Shown: positions 1-64,000 of the stretch, piece by piece
How positions within the stretch are numbered: position 1 is the first letter of the stretch
Layout of the letters: each line of letters starts with the position of its first letter
Assembly: GCA_020629285.1 (NCBI GenBank)
Contig: JAHDDP010000014.1
Location: 1 to 64,000, forward strand
Reading direction: 5' to 3'
Source: Maribacter sp.
Lineage (GTDB): Bacteria > Bacteroidota > Bacteroidia > Flavobacteriales > Flavobacteriaceae
DNA length: 64,000 nucleotides
Notes under the pieces: generated by a model
Database searches by the model: none
What the model was told of the DNA's origin: nothing
What the model saw: the letters and a program-made list of their open reading frames with translations, nothing else
Translations under genes and position numbers: made by a program

Positions 1-1428
1 GAAAAAGGACATATTTGGACAGGTAGTGATGACGGATTGGTTTACTTGACCAAAAATGGTGGGGAAACTTGGGAGAATGTAACCCCTAAAGGATTAAAAG
101 AATGCTTGATTAATGCGATAGAGGTTTCTCCGCATGACCCGGCTACGGCTTACATTGCTACAACACGATATAAATTCAATGACTATACGCCAGGTTTCTA
201 TAAAACAACAGATTATGGTAAAACTTGGACGGCTATAAACTCAGGGATACCTTATGGTGCTTTTACGCGTGTGGTTCGAGAAGATGAGTTTAAGAAAGAC
301 TTGTTATATGCAGGTACCGAAAAAGGATTATATGCCTCATGGAATGGTGGTGAATCTTGGGAACCTTTTCAATTGAATTTGCCTAATACCCCAATTACAG
401 ATTTAAAAGTACATCAGGGCGATTTAGTGGTGGCAACATCGGGGCGTTCATTTTGGATATTAGATGATATTATTGCGCTGTCTCAGTATCAACCGTCTAA
501 GAAAGGACTTCAAATATTAAAACCAAAAGATGCTTATAATGGCTTTTGGGGCAGTCCGCTAAGTGGTAATTCTAGTTCATTTACGAGTAGCGATGCGTTT
601 AACGGTATTAACCCTGCCAATGGGGTGGTATTATATTATGAGCTCCCAAAATTAGCCGATAGTGCTTCTATAACATTAGAAATTTCTGATGCTAATAGGA
701 AATTGATAAGAACTATTACTTCAGAAAAGGACCCTACGTACAAACCACACAATGGTGGCGGTGCTCCTCCGGCACCAGTGTTGAGTAAAAAAGAAGGACT
801 AAACCGTTTTGTGTGGGATATGAAATACCCAATTATGCCAAGCGTACCTGATGTATATATTGAAGCAGGATTTAACGGACATAAAGTTTCCCCTGGTACA
901 TATACTTTTACATTAAAGGTTGATGGGCAAACAGTATCCACCACAGGTTTAATAAAAGAAGTGCCTACTTACGAGACGAAACCTGGTCAGTATGAAGAGT
1001 TTGATGCTTTTATGACCAATGCGGAAGCCGAGTTGACCGAAATGCATAGTATGGTGAATCTGTTGTACAAAGCACAACAAGATTTGGCAGAAGTGTTGAA
1101 AAAGGTAACCGATGTAGAAGCCAAATCTAAAGGTGAAAAGTTGCTTGCTGATTTAAAAGCTTGGGATGCCGATATGGTACAACGAAAATCTCAGGCATAT
1201 GATGATGTAGAGAATTTTCGGAATAAATTTACGGCAGAATATCTGTTCATGATCAATCAGACCAATAGTAGTATCGCAAGATTGAATAAATCTAATAAAG
1301 ACCGAAAGGCTGAATTGGATAAGAAATGGGAGGCATTAAAAGCAAAGGGAAATCAATTGAAGAATACGGAAATACCAGCCTACAATAAAACCTTATGGGA
1401 TGCAGGAGTAGGTGCAATAAGATTATAA
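1..1428 (+). CDS. VPS10/sortilin-type BNR propeller protein, C-terminal part
   Basis: The reading frame is open from the first base, so the true start lies before the window; the TTG at 37 is an internal Leu. Repeated Asp-box/BNR-like blades (for example [10 protein letters not shown] near the visible start, [12 protein letters not shown] and GGESWEPF further on) mark a beta-propeller of the glycosyl-hydrolase BNR/sortilin class, followed by a region with [14 protein letters not shown], a beta-sandwich-like segment and a C-terminal alpha-helical, coiled-coil-rich tail of about 130 residues. Family members in Bacteroidota are exported, but no signal peptide can be judged here and the substrate is unknown. 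The propeller assignment is solid; an enzymatic role is not shown. Confidence 0.8.
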
Positions 1429-1532
1429 GGTAAGTTCTATCCGCTTTCGCTAACTTTGAACTTGTTTAAGTTGAGAAAATAGAAATGAGAAATTAGTTTT
1501 GCACTTGAACTTGAGTTTGTTTTATAAGCACT

Positions 1533-2084
1533 ATGACAGAATATTACAATTATATAAAATCCCTGCATCTTATCTTCGTAATAACTTGGTTTGCAGGGCT
1601 TTTTTATATTCCTAGATTATTCATTTATCATATAGAAGCTCACCTAAAACCATCACCAGAAAAGGAAATTCTTTCCAAACAATTAAAGTTGATGACCAAA
1701 CGCTTGTGGTATATTATTACTTGGCCATCGGCTGTATTGGCGGTATTTTTTGCCATTTGGTTGCTTATTATTTACCCAGGATGGTTATCGCAACCTTGGA
1801 TGCACATAAAACTTGGTTTTGTAGTGTTACTGATACTATATCACCTTAAAAACCATCAAATATTCAAGAAGTTTCAACAAGATGATATTCAGTATACTTC
1901 TAAATTCATGCGTATATGGAATGAAGGTGCCACGCTAATTTTATTCGCAGTTGTCTTCTTGGTGATTTTGAAGGGTTCTTTTAATTGGATTTTTGGGGTA
2001 GTTGGTATTATAGTTTTAGGAATACTTTTAATGCTGGGTATAAAACTCTACAAAAGAATAAGAAATAAGAATCCGGAAGCTTAA
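1533..2084 (+). CDS. hemJ: HemJ-type protoporphyrinogen IX oxidase
   Basis: A 183-residue integral membrane protein of the UPF0093/HemJ family, which oxidises protoporphyrinogen IX to protoporphyrin IX in haem synthesis. The N-terminal block YIKSLHLIFVITWFAGLFY with His12 and the following RLFIYH (Arg28, His33) matches the family signature; four to five hydrophobic segments follow (about 11-31, 58-80, 88-106, 130-150, 153-172). Length is normal for HemJ (140-200). The C-terminal RIRNKN tail is basic and presumably cytosolic. It stands alone here, 105 bases after the propeller gene and convergent with the kinase that follows, with only 28 bases between stop codons. No other haem gene is close by. 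Confidence 0.85.
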   Translation: MTEYYNYIKSLHLIFVITWFAGLFYIPRLFIYHIEAHLKPSPEKEILSKQLKLMTKRLWYIITWPSAVLAVFFAIWLLIIYPGWLSQPWMHIKLGFVVLLILYHLKNHQIFKKFQQDDIQYTSKFMRIWNEGATLILFAVVFLVILKGSFNWIFGVVGIIVLGILLMLGIKLYKRIRNKNPEA

Positions 2085-2112
2085 TTAGTGATGTTGTTCT
2101 TAAATTCTATGC

Positions 2113-5100
2113 TTAGGATAATATGGAATTTTTTGCGGCAATTTTAGCTTTAGGTAAAATCAGTTTAAACGTTGACCCTTTTTTTATCCCTTCTGACTCA
2201 GCTACAATGGTACCGCCATGGGAATGGGCAATTTGCTTTACCATATATAGGCCTAAACCGGTTCCTTTAATTTTTTCATGAAATCTTTCGAATGGGGTAA
2301 ATAGCTTTTCTAAGGCAGCCTTATCCATACCTAAGCCGTTGTCTTTAACATAAAAAATATTGTTGTCTCCGTCTTCTTCGAAATCTACAACTATTTTAGG
2401 ATTGGCTTGGTCTCCCATATATTTTATGGCATTATCTAAGAAATTTCCAAATACTTGTATAATACGATTGCGATCACCAAAAATATCTGGTAGATTTTCT
2501 GCTATGGTAAAATCAATATTCTTTTTGTTCAGTTGACTTTTTATAAGGTTCGTTGATATGGATAATATTTCGTTTGTTTTTAATAGCTCATTTTTGTTTT
2601 CGATTTTACCTAACCTGGCTATTTCAGTAATATCGGATATTAATTCGTTCATGTTATTGCACGAGACATCTATCAGCTTTAAATACTCTGCTATATCTTC
2701 GTTTCCTTTTAATTCCATTTCCAATGGTATTAGACTGGCAAGTCCTTTTATATTGCTTAACGGACTTTTTAAATCATGTGATACTGCGTAAGTAAAACGT
2801 TGAATTTCTTCGTTTTTAGATTTTAGATCATTGGCAGCTTCTATAAGTTTATTTTTTTGTAACTGTAATTCTTGGGTACGCTCGGTAACCATTTGCTTTA
2901 AAAGGCGTTGATTTTTTTTAAATGATTTTACTTTAAAATAATATGCAACATAAATCAATAGTAATAAAGAGCACACTATTAAAAGTTTAAACCACCACGT
3001 ATTCCAAAACGGAGGAGTAACGGTTATATGCAGGTCTATTTCATTATCTACCCATACGCCGTCAGAGTTGGTAGATTTCATTCTTAATACATATTCACCT
3101 TGATTTAAGTTGGTGTATGTTGCAGTTGGTTTATTGCCTACATAATTCCAATCTTTTTCAAATCCCTCTAGAAAAAAGGCATAATTTACATTTTCATGAT
3201 GTCTAAAAGTAAGTGCCTTAAAATCAATATTGATAACAGATTGGTCATAACTGAAGGTCAAAGAATCTACCTGGCTAATGTCTTTTTCCAATACGCCAAA
3301 TTCGTCATTGGGTAAGACGGGTTGGTTAAAAATCTTTAGTCCCGATACAAATAAAGTAAGGGTATCTTTTCGTTTTTCTACTTCACTAGCGGTAAATATG
3401 TTTAGACCGTTTACGCCTCCAAATAGATACTCTCCTTTTTTGGTAGTTAGTGAAGAACTTGCTATGTATTCTTTAGCTTGTAAGCCATCGCCTAAATCAT
3501 AATTAATGGTTTCGCCTGTTTCATAATTATATTTAATAATACCGTTTTCTGTACTAAGCCATAAATGACCATTTTTATCATTGATAATACCCTTTATGGC
3601 GTCATTTTTAAGTCCATCTTCTTTTGTTATCGCCGTAAAAGAATCTGTCTTGTTAGAATATTTGTGAAGGCCACCTTGTGTACCCACCCATACGGTGTTC
3701 TGATCGTCTTGGATGATTACGTTCACAAACCTATTGTTAAGACTATTTTTGGTATGAAAATGTTTAATTGACCATTTATTGTCTTTTTCTGTTAGTTTAA
3801 ACAAACCTGAGTTTAATGTTCCTAGCCATATGTTACCTCGGTGATCTTCATATATTTTGTGTAAAGAATTTATGAAACGACCGTCAATATCTGAAATAAG
3901 CTCTATATTTTGATGTGTTTCTGTAGCTGGATCATATAGTTGTACACCTGCAAAATAATTTACGACCCATATTCTATTCTTTTTATCTTTTAAAAGATCA
4001 ATGATGATATTGGATTTCAAAAATGAATTTTCTGAGGTTAATACACTGTAATCTTTGGTTTCGGTATTGAAAACAGAAATACCATGGGTCCAAGTTCCTG
4101 CCCAGAACTCATTTTCTTTCGTTTTCAATATAGAAAGGACAACATCGCTATTGAATGTTTTATTTTTTAAAGAATAGGTGTCAAACGTATTTAGCGATTT
4201 GTTCCAATAGTTTAAACCTCCGCCATCAGTACCTATCCAAATATTACCCTTTGGGTCTTCTAAGAAGCAGTTTACCAGTTTATTACTTAATGATTTCGAA
4301 TTAAAAGGATTGGGTGAAATATGTTTGAACTTGTAATATTCCTTGTCGTAAAGGTTTAGTCCACTTTTATACGACGCAACCCACATAGTACCATTTCTGG
4401 TGCAACGTATAGCCCAAATTGAATTACCCGCCAATGAGCCCGATTTTCGAACATCATATTCTAAATGGTTCTTAAATTTTAAGTCTTTGGTGTAGATATA
4501 TAGTCCGCTATTTTCAGTACCTATCCATAAATCCCCATTTAAATTTCTTTCAAGCGAACGTATGCCAAAACCCGGACATATTTCTTTTTCTTTATTAATA
4601 ATGACTTTGTCGTTTTCAACCGTTAAATTATAGAGTATACCACTACCAGATCCTAACATATATGTGTCGTTGGGTAATTTAATACCTGTGATAATAGCCT
4701 TTGTTGTTTTGATATTACTAACAACATTCATGTCATGATCCATTAAAAGTGAATTGTAAGTGAAAACGGCAAGTATTTTATCACTATCTAATATTTCAAC
4801 TTTCACCACTTTGTTCATTCGTGGATTTTTAATTTTTACAAGTTCGTTTGGTGGTGCAAAATGTTTAGTTTTCCCTGTTTTAAGTTCATATCTGTAGATG
4901 CCACTAGATTCTGCACCAAGCCACAGAATATCATCTTTTTTGACAATAGTTTCAAAAACTTCGTCTATTAATGATGTACCCTCGTTTTTAAAAGGGTATG
5001 GAGTAATTGTATTTAAACTTCGATTATAAAGGCTTAACCCTTCATTAGTACCTATAATGATGTTTTCACCGTCTTCATATAATGAAACTATATATTCATG

Positions 5101-5355
5101 TTTAAGCCCAGTTTTACCGTCTGTGCTTTTATTATATATTTTAAAATCCTTACCGTCATATCTATTAAGGCCGTTTCGTGTGCCGATCCAAAGAAAACCA
5201 AAGTTGTCTTCTAAAAGTACAGTAGCGGTACTTTGAGATAGACCATCGGTAATGTGCTGAAATTTTATTTCCTCTTCTTGCTGAGATTGTAAGCAAAAGG
5301 GAGTAAGAGTTAGGGCAAGTAAGTAAAAAAAAGTAACGTAATATTTTAATAACAT
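2113..5355 (-). CDS. Two-component propeller sensor histidine kinase
   Basis: A 1080-residue membrane sensor kinase. After a signal peptide (about 1-24) come many two-component-propeller (Reg_prop) repeats of the form GNIWIGT.GGGL.., building two seven-bladed propellers in the periplasm up to about residue 690, then a Y_Y_Y domain (about 720-785), one membrane helix (WWFKLLIVCSLLLLIYV, about 789-808), a short coiled coil, a HisKA domain with the phospho-acceptor in AVSHDLKSPLSNIKG (about residue 857) and a HATPase domain with N box NFLDNAIKYMG and G boxes DNGLGMD and GTGLGLYMVKQIA. Unlike hybrid two-component systems of this class it stops after the ATPase domain: no receiver and no AraC output domain. 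No response regulator gene is adjacent, so it is an orphan kinase; the ligand is unknown. Confidence 0.9.
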   Translation of the reverse strand: MLLKYYVTFFYLLALTLTPFCLQSQQEEEIKFQHITDGLSQSTATVLLEDNFGFLWIGTRNGLNRYDGKDFKIYNKSTDGKTGLKHEYIVSLYEDGENIIIGTNEGLSLYNRSLNTITPYPFKNEGTSLIDEVFETIVKKDDILWLGAESSGIYRYELKTGKTKHFAPPNELVKIKNPRMNKVVKVEILDSDKILAVFTYNSLLMDHDMNVVSNIKTTKAIITGIKLPNDTYMLGSGSGILYNLTVENDKVIINKEKEICPGFGIRSLERNLNGDLWIGTENSGLYIYTKDLKFKNHLEYDVRKSGSLAGNSIWAIRCTRNGTMWVASYKSGLNLYDKEYYKFKHISPNPFNSKSLSNKLVNCFLEDPKGNIWIGTDGGGLNYWNKSLNTFDTYSLKNKTFNSDVVLSILKTKENEFWAGTWTHGISVFNTETKDYSVLTSENSFLKSNIIIDLLKDKKNRIWVVNYFAGVQLYDPATETHQNIELISDIDGRFINSLHKIYEDHRGNIWLGTLNSGLFKLTEKDNKWSIKHFHTKNSLNNRFVNVIIQDDQNTVWVGTQGGLHKYSNKTDSFTAITKEDGLKNDAIKGIINDKNGHLWLSTENGIIKYNYETGETINYDLGDGLQAKEYIASSSLTTKKGEYLFGGVNGLNIFTASEVEKRKDTLTLFVSGLKIFNQPVLPNDEFGVLEKDISQVDSLTFSYDQSVINIDFKALTFRHHENVNYAFFLEGFEKDWNYVGNKPTATYTNLNQGEYVLRMKSTNSDGVWVDNEIDLHITVTPPFWNTWWFKLLIVCSLLLLIYVAYYFKVKSFKKNQRLLKQMVTERTQELQLQKNKLIEAANDLKSKNEEIQRFTYAVSHDLKSPLSNIKGLASLIPLEMELKGNEDIAEYLKLIDVSCNNMNELISDITEIARLGKIENKNELLKTNEILSISTNLIKSQLNKKNIDFTIAENLPDIFGDRNRIIQVFGNFLDNAIKYMGDQANPKIVVDFEEDGDNNIFYVKDNGLGMDKAALEKLFTPFERFHEKIKGTGLGLYMVKQIAHSHGGTIVAESEGIKKGSTFKLILPKAKIAAKNSILS

Positions 5356-5537
5356 GCTTAGTCTCTAAAGAAGTGTTTAGTTTAAACGCAAATAAATGTA
5401 AGAAATTACTTTCAATTGCATTTTATTGATTTATAAATTTTTATTTATTCCATATTTCATCTTTGTTTTATTGCACAACGCTCGATTTACTCGTTTTTGG
5501 TGCGATATTTGCTAACTTTAAACGAAATAATAGAATA

Positions 5538-6992
5538 TTGTTAACAAGAGTATCTTTACGGTCACGTATTTTCTTATCCATGATATTTTTGGTGCTCATT
5601 GCATCGGTGTTGATTGCGGGTGTTACGGTATACCAATATCGTGAGCAATCTAAGGATTATCATGAAAATAGAATGGAACGTAAAGAAGAGCAGATACGAC
5701 AGAGTATTGATCTTGCCATTCAGAAAACCACTTATCCCGTAACCACGGAAAATCTAGATTTAATATTTAAAAATGAAATTTATGAGATTGCCGTTGTGCA
5801 AAATATGAATTTCAATATCTATAGTTTAGACGGAGAACTTATAAAAAGTTCACGTCCAAAATTTGCCAACGATTCTATTTCGATGTGCTTGGATGCTGAG
5901 GTGTTAAACGAGTTGGAAATAAGTGCCAATAAAAGATATGTACGTGAAAATGCCTTGGCAGGAGACAAGTATCAAGCATCTTTTACCTATATAGCCGATC
6001 AAAAGTTTAAACCTATAGGTATTCTTAATCTTCCTTATTTTGAAGATAATTCTTTTAACGACTATGAATTAAAAGAATTTCTATTTCGTTTGTCAGGTGT
6101 TTACTTGTTGATGTTGCTTATGGCAATTGCCTTTGCATTTTTTATATCCAAGTACATAACCCGTTCTTTGGAGACCATATCTACCATGATGGGTAAAACT
6201 AACTTAAGCAAACAGAACAAGAAGATTTATATCGACAACCCTGGTGAGGAGATAGAAAAGTTAATTGCCGCCTATAACGGTATGATAGATGAATTAGGTC
6301 AGAGCGCCGTAAAATTGGCACGTAGTGAGCGTGAACAGGCTTGGCGCGAGATGGCAAAGCAAGTGGCGCACGAGATCAAGAATCCGCTAACACCAATGCG
6401 ACTTACCGTTCAGAGTTTTGAGCGTAAATTTGATCCAGAAGACCCGTTGATCCATGAAAAACTTAGAGAATACTCAGACACTTTAATTCAGCAAATAGAT
6501 ACTATGAGCAGCATAGCATCTGCCTTCTCTAATTTTGCCGAGATGCCTGCGCAACAGAATGAGACGCTGAACGTGGTTAAAATTGTTAAACTGGCTTTAG
6601 ATATCTTTAATGAAGATTATATTCATTTCATTGCTGAGGAAGAGGAAATAATTGCGAAATTAGACCGTACACAGTTAATACGTGTAGTAACCAATTTGGT
6701 AAAGAACGCCATACAAGCTGTGCCAGATGTGGTATCTCCAAGAGTTTTGGTCAGTGTGGCATCTGAAGGTGATATGGTTAAAATATCTGTGGCAGATAAT
6801 GGTTATGGTATTGAAAAGGATAATGAAGAAAAAATATTTGAGCCTAAGTTTACCACCAAAACGAGTGGTATGGGGTTAGGCTTAGGAATGGTAAAAAATA
6901 TTGTGGAAACTTATAAGGGATCGATCAACTTTACATCTCATTTAGGTAAGGGTACGGTCTTCTGTGTAAAGTTTCCCAAAGAAAATGTATAA
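5538..6992 (+). CDS. NtrY-like HAMP sensor histidine kinase
   Basis: Sensor kinase with two membrane helices (about 11-30 and 186-208) flanking a periplasmic domain, a HAMP linker, a HisKA domain with the His in VAHEIKNPLTPMRL (about residue 276) and a HATPase domain (NLVKNAIQAV, DNGYGI, GMGLGLGMVKNIV). The HEIKNPLTP signature is that of NtrY/PleC-type kinases. The frame is open from a TTG at 5463, but a -7-like TAACTTTA at 5513-5520 lies 25 bases before the TTG at 5538, the same spacing seen at other genes in this window, and this start puts three residues-worth of basic charge just before the first helix. I therefore prefer 5538 (484 residues); 5463 remains possible. No response regulator is adjacent. 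Confidence 0.82.
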   Translation: MLTRVSLRSRIFLSMIFLVLIASVLIAGVTVYQYREQSKDYHENRMERKEEQIRQSIDLAIQKTTYPVTTENLDLIFKNEIYEIAVVQNMNFNIYSLDGELIKSSRPKFANDSISMCLDAEVLNELEISANKRYVRENALAGDKYQASFTYIADQKFKPIGILNLPYFEDNSFNDYELKEFLFRLSGVYLLMLLMAIAFAFFISKYITRSLETISTMMGKTNLSKQNKKIYIDNPGEEIEKLIAAYNGMIDELGQSAVKLARSEREQAWREMAKQVAHEIKNPLTPMRLTVQSFERKFDPEDPLIHEKLREYSDTLIQQIDTMSSIASAFSNFAEMPAQQNETLNVVKIVKLALDIFNEDYIHFIAEEEEIIAKLDRTQLIRVVTNLVKNAIQAVPDVVSPRVLVSVASEGDMVKISVADNGYGIEKDNEEKIFEPKFTTKTSGMGLGLGMVKNIVETYKGSINFTSHLGKGTVFCVKFPKENV

Positions 6993-7010
6993 TTCAACAA
7001 ATCAACAACA

Positions 7011-7793
7011 ATGTCATACGAAACATTATTAATTAAAAAAGAGGATACTACTGCAATCGTAACTATTAATCGTCCTACTAAATTAAATGCTTTGAATAAG
7101 CAAACCATAGGCGAACTACATGAAGCTTTTAAAGATTTGAAAAAAGATGAGACCGTAAAGGCTATTATCTTAACCGGTAGTGGTGAAAAGGCATTTGTTG
7201 CCGGTGCCGATATTTCAGAATTTTCTGATTTCAGTGAAAAAGAAGGGAAAAAATTAGCGGCTAAGGGACAAAAACAATTGTTCGATTTTGTAGAAGACTT
7301 ATCTAAACCTGTAATTGCAGCAGTTAACGGTTTTGCCTTAGGTGGCGGATTAGAACTAGCAATGGCCTGTCATTTTAGAGTGGCAAGTGATAATGCCAAA
7401 ATGGGCCTGCCAGAAGTGTCTCTAGGTGTTATACCTGGTTACGGTGGTACACAACGTTTACCGCAATTAGTGGGTAAGGGAAGAGCTATGGAAATGATCA
7501 TGACCGCAGGTATGATTACTGCAGAACAGGCAAACAATTATGGCTTGGTAAACCATGTTACTACGCAAGAAGAATTATTGCCTTTGTGCCATAAAATTAT
7601 CTCTAGAATAACCAATAACTCATCTGTAGCCATTTCACATGCAATAAAAGCAGTAAATGCTGGTTTTAAGAATACTGTAAATGGTTATGAGCAGGAAATT
7701 GAAGCTTTTGGTGCCTGTTTTGGAACAGATGATTTTACCGAAGGTACCACTGCGTTTTTAGAGAAAAGAAAAGCAGAGTTTCCAGGTTCATGA
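7011..7793 (+). CDS. Enoyl-CoA hydratase/isomerase family protein
   Basis: A 260-residue crotonase-fold enzyme, the normal length. The oxyanion-hole segment AGADISEF (about 64-71) and NGFALGGGLELAMAC (106-120) are intact, and both glutamates that catalyse water addition in classical enoyl-CoA hydratases are present (Glu115 in GLELAM, Glu135 in GLPEVSLGVIPG). Hydration of short-chain enoyl-CoA (crotonyl-CoA to 3-hydroxybutyryl-CoA) in fatty-acid or butanoate metabolism is the likely reaction, in the cytosol. It starts 18 bases after the kinase gene and is followed 17 bases later by an exported protein gene, so the three may be co-transcribed, although no functional link is obvious. Confidence 0.9.
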   Translation: MSYETLLIKKEDTTAIVTINRPTKLNALNKQTIGELHEAFKDLKKDETVKAIILTGSGEKAFVAGADISEFSDFSEKEGKKLAAKGQKQLFDFVEDLSKPVIAAVNGFALGGGLELAMACHFRVASDNAKMGLPEVSLGVIPGYGGTQRLPQLVGKGRAMEMIMTAGMITAEQANNYGLVNHVTTQEELLPLCHKIISRITNNSSVAISHAIKAVNAGFKNTVNGYEQEIEAFGACFGTDDFTEGTTAFLEKRKAEFPGS

Positions 7794-7810
7794 CATAAAC
7801 CAATCTGGTT

Positions 7811-9364
7811 ATGTTAAAACGTAGCGCTTTTTTATTTTTATTTCTTATTAATTTTATAAGCTCCTTTGCTCAAGAAGAATTGGTATCCTATACTATCGGT
7901 GAAAAATTTCATGATAAATATAGATACTCTAACATGCTTGCTATCGCAGATGATGGTAGCGAAGGTACTGTTGTGGTACGTGCATATTATACAGGTATCG
8001 TATTAAGACCAAAAGGGTATTTTATTGAACATTATAATAAAGATTTAGAGCTTGTCTCAGAATATAATTATAAACTTAAAAATGCCAATTTTATAGACGC
8101 CTATGTTCGTAACGGCCAGGTTTATTTGTTGTTTTTAGAGTACAACTATAATACTAGAAGTTATCAATATGAAGTGCATAGAAGCCCGTTCTCTCAATTT
8201 CAGTTTACAAAAGAAACCCTGCTATCTATAGCGTCTGAGCCGGTAGAACAGCCTTTAGATAGAAATTTCTATAATAGAAACTTCTCATCTGGCTTTACCA
8301 CTTCTATTTTATTTAATGATGATAAATCTGCATTTGCCATAACTACACATTATAAGAAAAGAAAGATCGATCAGCACACTATTCATGTATTCAACGCCAA
8401 CTTAAACAAGTTAATGGAGCATGATTTCTCTGATGAGGTAGAAGAAAAGAATTATGCCTTTGAAAATATAGCCTTCTCAAAAGATTTGCAGAATGTGTAT
8501 TTGGTAGGTAAAGCATATTTTAAAAAGAAACGTTTTAATGCTACAGAGCGTAAGTTTCAATACGAAATGATTCGAATTTCTAACAGCGGTAGAAGTACTC
8601 AATCATTTTATACTCCGGGTAAGTTTCCTGAGTCTTTAAAACCCATTTTTAGAGGTGATGAATTGCTTTGTATCGGTTTTTATGCGGATAGAAAAGATAA
8701 TCGTTATAATGGAATATCTTATTTCAACTTAGACCCGAAAACCTTAGAAATGAAGACTCAAAAATTTAACCCGTTTTCTGAACAGTTTATGATGGATAAG
8801 TTTGGGCGTGAAGATGACAAGGCTATAAAAGATTTAGTGTTTAAAGGAATGGATATTACAAATGAAGGTAATATTCTGTTTAATGCAGAAGAGTATTTTA
8901 CAAGTAAAAGTGTACAGTCTAACTCTAGTGGTGGTCGCGTTGCAGTAACTAGATATCACCATAACGATATTGTTAGTGCGAAATTGAGCTCTTCGGGAGA
9001 TTTAATTTGGGCAAGAAATATTAACAAGACAGAGGTAACACAGGGCGACGGTGCTTATGCCTCTTACAGTGCTTACACAAAAAACAATACGACCTACTTT
9101 TTTATCAGTACGTCTTCAGAGAATCCGCAGCAGTTGAGTGAAGACCGTATCATGTTCAAGCAAGGATTAAGTAGAAATAGAAATGTCTTTTTAATTCGAT
9201 TGGATGAAAACGGACATATGAAATACAACAAGGTTATTGACGATACAGAAGCTCGTTTACCTTTGATGGTGTCTGTACCTTATATTGATAGACTGAACGA
9301 TGAATTAGTGTTCTACGCGAAAAGAGGAACCAAAAAACAATTGGTTCAAGTGGGTGTTAAATAA
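7811..9364 (+). CDS. Exported protein of unknown function
   Basis: I do not recognise a named family. The 517-residue product begins with a clear signal peptide (basic MLKR, hydrophobic FLFLFLINFISS, cleavage after SFA at about residue 20) and continues as a soluble, beta-rich and aromatic-rich chain with repeated short strand-like segments such as YKKRKIDQHTIHVFNANLNK and NVYLVGKAYFKKKRF. The spacing of these segments recalls a propeller or other all-beta repeat fold but no Asp-box or WD motif is visible. The Sec signal without a lipobox Cys suggests the periplasm. Its stop codon overlaps the 3' end of the convergent gene at 9357 by 8 bases. Confidence 0.7.
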   Translation: MLKRSAFLFLFLINFISSFAQEELVSYTIGEKFHDKYRYSNMLAIADDGSEGTVVVRAYYTGIVLRPKGYFIEHYNKDLELVSEYNYKLKNANFIDAYVRNGQVYLLFLEYNYNTRSYQYEVHRSPFSQFQFTKETLLSIASEPVEQPLDRNFYNRNFSSGFTTSILFNDDKSAFAITTHYKKRKIDQHTIHVFNANLNKLMEHDFSDEVEEKNYAFENIAFSKDLQNVYLVGKAYFKKKRFNATERKFQYEMIRISNSGRSTQSFYTPGKFPESLKPIFRGDELLCIGFYADRKDNRYNGISYFNLDPKTLEMKTQKFNPFSEQFMMDKFGREDDKAIKDLVFKGMDITNEGNILFNAEEYFTSKSVQSNSSGGRVAVTRYHHNDIVSAKLSSSGDLIWARNINKTEVTQGDGAYASYSAYTKNNTTYFFISTSSENPQQLSEDRIMFKQGLSRNRNVFLIRLDENGHMKYNKVIDDTEARLPLMVSVPYIDRLNDELVFYAKRGTKKQLVQVGVK

Positions 9365-10013
9365 TCTGATTTCGTGCTTTAAAATTATATGAGATTCTAA
9401 TACCAAGCCCTATGGTTCTGGTATTATAATTATCTTTTGAGAACGATTGGGCATTAAAATCTAATTGATTGAGCGCTTTACCGGCATTTAAACCATTGTA
9501 AATGAGGTAAAACCCGTATGTTGCATTGTTCGACCATTTAGATTCTTCTATACCTAATGCAAAAGACCAATAATACATTTTTAATTTTGTAACTTTTTCT
9601 AACGCTACATCATCAGAATCTAAGAAATTACCCTTGGCACGAATTTTTCCAAAATGATACTTAGGGATAAAAACCACTCGAGTACCTTCTTCTTCATAAA
9701 AGAGCTTTGGTGAAAACCCCAATACGAATCCTTCAAAGTTTTCATTTAAATAGGCGGCATATGTTGGTGGTCCTGTTTGTTCGGCATCAAACATTTCTTG
9801 TGAGTTTAAGCCATAGTAGTATGAAACATCAAACTCAGGAGCAATAAATTTGAATGAAGTCAATTCAGAGCCTAAAGTTATTTTATGAAAAATATTGTCG
9901 TTAAATTCTTCATCGATAAAAACATCATATTCGCCATAAAGGCTTGGTGTGCCTAATTGACCAAAACAATGATAATTGAGAAAAAGAAGTGCTATTACTA
10001 ATAGGTTTTTCAT
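9357..10013 (-). CDS. Exported putative outer-membrane beta-barrel protein
   Basis: A 218-residue exported protein of no family I can name. A signal peptide (MKNLLVIALLFLNYHCFGQ, cleavage near residue 19) precedes alternating hydrophobic/polar strands rich in Tyr and Phe (for example KMYYWSFALGIE, YGFYLIYNG), and the chain ends in IGLGIRISYNFKAR close to the C-terminus, a pattern typical of small outer-membrane barrels in Bacteroidota. The barrel is an inference from strand periodicity. It is convergent with, and overlaps by 8 bases, the exported protein gene on its left, leaving no room for a terminator. Confidence 0.6.
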   Translation of the reverse strand: MKNLLVIALLFLNYHCFGQLGTPSLYGEYDVFIDEEFNDNIFHKITLGSELTSFKFIAPEFDVSYYYGLNSQEMFDAEQTGPPTYAAYLNENFEGFVLGFSPKLFYEEEGTRVVFIPKYHFGKIRAKGNFLDSDDVALEKVTKLKMYYWSFALGIEESKWSNNATYGFYLIYNGLNAGKALNQLDFNAQSFSKDNYNTRTIGLGIRISYNFKARNQII

Positions 10014-10058
10014 TCGTCCAATTTAGACATTTATAACCTTGAAACTATAAAAATGTAT

Positions 10059-10102
10059 TTTAATAGGAATATTTCCATAATTTTGGAATAAATCCTATTA
10101 AA
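10059..10102 (+). promoter_or_regulatory. Nested inverted repeat abutting the start of the radical SAM gene
   Basis: Perfect 10-base arms TTTAATAGGA (10059-10068) and TCCTATTAAA (10093-10102) enclose a second inverted repeat TTCCA/TGGAA (10073-10077 and 10084-10088). The outer right arm ends on the A of the ATG, and a consensus-like -7 element TAATTTTG (10078-10085) lies in the loop. It could be an operator covering the promoter or, if transcribed from further upstream, a hairpin hiding the start codon. The symmetry is direct observation; its function is inferred. Confidence 0.5.
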
Positions 10103-11175
10103 TGAAATACAATTCTTCGGTTAAAGGAAGAGGTGCCCAGAAAAATACTAGCAATAAATTTTCTGCGTTTAGTTATGAAACTAGAGATGATTTTCTCGAA
10201 TTCTGCCGAGTAGAAGGGGAAGTTGCGGATAGAAATAAAACCCAATACCTTCCTATTTTTCCAAAAACGATAGTCAATAAAGTAACTAGTCCAGATGTTG
10301 GTATGAGTTACTCCATGAACATGTATCAAGGTTGTGAGCATGGTTGCATATACTGTTATGCCAGAAATGCACATGAATTTTGGGGATATAGTGCAGGATT
10401 GGATTTTGAACGAAAAATTCTGGTAAAACACGATGCACCTAAGCTGTTAGAAGCTAAATTAAGAAGTAAAAGTTGGAAAGCGTGTACCATAGTCATGTCG
10501 GGTAATACAGATTGTTATCAACCTGCAGAAAAAGAATTTGAACTGACTAGAAAATGTCTAGAGGTGTTTTTAAAATATAGACATCCGGTAGGTATCATAA
10601 CTAAAAATGCGTTGATTTTGCGAGATCTGGATATTTTAAAAGAACTTAATGAATACGGATTAATAGGCGTAAACATTTCGGTTACTTCCTTATCCGAAGA
10701 AACAAGAAGAATTTTAGAGCCGAGAACCACGACCATTAAAAAACGGCTTGAAGCTATACGTGTTCTATCTGAAAACGGTATACCGGTCAATGCAATGTTG
10801 GCACCAATAATACCTGGTATAAATAGTCATGAAATTTTGAATTTGGCTAAAGCGGTTTCAGAAAATGGTGCTGTGTCCATGGCATTCACCGTAGTTCGTT
10901 TAAACGGGGCAATAGGTGAGATTTTTACTGATTGGATCCGTAAAACGCTTCCTAATAAAGCAGATAAGGTATTGCATCAAATACAAGAATGCCATGGTGG
11001 AAATTTAAACGATAGTAGATTTGGAGTAAGAAGTAGAGGAGAGGGTAAAATTGCTACTCAAATTCATGACATGGTGCGTTTGGCAAAGCGAACCTATTTT
11101 AAAGATAAATCTTTTCCTAAATTAAATAGCAGTCTACACGAATCTTGTAAAGACGGACAGCTAAAACTCTTCTAA
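10102..11175 (+). CDS. PA0069/SplB-like radical SAM protein
   Basis: A 357-residue radical SAM enzyme. The 4Fe-4S ligands form CEHGCIYC (Cys78, Cys82, Cys85, CxxxCxxC), followed by YARNAHEFWGYSAGLDFE, a signature of the PA0069 family and its relatives of the spore-photoproduct-lyase type. Further barrel elements are visible (MSGNTDCYQPAEK, ITKNALILRDLD, VNISVTSL, EPRTTTIKKRLEAI, MLAPIIPGIN). The family is widespread outside spore formers and its reaction is not established; a nucleic-acid repair role is only a guess from the relatives. Start ATG 10102 lies at the edge of a nested inverted repeat. It stands alone, 299 bases before the next gene. Confidence 0.85.
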   Translation: MKYNSSVKGRGAQKNTSNKFSAFSYETRDDFLEFCRVEGEVADRNKTQYLPIFPKTIVNKVTSPDVGMSYSMNMYQGCEHGCIYCYARNAHEFWGYSAGLDFERKILVKHDAPKLLEAKLRSKSWKACTIVMSGNTDCYQPAEKEFELTRKCLEVFLKYRHPVGIITKNALILRDLDILKELNEYGLIGVNISVTSLSEETRRILEPRTTTIKKRLEAIRVLSENGIPVNAMLAPIIPGINSHEILNLAKAVSENGAVSMAFTVVRLNGAIGEIFTDWIRKTLPNKADKVLHQIQECHGGNLNDSRFGVRSRGEGKIATQIHDMVRLAKRTYFKDKSFPKLNSSLHESCKDGQLKLF

Positions 11176-11474
11176 GGTTGATTTGTTTTTCGTATGTGCA
11201 TTGATTACCCAACTAGTATTCTAGCGCTACTTTTTTATTTAGAATTCTTATTTCTAAAGTGTAATAGGTACAATATTATTTGTCATTACAATTGTATGAA
11301 AATGAGTTAAATATTGTAAATAAGTCAAAAATTTATGGTTTTAAATTAGTATGTGAAGTTTAAAAAACGTGCAATAGTTTAAGGTAAATATTTTCTTTAA
11401 AAAGTTTTGTTAAAATAAGATCTAAAAGGTAATTGTAAGCGTAGATAGGGCAGAAATAAATATTAGAACTATTT
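11176..11474. other. AT-rich intergenic region before the GT2 gene
   Basis: This 299-base stretch is very AT-rich and holds no convincing gene. A minus-strand frame at 11360-11617 runs into the glycosyltransferase gene and has no coding character. The long leader of the glycosyltransferase gene, unusual beside the 15-30-base leaders elsewhere here, may carry regulation, but I see no defined hairpin, riboswitch or clear -7 element. Confidence 0.4.
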
Positions 11475-12905
11475 ATGAAAACCAAGAACACTACCAAAGA
11501 AGATATGAAAACTTTAAAAAACACTACCAGTAAAACAGAAAAGAAGCCTTTCTTTTCTAGAATGAAACATCTCATTGAAAATGCCAATGCATGGGGCATA
11601 TTTGTTATGGGAAGCACCTTTGTAATGATGTTTGGTTCTGCTTACCTGGCTTATATTTTACAGAACGATTTTACACAATTACATTTAGAGAGAAGAAGTA
11701 ACATGATCGGATTCATTTTCATGATTGTAGCTGCTGCTTTTTTTGTATTTAAATTGAGTTTCTTTATTTACACTTTTATAAGATTTTTAAAGTATAAGGC
11801 AATACCATCTGTTTCTAATGAAGAGTTACCAACGGTTACCGTTATCGTACCTGCGTATAATGAAGGTAAACAAGTTTGGGCAACTTTGAAGAGTTTAGCA
11901 GAAAGTGATTACCCTAAAGATAAAATTCAATTATTGGCTATTGATGACGGTAGTAAAGATGATACTTGGACTTGGATGCAGGAAGCTAAAAAGGAATTAG
12001 GTGATAGGCTTTCTATTTGTCAACAACCTAAAAACATGGGTAAACGTCATGCATTGTACAGAGGTTTTAATGAAGGTACTGGTGAGATATTTGTGACTGT
12101 AGATAGTGATTCTATCGTTGATAAAGATACCTTGAGAAATCTAGTAAGTCCGTTTATTGTTGATGAGAACTGTGGTGCCGTTGCAGGTAATATTCGTGTA
12201 TTGAATAATGATAAGATCCTACCTAAAATGCTTGACGTAAGTTTTGCACTTAGTTTTGAGTTTGTACGTTCATCAGAAAGTACTTTAAACTCCGTTTTGT
12301 GTACGCCAGGTGCTTTGGCAGCTTACAGAGCTACTGCAGTATTCGGTTGTTTAGATGAGTGGATCAATCAGACGTTTATGGGTCAAGCTTCAGATATAGG
12401 TGAAGATAGAGCTATGACAAACATGATTTTAAAGCAGGGTTTCCACGTGTTATTTCAAAGAAATGCCTTTGCGTATACTAATGTTCCTGAAAAGTATAAA
12501 GGGCTTTACAAAATGTTTATTAGATGGGGTAGAAGTAATGTGCGTGAGAACATTCAAATGTCTAAGTATGTATTTAGAAATTTTAGAAAAGGGCCAAAAG
12601 CAGGTACAAGGTTATTGTTCTTTAGCCAATTCTCAAGAATTGTGTTATGCTACCCATTTGTATTGTTCATGTTGGTATTTGTATTCACACACCCATTATT
12701 ATTCTTAAGTTCTACATTTGTGAGCATATTGGTTTTATCAACATTCCCTGTGTTGTTCTATGCAAAAAGATACTCTTTTTCAGAATCTTTTTGGGCATAT
12801 TCATACAGCGTATTGTTCACTTTCGGTCTATTCTGGATTACACCTTATGCAATTGCTACGGCAAGTAGAAGTGGTTGGTTGACTAGAGAGTTGCCAACAA
12901 AATAA
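11475..12905 (+). CDS. Family 2 processive glycosyltransferase (hyaluronan/chitin synthase-like)
   Basis: A 476-residue membrane GT2 enzyme that likely makes an exported polysaccharide from nucleotide sugars. Two N-terminal helices (about 41-62, 77-103) precede the GT-A domain with VIVPAYNE (124-130), the nucleotide-binding Asp pair (IDDGS, 156-160), the metal-binding DSD (210-212), the catalytic-type Asp in GED (309-311) and an RW motif (350-351) standing for QxxRW; three or four C-terminal helices follow. This is the layout of hyaluronan, chitin and NodC-type synthases, but the polymer cannot be told from sequence. Two starts are possible (11475 and 11505); the first is kept. No partner export genes are adjacent, and a strong hairpin terminator follows. 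Confidence 0.85.
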   Translation: MKTKNTTKEDMKTLKNTTSKTEKKPFFSRMKHLIENANAWGIFVMGSTFVMMFGSAYLAYILQNDFTQLHLERRSNMIGFIFMIVAAAFFVFKLSFFIYTFIRFLKYKAIPSVSNEELPTVTVIVPAYNEGKQVWATLKSLAESDYPKDKIQLLAIDDGSKDDTWTWMQEAKKELGDRLSICQQPKNMGKRHALYRGFNEGTGEIFVTVDSDSIVDKDTLRNLVSPFIVDENCGAVAGNIRVLNNDKILPKMLDVSFALSFEFVRSSESTLNSVLCTPGALAAYRATAVFGCLDEWINQTFMGQASDIGEDRAMTNMILKQGFHVLFQRNAFAYTNVPEKYKGLYKMFIRWGRSNVRENIQMSKYVFRNFRKGPKAGTRLLFFSQFSRIVLCYPFVLFMLVFVFTHPLLFLSSTFVSILVLSTFPVLFYAKRYSFSESFWAYSYSVLFTFGLFWITPYAIATASRSGWLTRELPTK

Positions 12906-12925
12906 TTGAAAATATCATAAAATGA

Positions 12926-12959
12926 AAAAAGGGTCTCAATGTATGTTGAGACCCTTTTT
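12926..12959. terminator. Bidirectional hairpin terminator
   Basis: Perfect 14-base arms (12926-12939 and 12946-12959) with a GGGTCTCAA core, a 6-base loop, and five A and five T residues flanking the stem, so it can stop transcription from both the glycosyltransferase gene on the left and the convergent HD-domain gene on the right. Confidence 0.9.
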
Positions 12960-12992
12960 AATGGTTTGATGTTGTTGAATTACGTTATGAAT

Positions 12993-13673
12993 TTAAGTTA
13001 AATTTTTTAAAGGATTCCATTCTTGATAAAATTGTTCTAGAAAATCTAACATATACTGGTGTCTTTCTTTTGCTAAACGTTTACCGGTTTCAGTATTCAT
13101 TTTGTCTTTTAGAAGCAATAATTTTTCGTAAAAATGATTTATGGTAGGTGCTGCAGATTTTTTATACTCTTCTTTGGTCATATTTAAATTAGGAGGTATA
13201 CTAGGGTCGTAGAGTGCACGATTTTTGAATCCGCCGTAATTGAACGCCCGTGCAATACCAATAGCGCCTATGGCGTCTAAACGATCTGCATCTTGTACTA
13301 CTTTGAGTTCTTTAGAAGTAAATAGCTTCTTCTTCATCTTGCCGTCTGTTAAGCTGGCTTTAAATGAACTGTATTTTATAATATTGGTTACATGGTTGAT
13401 CGTTCTTTTAGGTACACCAAGACTCAACAAAAAATCCTCTGCCATTTTTGGTCCCAAAGCTTCATCACCATCATTAAACTTAGCATCTGCAATATCATGA
13501 AGTAGTGCACCTAGGCTAACGACTAAAATATTGATATCACCTTCTTCTTTTGCAATTAACATGCTGTTATTGAATACACGTTGAATGTGAAACCAGTCAT
13601 GCCCTCCTTCGGCATTCTTCAAGGTTTCTTTGACAAAAATTATGGTTTCTTCTACAATTTCTGAGTGGGTCAT
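12993..13673 (-). CDS. HD-domain phosphohydrolase (YedJ-like)
   Basis: A 226-residue cytosolic HD-superfamily protein. The metal-binding pattern is complete: His25 in GGHDWFHIQRV, the HD pair in GALLHDIADAKF (59-60) and a distal Asp in VVQDADRLDAIGAIGIAR (about 128). This arrangement matches the YedJ/YpgQ group, which hydrolyse small nucleotide phosphates in the few characterised cases; the substrate here is unknown. Length is normal. Its start overlaps the stop of plsC by 4 bases (ATGA), so the two are translationally coupled in one operon, read plsC then HD protein. Confidence 0.85.
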   Translation of the reverse strand: MTHSEIVEETIIFVKETLKNAEGGHDWFHIQRVFNNSMLIAKEEGDINILVVSLGALLHDIADAKFNDGDEALGPKMAEDFLLSLGVPKRTINHVTNIIKYSSFKASLTDGKMKKKLFTSKELKVVQDADRLDAIGAIGIARAFNYGGFKNRALYDPSIPPNLNMTKEEYKKSAAPTINHFYEKLLLLKDKMNTETGKRLAKERHQYMLDFLEQFYQEWNPLKNLT

Positions 13674-14407
13674 TTAAAGGAATTTATCCCGCTAACTACG
13701 GATGCTTCAATTTGTTGGATCAGGTCATCTAAATTGCCTTTATTCTCTAAAGGTTGCTGAACTTCTAAACGAACCTTAGCTCCCAATCCCATTGGAAATT
13801 GCCCGAAACGGACCAATTTCCACGAATTATTGATACTTATTGGAACAATTAGTGCAGATGGAGCCTTTTTAAGAAGCATTTTAAGCCCCATAGGCTTAAA
13901 TGGTTTTGGGTGTCCGTCTCTACTTCTGGTACCTTCCGGAAAAATAACTGCGCTTCTGTTATGCTTTTCTATATAGGTACCCAGTTTACCAATTTCCATG
14001 AGGGCAGATTTACCATCTTTTCTATCTATAAGCACAGATCCACCGTGCACTAGGTTAAATGAGACGCTAGGTATGCCTTTTCCCAATTCTTTTTTACTCA
14101 CAAACTTTGGATGGTGTTTACGCATATACCAGATCAAGGGCGGTATGTCGTACATGCTTTGATGGTTGGTGACAATGATCAAAGGTCTATCGGTCGGTAA
14201 ATCAAAATTATTGGTAAAGTTGTATGTAGTACCTAAAATGTTTGTACTACGCATTAAACAAAAGTTAAGCTTGCTTACCGTAGGCTTTAAGCCTTCATAT
14301 CCAAAAAGTTTAAAACCTAACCATTGAATAGGATGAAATATTCCTAGGCATAGACCAAAAGCTATAAAAAAAATGGGGGTTAGTATATAAGAAAGCAATT
14401 TCTGCAT
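13670..14407 (-). CDS. plsC: 1-acyl-sn-glycerol-3-phosphate acyltransferase
   Basis: A 245-residue membrane-associated acyltransferase that would convert lysophosphatidate to phosphatidate. The catalytic HxxxxD motif is seen as NHQSMYD (81-87), and the phosphate-binding block as FPEGTRSRDG (156-165); a hydrophobic N-terminal helix (about 5-23) anchors it to the inner membrane, and VLIDRKDGKSA is the typical third motif. Length fits PlsC. The gene begins 12 bases past a terminator that ends the upstream bacilliredoxin unit, so it should have its own promoter, which I could not define with certainty. The next gene overlaps it by 4 bases. Confidence 0.88.
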   Translation of the reverse strand: MQKLLSYILTPIFFIAFGLCLGIFHPIQWLGFKLFGYEGLKPTVSKLNFCLMRSTNILGTTYNFTNNFDLPTDRPLIIVTNHQSMYDIPPLIWYMRKHHPKFVSKKELGKGIPSVSFNLVHGGSVLIDRKDGKSALMEIGKLGTYIEKHNRSAVIFPEGTRSRDGHPKPFKPMGLKMLLKKAPSALIVPISINNSWKLVRFGQFPMGLGAKVRLEVQQPLENKGNLDDLIQQIEASVVSGINSFK

Positions 14408-14418
14408 CTTACAAAAAT

Positions 14419-14447
14419 AAAAAACCGCTCAATTAGAGCGGTTTTTT
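14419..14447 (-). terminator. Hairpin terminator after the bacilliredoxin gene
   Basis: Arms AAAAAACCGCTC (14419-14430) and its exact complement (14436-14447) around a 5-base loop. Read on the minus strand it is a GC-rich stem followed by six U, 41 bases after the bacilliredoxin stop codon. Confidence 0.88.
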
Positions 14448-14488
14448 AATCCTATTATTTTATAGGAATATTGTTTATGCCGTAAAAT

Positions 14489-14899
14489 TTAGCAAAACTC
14501 GTCGTAAGCCTGTGCTAAATTCTGAGCGATCATTTCAGCTGGTCGACCTTCAATATGGTGACGCTCGATCATATGAACTAGCTCTCCGTTTTTGAACAAT
14601 GCCATAGATGGTGAAGATGGAGGGAAAGGAACCATTAGGTTTCTTGCCGCGTCAACAGCTTCTTTATCTACACCTGCAAATACAGTAACTGCGTGATCAG
14701 GTTTTTTATCGTTCTGCAAGCTCATTTTGGCAGCAGGTCTTGCGTTTGCCGCTGCACAACCACAAACAGAATTTACAACAACTAAAGTTGTTCCTTCTTT
14801 ATTAATGGCATTTGCTACTGCATCTGCTGTATATAATTCTTCAAATCCGGCAGAAGCCAGATCATCTCTCATTGGTTTTACTAATTCCGCAGGGTACAT
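14489..14899 (-). CDS. BrxA/BrxB-family bacilliredoxin
   Basis: A 136-residue thioredoxin-fold protein of the YphP/YqiW family. The redox motif is CGC (Cys46, Cys48) in VVNSVCGCAAANARPA, as in bacilliredoxins that remove bacillithiol from mixed disulfides; family members in Bacteroidota have the same motif although the thiol partner there is less certain. The C-terminal ALFKNGELVHMIERHHIEGR segment also fits the family. It is a single-gene unit: a consensus -7 element (14927-14934, minus strand) precedes it and a hairpin terminator follows. Cytosolic; likely part of thiol-stress defence. Confidence 0.88.
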   Translation of the reverse strand: MYPAELVKPMRDDLASAGFEELYTADAVANAINKEGTTLVVVNSVCGCAAANARPAAKMSLQNDKKPDHAVTVFAGVDKEAVDAARNLMVPFPPSSPSMALFKNGELVHMIERHHIEGRPAEMIAQNLAQAYDEFC

Positions 14900-14926
14900 A
14901 TTCTTAATGTTTTAATTAAACTGTTA

Positions 14927-14934
14927 CAAAGATA
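14927..14934 (-). promoter_or_regulatory. -7 promoter element of the bacilliredoxin gene
   Basis: TATCTTTG on the minus strand, a full match to the Bacteroidota -7 consensus TAnnTTTG, 28 bases before the ATG at 14899. No TTG is found at the expected 19-base distance upstream. It is half of a divergent promoter pair with 15003-15010. Confidence 0.6.
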
Positions 14935-15002
14935 ATCAATTAGTCGCAGCACTGCTTCAGACCTTAACTTTTCATTGGCCTAACTTTCTATTCGTAATAT
15001 TT

Positions 15003-15010
15003 TATCTTTG
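15003..15010 (+). promoter_or_regulatory. -7 promoter element of the TerB-DnaJ gene
   Basis: TATCTTTG, a full match to the TAnnTTTG consensus, beginning 27 bases before the ATG at 15030. The -33 TTG is not apparent at the usual distance. Confidence 0.6.
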
Positions 15011-15029
15011 GCAAAATTGAGCATACGAA

Positions 15030-15770
15030 ATGATTAAATGGTTGGGAGCCATAATAGGCTTTTCTTTTAGAGGATTATCTGGAGCGGTGTTGGGTTTCTT
15101 TGCCGGTAGTATTATAGATAGCTTTTTTGGGTCTAATAAAGGCAGTGCGCGTAGCGTGTTCGAAGATTATACTAGACCAAATGTAACTGCGGCAGATTTT
15201 GAATTGAATCTTTTGTCACTCTGTTCTATAGTTATTAAGGCAGACGGACAAGCAAGCCAGTCAGAAATGGATTATGTTCGTCAGTACTTTGTTAGTACCT
15301 ATGGTAAAGACAAAGCGAACGCTATTTTTAGAAGTTTTAACGAAATCAATAAGAAAGGTCAGATATCTGCACAGAAGGTATGTACTTTTTTGGCGCAGCG
15401 TACGCGTTATGAAGTACGTTTACAATTGCTTCATTTTTTATTCGGTATTGCACAAGCAGATGGTAATATTAGCAATCTTGAAATTCAGAAAATTAGAGAA
15501 ATAGCAGGTTATCTGAGGGTTTCTTTAAACGAATTTGAAAGTATAAAGGCCATGTTCGTTAAATCTGCGAACAACTCTTATAAAATTTTAGATATTCAAA
15601 AATCCGCTACCGATGCCGAAGTGAAAAAGGCGTATAGGGCAATGGCTAAGAAATATCATCCGGATAGGGTGAATACAAAAGACGAGGCTATTAAAAAAGG
15701 TGCAGAAGAAAAGTTTAAGCAAGTACAAGAGGCTTATGAGACCATTCAAAAAGAGCGTGGACTGAATTAG
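15030..15770 (+). CDS. TerB-DnaJ membrane cochaperone (DjlA-like)
   Basis: A 246-residue protein with three parts: a glycine-rich hydrophobic N-terminus (about 3-34) that should sit in the inner membrane, a central TerB-like helical domain (about 52-175, with [15 protein letters not shown] and [10 protein letters not shown] metal-site-like repeats), and a C-terminal J-domain (about 183-246) with the Hsp70-stimulating HPD motif at 210-212. This order is that of DjlA, a membrane J-protein acting with DnaK. The HPD motif is intact so ATPase stimulation is expected. It is followed 26 bases later by the HupE-like gene, and the two may be co-transcribed. Confidence 0.85.
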
Positions 15771-15796
15771 ACTACTAATTATTTAGATATACTGCA

Positions 15797-16381
15797 ATGC
15801 AAGAATTTTGGTTTTATATAGAATTAGGTTTGCAACATGTGTTGGATATCAATGCATATGACCATATATTATTTTTAGCTGCGCTGGCACTACCATTTAC
15901 TTTTAAGAGTTGGAAAAATGTATTGCTTTTAGCTACTGTTTTTACTTTTACCCACTGTTTGGCATTAGTATTTTCTGTTTACGAGGTGATGGTCATAGAT
16001 GCTAGTTGGATTGAATTTTTAATACCTGTTACCATTGTTAGCACGGCTCTTTTTAATTTAGTGGGTAGTACCGATAAAAAAGGCGATAATACTATTTGGT
16101 TTCATGTTCTCGTTACCGGTGTTTTTGGATTAGTACATGGTTTTGGATTCTCTAATTATTTTAAAATGATGATTATGGGCGAAGAAGACAAGATGGCGCC
16201 GTTATTAGGTTTTGCCGGTGGTATCGAATTAGCTCAAGTAGTTATAGTTTTGCTGGTATTGATGTTGGCCTATGTGATCCAAACCATTTTAAAGGTGAAA
16301 CAAAGTTTATTTGTAATGGTAGGTAGTATTTTGATCATATTAATAACGCTACCATTGCTTTATGAAACATTTCCATTTTAG
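15797..16381 (+). CDS. HupE/UreJ-like membrane protein
   Basis: A 194-residue protein with about six hydrophobic helices. Histidine-bearing motifs in or near the helices are typical of the HupE/UreJ family: DHILFLAAL (about 22-30), FTFTHCLALV (about 50-59) and GLVHGFGFSNYF (about 112-123). The family is linked to nickel or cobalt transport beside hydrogenases and ureases, but neither enzyme is encoded here, and Bacteroidota carry stand-alone copies of unknown role. Membrane topology and family are well supported; metal transport is only inferred from relatives. Confidence 0.8.
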   Translation: MQEFWFYIELGLQHVLDINAYDHILFLAALALPFTFKSWKNVLLLATVFTFTHCLALVFSVYEVMVIDASWIEFLIPVTIVSTALFNLVGSTDKKGDNTIWFHVLVTGVFGLVHGFGFSNYFKMMIMGEEDKMAPLLGFAGGIELAQVVIVLLVLMLAYVIQTILKVKQSLFVMVGSILIILITLPLLYETFPF

Positions 16382-16466
16382 ATTGTTAAAGTTTAGCCTA
16401 AGATATTGTTGATACTGATCAAAGCAACTACCTTAGGGATAAGTGCTTGAATAAAGCTTACTGTAA

Positions 16467-16904
16467 ATGAAGAAAGAGAAACAATTAAAATATGATAGGG
16501 CCTATTTAAGAATGGCCAAAGAATGGGGTAAATTGTCTTTTTGTAAAAGAAAACAAGTAGGTGCAATTATAGTGAAGGATAGAATGATTATCTCTGACGG
16601 ATATAATGGCACCCCAACGGGTTTTGAGAACTACTGTGAAGATGAAGAAGGGTATACCAAATGGTATGTTTTACATGCAGAGGCTAATGCCATACTTAAA
16701 GTAGCCAGTTCTACACAATCATGCCAAGGGGCTACATTGTACATTACTTTATCACCGTGTAGAGAATGTAGTAAACTAATACATCAATCTGGCATTAAAC
16801 GTGTAGTGTATCAAGTAGGCTATAAAGATGATTCAGGATTAAAATTTTTAGCAAAAGCTGGAGTTGAATTACAACATATGCCAGAAATAAATGTTACTAT
16901 CTAA
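16467..16904 (+). CDS. dCMP deaminase-family zinc deaminase
   Basis: A 145-residue cytosolic zinc deaminase. The active-site motif HAE (His70, Glu72) and the zinc ligands in SPCRECS (Cys98, Cys101) are intact, and DGYNGTPTGFENYCEDE (about 44-60) with its extra Cys is characteristic of deoxycytidylate deaminases such as ComEB, which supply dUMP for thymidylate synthesis. Size fits. The gene ends 11 bases before the S41 protease gene, so the two probably form an operon, an arrangement I recall from other Flavobacteriaceae. Allosteric dCTP control cannot be read from the sequence. Confidence 0.85.
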   Translation: MKKEKQLKYDRAYLRMAKEWGKLSFCKRKQVGAIIVKDRMIISDGYNGTPTGFENYCEDEEGYTKWYVLHAEANAILKVASSTQSCQGATLYITLSPCRECSKLIHQSGIKRVVYQVGYKDDSGLKFLAKAGVELQHMPEINVTI

Positions 16905-16915
16905 CGTTTACATTA

Positions 16916-18544
16916 ATGATGAATAAAAAATACAGTGCTCTATTTCCTTTAATTATCGCTTCTGCACTTGCATTAGGGTTTTTTATAGGCGGAAAACTGA
17001 ATTTTAATGACTCTCCAGAACGTCTTTTTTCTACCAATTCTAAAAAAGACAAACTCAACAGGCTTATAGATTACATAGATTATGAATATGTAGATGATGT
17101 AAATACAGATAGTATCGTAGATGTTACGGTAAATAGTATACTAGAAAAATTAGATCCTCATTCTGTATACATTTCAGAAAAAGAAATGTCTGGTGTAACC
17201 GAAAATATGAAGGGCGATTTTGTAGGTATCGGTATTAATTTTTATACCTATAAAGATTCTATAGCTGTTATCAAAACCGTTAAAGACGGTCCAAGTTATT
17301 CTAAAGGTATTTTGCCAGGTGATCGTATCTTAATGGCGGATAAGGATACCTTGTTCGGTAAAGAATTTCCTAGTGAGGTTATTGTTGAAAAATTAAAAGG
17401 GAAAGAAGGTACATCTATTGATCTTAAAGTATACAGAAAATCTGAAGATAGAACTTTCAATGTCAAGGTTAGGCGTGGTATAGTGCCTTTAAAAAGTGTT
17501 GACGCCTTTTACATGCTAACTCAGGATATTGGGTATATAAAAGTGAATCGTTTTGCAGAATCTACTTATAAGGAATTTAAGGATGCTTTGATAAAATTAC
17601 AAAAGCGTGGTGCAGATAAATTAGTGTTGGACTTACGTGATAATCCTGGTGGTTATTTAGGTATGGCAGAAGAAATGGCTGATGAGTTTCTTGAAGACGG
17701 TAAGCTGATCTTATTTACTAAGAACAAGAAAGGAAAAATCAATAAGAGTTTTGCCACGGATCACGGTAGTTTTGAAGACAAGCCAATTTATGTATTGATC
17801 AATGAAAGGTCTGCCTCTGCTAGTGAAATTGTAGCGGGTGCTTTACAAGATAATGACATAGGTACTATTGTTGGTCGCCGTTCTTTTGGTAAAGGTTTGG
17901 TACAGCGAGAAATGGCTTTAGGTGATGGTTCTGCCGTAAGACTTACTGTTTCTAGATATTATACTCCCACGGGTAGAAGTATTCAAAAAACGTATGCTAA
18001 CGGTACCAAAGATTATTATCAACGTTTTACAGATCGGTTCCATAGTGGTGAAATGATATCCGTAGATAGTATTAAAGTAGCAGATTCATTAAAATTCACG
18101 ACTCCCAAAGGAAAAGTCGTATACGGCGGCGGTGGTATTATACCTGATGTTTTTGTGCCCATTGGCAGCAATGAAGAAGAAGCTGTAGAGAGTATGGATA
18201 ATTTAGGTTTTCTTTCCTTTTTTGTTTTTGAGCACTTAGATGAAGATAGAGAAAGATATGCTCAATATAATCAGGAAGAATTTGTGAACGATTTTAGAGT
18301 TGACGATATACTTTTTGAGAAATTTGTAACCTATTCTGTAGATAGAAATTTGAGAATGAATTTCTATGATTATGAGAATAGTATAAAAAGATTTTTAAAA
18401 GCAAATATTGCAGAACAGTTGTTCAATACCAATATACACGCTAAAATCAAGGCAGATGAAGACCTTATGCTTCAAAAGGTTTTGGAACTAGATGGCGGGG
18501 TAATCACCCAAGAAGAATCTGCTGAAATTAACGCTAACAACTAA
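16916..18544 (+). CDS. S41-family C-terminal processing peptidase
   Basis: A 542-residue exported protease of the CtpA/Prc type. An uncleaved-looking N-terminal hydrophobic segment (about 9-26) anchors it to the inner membrane facing the periplasm. A PDZ domain spans about residues 85-170 (GIGINFYTYKDSI, GPSYSKGILPGDRIL), followed by the peptidase core with the substrate groove motif LDLRDNPGGYL, the nucleophile in ERSASASE (Ser301) and the general base Lys326 in SFGKGLVQ, 25 residues apart as in Prc. A C-terminal extension of about 130 residues follows. It likely trims or degrades envelope proteins. Its TAA overlaps the convergent small membrane gene by 4 bases. Confidence 0.9.
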   Translation: MMNKKYSALFPLIIASALALGFFIGGKLNFNDSPERLFSTNSKKDKLNRLIDYIDYEYVDDVNTDSIVDVTVNSILEKLDPHSVYISEKEMSGVTENMKGDFVGIGINFYTYKDSIAVIKTVKDGPSYSKGILPGDRILMADKDTLFGKEFPSEVIVEKLKGKEGTSIDLKVYRKSEDRTFNVKVRRGIVPLKSVDAFYMLTQDIGYIKVNRFAESTYKEFKDALIKLQKRGADKLVLDLRDNPGGYLGMAEEMADEFLEDGKLILFTKNKKGKINKSFATDHGSFEDKPIYVLINERSASASEIVAGALQDNDIGTIVGRRSFGKGLVQREMALGDGSAVRLTVSRYYTPTGRSIQKTYANGTKDYYQRFTDRFHSGEMISVDSIKVADSLKFTTPKGKVVYGGGGIIPDVFVPIGSNEEEAVESMDNLGFLSFFVFEHLDEDRERYAQYNQEEFVNDFRVDDILFEKFVTYSVDRNLRMNFYDYENSIKRFLKANIAEQLFNTNIHAKIKADEDLMLQKVLELDGGVITQEESAEINANN

Positions 18545-18744
18545 TCTTTATTGATCTTATCTTGAATTTTTCTACTGGTAACAAATACCAAAAGAAGCAC
18601 AATGGCGCACAATGAAGCCATTATTCCAATTAATGCTATGGTACTGTTTTTCTCAAAAGGGTCGGCAAAATTCACTAGAGTTACATTATAGGCTATAAGT
18701 GCTACTGCAATTACTATGAATATTATGGATAATGTCTTGCTCAT
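18541..18744 (-). CDS. Small two-helix membrane protein
   Basis: A 67-residue protein from the ATG at 18744 (MSKTLSIIFIVIAVALIAYN); the frame extends to a TTG at 18768 but the ATG gives the natural basic-hydrophobic start. Two membrane helices (about 4-22 and 33-54) are joined by NFADPFEKNS, and the tail is charged (RKIQDKINKD). No family is recognised. It reads towards, and overlaps by 4 bases, the protease gene, and may share a promoter with marC upstream (36 bases away). Confidence 0.7.
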   Translation of the reverse strand: MSKTLSIIFIVIAVALIAYNVTLVNFADPFEKNSTIALIGIMASLCAIVLLLVFVTSRKIQDKINKD

Positions 18745-18780
18745 AAACTTGTTTTTATAAAAGTACAACCTTCTAACGGT

Positions 18781-19359
18781 CTAGAAAAGTTCATTAATAT
18801 TTGCGGCGAACAATTTAACAGCTATGGCCATAAGAATTACTCCAAATACTTTTCTAATGACGTTTACCCCATTCTTACCTAACATTTTTTCAATCTTAAG
18901 AGATGATTTAAGTACTATAAAAACAAAAATAATGTTCACCACGATCGCTACTATAATATTCTCTACATAATATTCTGCACGTAAAGAAAGTAACGATGTC
19001 AGCGTACCTGCACCGGCAATTAGAGGGAAGGCAATTGGTACAATGGAGGCACTTTCCGGTTCATCGTCTTTGTACAATTGAATGCCTAAAATCATTTCAA
19101 TGGCCAAAAAGAATATAATGAACGCTCCGGCAACGGCAAATGAATTTACATCAATGCCGATCAAACCTAATATTTCATCCCCTAGAAACAAAAATGCGAC
19201 CATAATCACCGCAGCTACGATCGATGCCTTTTCAGACTGAATGTGACCTACTTTTTTTCTAAGACCAATAATAATGGGTATACTGCCTAAAATATCAATT
19301 ACGGCGAATAAAACCATACTAGCGGTTGCAATTTCCCTTAAGTTAAAATGAAATTCCAT
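18781..19359 (-). CDS. MarC-family membrane protein
   Basis: A 192-residue protein with six hydrophobic helices, matching the MarC/UPF0056 family in length and in motifs such as LFAVIDILGSIPIIIGL near the N-terminus and FPLIAGAGTLTSLLSL in the middle. Despite the historical name the family has no proven role in antibiotic resistance; a transporter-like fold is presumed. It is read in the same direction as the small membrane protein at 18541 and its upstream region is shared divergently with the DUF3109 gene. Confidence 0.85.
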   Translation of the reverse strand: MEFHFNLREIATASMVLFAVIDILGSIPIIIGLRKKVGHIQSEKASIVAAVIMVAFLFLGDEILGLIGIDVNSFAVAGAFIIFFLAIEMILGIQLYKDDEPESASIVPIAFPLIAGAGTLTSLLSLRAEYYVENIIVAIVVNIIFVFIVLKSSLKIEKMLGKNGVNVIRKVFGVILMAIAVKLFAANINELF

Positions 19360-19448
19360 CTTTCAATTTTTTTGCAAATTTACGTTTATAACTATGCACT
19401 TAGATGTTTATTGTTAAAATTTTCTAAGACCTATACTTTTTAAAAAAT

Positions 19449-19467
19449 GTATCTTGCGCCCTTTAAA
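19449..19467 (+). promoter_or_regulatory. Promoter element of the DUF3109 gene
   Basis: GTATCTTGCG followed two bases later by CTTTAAA; the TATC begins 25 bases before the ATG at 19475. The same string with the same two-base gap occurs in front of dgt (42010-42028). It deviates from the TAnnTTTG consensus by one missing T but the repeat at a second gene and the spacing support it. Confidence 0.5.
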
Positions 19468-19474
19468 TTAGGTT

Positions 19475-20044
19475 ATGTTTCAATTAGGGAAAACCATAGT
19501 ATCCGAAGAGATAATAGAAAACGATTTTGTATGTAATCTTAGCGCATGTAAAGGCGGCTGCTGCGTTGATGGCGAAGCAGGTGCACCGGTAGAGGATTCT
19601 GAAACCGAAATAATGGTTGATATCTATGCTAAAGTAAAACCTTTTTTAAGACCGGAAGGTGTTGCTGTTATTGAAGAGCAAGGTGCTTTTGTAAAAGGTG
19701 AAGATGGGGAATGGGAAACTCCTTTAGTAAACGGTAGTGAATGTGCCTATGTTATTTTTGATGATAAAAAGGTGGCTAAATGTGGTATTGAAGAAGCATA
19801 TAACCAAGGTGAAATTGATTGGAAAAAACCTGTTTCATGTCATTTGTACCCAATTAGAGTACGTGAATACACAGAATTAACTGCGGTTAATTACCATAAA
19901 TGGCAAATTTGTGATCCAGCTTGTGCCTTAGGTGACGAACTAAAAGTGCCGATTTATAAGTTCGTAAAAGAGGCTTTGATACGTAAATTTGGAGAAAAGT
20001 GGTATGCTGAATTAGAAGAAGTGGCAAAAGACCATCTTAAATAG
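19475..20044 (+). CDS. DUF3109 cysteine-cluster protein
   Basis: A 189-residue cytosolic protein of the DUF3109 family. The N-terminal CNLSACKGGCCVDGEAGAP (Cys22, Cys27, Cys31, Cys32) and later cysteines in SECAYVIF, KCGIEEAY, PVSCHLYPIRV and QICDPACALG resemble the YkgJ-type metal or iron-sulfur site. The family is very common in Bacteroidota and has no established function. Length is normal. Its 3' end overlaps the convergent kinase gene by 8 bases. Confidence 0.88.
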   Translation: MFQLGKTIVSEEIIENDFVCNLSACKGGCCVDGEAGAPVEDSETEIMVDIYAKVKPFLRPEGVAVIEEQGAFVKGEDGEWETPLVNGSECAYVIFDDKKVAKCGIEEAYNQGEIDWKKPVSCHLYPIRVREYTELTAVNYHKWQICDPACALGDELKVPIYKFVKEALIRKFGEKWYAELEEVAKDHLK

Positions 20045-22016
20045 TAGGTATGTAAATTACGATCTGCGTGCCGATCGGGTTGGTGTCATCATCGAACTTA
20101 TCAATGATATCTACATGAAAATAGTTTTCATAATCTCTCGAGAAATTGGCCAAGCGTTCTTTGGTGATATCTATACCTACAGATTTTCTTTTTAGCAATT
20201 TACCGTCCTTAATCTTTTCTGCAGCGTCTCTACCTACACCATTGTCGGTGATAACTATTTCTATAAATCCGTTTTTACCTTTTTTAACTTCTAAATCAAT
20301 ATTCTTTGCTCCTTCTTTCGATGATAGGCCATGCCATAAAGCATTTTCTAAAAATGGTTGCAGTATTAACGAGGGTATTTTAATATGGTGTGGATCTAAA
20401 TCATCCTTTATATCTATATTAAAGTTAATTTCATTTGAAAATCTAATATTTTCAATATTCATATATAACTCTACCGTTTCAAGTTCTTCTGCCAGTGATA
20501 TCTCTCTTTGAGAAGATGCTTCCAAAATTTTACGTACCAGTTTTGAGAATTTATTTAAATAATGAACGGCATTCTTTTTTTCATTATTTATAATATATAA
20601 TTTAATGGAATTCAGTGAATTGAATAAGAAATGTGGATTCATCTGACTACGCAGCATACTTTGTTCTAAAGTCAATAGCTTTTTGTCTGCGTTTAATTGA
20701 CTTTGACGGTAAAGAATGTACAAGATACCAATCAATAAAATTAAAGAAATACCAATGATGATAAGCATGGTCTTATTCTTTTTTAGCCTTAATCGCACAG
20801 ATTCATTCTCTTGGGCAAGTCGCTCTAATTGGTTGGCTCTTATTTGAGATTCGTATCTTAAAATCATGTCATTGACATACCTAAGGTTGAGTGCTTTGGT
20901 TATACGTTGTTCATATTTTTTAGATTCTTTAAAATAGGTCATGCCTTTTTCATAATCATCTCGCTTGATCCAAAGCTCAGATAAGAATTTATTGGCGTCA
21001 GCTATTTCAACGTCAAATTCGTATTTTTCCGCAAGTGCCAGTCCAGATTCTAAATTGATTTCTGCGGCCTCATAATTTTCTGATCTAATATATGCCCAAC
21101 CTAGATTAATGTAAATTGTAGTAATAATTTTTTGATTGTTTAGAGAAATGGCTTTAAGTAAGTTTGATTTTAAAATTTCAATAGCCTCTTGTACTTTGCC
21201 TTCGTGAACATAAACATGTGCTATGTTGTAGTTACATTTAATTTTACCAGTTTCAGAGTCTATAATTTCATAGTATACCAACGACTTTCTGAAATTTTTT
21301 AGACCGGGTTCCAAGTCTCCTTGAGATTCATAACATTCCCCTAAGTTGAGGTGATTTATGGCTAAGCCCAATTTATCATCAAGTTCTTTTTCAAGAACCA
21401 TGGCTTTTTCATATTTCTCTATTGCAAGTTTATATTGCTCAAGTATTTGGTAAATACTACCAATACTGTTTAAAGACACGATGATACTTCTTTTTAAATT
21501 TAAACCAGGGTCTGCTACGGTCTCGGCAAGTTCTAATGCTTCTTGACTATAGTCTAAAGCCGATTTAAACGCATCGGTACGTTTGTAAACCGTACTGATC
21601 ATGTTTAGATTAGATACCCTAAATTCAAGATTCTCGTCTTCAACAGATACTCTAAGTGCTTCTTGATAAAGATCAAGGGATTTATTGTATAATGAGCGGT
21701 CGCGGTAAATACTACCAAGTTTGTTTAAAGCATATGCTTGTCCACTATAATAATTTTGTGAAAGCGACTTTTGCTCAATATAGCGTAAAGCCGTACTATC
21801 GTTGCTGAAAGGGCTTAGCAAATTATCTATCTCTTGACAAGTGTTGGGTTTGGTTGTTAATAGACTATCTAAATTGACTTGTAAACCAATAGGTATGTCT
21901 TGAGAGTAACAATCGTGTGATAACACCAAAGTGTACAGAAGAAGAAATAGAATTTTGTACTTGAATTTATGCACTATACGTTTATGGAAAAGCTTGAGTA
22001 TTATGTTATAAACCAA
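20037..22016 (-). CDS. TPR-containing LytS-type sensor histidine kinase
   Basis: A 659-residue kinase: signal peptide or anchor (about 20-38), a periplasmic block of about eight TPR repeats (about 70-390), a membrane helix (NKTMLIIIGISLILLIGILY, about 405-425), then a His_kinase domain with the phospho-acceptor in QMNPHFLFNSLNSIKLYI (about residue 458) and a HATPase domain (LILQPFLENALWHG, ITDNGVGRD). It follows the LytTR regulator gene by 9 bases, so the two form a cognate pair. The first codon is TTG at 22016; a GTG at 21974 would give a more conventional signal peptide, so the start is open. Ligand unknown. Confidence 0.9.
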   Translation of the reverse strand: MVYNIILKLFHKRIVHKFKYKILFLLLYTLVLSHDCYSQDIPIGLQVNLDSLLTTKPNTCQEIDNLLSPFSNDSTALRYIEQKSLSQNYYSGQAYALNKLGSIYRDRSLYNKSLDLYQEALRVSVEDENLEFRVSNLNMISTVYKRTDAFKSALDYSQEALELAETVADPGLNLKRSIIVSLNSIGSIYQILEQYKLAIEKYEKAMVLEKELDDKLGLAINHLNLGECYESQGDLEPGLKNFRKSLVYYEIIDSETGKIKCNYNIAHVYVHEGKVQEAIEILKSNLLKAISLNNQKIITTIYINLGWAYIRSENYEAAEINLESGLALAEKYEFDVEIADANKFLSELWIKRDDYEKGMTYFKESKKYEQRITKALNLRYVNDMILRYESQIRANQLERLAQENESVRLRLKKNKTMLIIIGISLILLIGILYILYRQSQLNADKKLLTLEQSMLRSQMNPHFLFNSLNSIKLYIINNEKKNAVHYLNKFSKLVRKILEASSQREISLAEELETVELYMNIENIRFSNEINFNIDIKDDLDPHHIKIPSLILQPFLENALWHGLSSKEGAKNIDLEVKKGKNGFIEIVITDNGVGRDAAEKIKDGKLLKRKSVGIDITKERLANFSRDYENYFHVDIIDKFDDDTNPIGTQIVIYIPTI

Positions 22017-22025
22017 ATTAAGGAT

Positions 22026-22760
22026 TTATAACATGTCTAAAAAATCTGATTTTTTTTGCCTTGATACAGGTATTTTATGATTCGATTTTAAGACAACATA
22101 ACCATCTGTCTTTAAAAATTCCTTTATTTTATTTAAGTTGATAATATACGAATTATGAATTCTGAAAAAGGAATCAGACGGTAGTAATTCATTTACTTCT
22201 TTTAGTTTTTTGGTAAGCACGATTTTTTGACCGTCGGCTAAGAATATAGTGCTGTAATTTCCGTCAGATTCAGCATATAATATTTCATCGCTTTCTAAAA
22301 ATAACAGTTTACCATCTGTATTAAGCGTAATACGTTTATGTAAGGCTTTAGAGTTGTAATTGATAAGTGCCATTTCCAAATTTTCAACAGAGAAATTCTT
22401 ACTGTTAAATTTTTTGATTTTTACAATGGTCTCTTCTAGATCATCTGTATCAATTGGTTTCAAAAGATAATCCAGAGCCTGACTTTTTATCGCTTTTAAG
22501 GCATATTGGTTGTAAGCTGTGGTAATTATAACCGGAAAATTTTTATTGATCAGTTTACTAATAAACTGAAAACCGTCCATTGTTGGCATTTCTATATCTA
22601 AAAAAAGACAATCTGGTGTATGTTTTTCTAAATAAGCTAGAGCTTCATTAGGGTTTGTAAACGAAGCTATTACATTGATTTCATCACTAAAATTTGTGAG
22701 CTCCCAAGTTAAACTTTGAAGGGCTTTAATTTCATCATCTACAATAACAGCTTGTAACAT
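22026..22760 (-). CDS. LytTR-family response regulator
   Basis: A 244-residue response regulator: receiver domain (about 1-118) with the acidic pocket at the N-terminus (IVDDE), the phospho-acceptor Asp in DCLFLDIEMPTMDGF (about residue 56), and Lys in YLLKPI (about 101), then a LytTR DNA-binding domain (about 140-244) with ILYAESDGNYSTIFL and FFRIHNSYIINLNKI. It is the first gene of a two-gene unit with the LytS-type kinase. LytTR regulators bind pairs of direct repeats; no such pair was found within the window. Targets are unknown. Confidence 0.92.
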   Translation of the reverse strand: MLQAVIVDDEIKALQSLTWELTNFSDEINVIASFTNPNEALAYLEKHTPDCLFLDIEMPTMDGFQFISKLINKNFPVIITTAYNQYALKAIKSQALDYLLKPIDTDDLEETIVKIKKFNSKNFSVENLEMALINYNSKALHKRITLNTDGKLLFLESDEILYAESDGNYSTIFLADGQKIVLTKKLKEVNELLPSDSFFRIHNSYIINLNKIKEFLKTDGYVVLKSNHKIPVSRQKKSDFLDML

Positions 22761-23065
22761 AAACGGTAGGTATCAAGTTAGAAAGTTATGAAAAATTACG
22801 CGCTTGTGTTGCTTTCAAATACTAATTTGTACCAATGGAAGAGAAATTAGTGTAATCGGTATATTTCAAAGCAAAGGTGTCTAGAACCTAATTAGCATAT
22901 ACATCTTGTAGGAAAAATACTATATATTTTTTTGTATGAATTTTTTCTCTTTTTCTGTATCCGCTTATACATAAAAAGGTACGAGTTATACAAAACAACT
23001 CTATCATTTTTGAGCATAAATCTACCTTTAGCAAAGAAATTCAGTATGTTATAAAAATAGATGGC
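22761..23065. other. Intergenic region between regulator and small exported protein
   Basis: A 305-base divergent region. TACCTTTA at 23023-23030 (7 of 8 to the -7 consensus) could drive the small exported protein gene at 23066, and TAACTTTC on the minus strand could serve the regulator gene. I found no gene or stable hairpin in the rest. Confidence 0.35.
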
Positions 23066-23206
23066 ATGAGAAAATGTGGCATAATGTTGACATTATTTGT
23101 TGTTGTGTTGTTAATTGCTTCGCAATTTTTAGCAGAGAATAAAGAGTTAGATGAAAATTTGGCTGTGGCAACCGAAGTGCGAAAAGAAAATACAACCAGA
23201 CCATAA
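23066..23206 (+). CDS. Small exported peptide, 46 residues
   Basis: A short open frame, ATG 23066 to TAA 23204-23206. It encodes a textbook signal sequence: MRKCGIM, a hydrophobic core of Leu, Val and Phe (8-19) and a possible cleavage after QFLA (residue 23), followed by a charged 23-residue tail (ENKELDENLAVATEVRKENT). It ends only 9 bases before the next exported protein gene and may be in one transcript with it. The opposite-strand frame over the same bases has no coding character. The signal peptide and tight spacing argue for a real gene; homologues cannot be checked here. Confidence 0.5.
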   Translation: MRKCGIMLTLFVVVLLIASQFLAENKELDENLAVATEVRKENTTRP

Positions 23207-23215
23207 TAAGAGATT

Positions 23216-23773
23216 ATGCAAAACATTAAACGATTTATAAATAAGTCTTTTAAAATGTTTTGTTTTGGGTTTATACCGTTAATGTTGCTTGCGGGTACAT
23301 CAAAAGAAAATTTTGATACCCCTAGACTAGATAACGGAACATGTAGTTTTAAAGTAGATGGAGAATTAAGCTTTAATTTGAATGGAGCTGCAACCTTTGA
23401 AAATAAAACTGAAGTGGATAGGTTAGGTTACAAGACAAATAAATTATTGCTTCATTTTACATCATGTAATGATAAAGAGATGCAAATTTTGGAAATTATG
23501 ATTGCATCTGATAAAGTAGATAAGCTTGATGTACAAATTGGCAAACATAAAATTAAAGACCTAAACCATTTGATAAATAATTTCAATGGGGTTTATGGCT
23601 TTGCAGATTTAGGTAGTGTAAGTGAATTACCTTTTTTTATAGATTCTGGAGATATTACAATCACTGAAATCTTTTCTAACAATGTCGATGGCAAGTTAGA
23701 AGTAAAATTAGTAAATGCTGAGGGAGTTTTTTTGAAAATCAAAGGATCTTTCAATGCAGATATAAAAGCTTAG
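23216..23773 (+). CDS. Exported protein of unknown function
   Basis: I recognise no family. The 185-residue product has a long basic N-region (MQNIKRFINKSFK) and a hydrophobic stretch (MFCFGFIPLMLLAG, about 14-27), then a soluble beta-rich domain that starts around GTCSFKVDGELSFNLNGAA. Two cysteines (in GTCSFK and TSCNDK) could form a disulfide in the periplasm. Its strands resemble small Bacteroidota periplasmic sandwich proteins, but that is only an impression. It follows the 46-residue exported peptide by 9 bases. Confidence 0.65.
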   Translation: MQNIKRFINKSFKMFCFGFIPLMLLAGTSKENFDTPRLDNGTCSFKVDGELSFNLNGAATFENKTEVDRLGYKTNKLLLHFTSCNDKEMQILEIMIASDKVDKLDVQIGKHKIKDLNHLINNFNGVYGFADLGSVSELPFFIDSGDITITEIFSNNVDGKLEVKLVNAEGVFLKIKGSFNADIKA

Positions 23774-24028
23774 ATTTAGTACGGTTCTTTATGAGATAGT
23801 GTATGTTATCTTATATCTAATGTTTGAGCGCCAAAATAAGTATAACTACGATTCGTCGTACGATTACATTCTAAGAAAAGGTTTCGGGGGAACTACCTTT
23901 ATTAGACTTGGTGGGCATTTTTCATAATAGAAGCATTAGTGGGGCCGTACATTTTTTATACTTTCCATTCAATAGTATATTTATTTCATTTTATAAAAAC
24001 TTTATACGGTTTTATTCAACACATGCAT

Positions 24029-24065
24029 TTTTAGGTTGATAGATTTTAATGTAATCTACCTAAAA
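24029..24065 (+). other. Stem-loop, possible 3' end structure
   Basis: Outer arms TTTTAGGT (24029-24036) and ACCTAAAA (24058-24065) with an inner pair AGATT/AATCT (24041-24045, 24053-24057) separated by a 4-base bulge. No U-tract follows on either strand, so a processed 3' end or small RNA structure is as likely as a terminator. Confidence 0.35.
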
Positions 24066-24162
24066 GTCGTTTATGTGTTATAATAAAAGGAGGGCTTATC
24101 TTGTATAATATGAACGTTGGTTAACCACTACTTTTTTTTAAAAGGATTTAAAATAAGGGAAT

Positions 24163-24195
24163 AAAAAAGACCTCGCATGTAGAGAGGTCTTTTTT
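24163..24195. terminator. Bidirectional hairpin terminator
   Basis: Arms AAAAAAGACCTC (24163-24174) and its exact complement (24184-24195) with a 9-base loop, flanked by A and T runs, so it works from both sides. On the minus strand it lies 36 bases past the stop codon of the 29-residue membrane peptide gene, which supports that gene being transcribed. Confidence 0.88.
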
Positions 24196-24230
24196 ATATA
24201 CGGCTAAGCCGAGGTTAAGTAAGGGGATTC

Positions 24231-24320
24231 TTATTTATCATTTTTGATATAGGGCTTTAATACTGTCGAGAAAAGAAGTGCAGCTGCATATATCAATAAT
24301 ATTGTGATGTAGTTTTCCAT
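24231..24320 (-). CDS. 29-residue membrane peptide
   Basis: ATG at 24320, TAA at 24231-24233. The peptide starts MENYITILLIYAAALLFSTV, has one hydrophobic helix of about 17 residues and ends in a charged LKPYIKNDK tail. A strong terminator follows at once. The first 27 residues align without gaps to the N-terminus of the neighbouring 66-residue protein at 24371 (shared M-x-x-Y, L9, Tyr11-Ala12, Leu15-Leu16, Ser18), so the two look like tandem paralogues. It is below the length at which genes are usually called. Function unknown; single-span membrane regulator peptides are one possibility. Confidence 0.5.
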   Translation of the reverse strand: MENYITILLIYAAALLFSTVLKPYIKNDK

Positions 24321-24370
24321 AACTTAAGTATTAGAGTATAAGAGATATACGTAGCAAATTCCGTTTTGGA

Positions 24371-24571
24371 TTACGGAAACTTAATGGTATTGTTAAAAAT
24401 GCTATGAAAAGTTAATTTTATGGCGTTTTTGAGATTAAACCACATATAACTGAGTCTAATTTGAAACAAGTCAAAAGAATGGGACTTAACCTTTTTATAG
24501 ATATAAAAAGATAATTTGGAGACCAGAAGTAAACTGGCATATACGAGTACTGCTTGTAGGTATTGGGACAT
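24371..24571 (-). CDS. 66-residue single-span membrane protein
   Basis: Start taken at ATG 24571; the frame opens at a TTG two codons earlier. The N-terminus MSQYLQAVLVYASLLLVSKL is a membrane helix that aligns position by position with the 29-residue peptide encoded 50 bases downstream; it is followed by a basic stretch (YKKVKSHSF) and an amphipathic tail with LSYMWFNLKNAIKLTFHSIF. No family recognised. An 18-base inverted repeat lies 41 bases upstream. Coding is supported by the similarity to its neighbour rather than by homology elsewhere. Confidence 0.45.
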   Translation of the reverse strand: MSQYLQAVLVYASLLLVSKLSFYIYKKVKSHSFDLFQIRLSYMWFNLKNAIKLTFHSIFNNTIKFP

Positions 24572-24611
24572 ATACAAAAGAACGCATAAGTAAGTAAATT
24601 CTTACATTTGT

Positions 24612-24660
24612 AATATGTATTTCATCGAAAAAGCATCAACTATTCGATGAAATGCATATT
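24612..24660. repeat. 18-base inverted repeat
   Basis: Arms 24612-24629 and 24643-24660 (core TTTCATCGAA / TTCGATGAAA) match at 17 of 18 positions, the exception being a G-T pair in RNA, with a 13-base loop. It lies between the stop codon of the TIM-barrel gene at 24708 and the small membrane gene at 24571, all on the minus strand. It lacks a U-tract, so it could be an operator, an mRNA-stability hairpin or a weak terminator. Confidence 0.6.
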
Positions 24661-24707
24661 ATGCTCTTTAGCTTATGTCTAATAACAATAAAACAAACGA
24701 TACAGAA

Positions 24708-25631
24708 TTATAAAAAAGCATCCACTTTTTTATATGCTTCAATTACCGCTAGTTCTCCTTCTTTACCATCTCTAGAGTTACCGTGCTCCATGCCAAGTAC
24801 TCCATCAAATCCTTGTGTATGTATCCATTTAAATACATTGTGATAGTTAATTTCACCTGTAGTTGGTTCATTTCTTCCAGGGTTGTCCCCAATTTGGATA
24901 TATGCTATTTCTGACCAAGAAGCTTCCATATTAGGTATTATGTTTCCTTCTTGAATTTGTTGATGGTAGATGTCAAACAGAATTTTACACGATGGTGAGT
25001 TGACCGCCTTGCAAATTTCGAACGCTTGTGGCGAATCTGTTAAAAACAGCCCCGGGTGATTTCTTAAATTCAATGGTTCTAAAACCATGGTAATATTATG
25101 AGGTTCTAATAGTGCAGAAGCCTGTTTTAAACTTTCAATAACATTAGCCGTTTGGTAGCCCATTCTTAATTTAAGGTCTAAATGCCCCGGTACTACGGTC
25201 ATCCATTTGGCATTAACACGTTTAGCAACTTCAATGGAATTTTTTATGTCATTCAAAAATTCTTCTCTTTTGGTTGGATCGCCAGATGCTAAATTTGGTG
25301 TTTTCCAATGTATTTCGTGAGCAACGAACACACCCATTTCTAAACCACGTTCTTTCATGGTTTTTGCCATCTTTTCTTGTAGTTCAATTGGTCTTTTACG
25401 CATTTCATTATCTTCAAATGCGGTATAACCTTGATCCGCCATAAAATTTAATTGGTCGATTGGATCATCACCTGCCATGTGTTTAAACATACCTATATGT
25501 GGCGCATATTTTAAATTGTATTTATGGGTATCTACGGTTTTGTTTATTGTTTTGGCATATGATAACGTGCTGCCTATGGAAATTGCACCAGTAGTCAATG
25601 CAGATTTTTGAATAAAGCTTCTTCTTTTCAT
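24708..25631 (-). CDS. Tat-exported TIM-barrel sugar isomerase/epimerase (hydroxypyruvate isomerase-like)
   Basis: A 307-residue protein of the xylose-isomerase-like TIM-barrel (AP_endonuc_2) superfamily. Start at ATG 25631: it gives a twin-arginine signal MKRRSFIQKSALTTGAISIG; the frame runs on to 25799 but only through the preceding gene. The core has the metal-site acids in the usual strand ends: MVLEPLN, ILFDIYHQQIQEGN, IQIGDNPGRNEP and GMEHGNS, close to hydroxypyruvate isomerases. In 3-keto-glycoside pathways such proteins act on the sugar enone or keto intermediate, which fits its place after the GMC dehydrogenase and subunit 3 genes. It probably acts in the periplasm. Confidence 0.85.
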   Translation of the reverse strand: MKRRSFIQKSALTTGAISIGSTLSYAKTINKTVDTHKYNLKYAPHIGMFKHMAGDDPIDQLNFMADQGYTAFEDNEMRKRPIELQEKMAKTMKERGLEMGVFVAHEIHWKTPNLASGDPTKREEFLNDIKNSIEVAKRVNAKWMTVVPGHLDLKLRMGYQTANVIESLKQASALLEPHNITMVLEPLNLRNHPGLFLTDSPQAFEICKAVNSPSCKILFDIYHQQIQEGNIIPNMEASWSEIAYIQIGDNPGRNEPTTGEINYHNVFKWIHTQGFDGVLGMEHGNSRDGKEGELAVIEAYKKVDAFL

Positions 25632-25651
25632 GAGTAGTGTTTTATAATGAA

Positions 25652-25688
25652 AATAGCCAAGAGCAACGTAAGAATGCTCTTGGCTATT
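25652..25688 (-). other. Intra-operon hairpin
   Basis: Perfect 14-base arms AATAGCCAAGAGCA (25652-25665) and its complement (25675-25688) with a 9-base loop, placed in the 79-base gap between the subunit 3 gene and the isomerase gene. On the minus strand it is followed by only TTTTC, so it may be a partial terminator or an mRNA processing or stability element that sets the ratio of dehydrogenase to isomerase. Confidence 0.6.
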
Positions 25689-25710
25689 GAATACATAAGA
25701 TATTATAAGA

Positions 25711-26358
25711 TTATAAAGACCATGCTTTACCTTCTGTAAGCTCTTGAAGGTCTCCACAAGGTACATATTCACCTGGTACAGGTAAGTATGCCAAAACATT
25801 TTCGCCTACATATTCAGAAGCTTTATAGCCCCAAATAGTCATACCTCTTAAGTTGTTGGCAAAAGCAAATCTTGAAACTTCGTCATCTAATTCTGCTGTA
25901 TCTCCATTTGCAATAGCTTTTGTGTAGCTATTAATGGTTTTGAACATTTCTGCTTGCTCATCTTTGTTGTATTTTAAAGAACTTGCCAAGACAGGTTCTA
26001 AGTCTTCAGCAGTCAAATCTTCGGCTTTTTCTTTTCCAGAATCTGCCAAAGCTTTGTTTGTGAATTTTGTCATGGACATTTTAAGAAAATCTTGTTTTTC
26101 CTTTTCCATAACATCTTTGGCGAATCTATCAATGAAAACATCTACCTGTACTTCTGAAGCGGAAGGTGTGTCTGTTTTTGGTAAAATAATGTCTACCAGC
26201 TTAGAAAGTACGGTACCTTCTGTTTGGGTCAGAAACTCTGGAGTCCAAGTTAGGGCCGGTTCACTTTTACAGCTTTGAACAATTGATAATAATGTTGGGG
26301 TAGCCACCATATATCCAAGCGACATCCCCATATTTTTTAATACGCGTCTTCTATCCAT
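25711..26358 (-). CDS. Gluconate 2-dehydrogenase subunit 3-family protein
   Basis: A 215-residue small subunit of membrane-type FAD sugar dehydrogenases. The N-terminus MDRRRVLKNMGMSLGYMVAT carries a twin-arginine motif and a hydrophobic stretch, with Cys30 (VQSCKS) as a possible lipid attachment site; the body has the family motifs VLSKLVDIILPKTDTPSASEVQVD and FANNLRGMTIWGYKASEYVG. In relatives this subunit carries the folded GMC catalytic subunit across the membrane by the Tat route. Its ATG overlaps the GMC stop codon by one base (TAATG), so both are made together. It is the only subunit 3 in the window although two GMC genes are present. Confidence 0.9.
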   Translation of the reverse strand: MDRRRVLKNMGMSLGYMVATPTLLSIVQSCKSEPALTWTPEFLTQTEGTVLSKLVDIILPKTDTPSASEVQVDVFIDRFAKDVMEKEKQDFLKMSMTKFTNKALADSGKEKAEDLTAEDLEPVLASSLKYNKDEQAEMFKTINSYTKAIANGDTAELDDEVSRFAFANNLRGMTIWGYKASEYVGENVLAYLPVPGEYVPCGDLQELTEGKAWSL

Positions 26359-28070
26359 TATATGTTTCCTTTTTTAAGTTGTTCAACTGCATGGTTTGCA
26401 GCTCTGGCCGTAAAGGCCATGTAAGTCAATGATGGGTTAACACAACTGGCAGAAGTCATAAAAGACCCGTCAGTTACATATACGTTAGGTACATCGTGTA
26501 ATTGGTTGTTTCCGTTTAGTACAGATGTTTTTCTATCTCTACCCATACGTGCGGTTCCCATCTCGTGAATTCCAAGCCCTAATGCGCTTTCTTCATCATA
26601 TCCTTTTACATCCCTAAGACCTGCTTTTTCTAGCATATCTACTGCAGATTCCAACATGTCTTTACGCATTTTTAGCTCATTTTCTTGAAGCTCTGCATCA
26701 AAAGTTACGGTTGGTAAACCCCAGTCATCTAATTTATCGTAGTCTAATGTAAATCTATTGTTTTCATAAGGTAGCACTTCTCCAAAGCCCATCATACCAA
26801 ACGTCCATCCACCTGGTTTTAAAATAACATCTTTAAGTTCTTTACCATGGGAAAGTTCTGCAATAGATTCTTGCCAGTTTCCTCTAGATGCACCACCTTG
26901 GTATCCAAATCCTCTTTTGTAATCTTTTCTATCGGAATCTCCGCCCAAGTTTCTAAATCTAGGAATATAGATTCCGTTAGGCTTTCTTCCTTTGTAATAT
27001 TTGTCATCGAATCCGTCAAATTTTCCGGAAGCACCAACCTTTAGTTGATGATCCATAATGTTACGACCCAATTGGTCAGATTCATTACCCATACCGTTAG
27101 GGAATGTTTCAGATTTAGATTGCATTAAAATAGATGTTGATGCAATTGCAGATGCACATAAGAATATAACTTTTGCCTTGAATTCAAAATTTTCCTTGGT
27201 ATTTGCATCTATAACCTTTACCCCTGTTGCTTTCTTTGTCTTTGGGTCATAAATGACTTCATGTACGATAGAGTCTGGTCTTAGTGTCATATTACCCGTA
27301 GCCTCTGCTGCTGGTAATGTAGAAGATAAACTACTGAAGTAAGCTCCAAAAGGACACCCTCTAATACATCTATTCCTAAACTGACATTTACTTCTTCCGT
27401 TAAACTGCTTGGTTCCTGTAATATGGGCTGTTCTACCGGCGGTTACTACACGACCGTTGAAGTTTTCAGCAACTTTTTCCCTGAATTCCTGCTCTACACA
27501 GTTCAGGTCCATCATTGGTAAAAATTTACCATCTGGTAATTGTTCTAAGCCTAGGTTTTCACCACTTACACCAATGTACTCTTCAACCTTATCGTACCAA
27601 GGTGCAATATCTTTATAACGAACAGGCCAATCTACGGCAATACCTTCTTTTTTGTTTGCTTCAAAATCAATATCGCTTAAACGGTAACTTTGACGCCCCC
27701 ATTGTAAAGAACGACCACCTAAGTGATAGCCTCTCATCCAATCAAATCGCTTTGTTTCGTTGTATGGATGCTTAAGGTCATTTACAAACCACATATTACT
27801 GGCTTGGTTTGTTGTATAACCGGTTCTATTTTGCTTTGGTTGTTGCTCTATTATTTCTTTAGTCGGTTCACCTGCATTCGGAAAATCCCACGGATCCATA
27901 TTAGCGGTCTCGTAATCATCAATATGTTTAACCATTCTACCACGCTCCAGTACTAGCGTTTTAAGGCCCGCCTCACATAATTCTTTTGCGGCCCAACCGC
28001 CACTAATTCCGGTACCTACAACTATAGCGTCGTAGGACTCCTGTTCTTCGTTATAATAAAATTTGCTCAT
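26358..28070 (-). CDS. GMC-family FAD sugar dehydrogenase, large subunit (copy 1)
   Basis: A 570-residue GMC oxidoreductase. FAD-binding VGTGISGGWAAKEL is at 18-31; GRSLQWGRQSYR is the second flavin motif; CQFRNRCIRGC (about 228-240) is a three-cysteine pattern (C-x5-C-x3-C) like the 3Fe-4S ligand region of FAD glucose dehydrogenases; the active-site His is in GIHEMGTARMG, and the C-terminal domain ends SCVNPSLTYMAFTARAANH. No signal peptide: export is expected with subunit 3. The product would be a 3-keto sugar or similar, with electrons passed to a respiratory acceptor that is not encoded here. About 65-70 percent of residues look shared with copy 2 at 31554 by eye. Confidence 0.9.
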   Translation of the reverse strand: MSKFYYNEEQESYDAIVVGTGISGGWAAKELCEAGLKTLVLERGRMVKHIDDYETANMDPWDFPNAGEPTKEIIEQQPKQNRTGYTTNQASNMWFVNDLKHPYNETKRFDWMRGYHLGGRSLQWGRQSYRLSDIDFEANKKEGIAVDWPVRYKDIAPWYDKVEEYIGVSGENLGLEQLPDGKFLPMMDLNCVEQEFREKVAENFNGRVVTAGRTAHITGTKQFNGRSKCQFRNRCIRGCPFGAYFSSLSSTLPAAEATGNMTLRPDSIVHEVIYDPKTKKATGVKVIDANTKENFEFKAKVIFLCASAIASTSILMQSKSETFPNGMGNESDQLGRNIMDHQLKVGASGKFDGFDDKYYKGRKPNGIYIPRFRNLGGDSDRKDYKRGFGYQGGASRGNWQESIAELSHGKELKDVILKPGGWTFGMMGFGEVLPYENNRFTLDYDKLDDWGLPTVTFDAELQENELKMRKDMLESAVDMLEKAGLRDVKGYDEESALGLGIHEMGTARMGRDRKTSVLNGNNQLHDVPNVYVTDGSFMTSASCVNPSLTYMAFTARAANHAVEQLKKGNI

Positions 28071-28139
28071 AAAAGTTGTTTAATCTCTAAATTTATTAAA
28101 TATTAAATTAATTCTATACATTTAATGTCCATTCTTATT

Positions 28140-28150
28140 GCGAAATTCGC
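28140..28150. promoter_or_regulatory. 11-base palindrome in the divergent control region
   Basis: GCGAA-A-TTCGC lies between the divergent GMC gene (start 28070) and isomerase gene (start 28244), seven bases upstream of the -7-like element TAACTTTG. A regulator binding site is a reasonable reading; no regulator gene is in the cluster. Confidence 0.4.
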
Positions 28151-28156
28151 TAAAAT

Positions 28157-28164
28157 TAACTTTG
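28157..28164 (+). promoter_or_regulatory. -7 element upstream of the isomerase gene
   Basis: TAACTTTG is a full match to TAnnTTTG. A TTG ends at 28140, 16 bases upstream rather than the usual 19. The resulting leader of about 75 bases contains an A/C-rich stretch (CAAACAACAACAAAC) typical of Flavobacteriaceae leaders before the ATG at 28244. Confidence 0.45.
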
Positions 28165-28243
28165 AGTTAGATTAATTGGTTTATTCAAGAGTTTAACGTC
28201 AATGGTTAATATTATATTTCAAACAACAACAAACTACCAAAAC

Positions 28244-29236
28244 ATGAGAAGAAAAAGTTTTATCCGATTCGCGTCTATGGCGGGTATAGGTATATCGTTA
28301 CTAGGAACTTACGCTTGTAAGGAAACAAAAAAAGAGAAAGAAGGAAATGAAGAAATTGTAATGGAAGAAGATACCAAAACTCCATTTTTTAAATTGTCTT
28401 TGGCACAGTGGTCCATGCACAAAATGATCAGAGAAGATGGTGTAGATCCATATTCTTTTGCCGAAAAAGCAAAAAATTGGGGGTTTACCGGTTTAGAGTA
28501 TGTAAGCCAACTGTATAATCCTGAATTGGAAGATGCTGGTTATTCTGAAGAGGCAATGGCAAATTTTGTTGCAAAATCTAATGCAGAAGCAGAGAAATAC
28601 GGAATGAAAAACGTGTTGATCATGATCGATGGTCAAGGTAATTTGGCCGTTGACGATGAAACCGAAAGAAATGAAACTGTTGAGAAACACAAAAAATGGG
28701 TAGATGCGGCCGCAGCAATGGGTTGTCATGCCATTAGAGTAAACCTTAATGGAAGTAATGTGCCAGATCAATGGATCAAGAATTCTGTAGACGGTCTTAC
28801 AAAATTAGCTACTTATGCAAAAACGAAGGGTATTAATATTCTGGTAGAAAACCATGGCGGTTTGTCATCTAATGGAGAATTGCATGCCCAGGTTATGAAA
28901 ACCGTGAATATGGATAACTGTGGAAGTTTACCTGATTTTGGAAACTTCTGTATAGAACGAAAACCAGATAGCAGGGACTGCCTTACGGAGTATGACAAAT
29001 ACAAGGGTGTAAAAGAATTAATGCCTTATGCAAAAGCGGTAAGTGCAAAATCCAATAATTTTGATGCAGATGGTTATGATACAGGTATCGATTACGTAAA
29101 AATGCTCAATATTGTAAACAATGCAGGCTATAACGGTTTTATCGGTGTGGAATATGAAGGGTCTGAAATAAGTGAGGCAGATGGCATCATTGCTACAAGA
29201 GATCTTTTGCTGAAAGCTGCAAAAGAAATAGAATAA
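28244..29236 (+). CDS. Tat-lipoprotein TIM-barrel sugar isomerase/epimerase
   Basis: A 330-residue xylose-isomerase-like TIM-barrel protein. The chosen ATG 28244 starts MRRKSFIRFASMAGIGISLL, a twin-arginine signal with a lipobox ending at Cys27 (LGTYAC); an in-frame upstream start at 28202 is only leader. Barrel motifs with metal-binding acids include GLEYVSQLY, MIDGQGNLA, VRVNLNGSN-like, LVENHGGLSSNG, SLPDFGNFCIE and GVEYEGS. It shares the superfamily with the proteins at 24708 and 33419 but the three are clearly different branches. By context it processes an oxidised sugar on the periplasmic face of a membrane. It leads a plus-strand unit with the DinB-like gene. Confidence 0.85.
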   Translation: MRRKSFIRFASMAGIGISLLGTYACKETKKEKEGNEEIVMEEDTKTPFFKLSLAQWSMHKMIREDGVDPYSFAEKAKNWGFTGLEYVSQLYNPELEDAGYSEEAMANFVAKSNAEAEKYGMKNVLIMIDGQGNLAVDDETERNETVEKHKKWVDAAAAMGCHAIRVNLNGSNVPDQWIKNSVDGLTKLATYAKTKGINILVENHGGLSSNGELHAQVMKTVNMDNCGSLPDFGNFCIERKPDSRDCLTEYDKYKGVKELMPYAKAVSAKSNNFDADGYDTGIDYVKMLNIVNNAGYNGFIGVEYEGSEISEADGIIATRDLLLKAAKEIE

Positions 29237-29251
29237 TCAACAGCGTAATTT

Positions 29252-29695
29252 ATGGAAACTTTTTTCAATGAAATTTTTGACTATAATTTTCACTGCAACA
29301 AGAAGCTTATAGAACAGTGTTTGGCACTTAATACTGTGCCGCCAGAAACCATGCGTTTATTTAGTCATATCTTAAATGCACATCATATTTGGAACTCAAG
29401 AATCTTAAATAAACCTAGTGAGTATAAGGTTTGGCAAGAGCATGATGTGAAAAAATGGGCTGATATTCATTATGAAAATCAACGTAGTTCTTTCGAGATA
29501 GTAACTAATGCCGATAATTTTGACAGGCGTATAGATTATGAAAATTCTGAAGGGCGATTGTTTACAAATACCTTACAAGATATTCTTTTTCATATCATCA
29601 ATCATTCTACTGGTCATAGAGGGCAAATTGCCGTAGATTTTAGAAATAATGACGAAACCCCAATAAGCTCAGATTATGTTTATTATAGGAGATAA
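29252..29695 (+). CDS. DinB/YfiT-like four-helix protein
   Basis: A 147-residue DinB-superfamily protein. The three metal-ligand histidines are in place: His43-44 region (LNAHHIWNSRIL) and His-x3-His in INHSTGHRGQIA (about 122-133). Such proteins are often thiol-dependent transferases or hydrolases of unknown substrate. It lies 15 bases after the isomerase gene in a sugar-oxidation cluster, an unexpected partner; co-transcription is likely from the spacing. No signal peptide, so it is cytosolic unlike its neighbour. Confidence 0.8.
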   Translation: METFFNEIFDYNFHCNKKLIEQCLALNTVPPETMRLFSHILNAHHIWNSRILNKPSEYKVWQEHDVKKWADIHYENQRSSFEIVTNADNFDRRIDYENSEGRLFTNTLQDILFHIINHSTGHRGQIAVDFRNNDETPISSDYVYYRR

Positions 29696-29816
29696 ATGAT
29701 ATCACATATTTTAGATTTTTTATATGATATAGTTCTTTGCGGTTTTCATAATTTTATTCTTTATTAATTCTGATAAATAATTTTATTTAAAAATTTCAAT
29801 TTAAACAACAACCAAA

Positions 29817-30956
29817 ATGCCAAAGAAAATACGATTAGGAATATTAGGTGGCGGAGGAGATTCGCTAATAGGAGTGTTGCATAGAGTAGCTTCATTCATT
29901 AACGATAATTATGAAATTACAGGGGCTGTATTTAATCCTGACTATGATGCCAGTATAGAATTCGCCAAAGAAATAGATGTTCCGTTAAATAGAATATATA
30001 AAGATTTTGATACCTTAATACAAGAGGAGTTAAAATTGCCGGTAGATGAGCGTATTCAGGTATGCTCTGTTCTAACGCCTAACTTTTTACACTACCCAAT
30101 GGCTAAGAAGTTATTGGATAACGGTTTCCACGTAATCTGTGAAAAGCCCATGACCACTACTTTAGAGGAAGCTAAAGATTTGCAAAAATCTCATGAAAAA
30201 GCTGGTACTGTCTTCGCTTTAACGCATACATATACAGGCTACCCAATGGTTCGCCAAATGCGTGAAATGATAAAAGCCGGTGCTTTGGGTAAAATACACA
30301 AAGTTGATGCGGTATATTACCAAGGTTGGATCAATACTATTATTCATGACAAGGAGAAAAGATCTTCTGTTTGGAGATTAGATCCTAAAAAAGCGGGTAT
30401 TAGTTCTTGTATGGGAGATATTGGTGTTCATGCTTTTAATATGGTAGAATATACTACAGGACTTAAAGTGAACGAACTACTTTGCGATTTCAATTACTTG
30501 TATGAAGATAACCAAATGGATGTTGATGGCACCGTACTTATACGTATGGGCGATCATGTAAAAGGTGTTATTAGAGGAAGTCAAGTAGCTACAGGTGAGG
30601 AAAACGGACTAGCTATATCTATTTATGGTGAAAAAGGTGCTTTTAGATGGGAGCAAGAAAAACCTAATTTTTTATATAAGTTAAGTGATACGGAGCCTAC
30701 TCAAATTTACAAGCCGGGTCATGCATATAACTCTGAACTATCTTTGGACGGAACAAAATTGCCGGCAGGTCACCCAGAGGGTATTTTTGATTCTATGGCT
30801 AATATCTATAAAGGTGTTGCAAGAGCTATTAGAGGGGAAGAATACAATGATGGTGAATTTCCTACTATGACAGACGGTGTTCGTGGTATGAACTTTATCG
30901 AAGCAACCGTAGATTCTCATAAAAGCGGAAATACTTGGGTAGCTTTAGAAAACTAA
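29817..30956 (+). CDS. Gfo/Idh/MocA-family oxidoreductase
   Basis: A 379-residue NAD(P)-dependent sugar dehydrogenase. The Rossmann motif is at the N-terminus (GILGGGGDSLIGVLHR, 8-23) and the family Lys in CEKPM (about 107-111) precedes TTTLEEAKDL; the C-terminal alpha/beta domain contains DIGVHAFNMVEYTTG with the usual Asp and His. There is no signal peptide, so it works in the cytosol. Relatives act as glycoside 3-oxidoreductases or reduce 3-keto sugars back, consistent with the GMC and DUF1080 neighbours. The ATG follows an A-rich leader and a 121-base gap from the DinB-like gene. A hairpin terminator follows. Confidence 0.88.
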   Translation: MPKKIRLGILGGGGDSLIGVLHRVASFINDNYEITGAVFNPDYDASIEFAKEIDVPLNRIYKDFDTLIQEELKLPVDERIQVCSVLTPNFLHYPMAKKLLDNGFHVICEKPMTTTLEEAKDLQKSHEKAGTVFALTHTYTGYPMVRQMREMIKAGALGKIHKVDAVYYQGWINTIIHDKEKRSSVWRLDPKKAGISSCMGDIGVHAFNMVEYTTGLKVNELLCDFNYLYEDNQMDVDGTVLIRMGDHVKGVIRGSQVATGEENGLAISIYGEKGAFRWEQEKPNFLYKLSDTEPTQIYKPGHAYNSELSLDGTKLPAGHPEGIFDSMANIYKGVARAIRGEEYNDGEFPTMTDGVRGMNFIEATVDSHKSGNTWVALEN

Positions 30957-30978
30957 GTTGAACTGTAAACTATAAAAG

Positions 30979-31003
30979 AGAGCCGCATTTTGCGGCTCTT
31001 TTT
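30979..31003. terminator. Hairpin terminator
   Basis: Arms AGAGCCGCA (30979-30987) and TGCGGCTCT (30991-30999) with a 3-base loop and a T-rich tail on the plus strand; the left side AAAAGAG also gives U residues on the minus strand. It separates the convergent Gfo/Idh/MocA and ASCH genes. Confidence 0.88.
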
Positions 31004-31030
31004 GTTTTGTATAACATTATAGAATGATCG

Positions 31031-31489
31031 TTAATTTACTTTTTTAAAGGTTTGGCAGACAACGATCATACTTTCTCTTGGTTCTCTTTTAAATTCTTGT
31101 AATTCTTTAGTAAAGAAGTCCCAATGATATTTTTTCCAGCTGTCTAATGATTTATCCCCATTGGCTTCTAATTGGGCATAAGCAGGGTCAATACTAAAAT
31201 ATGGTTTAAGTGTAACTGCAGTGGTTGCAACAATACATTGTGCCTCGCCATTCCAATCTGTTACCACAATATAGTCTCCTATTTTAGGTAACGGTTCATT
31301 ACGGTTTTGTAAACCTAACAAAGAATGTGAGATTGCTTTTTTATAGCCATTTTGTATTAGCCTAACGCTTTCATTAGCATCGTGTTCATTATTGCCAAAA
31401 AACATTGTTTTTGGTGTCTCATGAAAGACATCTTCGAGATGATTTTTCAAATAATTACCCCACATATTTCTGGCCGAAGCATTTTCCAT
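31031..31489 (-). CDS. ASCH-domain protein
   Basis: A 152-residue cytosolic protein of the ASCH/PUA-like family. The beta-barrel core shows the family features: GNNEHDANESVRLIQNGYKKA at the start, PKIGDYIVVTDWNGEAQCIV in the middle and a C-terminal segment with WDFFTKELQEF. ASCH proteins are thought to bind RNA or modified nucleosides; some cleave N4-acetylcytidine. It lies 64 bases after the second GMC gene on the same strand. A link to sugar metabolism is not apparent. Confidence 0.85.
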   Translation of the reverse strand: MENASARNMWGNYLKNHLEDVFHETPKTMFFGNNEHDANESVRLIQNGYKKAISHSLLGLQNRNEPLPKIGDYIVVTDWNGEAQCIVATTAVTLKPYFSIDPAYAQLEANGDKSLDSWKKYHWDFFTKELQEFKREPRESMIVVCQTFKKVN

Positions 31490-31553
31490 AAGCTGATATT
31501 TTCTTTAATCTATAGGATGTAATAAACGTAATACTTTGTAATTAATTTTAATA

Positions 31554-33257
31554 TTAAGAAAATTTACCTGCTTTTAGTTGTTCAGCTGCATGATTTGCTG
31601 CCCGCGCGGTAAATGCCATATAGGTCAATGATGGGTTTACACAACTAGAAGAAGACATAAAAGCACCATCGGTTACATACACATTAGGTACTAAATGTAC
31701 TTGGTTGTTCTTGTTGATTATAGAAGTCTTTGCGCTGTGGCCCATTCTGGCACCACCCATTTCATGAATACCCAAACCAGGTCCGCTAGGCTCTTCGTAA
31801 GATGCCACATCTTTAAAGCCTGCAGCTTCAAACATGTTCACAATTTCTTTTTTAATGTCTTCACGCATTTTGTATTCGTTCTCTTTGAACTCCACATCAA
31901 AAGCTAATTGAGGTAGTCCCCATTTATCTTTTTCGGTAGGGCTAAGCGTTACCCTGTTGTCGTCGTATGGTAAAAACTCTCCAAATCCGGTTACGCCAAT
32001 AGTCCATCTACCTGGTTTTAGTACAGATTCCTTTAAATCTTTTCCATATCCTAATTCACCAATTTCTGCAGACCAATCTCCTCTACTTGCTGTACCTTGA
32101 TAACCAAACCCACGTAAATACCCTTCGCGTTTAGTTTCTTCATTTAAGTTTACAAAACGAGGTATGTAAAATCCGTTTGCACGTCTTCCTTTGTAGTATT
32201 TATCTAAATATCCATCTACCTTTGCTGTTGCACCTAATTTATAATGGTGGTCCATTATACCTCTTCCTAAAGCATCAGAATCATTTCCTAATCCGTTAGG
32301 GAAACGTTCAGATTTAGATTGCAACAAAATACCCACCGATGCCATTGCAGACGCGCACAGAAAAATCACCTTTGCTTTAAATTCTATTTTTTCATTGGTC
32401 TCTGCATCTATTACTTTTACACCCGTTGCTTTTTTAGTAGTATCGTCATATACAATTTCATGTACTATAGAATTGGGTCTTAAAGTCATATTACCGGTAC
32501 GCTCAGCAGCTGGTAATGTAGAAGAGTTGCTACTAAAATATCCGCCAAATGGGCATCCGCGCCAGCAACGGTCTCTATTTTGGCATGTGCCACGACCTTC
32601 AAAAGTGGCATTGGGATCTGTAATATGTGCCGTTCTACCTATGGTAACTAAACGACCGTCATCAAACTTGTCTGCCGTAGTTTTCTTAAAATCTTCTTCA
32701 ACACAGTTTAATTTCATGGCGGGCTGAAATTTTCCATCTGGTAAAACCTCTAATCCTAAGGCTTCGCCACTAACTCCTATATATTCCTCAACCTTATCGT
32801 ACCAAGGTGCAATATCTTTATATCTTACAGGCCAGTCTACACCAACACCATCCTTTTTATTCGCTTCAAAATCAATATCGCTCCATCGGTAGCTTTGTCT
32901 TCCCCAGGTCAATGATCTACCGCCTACTTGATAACCACGAATCCAGTCAAAGCGTTTTGTTTCTACATAAGGGTGGTCTAAATCGTTAACGAAAAAGTGT
33001 TTAGAATCTTCGGTAGGTGCCCATATCACTCTTTTTTGTACATGATATTTTTCTTGGTCCTCTTTTGATAATTTACCTTTTAATGGATAGTCCCAAGGAT
33101 CATCGTTCATAGTAGGATAATCTTCAATATGCTTCACCATTGGACCGCGTTCCAACACAAGTGTTTTTAAGCCCTTCTCTGTTAATTCCTTAGCAGCCCA
33201 GCCGCCACTTATTCCTGTTCCAACAACGATTGCGTCGAATATTTCATTCTTATTCAT
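31554..33257 (-). CDS. GMC-family FAD sugar dehydrogenase, large subunit (copy 2)
   Basis: A 567-residue paralogue of the GMC protein at 26358 with the same start-to-end layout: FAD motif VGTGISGGWAAKEL, GRSLTWGRQSYRWSD, three cysteines in CQNRDRCWRGC (about 228-238), active-site His in GIHEMGGARMG, and the C-terminal SCVNPSLTYMAFTARAANH. It has no signal peptide and no subunit 3 gene beside it; it must either use the subunit at 25711 or stay in the cytosol. Divergence is strongest around residues 55-75 and 300-360. It is divergent from the isomerase/DUF1080 unit at 33419. Confidence 0.9.
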   Translation of the reverse strand: MNKNEIFDAIVVGTGISGGWAAKELTEKGLKTLVLERGPMVKHIEDYPTMNDDPWDYPLKGKLSKEDQEKYHVQKRVIWAPTEDSKHFFVNDLDHPYVETKRFDWIRGYQVGGRSLTWGRQSYRWSDIDFEANKKDGVGVDWPVRYKDIAPWYDKVEEYIGVSGEALGLEVLPDGKFQPAMKLNCVEEDFKKTTADKFDDGRLVTIGRTAHITDPNATFEGRGTCQNRDRCWRGCPFGGYFSSNSSTLPAAERTGNMTLRPNSIVHEIVYDDTTKKATGVKVIDAETNEKIEFKAKVIFLCASAMASVGILLQSKSERFPNGLGNDSDALGRGIMDHHYKLGATAKVDGYLDKYYKGRRANGFYIPRFVNLNEETKREGYLRGFGYQGTASRGDWSAEIGELGYGKDLKESVLKPGRWTIGVTGFGEFLPYDDNRVTLSPTEKDKWGLPQLAFDVEFKENEYKMREDIKKEIVNMFEAAGFKDVASYEEPSGPGLGIHEMGGARMGHSAKTSIINKNNQVHLVPNVYVTDGAFMSSSSCVNPSLTYMAFTARAANHAAEQLKAGKFS

Positions 33258-33314
33258 GCTTGAAATTTTATCTTTTTCTGATGGTATTCCCTATATTTAT
33301 AGCAAATCTCCAGT

Positions 33315-33335
33315 GTATCGAGAAGAACTTGATAC
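33315..33335. promoter_or_regulatory. Inverted repeat overlapping a possible -33 element
   Basis: GTATCGAG (33315-33322) and CTTGATAC (33328-33335) form an 8-base dyad with one G-T mismatch and a 5-base spacer. The TTG at 33329-33331 lies 20 bases upstream of ATTTTTTG (33352-33359), 7 of 8 to the -7 consensus, so the dyad would overlap the -33 region of the isomerase/DUF1080 unit: an operator candidate. Confidence 0.4.
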
Positions 33336-33354
33336 AATTCTTAAATATAAGATT

Positions 33355-33379
33355 TTTTGAGAGATTTTATATCTCAAAA
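33355..33379 (+). other. Leader hairpin of the third isomerase gene
   Basis: Arms TTTTGAGA (33355-33362) and TCTCAAAA (33372-33379) with a 9-base loop, ending 39 bases before the ATG at 33419. It is AT-rich and modest; a role in leader stability is possible. Confidence 0.3.
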
Positions 33380-33418
33380 TCAACAACAGATTCAAACAAC
33401 AACAGATAGTATATTTTT

Positions 33419-34471
33419 ATGAAAACAATTAAAGGACCAGCCGTTTTTTTGGCGCAGTTTGTAGATAGTAAAGCTCCATTTAATTCTTTAGACGGAATGT
33501 GTAAATGGGCAGCTGACCTTGGTTATAAAGGAATTCAAATTCCTACTTGGGAAAGTTTTTTAATCGATTTGGATAAAGCAGCTGAAAGTCAGACGTATTG
33601 CGATGAGCTTAAAGCCAAAGTAAACTCTTACGGATTAGAAATTACAGAACTTTCAACTCACTTACAAGGGCAATTGGTTGCTGTTAACCCTGCATACGAT
33701 TTAATGTTCGATTCTTTTGCACCTAGTAATGTTCATGGCAATCCAAAAGCTAGAACAGAATGGGCAATTGAAACCGTAAAGAAAGCGGCAACGGCAAGTA
33801 GAAGATTAGGGTTACATGCTCATGCTACCTTTTCTGGTTCTTTATTATGGCATACTATGCACCCATGGCCGCAAAGACCAGCGGGTTTAGTGGAAATGGG
33901 TTTTGAAGAATTGGCAAAAAGATGGACGCCAATCTTAAATCATTTCGATAAAGAAGGTGTTGATGTATGTTATGAAATTCACCCTGGTGAAGATTTACAT
34001 GATGGTGATACTTTCGAGCGTTTTCTAGAAGCTACCGGTAACCATAAAAGAGTAAATATTCTTTATGATCCAAGTCACTTTGTATTGCAACAATTAGACT
34101 ATATCACATACATCGATCATTATCATGAGTTTATAAAATCTTTTCACGTGAAAGATTCTGAATTTAACCCAACAGGTAAAAAAGGTGCTTTTGGTGGTTA
34201 TAACGATTGGGGCAATAGAGCTGGTAGATACCGCTCATTAGGTGACGGACAAATTGATTTTAAAACCATATTTTCTAAATTAACACAGTACGGTTGTGAT
34301 GTTTGGGCGGTCATGGAATGGGAATGTTGTATTAAGAGTCCGGAGCAAGGTGCTCGTGAAGGAGCTAAATTCATTTCAGACCATATCATTGAGGCAACAG
34401 AAAAGACTTTTGATGATTTCGCAGGTGCAGAGATAGATAAAGAAATGCTGAAGAAAATGTTAGGTCTTTAA
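33419..34471 (+). CDS. Cytosolic TIM-barrel sugar isomerase/epimerase
   Basis: A 350-residue xylose-isomerase-like protein without a signal peptide. Motifs at strand ends: YKGIQIPTWESF, LSTHLQGQLVAVN, VCYEIHPGEDLHDGD (a metal-binding Glu-His pair), ILYDPSHFVLQ, FHVKDSEFNP and AVMEWECCIKSPEQG. This branch is common beside DUF1080 and Gfo/Idh/MocA genes in Bacteroidota sugar loci, where related enzymes hydrate or isomerise the enone product of 3-keto-glycoside lyases. It ends five bases before the first DUF1080 gene, so the three genes 33419-36057 form one operon. Confidence 0.88.
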   Translation: MKTIKGPAVFLAQFVDSKAPFNSLDGMCKWAADLGYKGIQIPTWESFLIDLDKAAESQTYCDELKAKVNSYGLEITELSTHLQGQLVAVNPAYDLMFDSFAPSNVHGNPKARTEWAIETVKKAATASRRLGLHAHATFSGSLLWHTMHPWPQRPAGLVEMGFEELAKRWTPILNHFDKEGVDVCYEIHPGEDLHDGDTFERFLEATGNHKRVNILYDPSHFVLQQLDYITYIDHYHEFIKSFHVKDSEFNPTGKKGAFGGYNDWGNRAGRYRSLGDGQIDFKTIFSKLTQYGCDVWAVMEWECCIKSPEQGAREGAKFISDHIIEATEKTFDDFAGAEIDKEMLKKMLGL

Positions 34472-34476
34472 ATTAG

Positions 34477-35220
34477 ATGATAAAAAAATACATGGCAAGC
34501 GTTGCTTTTTTATTAGTTTTCATGGCTTGTAAACAAGAGAAAAAGGACACAGCTAAAACGGCCATAGTTAAAGAAGTTGCCGTAGTTGAAAACGATTGGG
34601 AAGTTTTATTTGATGGTACGTCTTTAGATAAGTGGAAGGAGTTTAAAACCGACGGAATAAGTGATGCCTGGAAAATAGAAGGTAATGCTTTGGTATATAC
34701 CCCACCGGCTGAAAGTGAAGAGAATGAAAACCATGATTTAGTTACTAGAGAAGAGTATACCAATTTTGTATTGACATTAGATTGGAAAATTTCTGAAGCA
34801 GGAAATAGCGGTGTATTTTGGGGCGTTAGTGAGGACGAAAAATTTGGAACTGGTTATCAAACCGGACCAGAAATTCAAATATTGGATAACGATAAGCACC
34901 CAGATGCTAAAGCAGGTACAACACACCAAGCGGGTGCTTTGTATGACATGGTTTCTCCAGCAAAAGACGTTACTAAGCCAATTGGGGAATGGAATACTAT
35001 GGTAATTACCGTTAATCATGAAATGCATTTAGGTAGTGTTACCTTAAATGGTACAGAAATGGTAACATTTCCTGTAGCGAATGAAGAATGGGATGCCATG
35101 GTGGCAAAATCAAAATTTGCGGATTGGGACGGATTCGGAAAATACACCACCGGAAAAATCGGACTACAAGATCACCAAAATGTGGTGGCATTCAGAAATA
35201 TAAAAATCAAACGACTTTAA
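34477..35220 (+). CDS. DUF1080 lipoprotein (3-keto-glycoside lyase/hydrolase-like), copy 1
   Basis: A 247-residue lipoprotein: signal peptide with lipobox VFMAC (Cys17) and a Lys/Glu-rich linker, then one DUF1080 jelly-roll domain (about 38-247) with LFDGTSLDKWKEFK, SGVFWGVSE, PEIQILDNDKH and the closing GKIGLQDHQNVVAFRNIKIK. Members of this family eliminate or hydrolyse glycosidic bonds of 3-keto-glycosides, so the product fits downstream of the GMC enzymes. It sits in the operon with the isomerase (5 bases) and a second DUF1080 gene (12 bases). Substrate linkage cannot be told. Confidence 0.88.
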   Translation: MIKKYMASVAFLLVFMACKQEKKDTAKTAIVKEVAVVENDWEVLFDGTSLDKWKEFKTDGISDAWKIEGNALVYTPPAESEENENHDLVTREEYTNFVLTLDWKISEAGNSGVFWGVSEDEKFGTGYQTGPEIQILDNDKHPDAKAGTTHQAGALYDMVSPAKDVTKPIGEWNTMVITVNHEMHLGSVTLNGTEMVTFPVANEEWDAMVAKSKFADWDGFGKYTTGKIGLQDHQNVVAFRNIKIKRL

Positions 35221-35232
35221 CAGCATTTACGT

Positions 35233-36057
35233 ATGAAAAATAAATACTCATTACTATTATTAGTTGCTTCTTTGGGAGTAATATCTTGTCAAGAAAAAGT
35301 AACGGTAGCTACTGATGGAGGGCTAGAGGCTGTTAAGGATAGTGTTATCGTTTATGAAGAATACATGGGTGAAGAACCAACTACACCCGAAGAAACAGAA
35401 TTTTACGAGCCTAAGGTTGCCGTGGTTAAACCGACAACCGCTAGTGACGCACCAAGTGATGCCATTGTTCTTTTTAATGGTACCAACTTAGATAATTGGA
35501 TCAGTACAAATGATAGTACTGCCGCTAAATGGCATTTGAATAAAGATGGTAGTATGACGGTAAATGATAATACCGGAAATATACAGACCAAGCAGAACTT
35601 TGGCGATGTACAATTGCATATAGAGTGGAAATCCCCTTTGCCTGTGCAAAGGGAAGGTCAAAACAGAGCGAATAGTGGTGTATTTTTAAACGGTATATAT
35701 GAAGTGCAGATACTAGATCAAAATGATAATGCCACCTATGTAAATGGGCAAGTGGGTTCTATTTATAAGCAACATGTACCATTGGCAATGGCTTCCGTGC
35801 CAACGGGGGAGTGGAATACCTATGATATCATTTATCACGCACCAGAATTTAATGTGGATGGTGGCAAGATAAAATCTGGAGATATTACCGTAATCCATAA
35901 CGGAATTTTGGTTCAAGACCATGTAGAAATTAAAGGAACTACGCCTTATATTGGTTGGCCTAAAAATCCAGCTCATGGTAAAGGACCTTTAATGTTACAA
36001 GACCATGGGGACGATAGTCGTGTTAGTTTTAGAAATATTTGGGTTAGAGAACTTTAA
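35233..36057 (+). CDS. DUF1080 lipoprotein (3-keto-glycoside lyase/hydrolase-like), copy 2
   Basis: A 274-residue lipoprotein with lipobox GVISC (Cys20), an acidic, Thr/Glu-rich linker to about residue 70 and one DUF1080 domain with LFNGTNLDNWIST, NSGVFLNGIYEVQILDQND and the C-terminal PLMLQDHGDDSRVSFRNIWV. It differs from copy 1 by longer inserts (VQREGQNRANSG) and a PAHGKGPLM loop, suggesting a different leaving group or anomer preference; the family supports lyase or hydrolase activity on 3-keto-glycosides. It is the last gene of the operon. No terminator with a U-tract was found, though GAGCAAAC/GTTTGCTC at 36081-36112 forms a stem. Confidence 0.88.
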   Translation: MKNKYSLLLLVASLGVISCQEKVTVATDGGLEAVKDSVIVYEEYMGEEPTTPEETEFYEPKVAVVKPTTASDAPSDAIVLFNGTNLDNWISTNDSTAAKWHLNKDGSMTVNDNTGNIQTKQNFGDVQLHIEWKSPLPVQREGQNRANSGVFLNGIYEVQILDQNDNATYVNGQVGSIYKQHVPLAMASVPTGEWNTYDIIYHAPEFNVDGGKIKSGDITVIHNGILVQDHVEIKGTTPYIGWPKNPAHGKGPLMLQDHGDDSRVSFRNIWVREL

Positions 36058-36161
36058 TATTTTACCAGTTATAATTTAAGGAGCAAACAAGAATATTTTT
36101 TGTTTGCTCCTTAACTGTTTAAGTAGGGAGGGAAAATTCATAATAAATTTTTCATTTACCT

Positions 36162-36169
36162 TACCTTTG
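36162..36169 (+). promoter_or_regulatory. -7 promoter element of yicC-gmk-nadD
   Basis: TACCTTTG is a full match to TAnnTTTG and begins 29 bases before the ATG at 36191. No -33 TTG at the standard distance. Confidence 0.55.
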
Positions 36170-36190
36170 TCTTAATCTTAAAATGTATTT

Positions 36191-37048
36191 ATGATTCAAT
36201 CGATGACCGGCTTCGGAAAGCATGTAGTTCAATTACCTAATAAAAAAATTACGGTAGAAATAAAATCGCTTAATAGTAAGAGTATTGATTTAAATGCACG
36301 TATGCCCTCAAGTTATCGTGAGAAAGAATTGGAATTAAGAAAATTGGTAGCTAATTCATTATTGCGCGGTAAGGTAGATTTTAACCTGTATGTTGAACTC
36401 ACCGGTAATGAAACCTCTACCCAGGTCAATGAAGTAGCTGTTAAACAATATATGGGCCAGTTGAAAAATATTGCCGATGGTGATGACCTTAGATTGTTAG
36501 AAATGGCATTGCGTTTTCCAGATGCCATGAAAACAGATAAAGATGATATTGACGAATCTGAATATGAGGCTATTAAAGAGGCGTTAAAAGGGGCTTTGGT
36601 AGAAATTAATATGTTTAGGTCTGAAGAGGGCAGTGTTTTAGAAAAAGATTTTTTAGCGAGAATAGCTTCTTTGGAGAAGTTGCTAGAAAAGGTAATTGCT
36701 ATTGATCCAGACAGACAGGCAACAATACGTGAGCGTTTAGAAAAGGCGGTTCAGGATATAAAGGCAGATGTTGATGCAAACAGGTTTGAACAAGAGCTTA
36801 TATACTATTTAGAAAAGTATGATATTACAGAGGAGAAAGTTCGCTTGGCAAATCATTTGGATTACTTCAGTAAAACGTTACAATCAGACGATAGTAATGG
36901 TAAAAAATTAGGTTTTATATCTCAAGAAATTGGTCGTGAAATTAATACGATCGGGTCTAAGGCCAACTTTGCCCCAATGCAGCAGCTTGTGGTACAGATG
37001 AAAGACGAGCTTGAGAAAATAAAAGAACAAATGTTAAACGTACTATAG
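36191..37048 (+). CDS. yicC: YicC-family endoribonuclease-like protein
   Basis: A 285-residue cytosolic protein. The start MIQSMTGFGK and KSLNSKSIDLNARMPSSYR are the hallmark of the YicC N-terminal domain, and the C-terminal DUF1732 domain ends SQEIGREINTIGSKANFAPM followed by VVQMKDELEKIKEQMLNV. YicC proteins are reported as RNases acting on small RNAs in enterobacteria; the role in Bacteroidota is not known. Its stop codon is directly followed by the ATG of gmk, and nadD comes next: a common bacterial arrangement. Confidence 0.92.
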   Translation: MIQSMTGFGKHVVQLPNKKITVEIKSLNSKSIDLNARMPSSYREKELELRKLVANSLLRGKVDFNLYVELTGNETSTQVNEVAVKQYMGQLKNIADGDDLRLLEMALRFPDAMKTDKDDIDESEYEAIKEALKGALVEINMFRSEEGSVLEKDFLARIASLEKLLEKVIAIDPDRQATIRERLEKAVQDIKADVDANRFEQELIYYLEKYDITEEKVRLANHLDYFSKTLQSDDSNGKKLGFISQEIGREINTIGSKANFAPMQQLVVQMKDELEKIKEQMLNVL

Positions 37049-37630
37049 ATGAAAGGTGGAAAACTAATCATTTTTTCTGCGCCCTCAGGAAGTGGAAAAA
37101 CAACCATTGTACGCCATCTATTGGCACAGCCAGAATTAAATTTGGCTTTTTCGGTATCTGCAACTTCACGCCCTAGAAGGGGTAAAGAAAAGAATAAGGA
37201 ACATTATTATTTTATGTCGGTTTCCGAATTTAAAAATCACATAAAGAATGATGATTTTTTGGAATGGGAAGAAGTATACCGAGATAATTTTTATGGTACG
37301 TTAAAAAGTGAGGTAGAACGACTTTGGGCAGAAGGTAAGAACGTAATATTTGATATTGACGTTGTTGGTGGCTTAAGAATAAAAAAGAAGTTTCCTGATC
37401 AGACTCTAGCTGTTTTTGTGAAGCCGCCAAGTGTAGACGAGCTTAAGATCAGACTTAAAAAGAGAAGTACTGAAAGCGAAGACAAAATAAATATGCGTAT
37501 CGCAAAGGCATCGGTAGAATTGGCAACCGCACCACAGTTCGATAAGGTGATAAAGAATTATGATCTTGATGTGGCCTTGAAGGAAGCAGTGGATTTAGTG
37601 GCATCTTTCGTTTCGGACGATAAAGAATAA
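37049..37630 (+). CDS. gmk: Guanylate kinase
   Basis: A 193-residue cytosolic kinase converting GMP to GDP with ATP. The P-loop is APSGSGKT (11-18), the GMP-binding segment SATSRPRRGKEKNKEHYYF (about 36-54) is complete, and VIFDIDVVGGLRIKKKFPD is the typical core. Length is normal (about 190-210). It is the middle gene of yicC-gmk-nadD, beginning at the base after the yicC stop, so coupled translation is likely. The next gene starts six bases later. Confidence 0.95.
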   Translation: MKGGKLIIFSAPSGSGKTTIVRHLLAQPELNLAFSVSATSRPRRGKEKNKEHYYFMSVSEFKNHIKNDDFLEWEEVYRDNFYGTLKSEVERLWAEGKNVIFDIDVVGGLRIKKKFPDQTLAVFVKPPSVDELKIRLKKRSTESEDKINMRIAKASVELATAPQFDKVIKNYDLDVALKEAVDLVASFVSDDKE

Positions 37631-37636
37631 GTGAGT

Positions 37637-38221
37637 ATGAAACAGGTAGGACTATACTTTGGCACCTTTAACCCTATTCATATTGGTCATTTGGTTATAG
37701 CGAACCATATGGTCGAGTTTTCAGACTTAGATGAGGTTTGGCTCGTAGTAACTCCTCAAAGTCCGTTTAAGGTCAAGAAAACGCTTTTGGATAACCACCA
37801 AAGGTTTGAAATGGTCTATGAAGCAACGAAGGAGTATGATAAGCTAAAACCTAGTAATATAGAATTTAACCTGCCGCAGCCAAACTACACGATAAATACC
37901 CTGGTGCATTTGGAGGAAAAATATCCAGAAGGATATGATTTTTCTTTGATTATGGGTGAAGACAATCTAAAAGGACTTCACAAGTGGAAGAACTATGAAG
38001 CTATTTTAGATCTCCATCATTTGTATGTCTACCCAAGAATATCTGAAGGGGTAATTGAGCATCAATTTAAAGAGCACGATAAAATTCATAGGGTTAACGC
38101 TCCAATTATGGAAATCTCCTCTACATTTATACGTAAAGAGCATAAAAATGGTAAAAACATTAAACCGTTATTACCGCCAGAAGTTTGGAAGTATATAGAC
38201 GAAATGAATTTTTATCGCTAA
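37637..38221 (+). CDS. nadD: Nicotinate-nucleotide adenylyltransferase
   Basis: A 194-residue cytosolic nucleotidyltransferase that joins nicotinate mononucleotide and ATP to deamido-NAD. The HxGH motif is at 15-18 (GTFNPIHIGH) and the distal ISSTFIRKE block matches ISSTxIR of the family. ATG 37637 is preferred over the GTG at 37631, because MKQVGLYFGTFNP is the standard beginning. It ends the yicC-gmk-nadD operon; its stop codon shares 4 bases (CTAA) with the convergent gene at 38218. Confidence 0.93.
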   Translation: MKQVGLYFGTFNPIHIGHLVIANHMVEFSDLDEVWLVVTPQSPFKVKKTLLDNHQRFEMVYEATKEYDKLKPSNIEFNLPQPNYTINTLVHLEEKYPEGYDFSLIMGEDNLKGLHKWKNYEAILDLHHLYVYPRISEGVIEHQFKEHDKIHRVNAPIMEISSTFIRKEHKNGKNIKPLLPPEVWKYIDEMNFYR

Positions 38222-38937
38222 TCTATACTACTAGCTTTGCGAAGATCATCCGTTGCAAGAAACACATCACCTTTGTTATAATACCACTTACGTACTTTTG
38301 GTATTTTGATTCCGTTTACGGTAATTAGCTCTGAAAGTAAAATGTATTCTCCGTCATTTTTGCTTTCATCATGAAAGAATTGATAGACTTCCATAGCATA
38401 TGTCTTTGGGTCGAAGTAAAAGTACCAAGTATCGTTACCTACTTCTTCATCATATGTAGCTTTTAAGACTAGGTACTCTTTTCCTTTAAAGGTTTTCTTG
38501 ATGACCTTGTTATCTATAATGGTGCCTGGATCCTTTAATTTCATTGGCAATCCGTATAGATAAGTGTAGTAGTTTTTCATCATTTTAGCGCGATCACAGC
38601 TAATATTCAAACTATCCTTTATTTTAGGAAAAATAGAGGTGCTACCATTTAATTTTAACGTACAGTGGTTATTATCCAGTTCAGATTCAATAATATAATT
38701 GTCTTTTGTTACTGTGGTCTTAAAATAATTGTTAGGTAATTTCATTTCTACCACGGTACTGCGCATACTGCTTTTTGGATTCTCCATCTCAATAAGCATT
38801 TTACCTTTAAAGGTAGACCAGTTGTTCTCTGGGTCATGAAATGCTATAGCGCGTTCTAATAATTCGTTGCCAGTCATTTCTTGAGCATGGTTTAAAACTC
38901 CAGAAAGCATAAAAATGATTAGCAAAAAATATTTCAT
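38218..38937 (-). CDS. Exported DUF6503-like protein
   Basis: A 239-residue exported protein, signal peptide cleaved near QAQ/HAQ (residue 19). The body starts ELLERAIAFHDPENNWSTFKG and has the features of a Flavobacteriaceae family that I believe is catalogued as DUF6503: TVVEMKLPNNYFKTTV, ASYMLHGLPM-like KNYYTYLYGLPMKLKDPG, WYFYFDPKTYAMEVYQFF and NGIKIPKVRKWYYNKGD. The beta-rich layout recalls LolA/outer-membrane lipoprotein carriers. It lies 28 bases after the phosphate transporter stop codon on the same strand, so it may be co-regulated with phosphate uptake. Confidence 0.72.
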   Translation of the reverse strand: MKYFLLIIFMLSGVLNHAQEMTGNELLERAIAFHDPENNWSTFKGKMLIEMENPKSSMRSTVVEMKLPNNYFKTTVTKDNYIIESELDNNHCTLKLNGSTSIFPKIKDSLNISCDRAKMMKNYYTYLYGLPMKLKDPGTIIDNKVIKKTFKGKEYLVLKATYDEEVGNDTWYFYFDPKTYAMEVYQFFHDESKNDGEYILLSELITVNGIKIPKVRKWYYNKGDVFLATDDLRKASSID

Positions 38938-38965
38938 AAGTGCGGTTTAAGTGTAAAATAGTTTC

Positions 38966-41233
38966 TTAATCTAAAGTAGCTGGCGTAACATCGGCATCAT
39001 GCTCCTTGTAATACAGTTCTAAAAGATTCATGGTCGCAGTCATTAAATCTTTTGTCTCTAGCAAAATTGTGAAATACAAAGTTGTGTTTTTAGGACTAGA
39101 TTCTTCTGATCTGGTACGCTCTACTTGAAGGCTTATTTTTTGAGATACCAAATCATATAATTCTTGCTTGTTGTTCAAAATATTACCAATTTTTTCAAAT
39201 GATCTTTCTTCAAAAGCATGGTAAGTATTGTCTAAGATCTCCGCTAGTTTTATATCAATTTGTTTAAGCTCTTTTATTTGATTATATTTTAATTTCTTGT
39301 GGTTATTGTTAACATGCTTGTGGCTTACTTTACCGATGTATTCCAATGATTGAGAAATATCGGTTAAATGCCCCATAGCATTAATATAGAAATTACTTGC
39401 ACCAATATGAGCTTCTTCTAGATTCTTGATAAAATAGAAGGTATGATTTCTAAGATCTTCAATTTCATTCGCCAGTTTAGCGCCCTGCTTTTTGTTTTTA
39501 TGTAGCGAGTTGAGGTCTTGTTTTGCTAACCCGTTAATAGAATTAGAATATATCTTATTCGCTCTTTTCACAACATTTGCAATGTTCTTGGCACTTTCTT
39601 CGATAACCCCTTGAATAGAACTGCTCTCTGCACGTTCTAAAATTTCTTCTTCTTTAGTCTCTTTCAATTTCTTGGTATGAGAAAGGTAATTCTTGCCAAT
39701 TAATACAGTTGCAAAAATTAATAATGCGCCAATTGCATAGATGCCGCCTAGGTGAATAATGTAGGCAATAGTGGCTGCAGCTACGAATGCTACTATTGCG
39801 GTAAAGAACCATCCGCCAATAACGTTTAATACACCTGCAACTCTATATACGGCACTTTCAGAACCCCAGGCTCTATCTGCCAAAGATGTACCCATAGCCA
39901 CCATAAAAGTTACATATGTAGTGGATAATGGAAGTTTTAATGATGTTGCCAATGAGATTAGTACACTTGCTACCATTAAGTTTACAGAAGCTCTAATCAG
40001 ATCAAATGCAGGTTGGTCTTTTGCCTTTGCTTTTTGAGCGTACGAAGTTGGTTTTATGAACTGGGTGTCAATTCTCTTTTGTAATGATACCGGTACAATA
40101 CTATTTAAATTTTCAGATGCCTTGATTGAAAACTTTACTATTTGTCTGGATAAGTAATTTGGCTCAAAACGTTCTTCACCTTCATCTTGTCTAGATAGGT
40201 CTACACTAGTTTTTACAACATTTTTAGCTTTTGAAGAAAACCATAAGGTTACTACCATAATTGCACCAGAACCTAATAACAGGTATGTTGGTGTCTGTAC
40301 CGCAACCGCCAATCCTTTCATGTTGTAATCGGTAGCTAATTGTCCTGAATTTGACCAGCTCAAAAACGATTCATACGCAGCTAAAGGCACTCCAATAAAG
40401 TTTACCAAATCATTACCTGCAAAAGCCATTGCCAAGGCGAACGTACCTAGAATAATGATAATGGTGTAAATGTTCCATTTCATGAAAGTCGTTACTAGCC
40501 AAGATAATGCAAACCATATAATGAAATTCGCCAATGAAAATAATTCAGGATTATCGGAAATAACCATTGATGCTTCAGGACTAATGATAGACGTACCTTT
40601 AAGACCCTTAATAAGTATAAAATATATAATCGCCGTAATAGCCATACCACCAAAAATAGCACCTACCCATTTCGGTTTCTCATTAAATTTGAACGATATT
40701 AATACTCTAGTAATAAATTGAACAATGGCGCCAATAGTGAAAGCGACGACGACAGATAATAAAATACCTAATATGATTTCGGTCGCCTTATCTGTATTAA
40801 TGTAGTTTGAAAGTTGTGTAAAATTACCATCTCCTGAATAAATTTTTACTAAGGATATGGCAACAGCGGCACCTAATAATTCAAAAACGATCGAAACCGT
40901 AGTAGATGTAGGCATTCCCAAAGTATTGAAAAAATCTAGCAAGAGAATGTCGGTAATCATAACGGCCATAAAGACAATCATGATTTCTGCGAAGACAAAC
41001 TCCGACGGATTAAAGATTCCTTTTCTAGCTACTTCCATCATTCCGCTAGATGATACCGCACCAAAGGCTATACCGACACTGGCAACTAGCATAATGGTTT
41101 TAAAGGAAATTGCTTTTGAACCTATTGCTGAATTCAAAAAATTGACGGCGTCATTACTAACACCAACAATTAAATCTGTTATGGCTAACACAGCCAACGC
41201 AATAATCATGAATAAATATATGTTCTCGCCCAT
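38966..41233 (-). CDS. PiT-family inorganic phosphate transporter with C-terminal PhoU-like region
   Basis: A 755-residue protein from ATG 41233 (a TTG one codon earlier is possible). The N-terminal part has the PiT layout, with the signature GVSNDAVNFLNSAIGSKAIS (about 24-43) and its inverted repeat half LPLSTTYVTFMVAMGTSLADRAWG (about 435-458), and some twelve membrane helices to about residue 525. A soluble C-terminal region of about 220 residues (EEEILERAESS onward) is all-helical with repeats such as LRNHTFYFIKNLEE, like the PhoU-type domain found fused to some transporters; its identity is inferred from shape. It imports phosphate with a cation. Upstream lie 11-bp-phased TAACCTT repeats. 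Confidence 0.88.
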   Translation of the reverse strand: MGENIYLFMIIALAVLAITDLIVGVSNDAVNFLNSAIGSKAISFKTIMLVASVGIAFGAVSSSGMMEVARKGIFNPSEFVFAEIMIVFMAVMITDILLLDFFNTLGMPTSTTVSIVFELLGAAVAISLVKIYSGDGNFTQLSNYINTDKATEIILGILLSVVVAFTIGAIVQFITRVLISFKFNEKPKWVGAIFGGMAITAIIYFILIKGLKGTSIISPEASMVISDNPELFSLANFIIWFALSWLVTTFMKWNIYTIIIILGTFALAMAFAGNDLVNFIGVPLAAYESFLSWSNSGQLATDYNMKGLAVAVQTPTYLLLGSGAIMVVTLWFSSKAKNVVKTSVDLSRQDEGEERFEPNYLSRQIVKFSIKASENLNSIVPVSLQKRIDTQFIKPTSYAQKAKAKDQPAFDLIRASVNLMVASVLISLATSLKLPLSTTYVTFMVAMGTSLADRAWGSESAVYRVAGVLNVIGGWFFTAIVAFVAAATIAYIIHLGGIYAIGALLIFATVLIGKNYLSHTKKLKETKEEEILERAESSSIQGVIEESAKNIANVVKRANKIYSNSINGLAKQDLNSLHKNKKQGAKLANEIEDLRNHTFYFIKNLEEAHIGASNFYINAMGHLTDISQSLEYIGKVSHKHVNNNHKKLKYNQIKELKQIDIKLAEILDNTYHAFEERSFEKIGNILNNKQELYDLVSQKISLQVERTRSEESSPKNTTLYFTILLETKDLMTATMNLLELYYKEHDADVTPATLD

Positions 41234-41278
41234 CAAAAAATTAAATAAGGAACAAAAATGACACTATAAATTATCATT

Positions 41279-41296
41279 AAGGTTAAAATAAGGTTA
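41279..41296 (-). promoter_or_regulatory. Phased heptamer pair upstream of the phosphate transporter (PHO-box candidate)
   Basis: On the minus strand TAACCTT at 41296-41290 and at 41285-41279, an exact repeat with 11-base period and 4-base spacer. It lies 46-63 bases before the ATG and about 18 bases before a -7-like CATTTTTG (41260-41253). Tandem repeats with 11-base period are the layout of PhoB/PhoP sites. The same heptamer with the same period occurs three times before the neighbouring gene. Confidence 0.55.
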
Positions 41297-41465
41297 TGAA
41301 GTTAATATCGTATACTTCGCAATACTTGTTATACACAGGTCAACAACAAAATTTAGTTGATGAAAATACTAAATTCTTTTGGAAAAAGAATGTTTGTTTT
41401 AATATCTATATCACTTGACTAAAACCGAAGAGTGGGGTAGGTTTTATTTTAAGAGGTTGAAAATA

Positions 41466-41864
41466 TTATTTGGTTTTGTTAGCTGCTAATTTTAAGGAAC
41501 TTACGGTAGATGCTGTTGAAGAACCAACCTTTGCTGTTTTAGGTAGTGTTATGCGTTTTGCATAAAGTGTCTCTAAAATTTCAGCTTGTTCTCCTTCTCT
41601 CACCTTAATTTCTAGGTTTATAGGCTCATAGCCCACGAATTGGACCAAGATATTATGTGTGCCGGCAGCTATATCGTTAAATTCAAAATTGCCTCTAAAA
41701 TTTGTTTGGGTAGAAAGAGTGGCGTTGTCCAAACTTATAGAAGCCATCAATAATGGTTCATTGTAAAACTCGCCATCTAAAATTTTACCTTTAATAGAAC
41801 TATTTTCTTGTGCATAAGACAAAGAGCAACATACTAAAACGAATAAAATGTAAATTTTTTTCAT
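41466..41864 (-). CDS. Exported carboxypeptidase-regulatory-domain protein
   Basis: A 132-residue exported protein: signal peptide cleaved near SYA (residue 18), then a single carboxypeptidase-D regulatory beta-sandwich (about 22-100) with IKGKILDGEFYNEPLLMASI, TNFRGNFEFNDIAAGTHNIL and FVGYEPINLEIKV. The C-terminal about 30 residues are low complexity (SSTASTVSSLKLAANKTK). In Bacteroidota this domain usually forms the N-terminus of TonB-dependent receptors; here it stands alone, without receptor. Its promoter region carries three phased TAACCTT copies shared with the phosphate transporter, suggesting phosphate control. Confidence 0.8.
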   Translation of the reverse strand: MKKIYILFVLVCCSLSYAQENSSIKGKILDGEFYNEPLLMASISLDNATLSTQTNFRGNFEFNDIAAGTHNILVQFVGYEPINLEIKVREGEQAEILETLYAKRITLPKTAKVGSSTASTVSSLKLAANKTK

Positions 41865-41896
41865 AGGTAAATTAACTGTTGCAAATAAAACAACCC

Positions 41897-41947
41897 AAGG
41901 TTAAGTTAAGGTTAAGTTAGAATTACCAATATATGTTTTAAAGGTTA
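41897..41947 (-). promoter_or_regulatory. Three phased heptamers upstream of the carboxypeptidase-regulatory-domain gene
   Basis: TAACCTT on the minus strand at 41903-41897, 41914-41908 and 41947-41941. The first two are 11 bases apart and the third is three 11-base periods further, so all face the same side of the helix; each is embedded in AACTTAACCTT. A -7-like TTTATTTG (41889-41882) lies 7 bases downstream. The match to the pair before the phosphate transporter makes a shared regulator likely. Confidence 0.55.
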
Positions 41948-42009
41948 AGTTTCTAATTCCTAATGTTTTATTGTAATTGGCACCTGCTGCATTAAAATAA
42001 GCAAATGGC

Positions 42010-42028
42010 GTATCTTGCGAACTTTAAA
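42010..42028 (+). promoter_or_regulatory. Promoter element of dgt
   Basis: GTATCTTGCG, two bases, CTTTAAA: the same string as at 19449-19467. TATC begins 27 bases before the ATG at 42038, supporting that start over the frame opening at 42005, which would lie inside the promoter. Confidence 0.5.
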
Positions 42029-42037
42029 ATAATGTAC

Positions 42038-43381
42038 ATGAATTGGGAGCAATTACTTTCTTTAAGAAGACAAGGAGATAAGAATAAAAGGTTACGAAAT
42101 GAGCAAGATGAAACTCGCTTAGGGTTCGATGTTGATTATGACCGCGTAATATTTTCTTCTGCATTTAGAAGTCTTCAAGATAAGACCCAAGTTATACCGC
42201 TTTCAAAAACCGATTTTGTACATACAAGATTAACACATAGCCTTGAAGTTTCTGTGGTTGGTAGAAGCTTAGGTAGGCTGGCAGGGAAAAAAATAATTGA
42301 AAAACACCCATATCTAAAAGAGGTTCACGGATATCAATTCAATGATTTTGGCGGTATTGTAGCTGCCGCAGCTTTAGCGCATGATATAGGAAATCCGCCT
42401 TTTGGTCATAGTGGTGAAAAAGCTATTGGAGAATATTTTAAAACCGGAAACGGATTAAAATTCAAAGCATTACTTTCTGATGTGGAATACCAAGATATTA
42501 TCGATTTTGAGGGTAATGCCAACGGATTTCGATTATTGACCCAAGATAGGGCAGGAGTTTCTGGCGGTCTACGTTTAAGCTATGCTACTCTGGGCGCTTT
42601 TATGAAATACCCAAAGGAGTCATTGCCTAAAAAACCAACGAACCATATCTGCGATAAAAAATTTGGATTCTTTCAAAGTGAAAAGCACATTTTTGAAAGT
42701 GTTGCCGAAGATTTAGGTCTGCAAAGCCGAAGCACTGATGGTACCATTTCTTACAGTAGACACCCTTTGACTTTTTTGGTGGAAGCTGCAGATGATATCT
42801 GTTATACCATTATCGATTTTGAAGATGGTATTAATTTAGGACTAATTTCAGAAGATTATGCTCTAGAATACCTAATAAAACTGGTTAAGGACACTATAAA
42901 TACCAAGAAGTATAATTCTTTGGAATATATGGAAGATAGGCTAAGCTACTTACGTGCCCTGGCCATAAATACACTCATTCAAGATGCTGTTTCTATATTT
43001 ATCGAGAATGAAGAAAGTATATTAAATGGTTCTTTTGAAGTCTCTTTATTGGATAAAAGTAAATTTAAAGCCCAAATTGAAGATATTATAAGTTTAAGTG
43101 TTCAAAAAATATATCAATCTCAAGAAGTGGTAGAAAAAGAGATAGCTGGTTATACCATTATTTCCGATATTCTAGATGTGTATATCGATGCATTGATCGG
43201 TAAGAAAAATAATAAAGCGTCTAATTACCATAAACTTATTTTAAGAACGCTGCCCGGGTTTTATCAAGATACGAATGTATCATTGTATCAAATTGTTTTG
43301 AATACGTGTTGTTATGTTGCAAGTCTGTCTGATAGTGCTGCAGTACATATGCACAACAAGATTAAAGGAAAAACTCTTTAG
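42038..43381 (+). CDS. dgt: Deoxyguanosinetriphosphate triphosphohydrolase-like protein
   Basis: A 447-residue HD hydrolase that cleaves dNTP to nucleoside and tripolyphosphate. The HD pattern is complete: His in FVHTRLTHSLEVS (about 62-72), the HD pair at 115-116 in AALAHDIGNPPFGHSGEKAI, and a distal Asp in LVEAADDICYTIID. The N-terminus MNWEQLLSLRRQG followed by SSAFRSLQDKTQV is family typical. Start at 42038 chosen because the longer frame overlaps the promoter. Its stop overlaps the convergent DUF3078 gene by 4 bases (TTAG). Confidence 0.92.
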   Translation: MNWEQLLSLRRQGDKNKRLRNEQDETRLGFDVDYDRVIFSSAFRSLQDKTQVIPLSKTDFVHTRLTHSLEVSVVGRSLGRLAGKKIIEKHPYLKEVHGYQFNDFGGIVAAAALAHDIGNPPFGHSGEKAIGEYFKTGNGLKFKALLSDVEYQDIIDFEGNANGFRLLTQDRAGVSGGLRLSYATLGAFMKYPKESLPKKPTNHICDKKFGFFQSEKHIFESVAEDLGLQSRSTDGTISYSRHPLTFLVEAADDICYTIIDFEDGINLGLISEDYALEYLIKLVKDTINTKKYNSLEYMEDRLSYLRALAINTLIQDAVSIFIENEESILNGSFEVSLLDKSKFKAQIEDIISLSVQKIYQSQEVVEKEIAGYTIISDILDVYIDALIGKKNNKASNYHKLILRTLPGFYQDTNVSLYQIVLNTCCYVASLSDSAAVHMHNKIKGKTL

Positions 43382-44496
43382 AAGGCGTATAAAACACCCA
43401 CGCCTAGTACTTGTTTAAACTGAATTTTTGGTACACCAGGATTTACAATAGTGCCATTATCGTTTTTGACAACGTCAAACAGAATATCGTCATCATAAAT
43501 TATTTGTGTACCTAAACTGGTGCTAATGAATTTATTGACCTTCATGTTAAAGGTAAGTTCCCAATCTACATCAACGTTTCCAAAACTTTTAATATAATCC
43601 GAATATAAGTTCAGTCTACTTTTCATTTCAATATTATCTGCAATAGAATAATTAAAGTTGTTGGTAATTAAGATACCAAGTTCCAATAAATGATTTTCAC
43701 CTGGTGTAATGACATTACCATCTGCATCTAAAACAGCTTTTTGAACACCAAAAGCCCCATTGTCTGCCAAATCTTGATCTAATACAAAGGTTGATTTTTG
43801 AGTTAATGGCGAAAGGTAAAGATTAAATTTCTCGTCTTTCGTAATATATGATGTACCCGCACCAAACAGTAGATAGCCGGGCGCCATAAACCTTGATATA
43901 GGTGTATCTCTATCAGGGTATTTATAACCGTTAGAGAATTGTGTGTTGAAGTTTAACTGGACCGAATAAAACCACCTACTATCATTGTCTTTTTTGAAAC
44001 CCAGGTTGGAACTTAAACGAATTACATCTTCGGTTTTTCTAAGTTTTCGTCCTTCTTGAGCATTTAAACCATAACGTAGTTCTAAATTGTTGTCCCATTG
44101 AAAGTTGTTGAATTTATACTTTCTCGCAAATTTTAAAAATCCAAGACCACTGATCGCATTGTCACCACCAGCATTCCAGTTTACAAAGGCTACTTCACTT
44201 ATGTTGATACCAAAGCTATTTTCCGTTTCCCAGAAAGAAGGTACCCTAAAACGTTTAAAACCTTTTTGTAAGGTCTTGGTTTTTTTAAAATCTATATTGG
44301 GTATTTGAAGATTTACGTCTTTTTTAGGAGTATAAATTTTATCGACTGTTCTTCTTATAACAATGGTGTCTACAGCTATACTGTCTACGGTAACACTATC
44401 TACAAGAATTGGAGCCGGTATGGTGTCTTGACCAAATGAAAACGTGGCTACCAACAGGAATAACGGAATTAAGATTTTAAGCGATTTTGAAGCCAT
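43378..44496 (-). CDS. DUF3078 exported protein
   Basis: A 372-residue exported protein, signal peptide cleaved near FGQ (residue 23), belonging to the Bacteroidota DUF3078 family. After a Val/Thr-rich linker (VDSVTVDSIAVDTI) the main domain begins WETENSFGINISEVAFVNW with the hallmark NWNAGGDNAISG and is rich in alternating beta strands (YKFNNFQWDNNLELRYG, WFYSVQLNFNTQFSNG), ending GVGVLYAF with a C-terminal Phe as in outer-membrane barrels. A barrel porin-like role is inferred. It follows dxs by six bases, in one operon, as I recall from related genomes. Confidence 0.85.
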   Translation of the reverse strand: MASKSLKILIPLFLLVATFSFGQDTIPAPILVDSVTVDSIAVDTIVIRRTVDKIYTPKKDVNLQIPNIDFKKTKTLQKGFKRFRVPSFWETENSFGINISEVAFVNWNAGGDNAISGLGFLKFARKYKFNNFQWDNNLELRYGLNAQEGRKLRKTEDVIRLSSNLGFKKDNDSRWFYSVQLNFNTQFSNGYKYPDRDTPISRFMAPGYLLFGAGTSYITKDEKFNLYLSPLTQKSTFVLDQDLADNGAFGVQKAVLDADGNVITPGENHLLELGILITNNFNYSIADNIEMKSRLNLYSDYIKSFGNVDVDWELTFNMKVNKFISTSLGTQIIYDDDILFDVVKNDNGTIVNPGVPKIQFKQVLGVGVLYAF

Positions 44497-44502
44497 TATA
44501 TT

Positions 44503-46269
44503 TTATAGAAACTGTTGTACATATTGTTTTACGGACATCTGATCTATTCCTGCTATTTTATACAGATTTTCGGTCGCACCGTGGGTAATGAAATAATCAG
44601 GAATGCCAAATATCTTAATTATTTTGTGGATTCCAATATTATTTGCAAATTCTAATACAGCGCTACCAAATCCACCAACAGCTGAACCATCTTCTAGCGT
44701 AACAATATGATCGTATTTCTGTAAGATTTCTTTTAACAAAATAGTATCCAGCGGTTTAATGAATGGAAAATCATAATGAGCAATTGCTGTGTGTTGGTCC
44801 AATTCTGACAGCAAATTTGATGCCATATTTCCTATTGGGCCTGTACTTAAAATGGCAATTTTATTTCCTTCTTTTAAAACTTTCGCTTTTCCAATTGTAA
44901 GTTTTTCCATTGGTGCTTGCCAATCTATTAAATTACCTCTACCACGAGGATACCTGATGGCAATAGGATGGTCTAAACCTAATTGTGCGGTATACATTAT
45001 ATTGCGTAGCTCAATTTCATTTAGTGGTGAAAATATAATTAGATTTGGTATGCATCTTAAATAAGAAATATCAAAAACACCGTGATGCGTTGGTCCGTCT
45101 TCACCCACCAATCCTGCACGATCCAAGCAGAAAATCACTGGTAAATTTTGTATAGCTACATCATGTATAACCTGATCATAGGCACGTTGTAGAAATGTAG
45201 AGTAGATATTACAGAATACGACCAAACCGTCAGTAGCCATACCTGCAGCCAACGTTACTGCGTGCTGTTCTGCAATACCAACGTCAAAAGCCCTGTTGGG
45301 TATAGCTTCCATCATAAATTTTAGAGAGCTACCTGTGGGCATAGCGGGAGTTATACCTACTATTTTTTCATTCTTTTGGGCAAGTTCAACTAATGTCTTA
45401 CCAAATACATCTTGAAACTTGGGTGGTTGGGTAACGTTTGTTTTCTTTTGTAGTTCACCCGTTTGCTTATTAAACTTACCGGGCGCATGATAGGTAACCT
45501 GATTCTCCTCTGCCTTTTTTAACCCTTTTCCTTTCGTGGTGATTACGTGTAGCAATTTAGGACCTTCAATATGCTTTAAACGTTCTAATTCTTTTGCCAG
45601 ACCGTGTAAATCATGACCGTCTATAGGACCTGTGTAATTAAAATTAAGGCACTCAAAAATATTCTCTTCTTTTGCGGTACCTGTTTTTACGTTGGTTAAG
45701 TATTTTTTTAATGCACCAACACTTGGGTCGATCCCCATGGCATTGTCATTGAGAACCACTAGAATATTCGCGTTGGTAACTCCGGCATGGTTTAATCCTT
45801 CAAAAGCCATACCGCTGGCTATAGAAGCATCTCCAATAACGGCAATATGTTGTCGTTGTAATTTACCTTGTAATTGGGCTGCTAAAGCCATACCCAACAA
45901 AGCGGAAATAGAAGTAGAGCTATGCCCCGTACCAAAAGCATCATATTCGCTTTCTTCCATTTTTGGAAAGCCACTTATGCCACCTAATTGTCTATTGGTG
46001 TTAAAAATATTTTTTCTACCGGTCAGTATTTTATGACCGTAGGCTTGGTGTCCAACATCCCATATTAACTTGTCTATGGGTGTATTGAAAACATAATGTA
46101 ACGCTATTGTCAATTCTACAACACCTAAACTGGCACCTAAATGACCTTCTTTAACCGAAACAATGTCGATTATAAATTCACGTAACTCAACAGCCAATTG
46201 TTCCAAATCTTTTTCTTTTAAAGATTTAAGGTCGTTGGGTGAATTGATATGTTCTAGTATCGATTTCAA
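44503..46269 (-). CDS. dxs: 1-deoxy-D-xylulose-5-phosphate synthase
   Basis: A 588-residue thiamine-diphosphate enzyme making DXP from pyruvate and glyceraldehyde 3-phosphate, first step of the MEP isoprenoid pathway. Seen: WDVGHQAYGHKILTGR, GTGHSSTSISALLGMALA, the TPP motif GDASIASGMAFEGLNHAG to VVLNDNAMGI, the catalytic-type FDVGIAEQHAVTLAAG and DRAGLVGEDGPTHHGVFD. It is slightly shorter than the usual 620. The start is TTG (46269): no ATG or GTG is in frame upstream, and a consensus -7 element begins 27 bases earlier. It is divergent from tadA and leads DUF3078. Confidence 0.94.
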   Translation of the reverse strand: MKSILEHINSPNDLKSLKEKDLEQLAVELREFIIDIVSVKEGHLGASLGVVELTIALHYVFNTPIDKLIWDVGHQAYGHKILTGRKNIFNTNRQLGGISGFPKMEESEYDAFGTGHSSTSISALLGMALAAQLQGKLQRQHIAVIGDASIASGMAFEGLNHAGVTNANILVVLNDNAMGIDPSVGALKKYLTNVKTGTAKEENIFECLNFNYTGPIDGHDLHGLAKELERLKHIEGPKLLHVITTKGKGLKKAEENQVTYHAPGKFNKQTGELQKKTNVTQPPKFQDVFGKTLVELAQKNEKIVGITPAMPTGSSLKFMMEAIPNRAFDVGIAEQHAVTLAAGMATDGLVVFCNIYSTFLQRAYDQVIHDVAIQNLPVIFCLDRAGLVGEDGPTHHGVFDISYLRCIPNLIIFSPLNEIELRNIMYTAQLGLDHPIAIRYPRGRGNLIDWQAPMEKLTIGKAKVLKEGNKIAILSTGPIGNMASNLLSELDQHTAIAHYDFPFIKPLDTILLKEILQKYDHIVTLEDGSAVGGFGSAVLEFANNIGIHKIIKIFGIPDYFITHGATENLYKIAGIDQMSVKQYVQQFL

Positions 46270-46288
46270 ACTGTGGGTATAATGAATA

Positions 46289-46296
46289 CAAAAATA
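46289..46296 (-). promoter_or_regulatory. -7 promoter element of dxs
   Basis: TATTTTTG on the minus strand, full match to TAnnTTTG, 27 bases before the TTG start at 46269. It is the exact mirror image of the tadA element at 46320-46327, 23 bases away. Confidence 0.6.
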
Positions 46297-46319
46297 CTTT
46301 TTTAAAAATGAAACTGTCG

Positions 46320-46327
46320 TATTTTTG
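46320..46327 (+). promoter_or_regulatory. -7 promoter element of tadA
   Basis: TATTTTTG, full match, but only 13 bases before the ATG at 46333, which would give an almost leaderless mRNA; a second in-frame ATG at 46363 is possible but would remove the YDDTYF segment that relatives keep. Confidence 0.5.
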
Positions 46328-46332
46328 AACCT

Positions 46333-46776
46333 ATGGTTTTACCTTACGATGATACTTATTTTATGAAAAAGGCGCTACAAGAGGCAGAGTACGCCCTTGA
46401 AGCTGGCGAAGTACCTGTAGGTGCAGTAATTGTAGTGCAAGATAGAATCATTGCCAGAGCACATAATCTTACTGAAAAATTAAACGATGTTACGGCGCAT
46501 GCCGAAATGCAGGCAATCACTTCGGCCGCAAATTTTTTAGGTGGAAAATATTTAAAGGACTGTACGCTTTACGTAACCTTAGAGCCATGCCAAATGTGTG
46601 CTGGTGCTTTGTATTGGAGCCAGATCGGTAAAATCGTTTATGGCGCTACAGATGAACAACGTGGGTGCGGAGTTATGGGAACTACATTGCATCCTAAAAC
46701 TAAAATATCTGGTGGTGTTTTAGAAGATGAAGCTGCAAGTTTATTGCTTCAGTTTTTTGCTAAGAAAAGAAAATAG
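46333..46776 (+). CDS. tadA: tRNA-specific adenosine deaminase
   Basis: A 147-residue zinc deaminase that converts adenosine 34 of tRNA-Arg to inosine. Catalytic HAE (His56, Glu58) in TAHAEMQAI and zinc ligands in EPCQMCAGAL (Cys86, Cys89) are intact, and the substrate-contact segment QIGKIVYGATDEQRG follows. The N-terminal DDTYFMKKALQEAE matches family starts. It is divergent from dxs over a symmetrical promoter region. A weak hairpin follows. Confidence 0.92.
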   Translation: MVLPYDDTYFMKKALQEAEYALEAGEVPVGAVIVVQDRIIARAHNLTEKLNDVTAHAEMQAITSAANFLGGKYLKDCTLYVTLEPCQMCAGALYWSQIGKIVYGATDEQRGCGVMGTTLHPKTKISGGVLEDEAASLLLQFFAKKRK

Positions 46777-46794
46777 GATTTAGTATAAACGAAA

Positions 46795-46814
46795 AACCAC
46801 GCAATAGCGCGGTT
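46795..46814. terminator. Weak hairpin between tadA and the cold-shock gene
   Basis: Arms AACCACGC and GCGCGGTT (46795-46802, 46807-46814) pair at 7 of 8 positions over a 4-base loop, preceded by five A, so on the minus strand the stem ends in U residues after the cold-shock gene. Confidence 0.4.
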
Positions 46815-46837
46815 ATCTAGTTTTTCATGAAAGAAAT

Positions 46838-47029
46838 TTATAGTACTTGTACTTGCCCTGCAACTGTACCTTTTCTTCCTTCTTCCTCTTCGTAGCTCAC
46901 TTTATCACCTTCTCTAATTTCTGTGCCGTGTAAAGCGGTGGCATGAACAAAAATATCTTTTCCAGTTTCTTCATTGGTTATAAATCCATAACCTTTAGAT
47001 TCATTGTAAAATTTGACGGTACCAATCAT
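46838..47029 (-). CDS. Cold-shock-domain protein
   Basis: A 63-residue CspA-type single-stranded nucleic-acid-binding protein. RNP1 is KGYGFI (12-17) and RNP2 is DIFVHA (25-30); the rest GTEIREGDKVSYEEEEGRKG is standard. Its leader of about 75 bases contains a small TTTCCT/AGGAAA stem, but not a clear cold box. It lies downstream of the 86-residue membrane protein gene on the same strand. Confidence 0.93.
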   Translation of the reverse strand: MIGTVKFYNESKGYGFITNEETGKDIFVHATALHGTEIREGDKVSYEEEEGRKGTVAGQVQVL

Positions 47030-47105
47030 TGTATTGAAATTTTAATATTAACATTCTAATTTAATATTTTTTCCTGTTGATTGGTAGGAAATTGAGGGTT
47101 TATTT

Positions 47106-47366
47106 TTACGGAGTATCTTGATTATCAGTGTTTCTAGGCTTTTTTCCTTGCATTTTCCTCACATTTTCATCTGTAAGCATATAATCGTTGAATTTTTTAC
47201 CCTTGCTTTCTTTTATCAAAAAAAGTGGCATTGCCAATAAAAACAGTCCTAAAGTGCCTGAACCAATAAATCTATGTGATAATGCTTCTTGGCCAGCATC
47301 TAGGCTAAATCCATAAATGATTAGTCCTATGGAGATTAAAACTATAATGGTGATAATGTATTTCAT
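47106..47366 (-). CDS. Small two-helix membrane protein
   Basis: An 86-residue protein of no named family. Two hydrophobic segments, MKYIITIIVLISIGLIIYG (1-19) and LGLFLLAMPLFLI (39-51), joined by SLDAGQEALSHRFIGSG, and a hydrophilic, charged C-terminal tail with DENVRKMQGKKPRNTDN. Likely an inner-membrane protein with both ends on the same side. It is 38 bases downstream of the ClC gene on the same strand. Confidence 0.7.
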   Translation of the reverse strand: MKYIITIIVLISIGLIIYGFSLDAGQEALSHRFIGSGTLGLFLLAMPLFLIKESKGKKFNDYMLTDENVRKMQGKKPRNTDNQDTP

Positions 47367-47404
47367 GTTGTTTCATTTTCTAAAAGATTTGAGAAATTTA
47401 CTTT

Positions 47405-49189
47405 TTATTTGGTAAAACGTATCAATTCTCTTCTGTAAGCGGTCAATAATTTTGATTTAGATACAAAACCCATGTATTTTCCATTTTTTACAACGGGTAA
47501 ATTCCACGCGCCACTATCTTGAAATTTTTGCATGACAATCTGCATACTATCCAACCCGTAATAAATATGATCAGGGGCTTTATGAGTAAAGGTTTCTACT
47601 TTTGTTGTGTTATACAGATTAGTATCGAACATAAATTCTCTAATATCATCTAAAAGAATAATGCCCAAAAACCGCTGATTTTCATCAACTACAGGAAAAA
47701 TGTTCCTGGTAGATTTTGCAACGGAATCATGGAGCATTTCACCTAAAGTCATCTCTGGATGCACAATTTTAAAATTAGTTTCAATTACAGATTCTAAGTC
47801 CATTAGCGTAAGAACAGCTTGGTCTTTATCATGAGTTAATAAATCGCCACTTTCAGCTAACTCTCTGGTGTAAATAGTATAATCTACCGTGTTTTTAGTG
47901 ATAAGGTATGATATAGATGCCGTAATCATCAGAGGAACAAATAGAGCATAACCACCAGTGATTTCCGCAATTAGGAAAATAGCGGTTAATGGGGCATGTT
48001 GTACTCCGGCAATAAGACCGGCCATACCAATTAACGTAAAATTACTCTCGGATACTGAAAACCCTAGTCCAGAATTATTGATAATCTTGGCAACTACATT
48101 ACCTAAGGCACTACCCATTACCATGGTTGGGATAAAAATACCACCGGCACCACCTGCAGCTAGTGTAGTGGTCATTGCAACAGCCTTAAAAATGGTAATA
48201 CCTATTAATAGGGCAATTACAATCCAGATGTTGTTTGTGTAGGTATCAAAAGGAGTTTTGCCTAAAGCAGTAATGTGGTCACCTATTAGCAAGTAGTTTA
48301 TAAAGGAAAACCCTTCACCATATAAAGGCGGAATCATATAAAGCATAATGCCTATAGCTAAACCACCAACTAAAAGGCGGTATTTCGGACTTTTTAATGG
48401 TTTAAAGAGGTTTACGATTCTAAAGTACATTTTTGTAAAATAGATAGATGCTACCGCAGTGCCAGCCCCTAAAAGAATATATAATAAGGTGTCTTTAATT
48501 TCAAAAGGTTCTGTATTGGAAAAGTTTAATAAAACCTCATTTCCCATAAAAAAGTAGGAAGTAAGCACACCGCTTATGGAAGCTAGTAATAAGGGTAACA
48601 TGGATATCATGGTAAGATCCATACTAAATACTTCTACGGCGAAAATTATGGCCGCAATGGGCGATTGAAATATGGAGGATATAGCACCTGCCGATGCGCA
48701 AGCAATTAATAGGGAACGAGTTTTTGAATTGATATGAAACAGGCGTCCTAGATTTGAACTTATAGCTGCGCCCGTTGCAACAGCAGGTCCTAACAACCCT
48801 ACAGATCCACCAAAACCTACGGTTAACGGAGCAATAATAAGTTGGGTGTATACTTGCTTTACATCTATACGACCTTTGTTTTTAGATAAAGAAAATAGAA
48901 TAGAAGAAACGGCATGATTAAGTTTCTCTTTATGAATGTATTTTACATATAGATATACCAAAGTAAGACCGATAATAGGGAGGATGAAATACAGTTGATT
49001 GCTAGAAAAAATAATTCCTTTTTCAAGGGATGCCTCAATGAAGTAGGTTATGTTTTTTAGGGTAACCGACGCCAATCCGGCTAAAAGCCCCACAACAACG
49101 CTTAAAATATATATAAAGGTCTTTTGAGAGATGTTCTTATATCTCCACTTATAAATACGCTTTAAAAGGTTGTTTGCTTGAATGGGCAT
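47405..49189 (-). CDS. ClC-family chloride channel with CBS pair
   Basis: A 594-residue ClC protein: ten to twelve membrane helices to about residue 440, then two CBS domains (about 460-594; FLGIILLDDIREFM, MGFVSKSKLLTAYRREL). The pore motif is GGSVGLLGPAVATGAA (127-142) where exchangers have a gating glutamate in GxEGP; here that position is Leu133. The inner proton-path glutamate region reads IIFAVEVF rather than IEE. GGAGGIFIPTMVMG is intact, as is the H-bonding Tyr region. Loss of both acids suggests an uncoupled channel, an inference. Confidence 0.85.
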   Translation of the reverse strand: MPIQANNLLKRIYKWRYKNISQKTFIYILSVVVGLLAGLASVTLKNITYFIEASLEKGIIFSSNQLYFILPIIGLTLVYLYVKYIHKEKLNHAVSSILFSLSKNKGRIDVKQVYTQLIIAPLTVGFGGSVGLLGPAVATGAAISSNLGRLFHINSKTRSLLIACASAGAISSIFQSPIAAIIFAVEVFSMDLTMISMLPLLLASISGVLTSYFFMGNEVLLNFSNTEPFEIKDTLLYILLGAGTAVASIYFTKMYFRIVNLFKPLKSPKYRLLVGGLAIGIMLYMIPPLYGEGFSFINYLLIGDHITALGKTPFDTYTNNIWIVIALLIGITIFKAVAMTTTLAAGGAGGIFIPTMVMGSALGNVVAKIINNSGLGFSVSESNFTLIGMAGLIAGVQHAPLTAIFLIAEITGGYALFVPLMITASISYLITKNTVDYTIYTRELAESGDLLTHDKDQAVLTLMDLESVIETNFKIVHPEMTLGEMLHDSVAKSTRNIFPVVDENQRFLGIILLDDIREFMFDTNLYNTTKVETFTHKAPDHIYYGLDSMQIVMQKFQDSGAWNLPVVKNGKYMGFVSKSKLLTAYRRELIRFTK

Positions 49190-49224
49190 ATTTTGGCCAT
49201 AACATTAGTAAGGGTCAAAGGTAT

Positions 49225-50079
49225 TTAATTACTGGTTATGATTTTTGATTTAAAATCTTCTAAATCTTCAAGATAAATTTGGCGTAGGGTTTCGACATAA
49301 GCTCTATTGTTATAATAGCCGTTGTTGAAATCTACAATGGCATCTTCAATCATATTTAAAGCTGTCGTTTTATCTCCTTCATTTAATAATAGCTGTGCTT
49401 TGTAATATTTAGCATCTGCAGAGCTGGTAAAGTACTGAATAACTTTGTCAAAATTCTCGTTCGCTTTCTTTGTATTACCAGATTCAAAATAGGCTATCCC
49501 TCTGTAAAGAAAAGCTTCTAGCTCTACCCAATCTTCACCCGAATCTTCGGTTTCTTTGGTAATATGTTTGTCCCAATAAGCAATGGAGTTATCATAGTCT
49601 TTTGCGCCTAAATACGCAATGCCACGCCAAAAATCTACACTATGCCCTTGTGGATAATCTAAATAAGGTGTTAAAGAATCTGATGCGTTAAAATCGGTAA
49701 TTGCTTTTTCGTAGTCTCTGTAGAAATTAAGATATAGATAACCTCTCATTGGCTGCCAATTTTTTGGATCTATTTCGACAGATTTGTCAATGAGTGGTTT
49801 CCATTCTAAAGGCATTCCTCTCTTTAAATAAGGTATTGAAATTTCACGCCAAGCTGCGGCATGTGTCGGGTCTAATTTTAAAATAGAGTCCAACATGGTC
49901 ATTGATTTAGGTGTACCTTGAATAGGCTTCATGTGGTCATGTGTACCGAATTCTTGATCAAAAAGAATTTTGGCAAGGTCTTTATCCTGCTGAGTAATAT
50001 TTTTTGAGACTTTTTTACAAGAAATCAACAAAAATAAGCCCAGTATTATGCTAAGGAAGTATTTCTGAAATTTCACCAT
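49225..50079 (-). CDS. TPR lipoprotein
   Basis: A 284-residue lipoprotein from ATG 50079 (a TTG at 50085 is in frame): MVKFQKYFLSIILGLFLLIS with lipobox LLISC (Cys21). The body has four or five tetratricopeptide repeats (LDPTHAAAWREISIPYLKRG, IDPKNWQPMRGYLYLNFYRDYE, WRGIAYLGAKDYDNSIAYWDKH, YRGIAYFESGNTKKANENFDKV), suggesting a protein-protein scaffold on a periplasmic membrane face. It overlaps the end of the preceding gene by 29 bases, so the pair is translationally linked. Confidence 0.8.
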   Translation of the reverse strand: MVKFQKYFLSIILGLFLLISCKKVSKNITQQDKDLAKILFDQEFGTHDHMKPIQGTPKSMTMLDSILKLDPTHAAAWREISIPYLKRGMPLEWKPLIDKSVEIDPKNWQPMRGYLYLNFYRDYEKAITDFNASDSLTPYLDYPQGHSVDFWRGIAYLGAKDYDNSIAYWDKHITKETEDSGEDWVELEAFLYRGIAYFESGNTKKANENFDKVIQYFTSSADAKYYKAQLLLNEGDKTTALNMIEDAIVDFNNGYYNNRAYVETLRQIYLEDLEDFKSKIITSN

Positions 50080-50593
50080 CTTCAATTTTGTAAATTAAGT
50101 ACATATAGCTGTCTAACTGCTCACCTTTAATGCTTGATATTTTCCAATTTTCTTTTCTAGAACTTAATTTTATAATTTGTTTAACTAGGTTTGGTGAAAA
50201 TTTAGATGGTTTATAATCAATATCTAATTCATTGATTTCCATTCTTCCAACCTCTCCTTTACAATTGATTATAAATCTCAAGTTCAAAAAACCATTGTCA
50301 GTGTCGTCTGTACTAATATAATGTTCTAAAATATATTTTTTAAATGAGGATTTACTACCGTTAAATATAGGGGTATACATAGCTGCATTTGCAAACCAGC
50401 CAATTATACGGTCTTCATTACAAAGATTAAAGTCTTTATTAACTATTGATAGGTGTCCAATATTATTAGGGTATTTTTTTTCATTCACTTCATATTTCCA
50501 ATCATGTTGATAATAAAAATATCCAATAACACCACCAATGATTACAACTATGCCCAATAAACTATACAATACAACTTTTACCCATTTTTTCAC
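50051..50593 (-). CDS. Membrane-anchored protein, possibly TonB-C-like
   Basis: A 180-residue protein with one N-terminal helix (VKVVLYSLLGIVVIIGGVIG, about 5-24) and a periplasmic domain. Residues about 108-180 (GFLNLRFIINCKGEVGRMEI, WKISSIKGEQLDSYMYLIYK) resemble the C-terminal domain of TonB energy transducers: strand, turn with KGEV, helix with FSPNLVKQIIKL, closing strands. The long proline-rich spacer of TonB is missing. The assignment is tentative. It is the first gene of a pair with the TPR lipoprotein. Confidence 0.55.
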   Translation of the reverse strand: MKKWVKVVLYSLLGIVVIIGGVIGYFYYQHDWKYEVNEKKYPNNIGHLSIVNKDFNLCNEDRIIGWFANAAMYTPIFNGSKSSFKKYILEHYISTDDTDNGFLNLRFIINCKGEVGRMEINELDIDYKPSKFSPNLVKQIIKLSSRKENWKISSIKGEQLDSYMYLIYKIEDGEISEILP

Positions 50594-50672
50594 AAAGTGA
50601 ATTTAACAAAAAATATCTTACTTATTGTGGTAGTTGATTTGTAAGGTATCTAATTGAAGAGAAGAGCAAACA

Positions 50673-50701
50673 AAAAAATCCCGCACTAGGCGGGATTTTT
50701 T
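50673..50701 (-). terminator. Hairpin terminator after aspS
   Basis: Arms AAAAAATCCCGC (50673-50684) and complement (50690-50701) with loop ACTAG. On the minus strand the GC stem is followed by six U, 22 bases after the aspS stop codon. Confidence 0.9.
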
Positions 50702-50723
50702 ATTATCACTTTGTCAAGATGGT

Positions 50724-52478
50724 TTATTCTTGAATATCCAACTTCAAGTTCAATTCTTTCAATTGCTCATTATCAATTGGGGCAGGGGCATCGATCATGA
50801 CATCTCTACCGCTATTATTTTTAGGGAAGGCAATAAAATCTCTAATCGTTTCTTGTCCACCTAAAATAGATACAAGTCTATCCAAACCAAATGCTAGTCC
50901 GCCATGTGGTGGTGCACCGTATTGGAATGCATCCATTAAGAAACCGAATTGCGCTTTTGCTTCTTCAGGTGTGAAACCTAAATGCTTGAACATGGTTGCT
51001 TGCATATCCTTATCATGTATACGAATAGAACCACCGCCTATTTCGTTTCCGTTCAATACCAAATCATATGCATTTGCACGTACAGCACCTGGGTCAGTAT
51101 CCAGTAATTCTAACTGACCTGGTTTTGGAGAGGTAAACGGGTGGTGCATGGCATGGTAATGACCAGTTTCTTCATCAAGCTCCAACAATGGGAAATCTAC
51201 TACCCATAATGGCGCAAATTCGTTTGGTTTTCTTAATTCTAGTCTAGTAGCCATTTCCATACGTAAGGCACTTAACTGTGTTCTTGTTTTATTGGCATCA
51301 CCAGAAAGTACGCATATAAGATCACCTGGTTTGGCGCCTGTTGCTTCTGCCCATTTTGCCAAATCGTCTTGGTCATAGAATTTATCAACAGTAGATTTAA
51401 AGCTTCCGTCTTCATTGCATTTTACGTAAACCATTCCGTTAGCACCAATTTGTGGACGCTTAACCCAGTTTACCAAGGCATCTAACTCTTTTCTAGTATA
51501 AGAAGCAGCACCTGGTACGGCAATACCAACTACTAGTTCAGATGAATTGAAAACTCCAAATTCTTTATGTTGTGCAATAGCGTTTAATTCAGCGAATTCC
51601 ATACCAAAACGAATATCTGGCTTATCGTTACCGTATTTAGCCATGGCATCATCATAAGTCATTCTTGGGAAAGAATCGATCTCAACACCATTCACTTCTT
51701 TTAAAAGGTACTTGGTCAAGTTCTCGAAAACGTTAAGTATATCTTCTTGCTCAACAAATGCCATTTCACAATCTATCTGCGTAAACTCTGGCTGTCTATC
51801 GGCACGTAGATCTTCATCTCTAAAACACTTTACAATCTGAAAGTATTTATCCATACCACCAACCATAAGCAACTGCTTAAAGGTTTGTGGCGATTGTGGT
51901 AGGGCGTAAAACTGCCCTTCGTTCATACGGCTAGGTACCACGAAATCTCTAGCACCTTCTGGTGTAGATTTTATTAAATACGGAGTCTCCACTTCTATAA
52001 AGCCTTCGCCCGATAAAAATTTACGAACTTCCATGGTAACCTTACTTCTAAAAATAAGGTTGTTTTTTACAGGATTTCTACGGATGTCTAAATACCTGTA
52101 TTTCATACGTAGGTCTTCACCACCATCAGTTTCGTTCTCTATAGTGAACGGCGGAGTCTTAGATTCGTTTAAAATGGTTAATTCAGATACCAAAACTTCA
52201 ATATTACCCGTTGGGATGTTTGCGTTTTTGGAAGCTCTTTCAATAACCTCACCTTTAATTTGAATAACAAACTCTCTTCCTAGATTTCTAGCTTGCTCTA
52301 AAAGTTCTGCATTGGTACGGTCTTCATCAAGAACTAGTTGCGTAATACCATAACGATCACGTATATCTACCCAAACAACAAAACCTTTGTCTCTTGTTTT
52401 GGAAACCCACCCAGATAGGGTAACTGTTTCGCCAATATGTGATTCTCTTAATTCCCCGCAGGAATGGCTTCTATACAT
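50724..52478 (-). CDS. aspS: Aspartyl-tRNA synthetase
   Basis: A 584-residue class II synthetase charging tRNA-Asp. An OB-fold anticodon domain (about 1-105) is followed by the catalytic core with motif 2 [20 protein letters not shown] (about 212-231), the bacterial GAD insertion (about 300-410), and motif 3 [16 protein letters not shown] (about 525-540). Length is that of the bacterial long form (about 580-600). A single-gene unit with a hairpin terminator. Whether it is discriminating or also charges tRNA-Asn cannot be told from the motifs seen. Confidence 0.95.
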
Positions 52479-52661
52479 AACATGTGCTTTAATGAAAGGG
52501 CAAATTTAAGAAGTCTATTTCATTATAGGTCTATATGAAAGGCACGTTTTATTGGATGACCGGTTTATGTTATAATCGACACTATTTTACCTTAAGTACT
52601 TAATAAACAGTTTAATATAGCTCTAATGTAAATTTAATGTTATGTAAAAGTTACCAAAACA

Positions 52662-52691
52662 TTGATTAATTGCAAAATAATTGTATCTTTA
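52662..52691 (+). promoter_or_regulatory. Complete Bacteroidota promoter
   Basis: TTG (52662-52664), 19 bases, then TATCTTTA (52684-52691), 7 of 8 to TAnnTTTG. It is the best full -33/-7 match in the window, 46 bases before the ATG at 52737. Confidence 0.7.
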
Positions 52692-52736
52692 TCTCGTTAG
52701 AGTATTGTAAAATAATAATCCCAAAAAAAATATATC

Positions 52737-53084
52737 ATGAAAAAAATCTTAATTATAGCCGTAATGGCATTGTCTTTAGGAGCATATGCTCAAGTTGATC
52801 CTACTTTTGAAAAAGAAGGAGATAAAGTAAAAGCCACTTACTTTCACGCAAATGGAGAAAAGTCTCAAGAAGGATACTTTTTAAATGAGAAGTTAGAAGG
52901 TGAATGGAAAATGTTCAATGAAAAAGGAGAAAAAATTGCTATGGGTAACTATGAGAACGGTGTTAGAACCGGTAAGTGGTTATTCTGGGAAGGTGATGTA
53001 CAAAGCGAAGTAAATTTTGATAACAACAGAATTGCAAGTGTATCTAAAGCAAGCACAAAAGATCCTGTTGTTAGTAATAAATAA
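52737..53084 (+). CDS. Exported MORN/YwqK-type repeat protein
   Basis: A 115-residue exported protein: signal peptide MKKILIIAVMALSLGAYAQ (cleaved near 19), then three or four MORN-like repeats (YFHANGEKSQEGYFLNEKLEGEW, NEKGEKIAMGNYENGVRTGKW, LFWEGDVQSEV). Such proteins are sometimes annotated as YwqK antitoxins but no toxin is adjacent, and a periplasmic location makes that name unsafe. It is a single-gene unit with a well formed promoter and a strong bidirectional terminator. Confidence 0.8.
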   Translation: MKKILIIAVMALSLGAYAQVDPTFEKEGDKVKATYFHANGEKSQEGYFLNEKLEGEWKMFNEKGEKIAMGNYENGVRTGKWLFWEGDVQSEVNFDNNRIASVSKASTKDPVVSNK

Positions 53085-53100
53085 ACTAACTAGCTCAAAT

Positions 53101-53134
53101 AAAAAGCCCGTATCAATTATGATACGGGCTTTTT
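53101..53134. terminator. Bidirectional hairpin terminator
   Basis: Arms AAAAAGCCCGTATC (53101-53114) and complement (53121-53134) around a 6-base loop AATTAT, A and T tails on either side. It serves the MORN protein gene (left) and the RND efflux operon (right). Confidence 0.92.
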
Positions 53135-53156
53135 TATGCAATTAACTTAAAGTGGA

Positions 53157-56100
53157 TTATGCTACACTTTCAAGTTGTTCGTTTTGGTCATTGCTCTTAT
53201 TTCCAAAACTGCTGATCTTGACTTTTATACGATATACTATATTGAATAGTACAGGCACAATGATTAGAGTTAAGAAGGTAGCAACCAATAAACCGAAGAT
53301 TACGGTCCATGCCAATGGTCCCCAAAAAATTACATTGTCACCACCAATATAGATATGTGGGTTAAATTCTGAGAACAAGGCAAAGAAATCAATGTTAAGA
53401 CCAATAGCCAACGGAATTAATCCTAATACTGTTGTTATAGCTGTCAATATTACCGGTCGTAATCTTGCCTTACCACCTACTATCATAGAATCTGTTGCAT
53501 CATCCATAGTTAAGAGATCACTGTCTTCTATACCCAGACGTACTTTTTTACGATCTATTAGAATTTGGGTGTAATCGAGTAGTACCACACCGTTATTTAC
53601 TACAATACCGGCTAATGATATAATACCCATCATGGTCATCATAATTACGAAAGACCATCCGGTAATCATCAATCCTCCAAATACACCTATAAAGCTTAGG
53701 AAAATGGCAATCATAATAATCAATGGTTTAGAAATACCACCAAATTGGAAGATTAGAATAAGCATGATCAATCCTAATCCTGAGAAAAATGCACCCACTA
53801 AGAAAGCTTGTTGCTTCGCTTGCTCTTCTAATTGACCTGTATAATCAATTTTAACGGTAGCGGGAGTTCCATCAAAACTTCCCATCTCATTTTGGATTTC
53901 GGCAACAATAGCTCCGGCATCAGTAAAGCCAGGTTTTAATCCGGAGTAAATAGTTACAACTCGTTTACCGTCACGGTGTTTAATAGCACTATAACCAGAG
54001 GTATTCTTTTCGGTGGCTACAGCAGAAATAGGAATTTCCTTTATTTGTCCGTTAGAAGGGTCTCTAAAAATGATATTCTGATTGAATAACGCGCTTTTGT
54101 TGTACCTTAAGTCTTCATTAAATCTGATGTTGATATCATAATCTTCACCATCCTCTTTGTAAACACCTGCTTTTTCACCAAAAATAGAACGTCTTAACTG
54201 GTTACCAACTTGACCAACGGCAACACCTAATTCTCCCGCTTTTTGGCGATCTACAATCACTTGCATGGCTGGTTTGCCCTTGTTTACATCTATTTTCAAT
54301 TCTTCAATACCAGCAATGTTTTTAGTATTGATGTAGTTTTTAATGTCTTCAGCGGTATTGATCAATTCGTCATAATCATTACCCTCAAGTTCAATGTTAA
54401 TAGGGAAACCTGCTGGCGGCCCATTAGCATCTTTCTCTACCGATATGGCAACACCAGGATAAATACCCTGTAATGCAGCTTGCACACGACCACGAATATC
54501 CTCGGTATTTAGACCATTACGATATTTATACTCGCTAAAGTTTACGGTTACCTTACCCTTATGTGGCATTTCGGCAGATGAACCACCATCGGTAAGCGGA
54601 TTACCGGCACCTTCACCTACTACAGATACAGCAGATGCCATCATAAAGTTTTCACCCTTTTCATTCTTGTACATATCATCATCCATGATTGTGTACACCT
54701 GATTCTCAACCTCTTTGGTAATCTCATTAGTCTTCTCAATAGATGTTCCCTCAGGATATTCTACATACACATAGATTTCATTTGGTTTGTTATCTGGGAA
54801 GAATTCAATTTTAGTTCTACCGCTGCCAACGGACATACCAAATAACATGAATACACCGATCAACATTAAGAATGTAATACCAAAATACCAGTATACGTTG
54901 CTACCTCTTAAGGCGTGCTTTAATCGACGTTCATACCAATTTTCAAAACGGGCCATTGTATTCTTCTGGAATTTAATAGCAGATCCCTTAATGATATATT
55001 TGTATGCCCAGAACATGATCGCAGTAAGGATCAATACAGAACCTAAGCCGCGCATTGCACCACCAAAAATTAAAATTAACGCTCCTAGACCAACTAGAAT
55101 AGCACTCATTCTAATCAATTGCTTTAAGGTCAGTTCTTTTTCATCGGTGCTCATGAATTTGGAAACCAACATAGAGTTCATGAATATGGCAACAAATAAT
55201 GATGATCCCAATACAACGGATAATGTAATAGGGAAGTAGATCATAAACTGCCCAAATATACCGGGCCAAAGGCCTAAAGGAACAAACGCTGCCACAGTTG
55301 TAGCTGTCGATATAATAATTGGGTAGGCAATTTCACCTATACCTTTTTTAGCGGCCTCTACTCTAGACATGCCTTCGTCCATTAATCGGTATACATTTTC
55401 AACAACTACAATACCATTGTCAACCAACATACCAAGCCCCATAATCATTCCGAAGAGAATCATAGTGTTCAGCGTGTAACCTAGCCATGAAAGAATTACA
55501 AATGACATGAACATGGACATCGGTATTGCAAAACCAACGAATAATGCATTTCTAAAACCTAAGAAAAACATTAAAACGGTTACTACGAGTATAATACCAA
55601 AGATGATATTGTTTACCAAATCATCAACTTGGTTCAGTGTTCGCGTAGAAGAATCATTGGCAATAGAGATATTTAAATCTGGCGGAAAGTAATCGGCTTT
55701 CTCTTTCTTTACCAATGCTTTTATTTTATCGGCCGCAGAAATGGAGTTTCTACCCGCTCTCTTCTTAACGTCGAGCATTACTACGTTATTCCCAAATTCA
55801 CGAGCATAAGTAGTTTTGTCTTTTGCCTGAAAGTTAATCGTCGCAATATCTTTTAAGTATACCGCACCGTTCTCAGATTTAACCACAAAGTTGTTTAGTT
55901 CTTTAGGATCCTCTACCTCACCTAAAATACGAATGGTACGTCTTTGTCCAACAGTTTTCAAATTACCGGCAGACATGGTCATGTTACCATTGCTTATAGC
56001 GCTGATAACATCTTGAAAGCTAATTTTAGCAGCCATCATTTTGTAGATGTCAACACCAACTTCCACCTCTAAATCTTGTGCTCCACGAATGTCTGCTTGT

Positions 56101-56660
56101 TTAATTTCTTGTAGATCTTCTACCTCATCTTGCAAGTATTCTGCAAATTCCTTTAATTTCTCTACAGGATAATCCCCTGTAAAGTTGATATTCATAATCG
56201 GTACTTCTTCAGAGAAGTTAAGGTCGAAGACATTTGGCTCTACCTTGGCACCATTGAATGTTGGCCAGTCTTCACTTGCTTTTTCACTATCAACTTCATC
56301 CTTCACCTTTTGTTTGGCTTGTTCAACCGTAATATCTTCATCGAATTCTATGGTTAGAATAGCGTAATCTTCCTGTGATGTTGAAGTAATTTCAACAACG
56401 TTACTAATATTCTTAAGCCTGTCTTCTAACGGATCGGTAATAAGTTTTTCAATATCCTCGGCAGTGTTACCGGGGTAAGGTGTGCTAACATATATCTTGG
56501 TTTCTATAATTTCGGGAAAATCCTCTCTCGGCATGGCCATATAGGCGCTAAAACCCAACCATAGAAAAATGGCTATCATGACATAAATAACCGAAGGGTT
56601 ATCAATGGCCCAAGACGATAGACCGAATTCCTTGTCGGCGTTCTTTTGTACTTTGCTCAT
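53157..56660 (-). CDS. RND efflux transporter permease
   Basis: A 1167-residue inner-membrane efflux pump subunit with the 12-helix RND plan and two large periplasmic loops. It is longer than AcrB (about 1050), mostly through an insert of two extra helices (about 515-565, IRMSAILVGLGALILIFGG onward) between TM6 and the linker. The proton-relay region of TM4 reads MLVDNGIVVVEN (about 413-424, Asp-Asn where AcrB has Asp-Asp) and TM10 reads GIVVNNGVVLLD (Asn where AcrB has Lys940). These substitutions recur in a Bacteroidota subfamily. Last gene of the tetR-tolC-adaptor-RND operon, 6 bases after the adaptor. Confidence 0.9.
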   Translation of the reverse strand: MSKVQKNADKEFGLSSWAIDNPSVIYVMIAIFLWLGFSAYMAMPREDFPEIIETKIYVSTPYPGNTAEDIEKLITDPLEDRLKNISNVVEITSTSQEDYAILTIEFDEDITVEQAKQKVKDEVDSEKASEDWPTFNGAKVEPNVFDLNFSEEVPIMNINFTGDYPVEKLKEFAEYLQDEVEDLQEIKQADIRGAQDLEVEVGVDIYKMMAAKISFQDVISAISNGNMTMSAGNLKTVGQRRTIRILGEVEDPKELNNFVVKSENGAVYLKDIATINFQAKDKTTYAREFGNNVVMLDVKKRAGRNSISAADKIKALVKKEKADYFPPDLNISIANDSSTRTLNQVDDLVNNIIFGIILVVTVLMFFLGFRNALFVGFAIPMSMFMSFVILSWLGYTLNTMILFGMIMGLGMLVDNGIVVVENVYRLMDEGMSRVEAAKKGIGEIAYPIIISTATTVAAFVPLGLWPGIFGQFMIYFPITLSVVLGSSLFVAIFMNSMLVSKFMSTDEKELTLKQLIRMSAILVGLGALILIFGGAMRGLGSVLILTAIMFWAYKYIIKGSAIKFQKNTMARFENWYERRLKHALRGSNVYWYFGITFLMLIGVFMLFGMSVGSGRTKIEFFPDNKPNEIYVYVEYPEGTSIEKTNEITKEVENQVYTIMDDDMYKNEKGENFMMASAVSVVGEGAGNPLTDGGSSAEMPHKGKVTVNFSEYKYRNGLNTEDIRGRVQAALQGIYPGVAISVEKDANGPPAGFPINIELEGNDYDELINTAEDIKNYINTKNIAGIEELKIDVNKGKPAMQVIVDRQKAGELGVAVGQVGNQLRRSIFGEKAGVYKEDGEDYDINIRFNEDLRYNKSALFNQNIIFRDPSNGQIKEIPISAVATEKNTSGYSAIKHRDGKRVVTIYSGLKPGFTDAGAIVAEIQNEMGSFDGTPATVKIDYTGQLEEQAKQQAFLVGAFFSGLGLIMLILIFQFGGISKPLIIMIAIFLSFIGVFGGLMITGWSFVIMMTMMGIISLAGIVVNNGVVLLDYTQILIDRKKVRLGIEDSDLLTMDDATDSMIVGGKARLRPVILTAITTVLGLIPLAIGLNIDFFALFSEFNPHIYIGGDNVIFWGPLAWTVIFGLLVATFLTLIIVPVLFNIVYRIKVKISSFGNKSNDQNEQLESVA

Positions 56661-56666
56661 CGATAT

Positions 56667-57833
56667 TTATTTTTTGATTTTTACTTTTTGACCATCCTTA
56701 ACGCTTCTGGCACCTTCTTTTATTATTTCATTACCATCGGCTAAACCAGATAACACTTCAATATTCGCACCTTGGGTTTTACCAGTTGTGATAACACTTC
56801 TTTTTACTAGAGCTTCTCCATCAGCATTAGGCTCTTCCGCTACGAATACATACTGCTCGCCGTCTGCATTTTCCGAAATTATACTGGTTGGTATTAAAAT
56901 AGCTTCTTCACTGGTGTAGTCATTTATAGCAACCTTTGCAGTTAAATTAGGTTTTATTCTACCGTCTTTGTTAGGTACGGGAATTTCAGCTTCAAAAGAA
57001 CGGTTAGAAGGATTGATGAAATTACCTGTCTCTCTAATTTTGGTAACAATGCTGTCGCCTAAAACAGGAAAGTATACCAATGCTTCTTTTCCTTTGGTTA
57101 CATTGCCAATGTAAGATTCTGGAACCTCTACTTCAATATACATGTCTGATAGGTTTACAATACGAAAAACCTCAGAACCTGGACCTGGAGCAACCACTGT
57201 ACCTTGATCTTTTATTACATTATCAATGATACCGGAGAACGGAGCTCTAATAGTAGATTTTCCTAATTGACTCTGTGCCTGAGATACCATATTTTCAGCA
57301 GCTTCATAATTGGTTTTAGCCTGTAAGAATTGGATTTCTGAACCAATATTCTGATTCCATAAACGCTCTTGACGTTCAAAAGTAGTTTTAGCAAGTGCGG
57401 CCTGAGATTTCAGTTGGCTTAATTGGCTTGACATGCCACCATCATCAATAGTAGCCAATACCTGACCTCTAGAAACTTTAGCGCCTTCTTTAACATAGAC
57501 CCTTTGTAGTGTACCAGCCATTTCTGGATAGATCAATACATTTTGTTTGGTAGAAACATCGCCCTGTAATTCTAGAAAGTGATTAAATACTTCTTTTTTA
57601 GCGGTTAAGGTATTTACCAAAGGCAATTTTTCCTCATTACCTAAAATACCGATAGCGGAATCCAATGATTTAAGTTGGGCATCTATAACTTTTTGCTGAG
57701 CTGTAATTTCATTCTTCTTTGCTCTTATAGCTTCCAAATCTTGTTGGGCTATAATATCCGCTACCGATTGCTCGCCGTCACCGCACGAGTAAATGCCTAT
57801 GGTTGCAGTTAATAAGATTAGTATTTTCTTCAT
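56667..57833 (-). CDS. RND efflux periplasmic adaptor lipoprotein
   Basis: A 388-residue membrane-fusion protein. Lipobox IYSC with Cys17; an alpha-helical hairpin (about 32-75 and 125-170, QQKVIDAQLKSLDSA, AALAKTTFERQERL), a lipoyl domain (LIYPEMAGTLQRVYVKEGAKV and STIRAPFSGIIDNVIKDQG), a beta-barrel (IYIEVEVPESYIGNV-like) and a C-terminal membrane-proximal domain. It bridges the pump and TolC. It lies 25 bases after tolC and 6 before the permease gene in one operon. Confidence 0.92.
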   Translation of the reverse strand: MKKILILLTATIGIYSCGDGEQSVADIIAQQDLEAIRAKKNEITAQQKVIDAQLKSLDSAIGILGNEEKLPLVNTLTAKKEVFNHFLELQGDVSTKQNVLIYPEMAGTLQRVYVKEGAKVSRGQVLATIDDGGMSSQLSQLKSQAALAKTTFERQERLWNQNIGSEIQFLQAKTNYEAAENMVSQAQSQLGKSTIRAPFSGIIDNVIKDQGTVVAPGPGSEVFRIVNLSDMYIEVEVPESYIGNVTKGKEALVYFPVLGDSIVTKIRETGNFINPSNRSFEAEIPVPNKDGRIKPNLTAKVAINDYTSEEAILIPTSIISENADGEQYVFVAEEPNADGEALVKRSVITTGKTQGANIEVLSGLADGNEIIKEGARSVKDGQKVKIKK

Positions 57834-57858
57834 GATTGTATTTTTAATGATTGATTAT

Positions 57859-59199
57859 TTAGTCTTTTGTATTTATGATGATTTCCAACTCGGTTTTTTT
57901 ATTTATAACCTCAACCATAGATTGCAAGAATTCTTGTTGGGTGGTATATAATTGTGTTTGAGCCTGTCTTAACTCAAAACTGGTGGCTAAACCTTCTTTA
58001 TATTTTATTTGGTTTTTATTTTCAATACGTTCAGATAGCATTAGGTTTTGTTTGGCAGTTTCATAATTATCAATAGCTAATGTGTAGTTATTCTTTGCAT
58101 TTTCTAATTGTAATCTAATCTGTTGTTCTGCCTCTGTTAATTGTGTTTTTGCTTTTTCTAAAGCAATTTTAGCACGTTGCGTACTGGCGCTTCTTTTTAA
58201 AGAACTGAAAATTGGAATATTGAGATCTAAACCCAATATGGAAGAATCAAACCACTCTTGATCTCCGCCAAAAAAATCAAAGCTTTCTGAGTAGGCAGAA
58301 CTACCGTAGTTGATGTATGCATTTAACGTTGGTAACGCACGACTTCTTGCTAATTTCCATTCAAAAAAGCGTTGTTCGTTTAAATTCTCCGCTAGTTTGT
58401 AATCTACATTGTCTTCAATATTAAAATCGGTAGTTAGAATACCTAAATCCATTTTTGACATCGTTAAATCTTCTAGTTTCTCTTGCAGTTGAGTTGGTGC
58501 GTTAAGATCTAGCCCCATACTTACATTTAGCATTTGTAAAGTAATTTCCTTAAGTCTAAGGGTATTTTGCAACTGATTTTCTATAGATGATAAGGTGATC
58601 TGTAACTGATCAACACTTTCTTCATCTCCTAATCCGTTTTCAAACAATTTTGAGGTTTCAAAAAGTGTCTTTTCAAGCGTTTCTTTATTCTTCTCCAATA
58701 TTTTTACGCTCTCTTCAGCTAGAAGCACGTTGCCGTATGCTTCAACTACTTGCTTTCTAACATCTAAATCGGTTTTCTCTTTGTTGTTGTCGCTATAACT
58801 TAAAAAAGCTTTTGTTGCTTGTACACCTACAATGTACGAACCATCAAAAATTTGTTGTGTTAAGGTAGCAGTAGCTGTCATGGATTGTGGTTGAGAGAAT
58901 ACTACGGGAATAAATTCTCCTGCTGCACCTCCTACTAGTTCTGCTGGTAACAATGTTACAGGTTGTTTTAATTGATTGGAGTATCCTACAGATCCATTTA
59001 TTTGTGGTAACCCACCTGCTATAGTTTCCCATTTTTGCTTTTGGGCGTCTATAATATCTCTATTGGCGTTTATCGCGGAATAGTTATTTTCCAAAGCAAA
59101 GTCTATGGCCTCGTCTAAAGTGAAGGAATAGTTTTGCTCTTGTGAAAACCCTAAGCTTATACTTAGAATTGTGATTAAGATTACTAGTTGATTTCGCAT
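57859..59199 (-). CDS. TolC-family outer membrane efflux protein
   Basis: A 446-residue outer-membrane channel. Signal peptide cleaved near SLGFSQ (about 20); then the duplicated TolC repeat with long helices (YSAINANRDIIDAQKQKWET, VKILEKNKETLEKTLFETSK; ALEKAKTQLTEAEQQIRLQ, YETAKQNLMLSERIENKNQI) and the ending SFELRQAQTQLYTTQQEFLQ. Length is normal for Bacteroidota TolC proteins. Its ATG directly follows the tetR stop (TAA ATG), so the four genes are tightly coupled. Confidence 0.92.
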   Translation of the reverse strand: MRNQLVILITILSISLGFSQEQNYSFTLDEAIDFALENNYSAINANRDIIDAQKQKWETIAGGLPQINGSVGYSNQLKQPVTLLPAELVGGAAGEFIPVVFSQPQSMTATATLTQQIFDGSYIVGVQATKAFLSYSDNNKEKTDLDVRKQVVEAYGNVLLAEESVKILEKNKETLEKTLFETSKLFENGLGDEESVDQLQITLSSIENQLQNTLRLKEITLQMLNVSMGLDLNAPTQLQEKLEDLTMSKMDLGILTTDFNIEDNVDYKLAENLNEQRFFEWKLARSRALPTLNAYINYGSSAYSESFDFFGGDQEWFDSSILGLDLNIPIFSSLKRSASTQRAKIALEKAKTQLTEAEQQIRLQLENAKNNYTLAIDNYETAKQNLMLSERIENKNQIKYKEGLATSFELRQAQTQLYTTQQEFLQSMVEVINKKTELEIIINTKD

Positions 59200-59805
59200 T
59201 TATTCTTGATTTGAATTGATGATGTTGTTTAAAATTGCTTTTCCTTTTGGGGTGACTATTCCTCTAAGGTGATATTCTAAAAATGAATCCATTAAATGTG
59301 CTATTGGAAAACGATTTATAGGAAATACATTCTGATCTTTTATACTGCTCATACCGGTAAAATATATTCTGGCAACGAATTCGGGATCAATATTATCTCT
59401 AAACAAACCTTGTTCAAGACCTTGCTGCACATTCAACAATACACAACCGTGCATTTTATTGAACTGCTGGTCTTTAAGGTTCTTGTGTATTTTTGGATAG
59501 TACTTCATCAATTGATATTGAGGAGAACTTTTTTCATTATTTAAATGAGACATTACATATTTTTTAATCTCATATAACTCTTCAATCGCATTTTTGTTCA
59601 TCGCTATAATAACATCTATGCCATCACTTAAATGACAAAACTTATTCATAACACAATCTTCAACTAAAGCGGTCTTGTTACTGTATTCACTATAAATTGT
59701 TTTTTTAGACATGCCTATTTCATTCGCAATGTCATCCATGGTAATGCTTTTAAAACCATGCTCTAAGAATAGCTTTGATGCCGTATCCCGTATTTTTTCC
59801 TTCAT
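59200..59805 (-). CDS. TetR/AcrR-family repressor of the efflux operon
   Basis: A 201-residue repressor. ATG 59805 gives MKEKIRDTASKLFLEHGFKS; the frame continues upstream to a TTG at 59856 but this would overlap the operator. The HTH is about 24-45 (SITMDDIANEIGMSKKTIYSEYSNK). The C-terminal ligand domain has many Phe, Met and His (VARIYFTGMSSIKDQNVFP). A palindrome GAAACTT/AAGTTTC lies upstream, so it probably controls its own operon (tetR-tolC-adaptor-RND) in response to an unknown ligand. Confidence 0.9.
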   Translation of the reverse strand: MKEKIRDTASKLFLEHGFKSITMDDIANEIGMSKKTIYSEYSNKTALVEDCVMNKFCHLSDGIDVIIAMNKNAIEELYEIKKYVMSHLNNEKSSPQYQLMKYYPKIHKNLKDQQFNKMHGCVLLNVQQGLEQGLFRDNIDPEFVARIYFTGMSSIKDQNVFPINRFPIAHLMDSFLEYHLRGIVTPKGKAILNNIINSNQE

Positions 59806-59826
59806 AACGGTGGCAAATATAGTGCA

Positions 59827-59854
59827 GGAAACTTTAGAAACTTGTAAAGTTTCC
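59827..59854 (-). promoter_or_regulatory. TetR operator upstream of the efflux operon
   Basis: Outer dyad GGAAACTTT (59827-59835) and AAAGTTTCC (59846-59854), inner dyad GAAACTT (59837-59843) and AAGTTTC (59847-59853) with a 3-base spacer, plus a further AAAGTTTT at 59855-59862. All are 22-50 bases before the tetR ATG. A -7-like TATATTTG (59821-59814) sits between operator and ATG. Confidence 0.65.
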
Positions 59855-59856
59855 AA

Positions 59857-60177
59857 AGTTTTACAATTTATTAATCTTAGACGTAGTTATTTAACAATAT
59901 GTTACTAATTGATTTCTAGTATTTTATGTGTCTGTTGGGTAGAAATAGAGAAATTAGGATTTAGAAATTATGTCACTTTTAGCTTAAAAATTCGTTTTAT
60001 GCCATGAAAAAATATAGAAGGAAGAGGAAGAAATTTAGATTAACCTCACTTGTAATTATCCTAAATTACTACTGGGCTCTTTGTATGATCGTTAGTGGAT
60101 AAAGATATATTAATGTGTCTATTTTAATGGGTCGATTGACCTGTGCTAGTTTATTGATAAGAAGGTTTCTTAAAAAT
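59857..60177. other. Intergenic region after the efflux operator
   Basis: 321 bases, AT-rich. It contains one 32-codon frame at 60004-60102 (listed separately) and the far copy of the operator half-site. I see no terminator for the ASPIC-protein gene that ends at 60178, and no other feature. Confidence 0.4.
60004..60102 (+). CDS. Possible 32-residue membrane peptide
   Basis: A short frame, ATG to TAA, coding for MKKYRRKRKKFRLTSLVIIL followed by NYYWALCMIVSG: strongly basic N-terminus and one hydrophobic segment. No -7 element or homology is visible, and the context (between an efflux operator and the end of a convergent gene) gives no support, so it may be chance. Confidence 0.2.
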   Translation: MKKYRRKRKKFRLTSLVIILNYYWALCMIVSG

Positions 60178-61869
60178 TCACTTCTTCTTAATAAAGAATA
60201 CATACACCATAATAAGTAAAACCATGCCAACTATAAAATACAGGGTATAAGATGTTGCCTTTTTAGAATTCGGTTTTTCTTTAATGTCTAATTGTTGATT
60301 GATCTCAACATTGGTTAAGATTTGAGTATTTCCACCCGTCCAATTCACAATAACAGAATCTACTTTTGTATTGGTTCCTAACCCAAAGTGTGCAATGACA
60401 GAATTTTGTGATAAATGGCTGGATCCGCCACCATCTATTTCTCTGATCGTTCTTTTTCCATTAGCCACTACGGTTACGCGAGAGCCAATACCATTAGTTT
60501 CTGAAGCAATACCATTCAACGCTACTTTTAACCAATTGCCGTTGGCAATGTCATTTCTAAATAGACGGGTAGTTGATGCTATGGGGTAATTTAAAATTGG
60601 TTGCTGGTTTACGACCAACAAGTCCATATCGCCATCATTATCCATGTCGAAAATAACAGAACCTCTACCAATACCATAATCGTTAATAGCTAGTTCTCTG
60701 CCTTTTTCAGTGTACGTGTTATCATTGTTTTCAAAAAAGAAATTACCCATAGGCGTGCAATTGGGGTTTAAATCTCCATTGGCAACAAACAAATCTAAAT
60801 CTTCATCATGGTCAAAATCAGCAAAATTCGCACCCCAACTAATTGCTAAGTTGTAAGTACCTAACTCTTTGGCTTTGTCTACAAATGGGTTACCGGTACC
60901 TTGGTTTTCCATTAGCATATTAAACTTGATGTTGGTAATATAATAATCCATCCACCCATCACCGTTATAGTCACCCACTGCAGCACCCATGGCGTTGATT
61001 TTTAAATCCATTTCGGTTTGTTCGCTAACGTCTTCAAAATGGTCATCAGGATATTCATTTTGGTATAGAAAATTTGGTACTGCTTTATAGCCAAAATCTT
61101 GATTTACCAATAAGTCTTGGTCTTGGTCATTATCATAATCAGTGAATACACCACCAAAACCAAAACCTTTATGACCTAAACCATATTCATCATATACATT
61201 TTCAAAACTTTTACCACCTTTGTTTTTTAGTAAATAACTTCTTGCGGTTTGGTTGGCACTTACTATCGTAGCATCTTTTATGATTCCCAATTTACCGGTA
61301 AACTCTTGAAAATAATTACCAACAAACAAATCAGGATAACCATCGGCATCAATATCACCAAAGCTTGGACCTGTGCTGAAGGAATTTAAATCTTCTAATC
61401 CGTATTCATTAGTAACATCTTTAAATGTGGAGTCCCCATTATTTAAGAACAATAGGTTTTTAGCTCTTGGTATAACACTTTTACCATCGGTGGTGGTAAT
61501 GGTGGTGATGAACAAGTCCCTGTATCCATCTTTGTTAATATCTGCGCTGACTACACCCTGGGTAACATAGTCATTGGTAACTTCAAGACCAGAACCTTCA
61601 AAAATATCTTTAAATGTTCCGTTTCCATTGTTAAGGTATAACCGATCAGATTTTATACCACTTGTTATATAAAGATCTTCAAAGCCGTCATTGTTAAAAT
61701 CAAATACGGTAACTCCGCCACCAAAAGTACCTTCGTAGACTTCATATTGGTGGTCAATACCTGATGCTTCCGTAACGTCTGTAAATGTTTGTTGTGCATT
61801 ACTAAGCCATCCGCAGAAAAAAAGCAGTAAGCTTATGATTTTTGTAAATGATGCTATATTATTTTTCAT
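60178..61869 (-). CDS. CRTAC1/ASPIC FG-GAP repeat protein with C-terminal membrane helix
   Basis: A 563-residue exported protein. Signal peptide to about residue 25; then six or seven FG-GAP/VCBS calcium-binding repeats (DFNNDGFEDLYIT, DINKDGYRDLFIT, DIDADGYPDLFVG, DYDNDQDQDLLV, DYNGDGWMDYYIT, DFDHDEDLDLFVA, DMDNDGDMDLLVV) of a beta-propeller, and an ASPIC/UnbV domain (about 440-515, GIGSRVTVVANGKRTIREID, VNWTGGNTQIL). The end is a membrane helix TLYFIVGMVLLIMVYVFF with a KKK tail, so it may be anchored by its C-terminus, uncommon for this family. It overlaps the PAP2 gene by 11 bases. Function unknown. Confidence 0.88.
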   Translation of the reverse strand: MKNNIASFTKIISLLLFFCGWLSNAQQTFTDVTEASGIDHQYEVYEGTFGGGVTVFDFNNDGFEDLYITSGIKSDRLYLNNGNGTFKDIFEGSGLEVTNDYVTQGVVSADINKDGYRDLFITTITTTDGKSVIPRAKNLLFLNNGDSTFKDVTNEYGLEDLNSFSTGPSFGDIDADGYPDLFVGNYFQEFTGKLGIIKDATIVSANQTARSYLLKNKGGKSFENVYDEYGLGHKGFGFGGVFTDYDNDQDQDLLVNQDFGYKAVPNFLYQNEYPDDHFEDVSEQTEMDLKINAMGAAVGDYNGDGWMDYYITNIKFNMLMENQGTGNPFVDKAKELGTYNLAISWGANFADFDHDEDLDLFVANGDLNPNCTPMGNFFFENNDNTYTEKGRELAINDYGIGRGSVIFDMDNDGDMDLLVVNQQPILNYPIASTTRLFRNDIANGNWLKVALNGIASETNGIGSRVTVVANGKRTIREIDGGGSSHLSQNSVIAHFGLGTNTKVDSVIVNWTGGNTQILTNVEINQQLDIKEKPNSKKATSYTLYFIVGMVLLIMVYVFFIKKK

Positions 61870-63220
61870 TTGTTTTCTTCCATTCTAGGGCGTAAACATT
61901 TTTTGCTATTTCTACCCCTTTTTCCAATCCTACTTCATTATCTAATTGCGTGTGAATTCCGCCATAAAACCTAGAATCTGCCGTTTCTTGGGCAGCATCC
62001 CAAAAGGTGTCGAATGACCTAACTACAAAGTCGGTTTCCTTTAATTCATCGCGTTCTCTTCCTTCGTGGGCTCTGTCTGTAAACGTAAATTCTTTTCCAA
62101 AGTTATGTTCTAAAACCGTTGCTGCAGCAGCTGCTTGTATAGCGTGACCAGATGGAAAAGAGGGAAATGGCGGATCGGGCCAAAAAGATTCCCATTCCTC
62201 ATCTATAAATTTAGGTACAAAAGTATTGGGGCGCTCGGTAAAAAATTGATATTTCCATTTCCAGCAGTTAACAAAAGCATCTGAAACGGCCATACCCACT
62301 TGCGCATAGACCTGTGCAGTTTCAATAAGCGATATGTCATGGCCTTCTACAGCTAGGGTAGCAAAATAGTAGGAGTGACCTGGTGGTGTAAAACTTACAT
62401 CTGGGTCATCTCCCCACCAAATAGCAGCTTCCTTTTCTAATTGGGTCAATTCTAAATCTTTGAGATAAACGTCTTCAAATTGTTTGTAATATGGGGAACC
62501 GGGAGTGGTATCATACGGTATCATTTTCGGGTCTTCTAACTCTTTATTTGTAGAAGCGAAAGTTCTGTTTTCACCCCAATGAGGGTGCAAAGGGTGGTGA
62601 CTGAAAGATTGTGCGAACAAAGGAGGTTTCCATGCACCCGGTCTATCTGGATGTACCATTTCTTTGTCAAAATTATTCAAATATCCTCTATGCCCACCAT
62701 CTGTTTTAGACCATTCGAAAATGGCATGTGCAACAGATTTGCCAAATTCTACTGAACGAGAAACGGTTTCTTCATCTAAACCTTCTTTAAATTGAGTAAA
62801 AATCACTTGTTCAAGGGAATCGATTTTTTGAATATTTTCTTCGGATGTTTGAACGTAGATATTTTTTAGAATTTCTGACTGTCCGGCATTTAATGCTAGT
62901 ACCCAATTATATTCTTTTGTATTGTCTATGTTAGGAAGCTTTTCTAATTCTAGTAACTGACCGTTCATGGTTTTGTATTCTGTGAAGCCTTGTACTACCG
63001 ATTCGTACATGGTAAGACCGGTATACCCAAAAGCCCTAGATGCGAAAGTGGGGGAGTTTGACGGTGTGTATCTAGTAATGAACAAGGTCATGTTAGCCCA
63101 TTCTAGAGCCACGTCTTTATCGCTCATTTTTGGTTGTTCTTTTTGGGAACATGCGTTAAATAGCAAGTAGAAAAGTGATAAAATGATTGTGATATGTATG
63201 GGTTTTCTAAAAATGGTCAT
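61859..63220 (-). CDS. Vanadium haloperoxidase/PAP2-fold lipoprotein
   Basis: A 453-residue lipoprotein (lipobox LLFNAC, Cys24) of the vanadium-dependent haloperoxidase/acid phosphatase superfamily. All three vanadate or phosphate binding motifs are present: KYQFFTERP (KxxxxxxRP, about 322-330), FPSGHAIQ (PSGH, about 354-361) and SRFYGGIHTQLD (SRxxxxxHxxxD, about 416-427). Bacteroidota members include iodoperoxidases and phosphatases; which it is cannot be told. It lies between two ASPIC/FG-GAP proteins on the same strand, overlapping one by 11 bases and 14 bases after the other. Confidence 0.88.
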   Translation of the reverse strand: MTIFRKPIHITIILSLFYLLFNACSQKEQPKMSDKDVALEWANMTLFITRYTPSNSPTFASRAFGYTGLTMYESVVQGFTEYKTMNGQLLELEKLPNIDNTKEYNWVLALNAGQSEILKNIYVQTSEENIQKIDSLEQVIFTQFKEGLDEETVSRSVEFGKSVAHAIFEWSKTDGGHRGYLNNFDKEMVHPDRPGAWKPPLFAQSFSHHPLHPHWGENRTFASTNKELEDPKMIPYDTTPGSPYYKQFEDVYLKDLELTQLEKEAAIWWGDDPDVSFTPPGHSYYFATLAVEGHDISLIETAQVYAQVGMAVSDAFVNCWKWKYQFFTERPNTFVPKFIDEEWESFWPDPPFPSFPSGHAIQAAAAATVLEHNFGKEFTFTDRAHEGRERDELKETDFVVRSFDTFWDAAQETADSRFYGGIHTQLDNEVGLEKGVEIAKNVYALEWKKTNEK

Positions 63221-63234
63221 GGTTTAATTAAAAG

Positions 63235-64000
63235 CTATTTTAAAAGTTTATAGGTTTCGGTTGCTGTACCGTAACTAGTAAGAATAAGTTGGTCATTTAT
63301 TAATAGTGCATGGGTGTTACTTCCTTTAATGGATAAGCCGGATTTGGTTTGCGGTAAATAGTTGAAGTTTCCATCGCCGACTCCTAGTAATACCGTTCCA
63401 TAATTGGCATCAAACTTTCCAATTCTTAATTTATAAAAATCATTATTGCCCAATAGTAAAATATCTTCCTTTCCATCTTTATTAAAGTCTGATGTTATAA
63501 TCTCGGAAACAGGTGCATATTGAGCTTGTATTGGTAACGGAACATTTTTATACTTTTTACTTGTTGTACTCAACAGTATAGTGGTCTCTTGATGGTTTGC
63601 GGTTAATTTTTTAGCCTTTTCTAAATCATCTTTACTGAATATGTCATTTATCGTTCCATTGGCATACTTTTCATAACTATTGAACTTTTGCCGCTTACCT
63701 GATAGTTGACCTAAAAGTTCATCTCTGGTGACGTACGGGTAGCTAACGCCATCTATATAAAAATTTAAAATTGGGTCTATAGAACCGTTATGGTCAAAAT
63801 CAGAATAGTACAATTCTGCAGGGGTATCGTTACCTAATTTAAACTGCGTATTTGAGCCAATGTTACCTGCTATAATATCCGGCTTATTGTCATTATTAAA
63901 ATCGGCTACCTGAAGACTGGTCCATAATCCTGATAATGGTTCATTTAAAAATTGATTTGTGGCATTGATTAATTTCCCATTTTTATTCAGGTAGATACTA
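63235..64000 (-). CDS. CRTAC1/FG-GAP protein, C-terminal part
   Basis: The frame is open to the window edge; the true start is beyond 64000 and the TTG at 63813 is an internal codon. The visible 254 residues have FG-GAP-type repeats with Asp-rich loops (VADFNNDNKPDIIAG, YYSDFDHNGSIDPILN, TSDFNKDGKEDILLLG) and the ending LILTSYGTATETYKLL. It belongs to the CRTAC1 propeller group, usually exported. It is the first visible gene of a unit with the PAP2-fold protein 14 bases away. Confidence 0.8.
   Translation of the reverse strand, partial: SIYLNKNGKLINATNQFLNEPLSGLWTSLQVADFNNDNKPDIIAGNIGSNTQFKLGNDTPAELYYSDFDHNGSIDPILNFYIDGVSYPYVTRDELLGQLSGKRQKFNSYEKYANGTINDIFSKDDLEKAKKLTANHQETTILLSTTSKKYKNVPLPIQAQYAPVSEIITSDFNKDGKEDILLLGNNDFYKLRIGKFDANYGTVLLGVGDGNFNYLPQTKSGLSIKGSNTHALLINDQLILTSYGTATETYKLLK

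Follow-up and report, generated by a model that had tools for sequence, protein, structure and literature searches.

TAACNTT repeats with an 11-bp period upstream of a PiT phosphate transporter are probable Pho boxes of Flavobacteriaceae

The window, a stretch of 64,000 nucleotides from a Maribacter sp. genome (contig JAHDDP010000014.1), carries a gene for a PiT-type phosphate transporter, an exported DUF6503 gene behind it, a small carboxypeptidase-regulatory-like gene upstream of it, and, next to aspS, a small MORN/YwqK-like gene. Short phased repeats precede the transporter gene and its neighbor, and a third array separates aspS from the MORN-like gene (Table 1). The genome is close to Maribacter, with PiT proteins of ten Maribacter loci 93-96% identical, and its assembly of 3,598,191 bases is incomplete (144 contigs, 83% complete, such that ~17% may be missing).

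Table 1. Genes, candidate operators, and probable promoter elements of the window, and the PhoB-type regulator gene of the same genome.
Feature	Position	Strand	Remarks
Exported DUF6503 gene	38218..38937	-	PF20113; 28 bp behind PiT
PiT phosphate transporter (PHO4) fused to PhoU-like tail	38966..41236	-	PF01384, E 9.6e-30
C-terminal 240 aa of PiT, predicted helical bundle with PhoU fold	38969..39688	-	Predicted structure and structure search
Probable -7 element of PiT promoter, CATTTTTG	41253..41260	-	TTTG starts 22 nt after box
Candidate Pho-box-like operator of PiT, TAACCTT-ATTT-TAACCTT	41279..41296	-	Exact pair; counterpart 5' of PiT in related loci
Exported 132-aa carboxypeptidase-regulatory-like protein	41466..41864	-	PF13715, PF13620
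Probable -7 element of carboxypeptidase-regulatory gene, TTTATTTG	41882..41889	-	TTTG starts 11 nt after box
Candidate operator array of carboxypeptidase-regulatory gene	41897..41947	-	Four units, one degenerate
Three 11-bp units between aspS and MORN-like gene	52625..52653	-	Present in 7/7 mapped genomes of genus
Exported 115-aa MORN/YwqK-like gene tracked by the array above	52737..53084	+	MORN_2, 22.1 bits, below curated cut-off 29.6
PhoB-type response regulator gene	C3:99270-99953		Best PhoB-model match C3:99288-99947, 214.9 bits

The first-pass annotation had read TAACCTT on the minus strand twice, 11 bases apart, upstream of PiT, and three times in the same phase (0, 11, and 44 bases) upstream of the carboxypeptidase-regulatory gene. 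Both readings are exact, with units at 41279-41285 and 41290-41296 in front of PiT, and at 41897-41903, 41908-41914, and 41941-41947 in front of its neighbor. The latter array also holds a degenerate fourth unit, TAATTCT, in register at 41919-41925 (offset 22), and the register at 41930-41936 reads ACATATA, which does not match the unit; in 11-bp steps the array thus runs unit, no match, degenerate unit, unit, unit. The exact 18-mer TAACCTT-N4-TAACCTT has two copies in the whole genome, at 41279-41296 and 41897-41914 (both minus), versus 0.088 expected from base composition. The same annotation found no further phased pair in the 64 kb, which is true of the exact TAACCTT pair but not of its variants: the third array, TAACTTT/TAACATT/TTACATT on the minus strand, was overlooked owing to the variable fifth position of the unit.

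Genome-wide counts of simple relaxed patterns, which had been proposed as a check, fall below their reversed controls. The TAACCTT pair with up to two mismatches occurs 84 times versus 120 for the reversed pattern, and the TAACNTT pair with up to one mismatch 73 times versus 133, neither being enriched across the genome. A strict box of the form TTAAC-N6-TTAAC (19 sites versus 42 in the reversed control) was rejected and replaced by the conserved TAACNTT form. The case therefore rests on position and conservation rather than on genome-wide counts.

Conservation at PiT was assessed by comparing the family motif TAACNTT-N4-TAACNTT (12 fixed bases) with the 150 bp upstream of PiT in the best 80 of 277 loci, a selection in which distant PiT loci are under-represented. 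In these 80, the best sense-strand match had zero, one, two, or three mismatches in 36, 31, 12, and 1 loci, respectively, so that 67/80 had at most one; on the opposite strand the corresponding numbers were 0, 2, 13, and 34, with the other 31 worse. Random 150-bp slices of PiT loci matched with at most one mismatch in 48 of 3838 cases, some of which are probably true boxes of neighboring genes. Kinship within genera inflates the PiT counts, and the 67 sites comprise 37 distinct ones; groups with PiT proteins only ~65-70% identical to that of the window are included, and their upstream DNA is, by eye, otherwise little alike. The first TTTG downstream of the box presumably belongs to a Bacteroidota promoter element of the type TAnnTTTG, which ends in these bases; it starts exactly 22 nt after the box in 68 of the same best 80 of 277 loci (one of the 80 has no box).

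A weight matrix derived from the 37 distinct PiT sites was applied to genes outside its training set (250 bp upstream, score of at least 10). Matrix sites were found in 28/33 loci of the carboxypeptidase-regulatory gene (none on the other strand), in 24/30 regions between phoB and its divergent neighbor, pointing away from phoB (one on the other strand), and in 55/59 loci of the MORN-like gene, directed away from that gene. When the 10 MORN-like loci fetched by box pattern are set aside, 45/49 have a site pointing away and two have one pointing toward the gene. In the PiT, carboxypeptidase, and MORN sets, half-sites are most often 11 apart; the MORN set has additional spacings of 22, 33, and 44 and the carboxypeptidase set of 33 and 44, whereas the preference for 11 is weak in the phoB set (six pairs at 11, five at 19). 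The distance from box to TTTG is 11 nt in 28/33 carboxypeptidase-regulatory loci (two without a box). Of 33 porin leaders, 19 have the 11-nt distance, six have 22 nt, one has 15 nt, and seven lack a box. The 11- and 22-nt classes differ by a single 11-bp step, the difference that one additional PhoB unit in between would make.

These patterns bear on whether the repeats could reflect a conserved promoter layout that has no dedicated regulator, or could have arisen by chance in AT-rich DNA. The genome is indeed AT-rich and relaxed motifs do not exceed their reversed controls, but the sites are strand-specific, nearly fixed in position, and arranged in 11-bp steps, and none of 26 aspS promoters without a MORN-like neighbor has a matrix site on either strand, making such an origin very improbable. 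The boxes are a real, conserved regulatory element. aspS itself was first suggested as a phosphate-regulated gene by the box in 7/7 mapped genomes of the genus and was dropped because the box occurs in only 4/30 aspS loci (30 genera, the window's own included), those with a MORN-like neighbor. At MORN-like loci, the nearest box usually lies 31-81 nt 5' of the start, and a small variable dyad, CTGnTTnTCAG, often follows the box by eye.

Outside PiT, the association with phosphate-acquisition genes is uneven. Of 30 Porin_O_P loci, 16 have a site no more than 100 nt from the frame's first ATG. The first-pass annotation had proposed to look for enrichment near pst and phoA-type phosphatase genes. 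With sites counted at the genes themselves rather than at operon starts, boxes are mostly absent from PstS and PhoX: PstS has a site within 150 bp in 4/30 loci (11/30 PstS matches being weak or partial), and PhoX has one weak site in 23 loci (most PhoX matches being weak or partial). With so few boxes, both genes were abandoned as anchors. In the window's genome, a PhoX-like gene on C47 is preceded at a distance of 81 nt by a one-mismatch site that scores 8.2 with the matrix, too weak to claim.

A candidate regulator is encoded on contig C3. The protein has receiver and Trans_reg_C domains and scores below the curated TIGR02154 cut-off of 296.2 bits, so it is called PhoB-type rather than a TIGR02154 member. 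By eye, a histidine-kinase-like ORF follows it. An exact box at C3:99172-99189 lies between this gene and a divergent lipoprotein ORF of ~430 aa, which matched no Pfam family. When the 73 sites of the genome with at most one mismatch are ranked, this site and the MORN-side array share the top score of 20.8, and the PiT and carboxypeptidase-gene sites rank next. A relative of the regulator at E ≤1e-50 is present in 30/31 family genomes examined, including its own. Judged from sequence, the repeats are, with high confidence, PhoB operators (Pho boxes) read by this PhoB-type regulator.

Other OmpR-type regulators also bind tandem direct repeats, and the boxes might serve a different member of that family, with a secondary link to phosphate. 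The PhoB model finds 36 matches in the genome, of which two are full-length, and the DNA-binding domain of the candidate matches E. coli PhoB (1gxp, E 8e-14) less well than it does some other OmpR-type chains, so that sequence alone does not name the regulator PhoB. The scarcity of boxes at PhoX and PstS points the same way. Yet of 30 genomes, all from different genera, 24 have a site beside the PhoB orthologue, almost every one of the best 80 of 277 PiT loci has a site at the transporter gene, and the box sequence equals a published cyanobacterial Pho box, which leaves a different OmpR-family regulator unlikely.

Support for assignment to PhoB comes from Flavobacterium johnsoniae, in which transcripts of a TonB receptor and a lipoprotein of the phoBR cluster rise on phosphate depletion, with FC values of 8.0 and 9.9 and of 3.1 for phoB in the table of PMC8115612 (taken as log2, following usage in its text). 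By their make-up, this phoB locus and that of the window's genome appear orthologous. Several observations nonetheless count against the PhoB assignment. Six of 30 phoB loci lack a site on the divergent side, the phoB-side site points away from phoB, the relaxed motifs are unenriched, the PhoB-type protein falls below its curated cut-off, and most PiT loci outside Flavobacteriaceae have no site. Boxes are missing at PhoX (apart from one weak site) and at most PstS loci, yet no other phosphomonoesterase in the F. johnsoniae table rises as much as PhoX; PiT is absent from that table, and OprP does not rise in it (-1.3) (PMC8115612).

The array also points away from the MORN-like gene, and PhoB may bind the boxes yet repress some targets, such as PiT or the MORN-like gene with its reversed array. 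This possibility, which is compatible with the PhoB-operator reading, would accord with the orientation counts at MORN-like loci and with PiT not being listed as induced in the F. johnsoniae table (PMC8115612). It is considered somewhat doubtful, as PiT, carboxypeptidase-regulatory, and porin boxes mostly lie 11 or 22 nt 5' of TTTG in promoter orientation, which is the usual geometry of an activator.

The repeats resemble known Pho boxes in several respects. PHO boxes have been described as two 11-nt direct repeats, each with seven conserved and four less conserved bases (PMC4415409); the sites here have at least two direct 11-nt repeats, with 6/7 bases of the unit fixed (TAACNTT). They lie about one turn or more upstream of the -10/-7 position, at 11 nt (carboxypeptidase-regulatory gene) or 22 nt (PiT) from the presumed TTTG element, and they precede phosphate-acquisition genes, namely PiT and, in 16/30 loci, Porin_O_P. 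The Pho box of the cyanobacterial regulator SphR, CTTAACCT, is an 8-bp unit with a 3-bp linker (PMC1906773), giving the same sequence with the same 11-bp period; the window array is CTTAACCT-TAA-CTTAACCT with another CTTAACCT in register, and in both cases phosphate genes lie downstream. In contrast to the SphR box, the present element is found in Flavobacteriaceae, varies at base 5, works with a TTTG-type promoter, and is associated with PiT-PhoU, carboxypeptidase-regulatory, MORN-like, and phoB-adjacent genes rather than with pst. The E. coli PhoB box is likewise described as tandem units of 7+4 (or 8+3) bp located ~10 bp 5' of the -10 element, but with a different sequence, CTGTACTA.

The PHO-box reading of the first-pass annotation thus survives in its core, an 11-bp tandem repeat kept 5' of PiT, the carboxypeptidase-regulatory gene, and the phoB-divergent gene, with the motif amended from TAACCTT to TAACNTT-N4-TAACNTT. 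Its proposal of a Bacteroidota-specific box does not stand, because the sequence equals the cyanobacterial one; the TAACNTT box is a variant of a known Pho-box type.

Within the phylum, the PhoRB system of Bacteroides fragilis includes a PhoB that binds a 512-bp pstC promoter fragment in which the box was left undefined (PMC3547664); B. fragilis has pst, whereas none was found in the window's genome (83% complete). The Pho response of F. johnsoniae is similar to that proposed here in having a phoBR cluster with an induced lipoprotein and TonB receptor, and the main text of the report contains 0 occurrences of "pho box" and of "motif" (PMC8115612). Putative Pho boxes in plcP clusters have been reported by bioinformatics (PMC4796936), and "pho box" is absent from the main text of PMC8812569. 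Among the matches listed in the literature searched, none defined a Bacteroidota Pho box; most subscription journals and all supplements were outside the scope of the search, and an earlier description is possible.

The search for exact sites extended to 16 further genomes of the genus, six of which were mapped together with the window's own. The MORN/aspS site is present in 7/7 and the PiT site in 6/7 mapped genomes. In 5/7, a site precedes a lipoprotein of the phoB-neighbor kind (adjacency to phoB being checked in the window's own genome), and in the other two a site precedes a TonB receptor with a carboxypeptidase-regulatory domain. Several further exact sites in these genomes lie inside genes or 5' of unrelated genes. 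Three recurrent candidates were left unused: a TAACTTTGGCATAACTTT site inside a coding frame in 5/6 mapped sisters, a TAACATT/TAACTTT pair 5' of two further genes (scores 10-15), and a TAACGTT pair 5' of a TonB receptor (matrix score only 8-10). The last, TAACGTT-N4-TAACGTT, occurs at G000:C16:56820-56837 and in sisters (L030, L390, L392, L402, L408, L417, and L422) 5' of a TonB receptor with a carboxypeptidase-regulatory domain; its matrix score is low, and it is perhaps the site of another regulator.

Of 30 PiT loci taken across the phylum, five have sense-strand sites 760-800 nt upstream, 5' of the preceding ORF; two of these loci are from Flavobacteriaceae and three from a single other family. 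Five further loci have sites on the opposite strand only. For another 20 PiT starts, a site is present in 5/6 Flavobacteriaceae, and the 14 from elsewhere have one clear and one marginal site (9.1). Within Bacteroidota, the motif is found mainly in Flavobacteriaceae and one other family, as detected by a matrix built on Flavobacteriaceae, with which drifted boxes elsewhere would be missed.

The PiT protein itself ends in an extension of possible regulatory interest. Structure prediction renders its last 240 residues as a helical bundle (pLDDT 83.7), and among solved structures PhoU proteins come closest (Foldseek E 9.2e-5 for 4q25, and 2.1e-4; TM 0.66-0.67). Six PhoU or PhoU-like entries align by VIA with Z 17.8-18.9 over 197-211 residues at rmsd 3.2-3.6, headed by 1t8b (Z 18.9) and 4q25 (Z 18.6), compared with Z 13.6-15.9 for plant ALMT channels. 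In this model the tail has a PhoU-like fold and is not a member of PF01895, which has no match in the genome (83% complete); within PiT, only PHO4 was found. Profiles for PstS and Porin_O_P likewise had no match in this genome. Of the best 80 of 277 loci, 43 have a DUF6503 homologue as the next gene after PiT and 60 have one within 3 kb behind PiT; this arrangement fits an operon, and from gene order the DUF6503 gene is perhaps co-transcribed with PiT.

A mechanism that joins binding, activation, a phosphate signal, and sensing by PiT is proposed. When phosphate is scarce, PhoR would phosphorylate PhoB, whose monomers would line up head to tail on the DNA, each occupying one 11-bp unit TAACNTT-N4. 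With the final unit ending 11 or 22 nt 5' of the promoter TTTG, bound PhoB would replace the upstream promoter element and recruit RNA polymerase. Within the window, PhoB would act on the gene for the PiT-PhoU fusion and perhaps on DUF6503 along with it, on the carboxypeptidase-regulatory gene, and probably on the MORN-like gene. As the 83% complete genome yielded neither a separate PhoU nor PstS, the PhoU-like tail may report transport to PhoR, an arrangement by which the transporter would control its own gene.

Much of the algal matter in the sea, a habitat often short of phosphate, is degraded by Flavobacteria. A motif shared across the family would allow the Pho regulon to be predicted from sequence in many genomes, would mark unnamed exported proteins (carboxypeptidase-regulatory, MORN-like, and DUF6503) as candidate phosphate genes, and would make phosphate sensing without PstSCAB-PhoU testable.

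An unexpected addition to this system is a candidate small RNA near the phosphate porin. The search covered 3-kb PiT flanks, 1.5-kb flanks elsewhere, and the window, and the word AGTTTTTGTC[AG]ACT gave 40 matches in 36 loci, four of which are the porin leader read backwards. The remainder comprise 34 distinct stretches, for example in L175, L178, L182, L112, L120, and L350, upstream of Porin_O_P. Carriers include Bizionia (L097, L124) and Xanthomarina (L116, L125). Each has a promoter-like end (such as GATATTTG), mostly a TGTCTTAAGACA-like hairpin, a small hairpin with the invariant word, and a terminator hairpin followed by T. Pho boxes flank the candidate in many loci; where identified, the gene upstream is MORN-like or carboxypeptidase-regulatory, and downstream is an ORF of ~400 aa, which is Porin_O_P in three checked PiT-derived loci and in the loci fetched with PF07396. 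The word is found neither in L050-L069 and L092 nor in the window.

In an alignment of 33 small-RNA sequences, 95.4% of the cells of three helices pair (shuffled 88.7%) and in 11/16 pairs both partners vary (shuffled 4.4); sliding by 1-3 columns abolishes the pairing, and the seed hairpin hardly varies. The porin leader contains the complement of the invariant word immediately after TTTG, 16-26 nt 5' of the ATG, and the complementarity runs uninterrupted over 12-19 nt in 29/34 loci. The exceptions are L124 (11 nt), L182 (9 nt), L184 (7 nt), L097, which has no such leader, and L129, where the start of the ORF was misjudged. For the 33/34 loci with a leader, each small RNA and its own leader have a mean energy of -25.7 kcal/mol versus -23.5 for swapped pairs, and 0/2000 permutations reach the own-pair mean, to which shared ancestry contributes.

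A comparison of the window and seven loci with Rfam gave no family at the gathering threshold, and the L178 small RNA had one sub-threshold match, to a microRNA family (21 versus 100 bits). Literature on small RNAs, Flavobacteria, phosphate, porins, and base-pairing did not describe the candidate among the matches listed (titles and starts of abstracts). Complementarity of the hairpin word to the start of the porin mRNA suggests that phosphate starvation would set porin synthesis post-transcriptionally, which, if true, would be a new layer of phosphate control. The chances are about even that such Flavobacteriaceae have a Pst-less Pho system in which PiT-PhoU is the likely sensor, PhoB reads TAACNTT arrays, and the boxes in many genera drive a small RNA of ~100-120 nt that sets porin synthesis.

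Maribacter and near relatives have the PiT locus in two forms. One, as in the window (L050-L059 and L092), has the order carboxypeptidase-regulatory gene, PiT, DUF6503; the other (L073, L080, L081, L083, L086, and L087) has carboxypeptidase-regulatory gene, small RNA, porin, a diverged PiT, and DUF6503. These two forms suggest replacement of the porin/PiT part of the locus.
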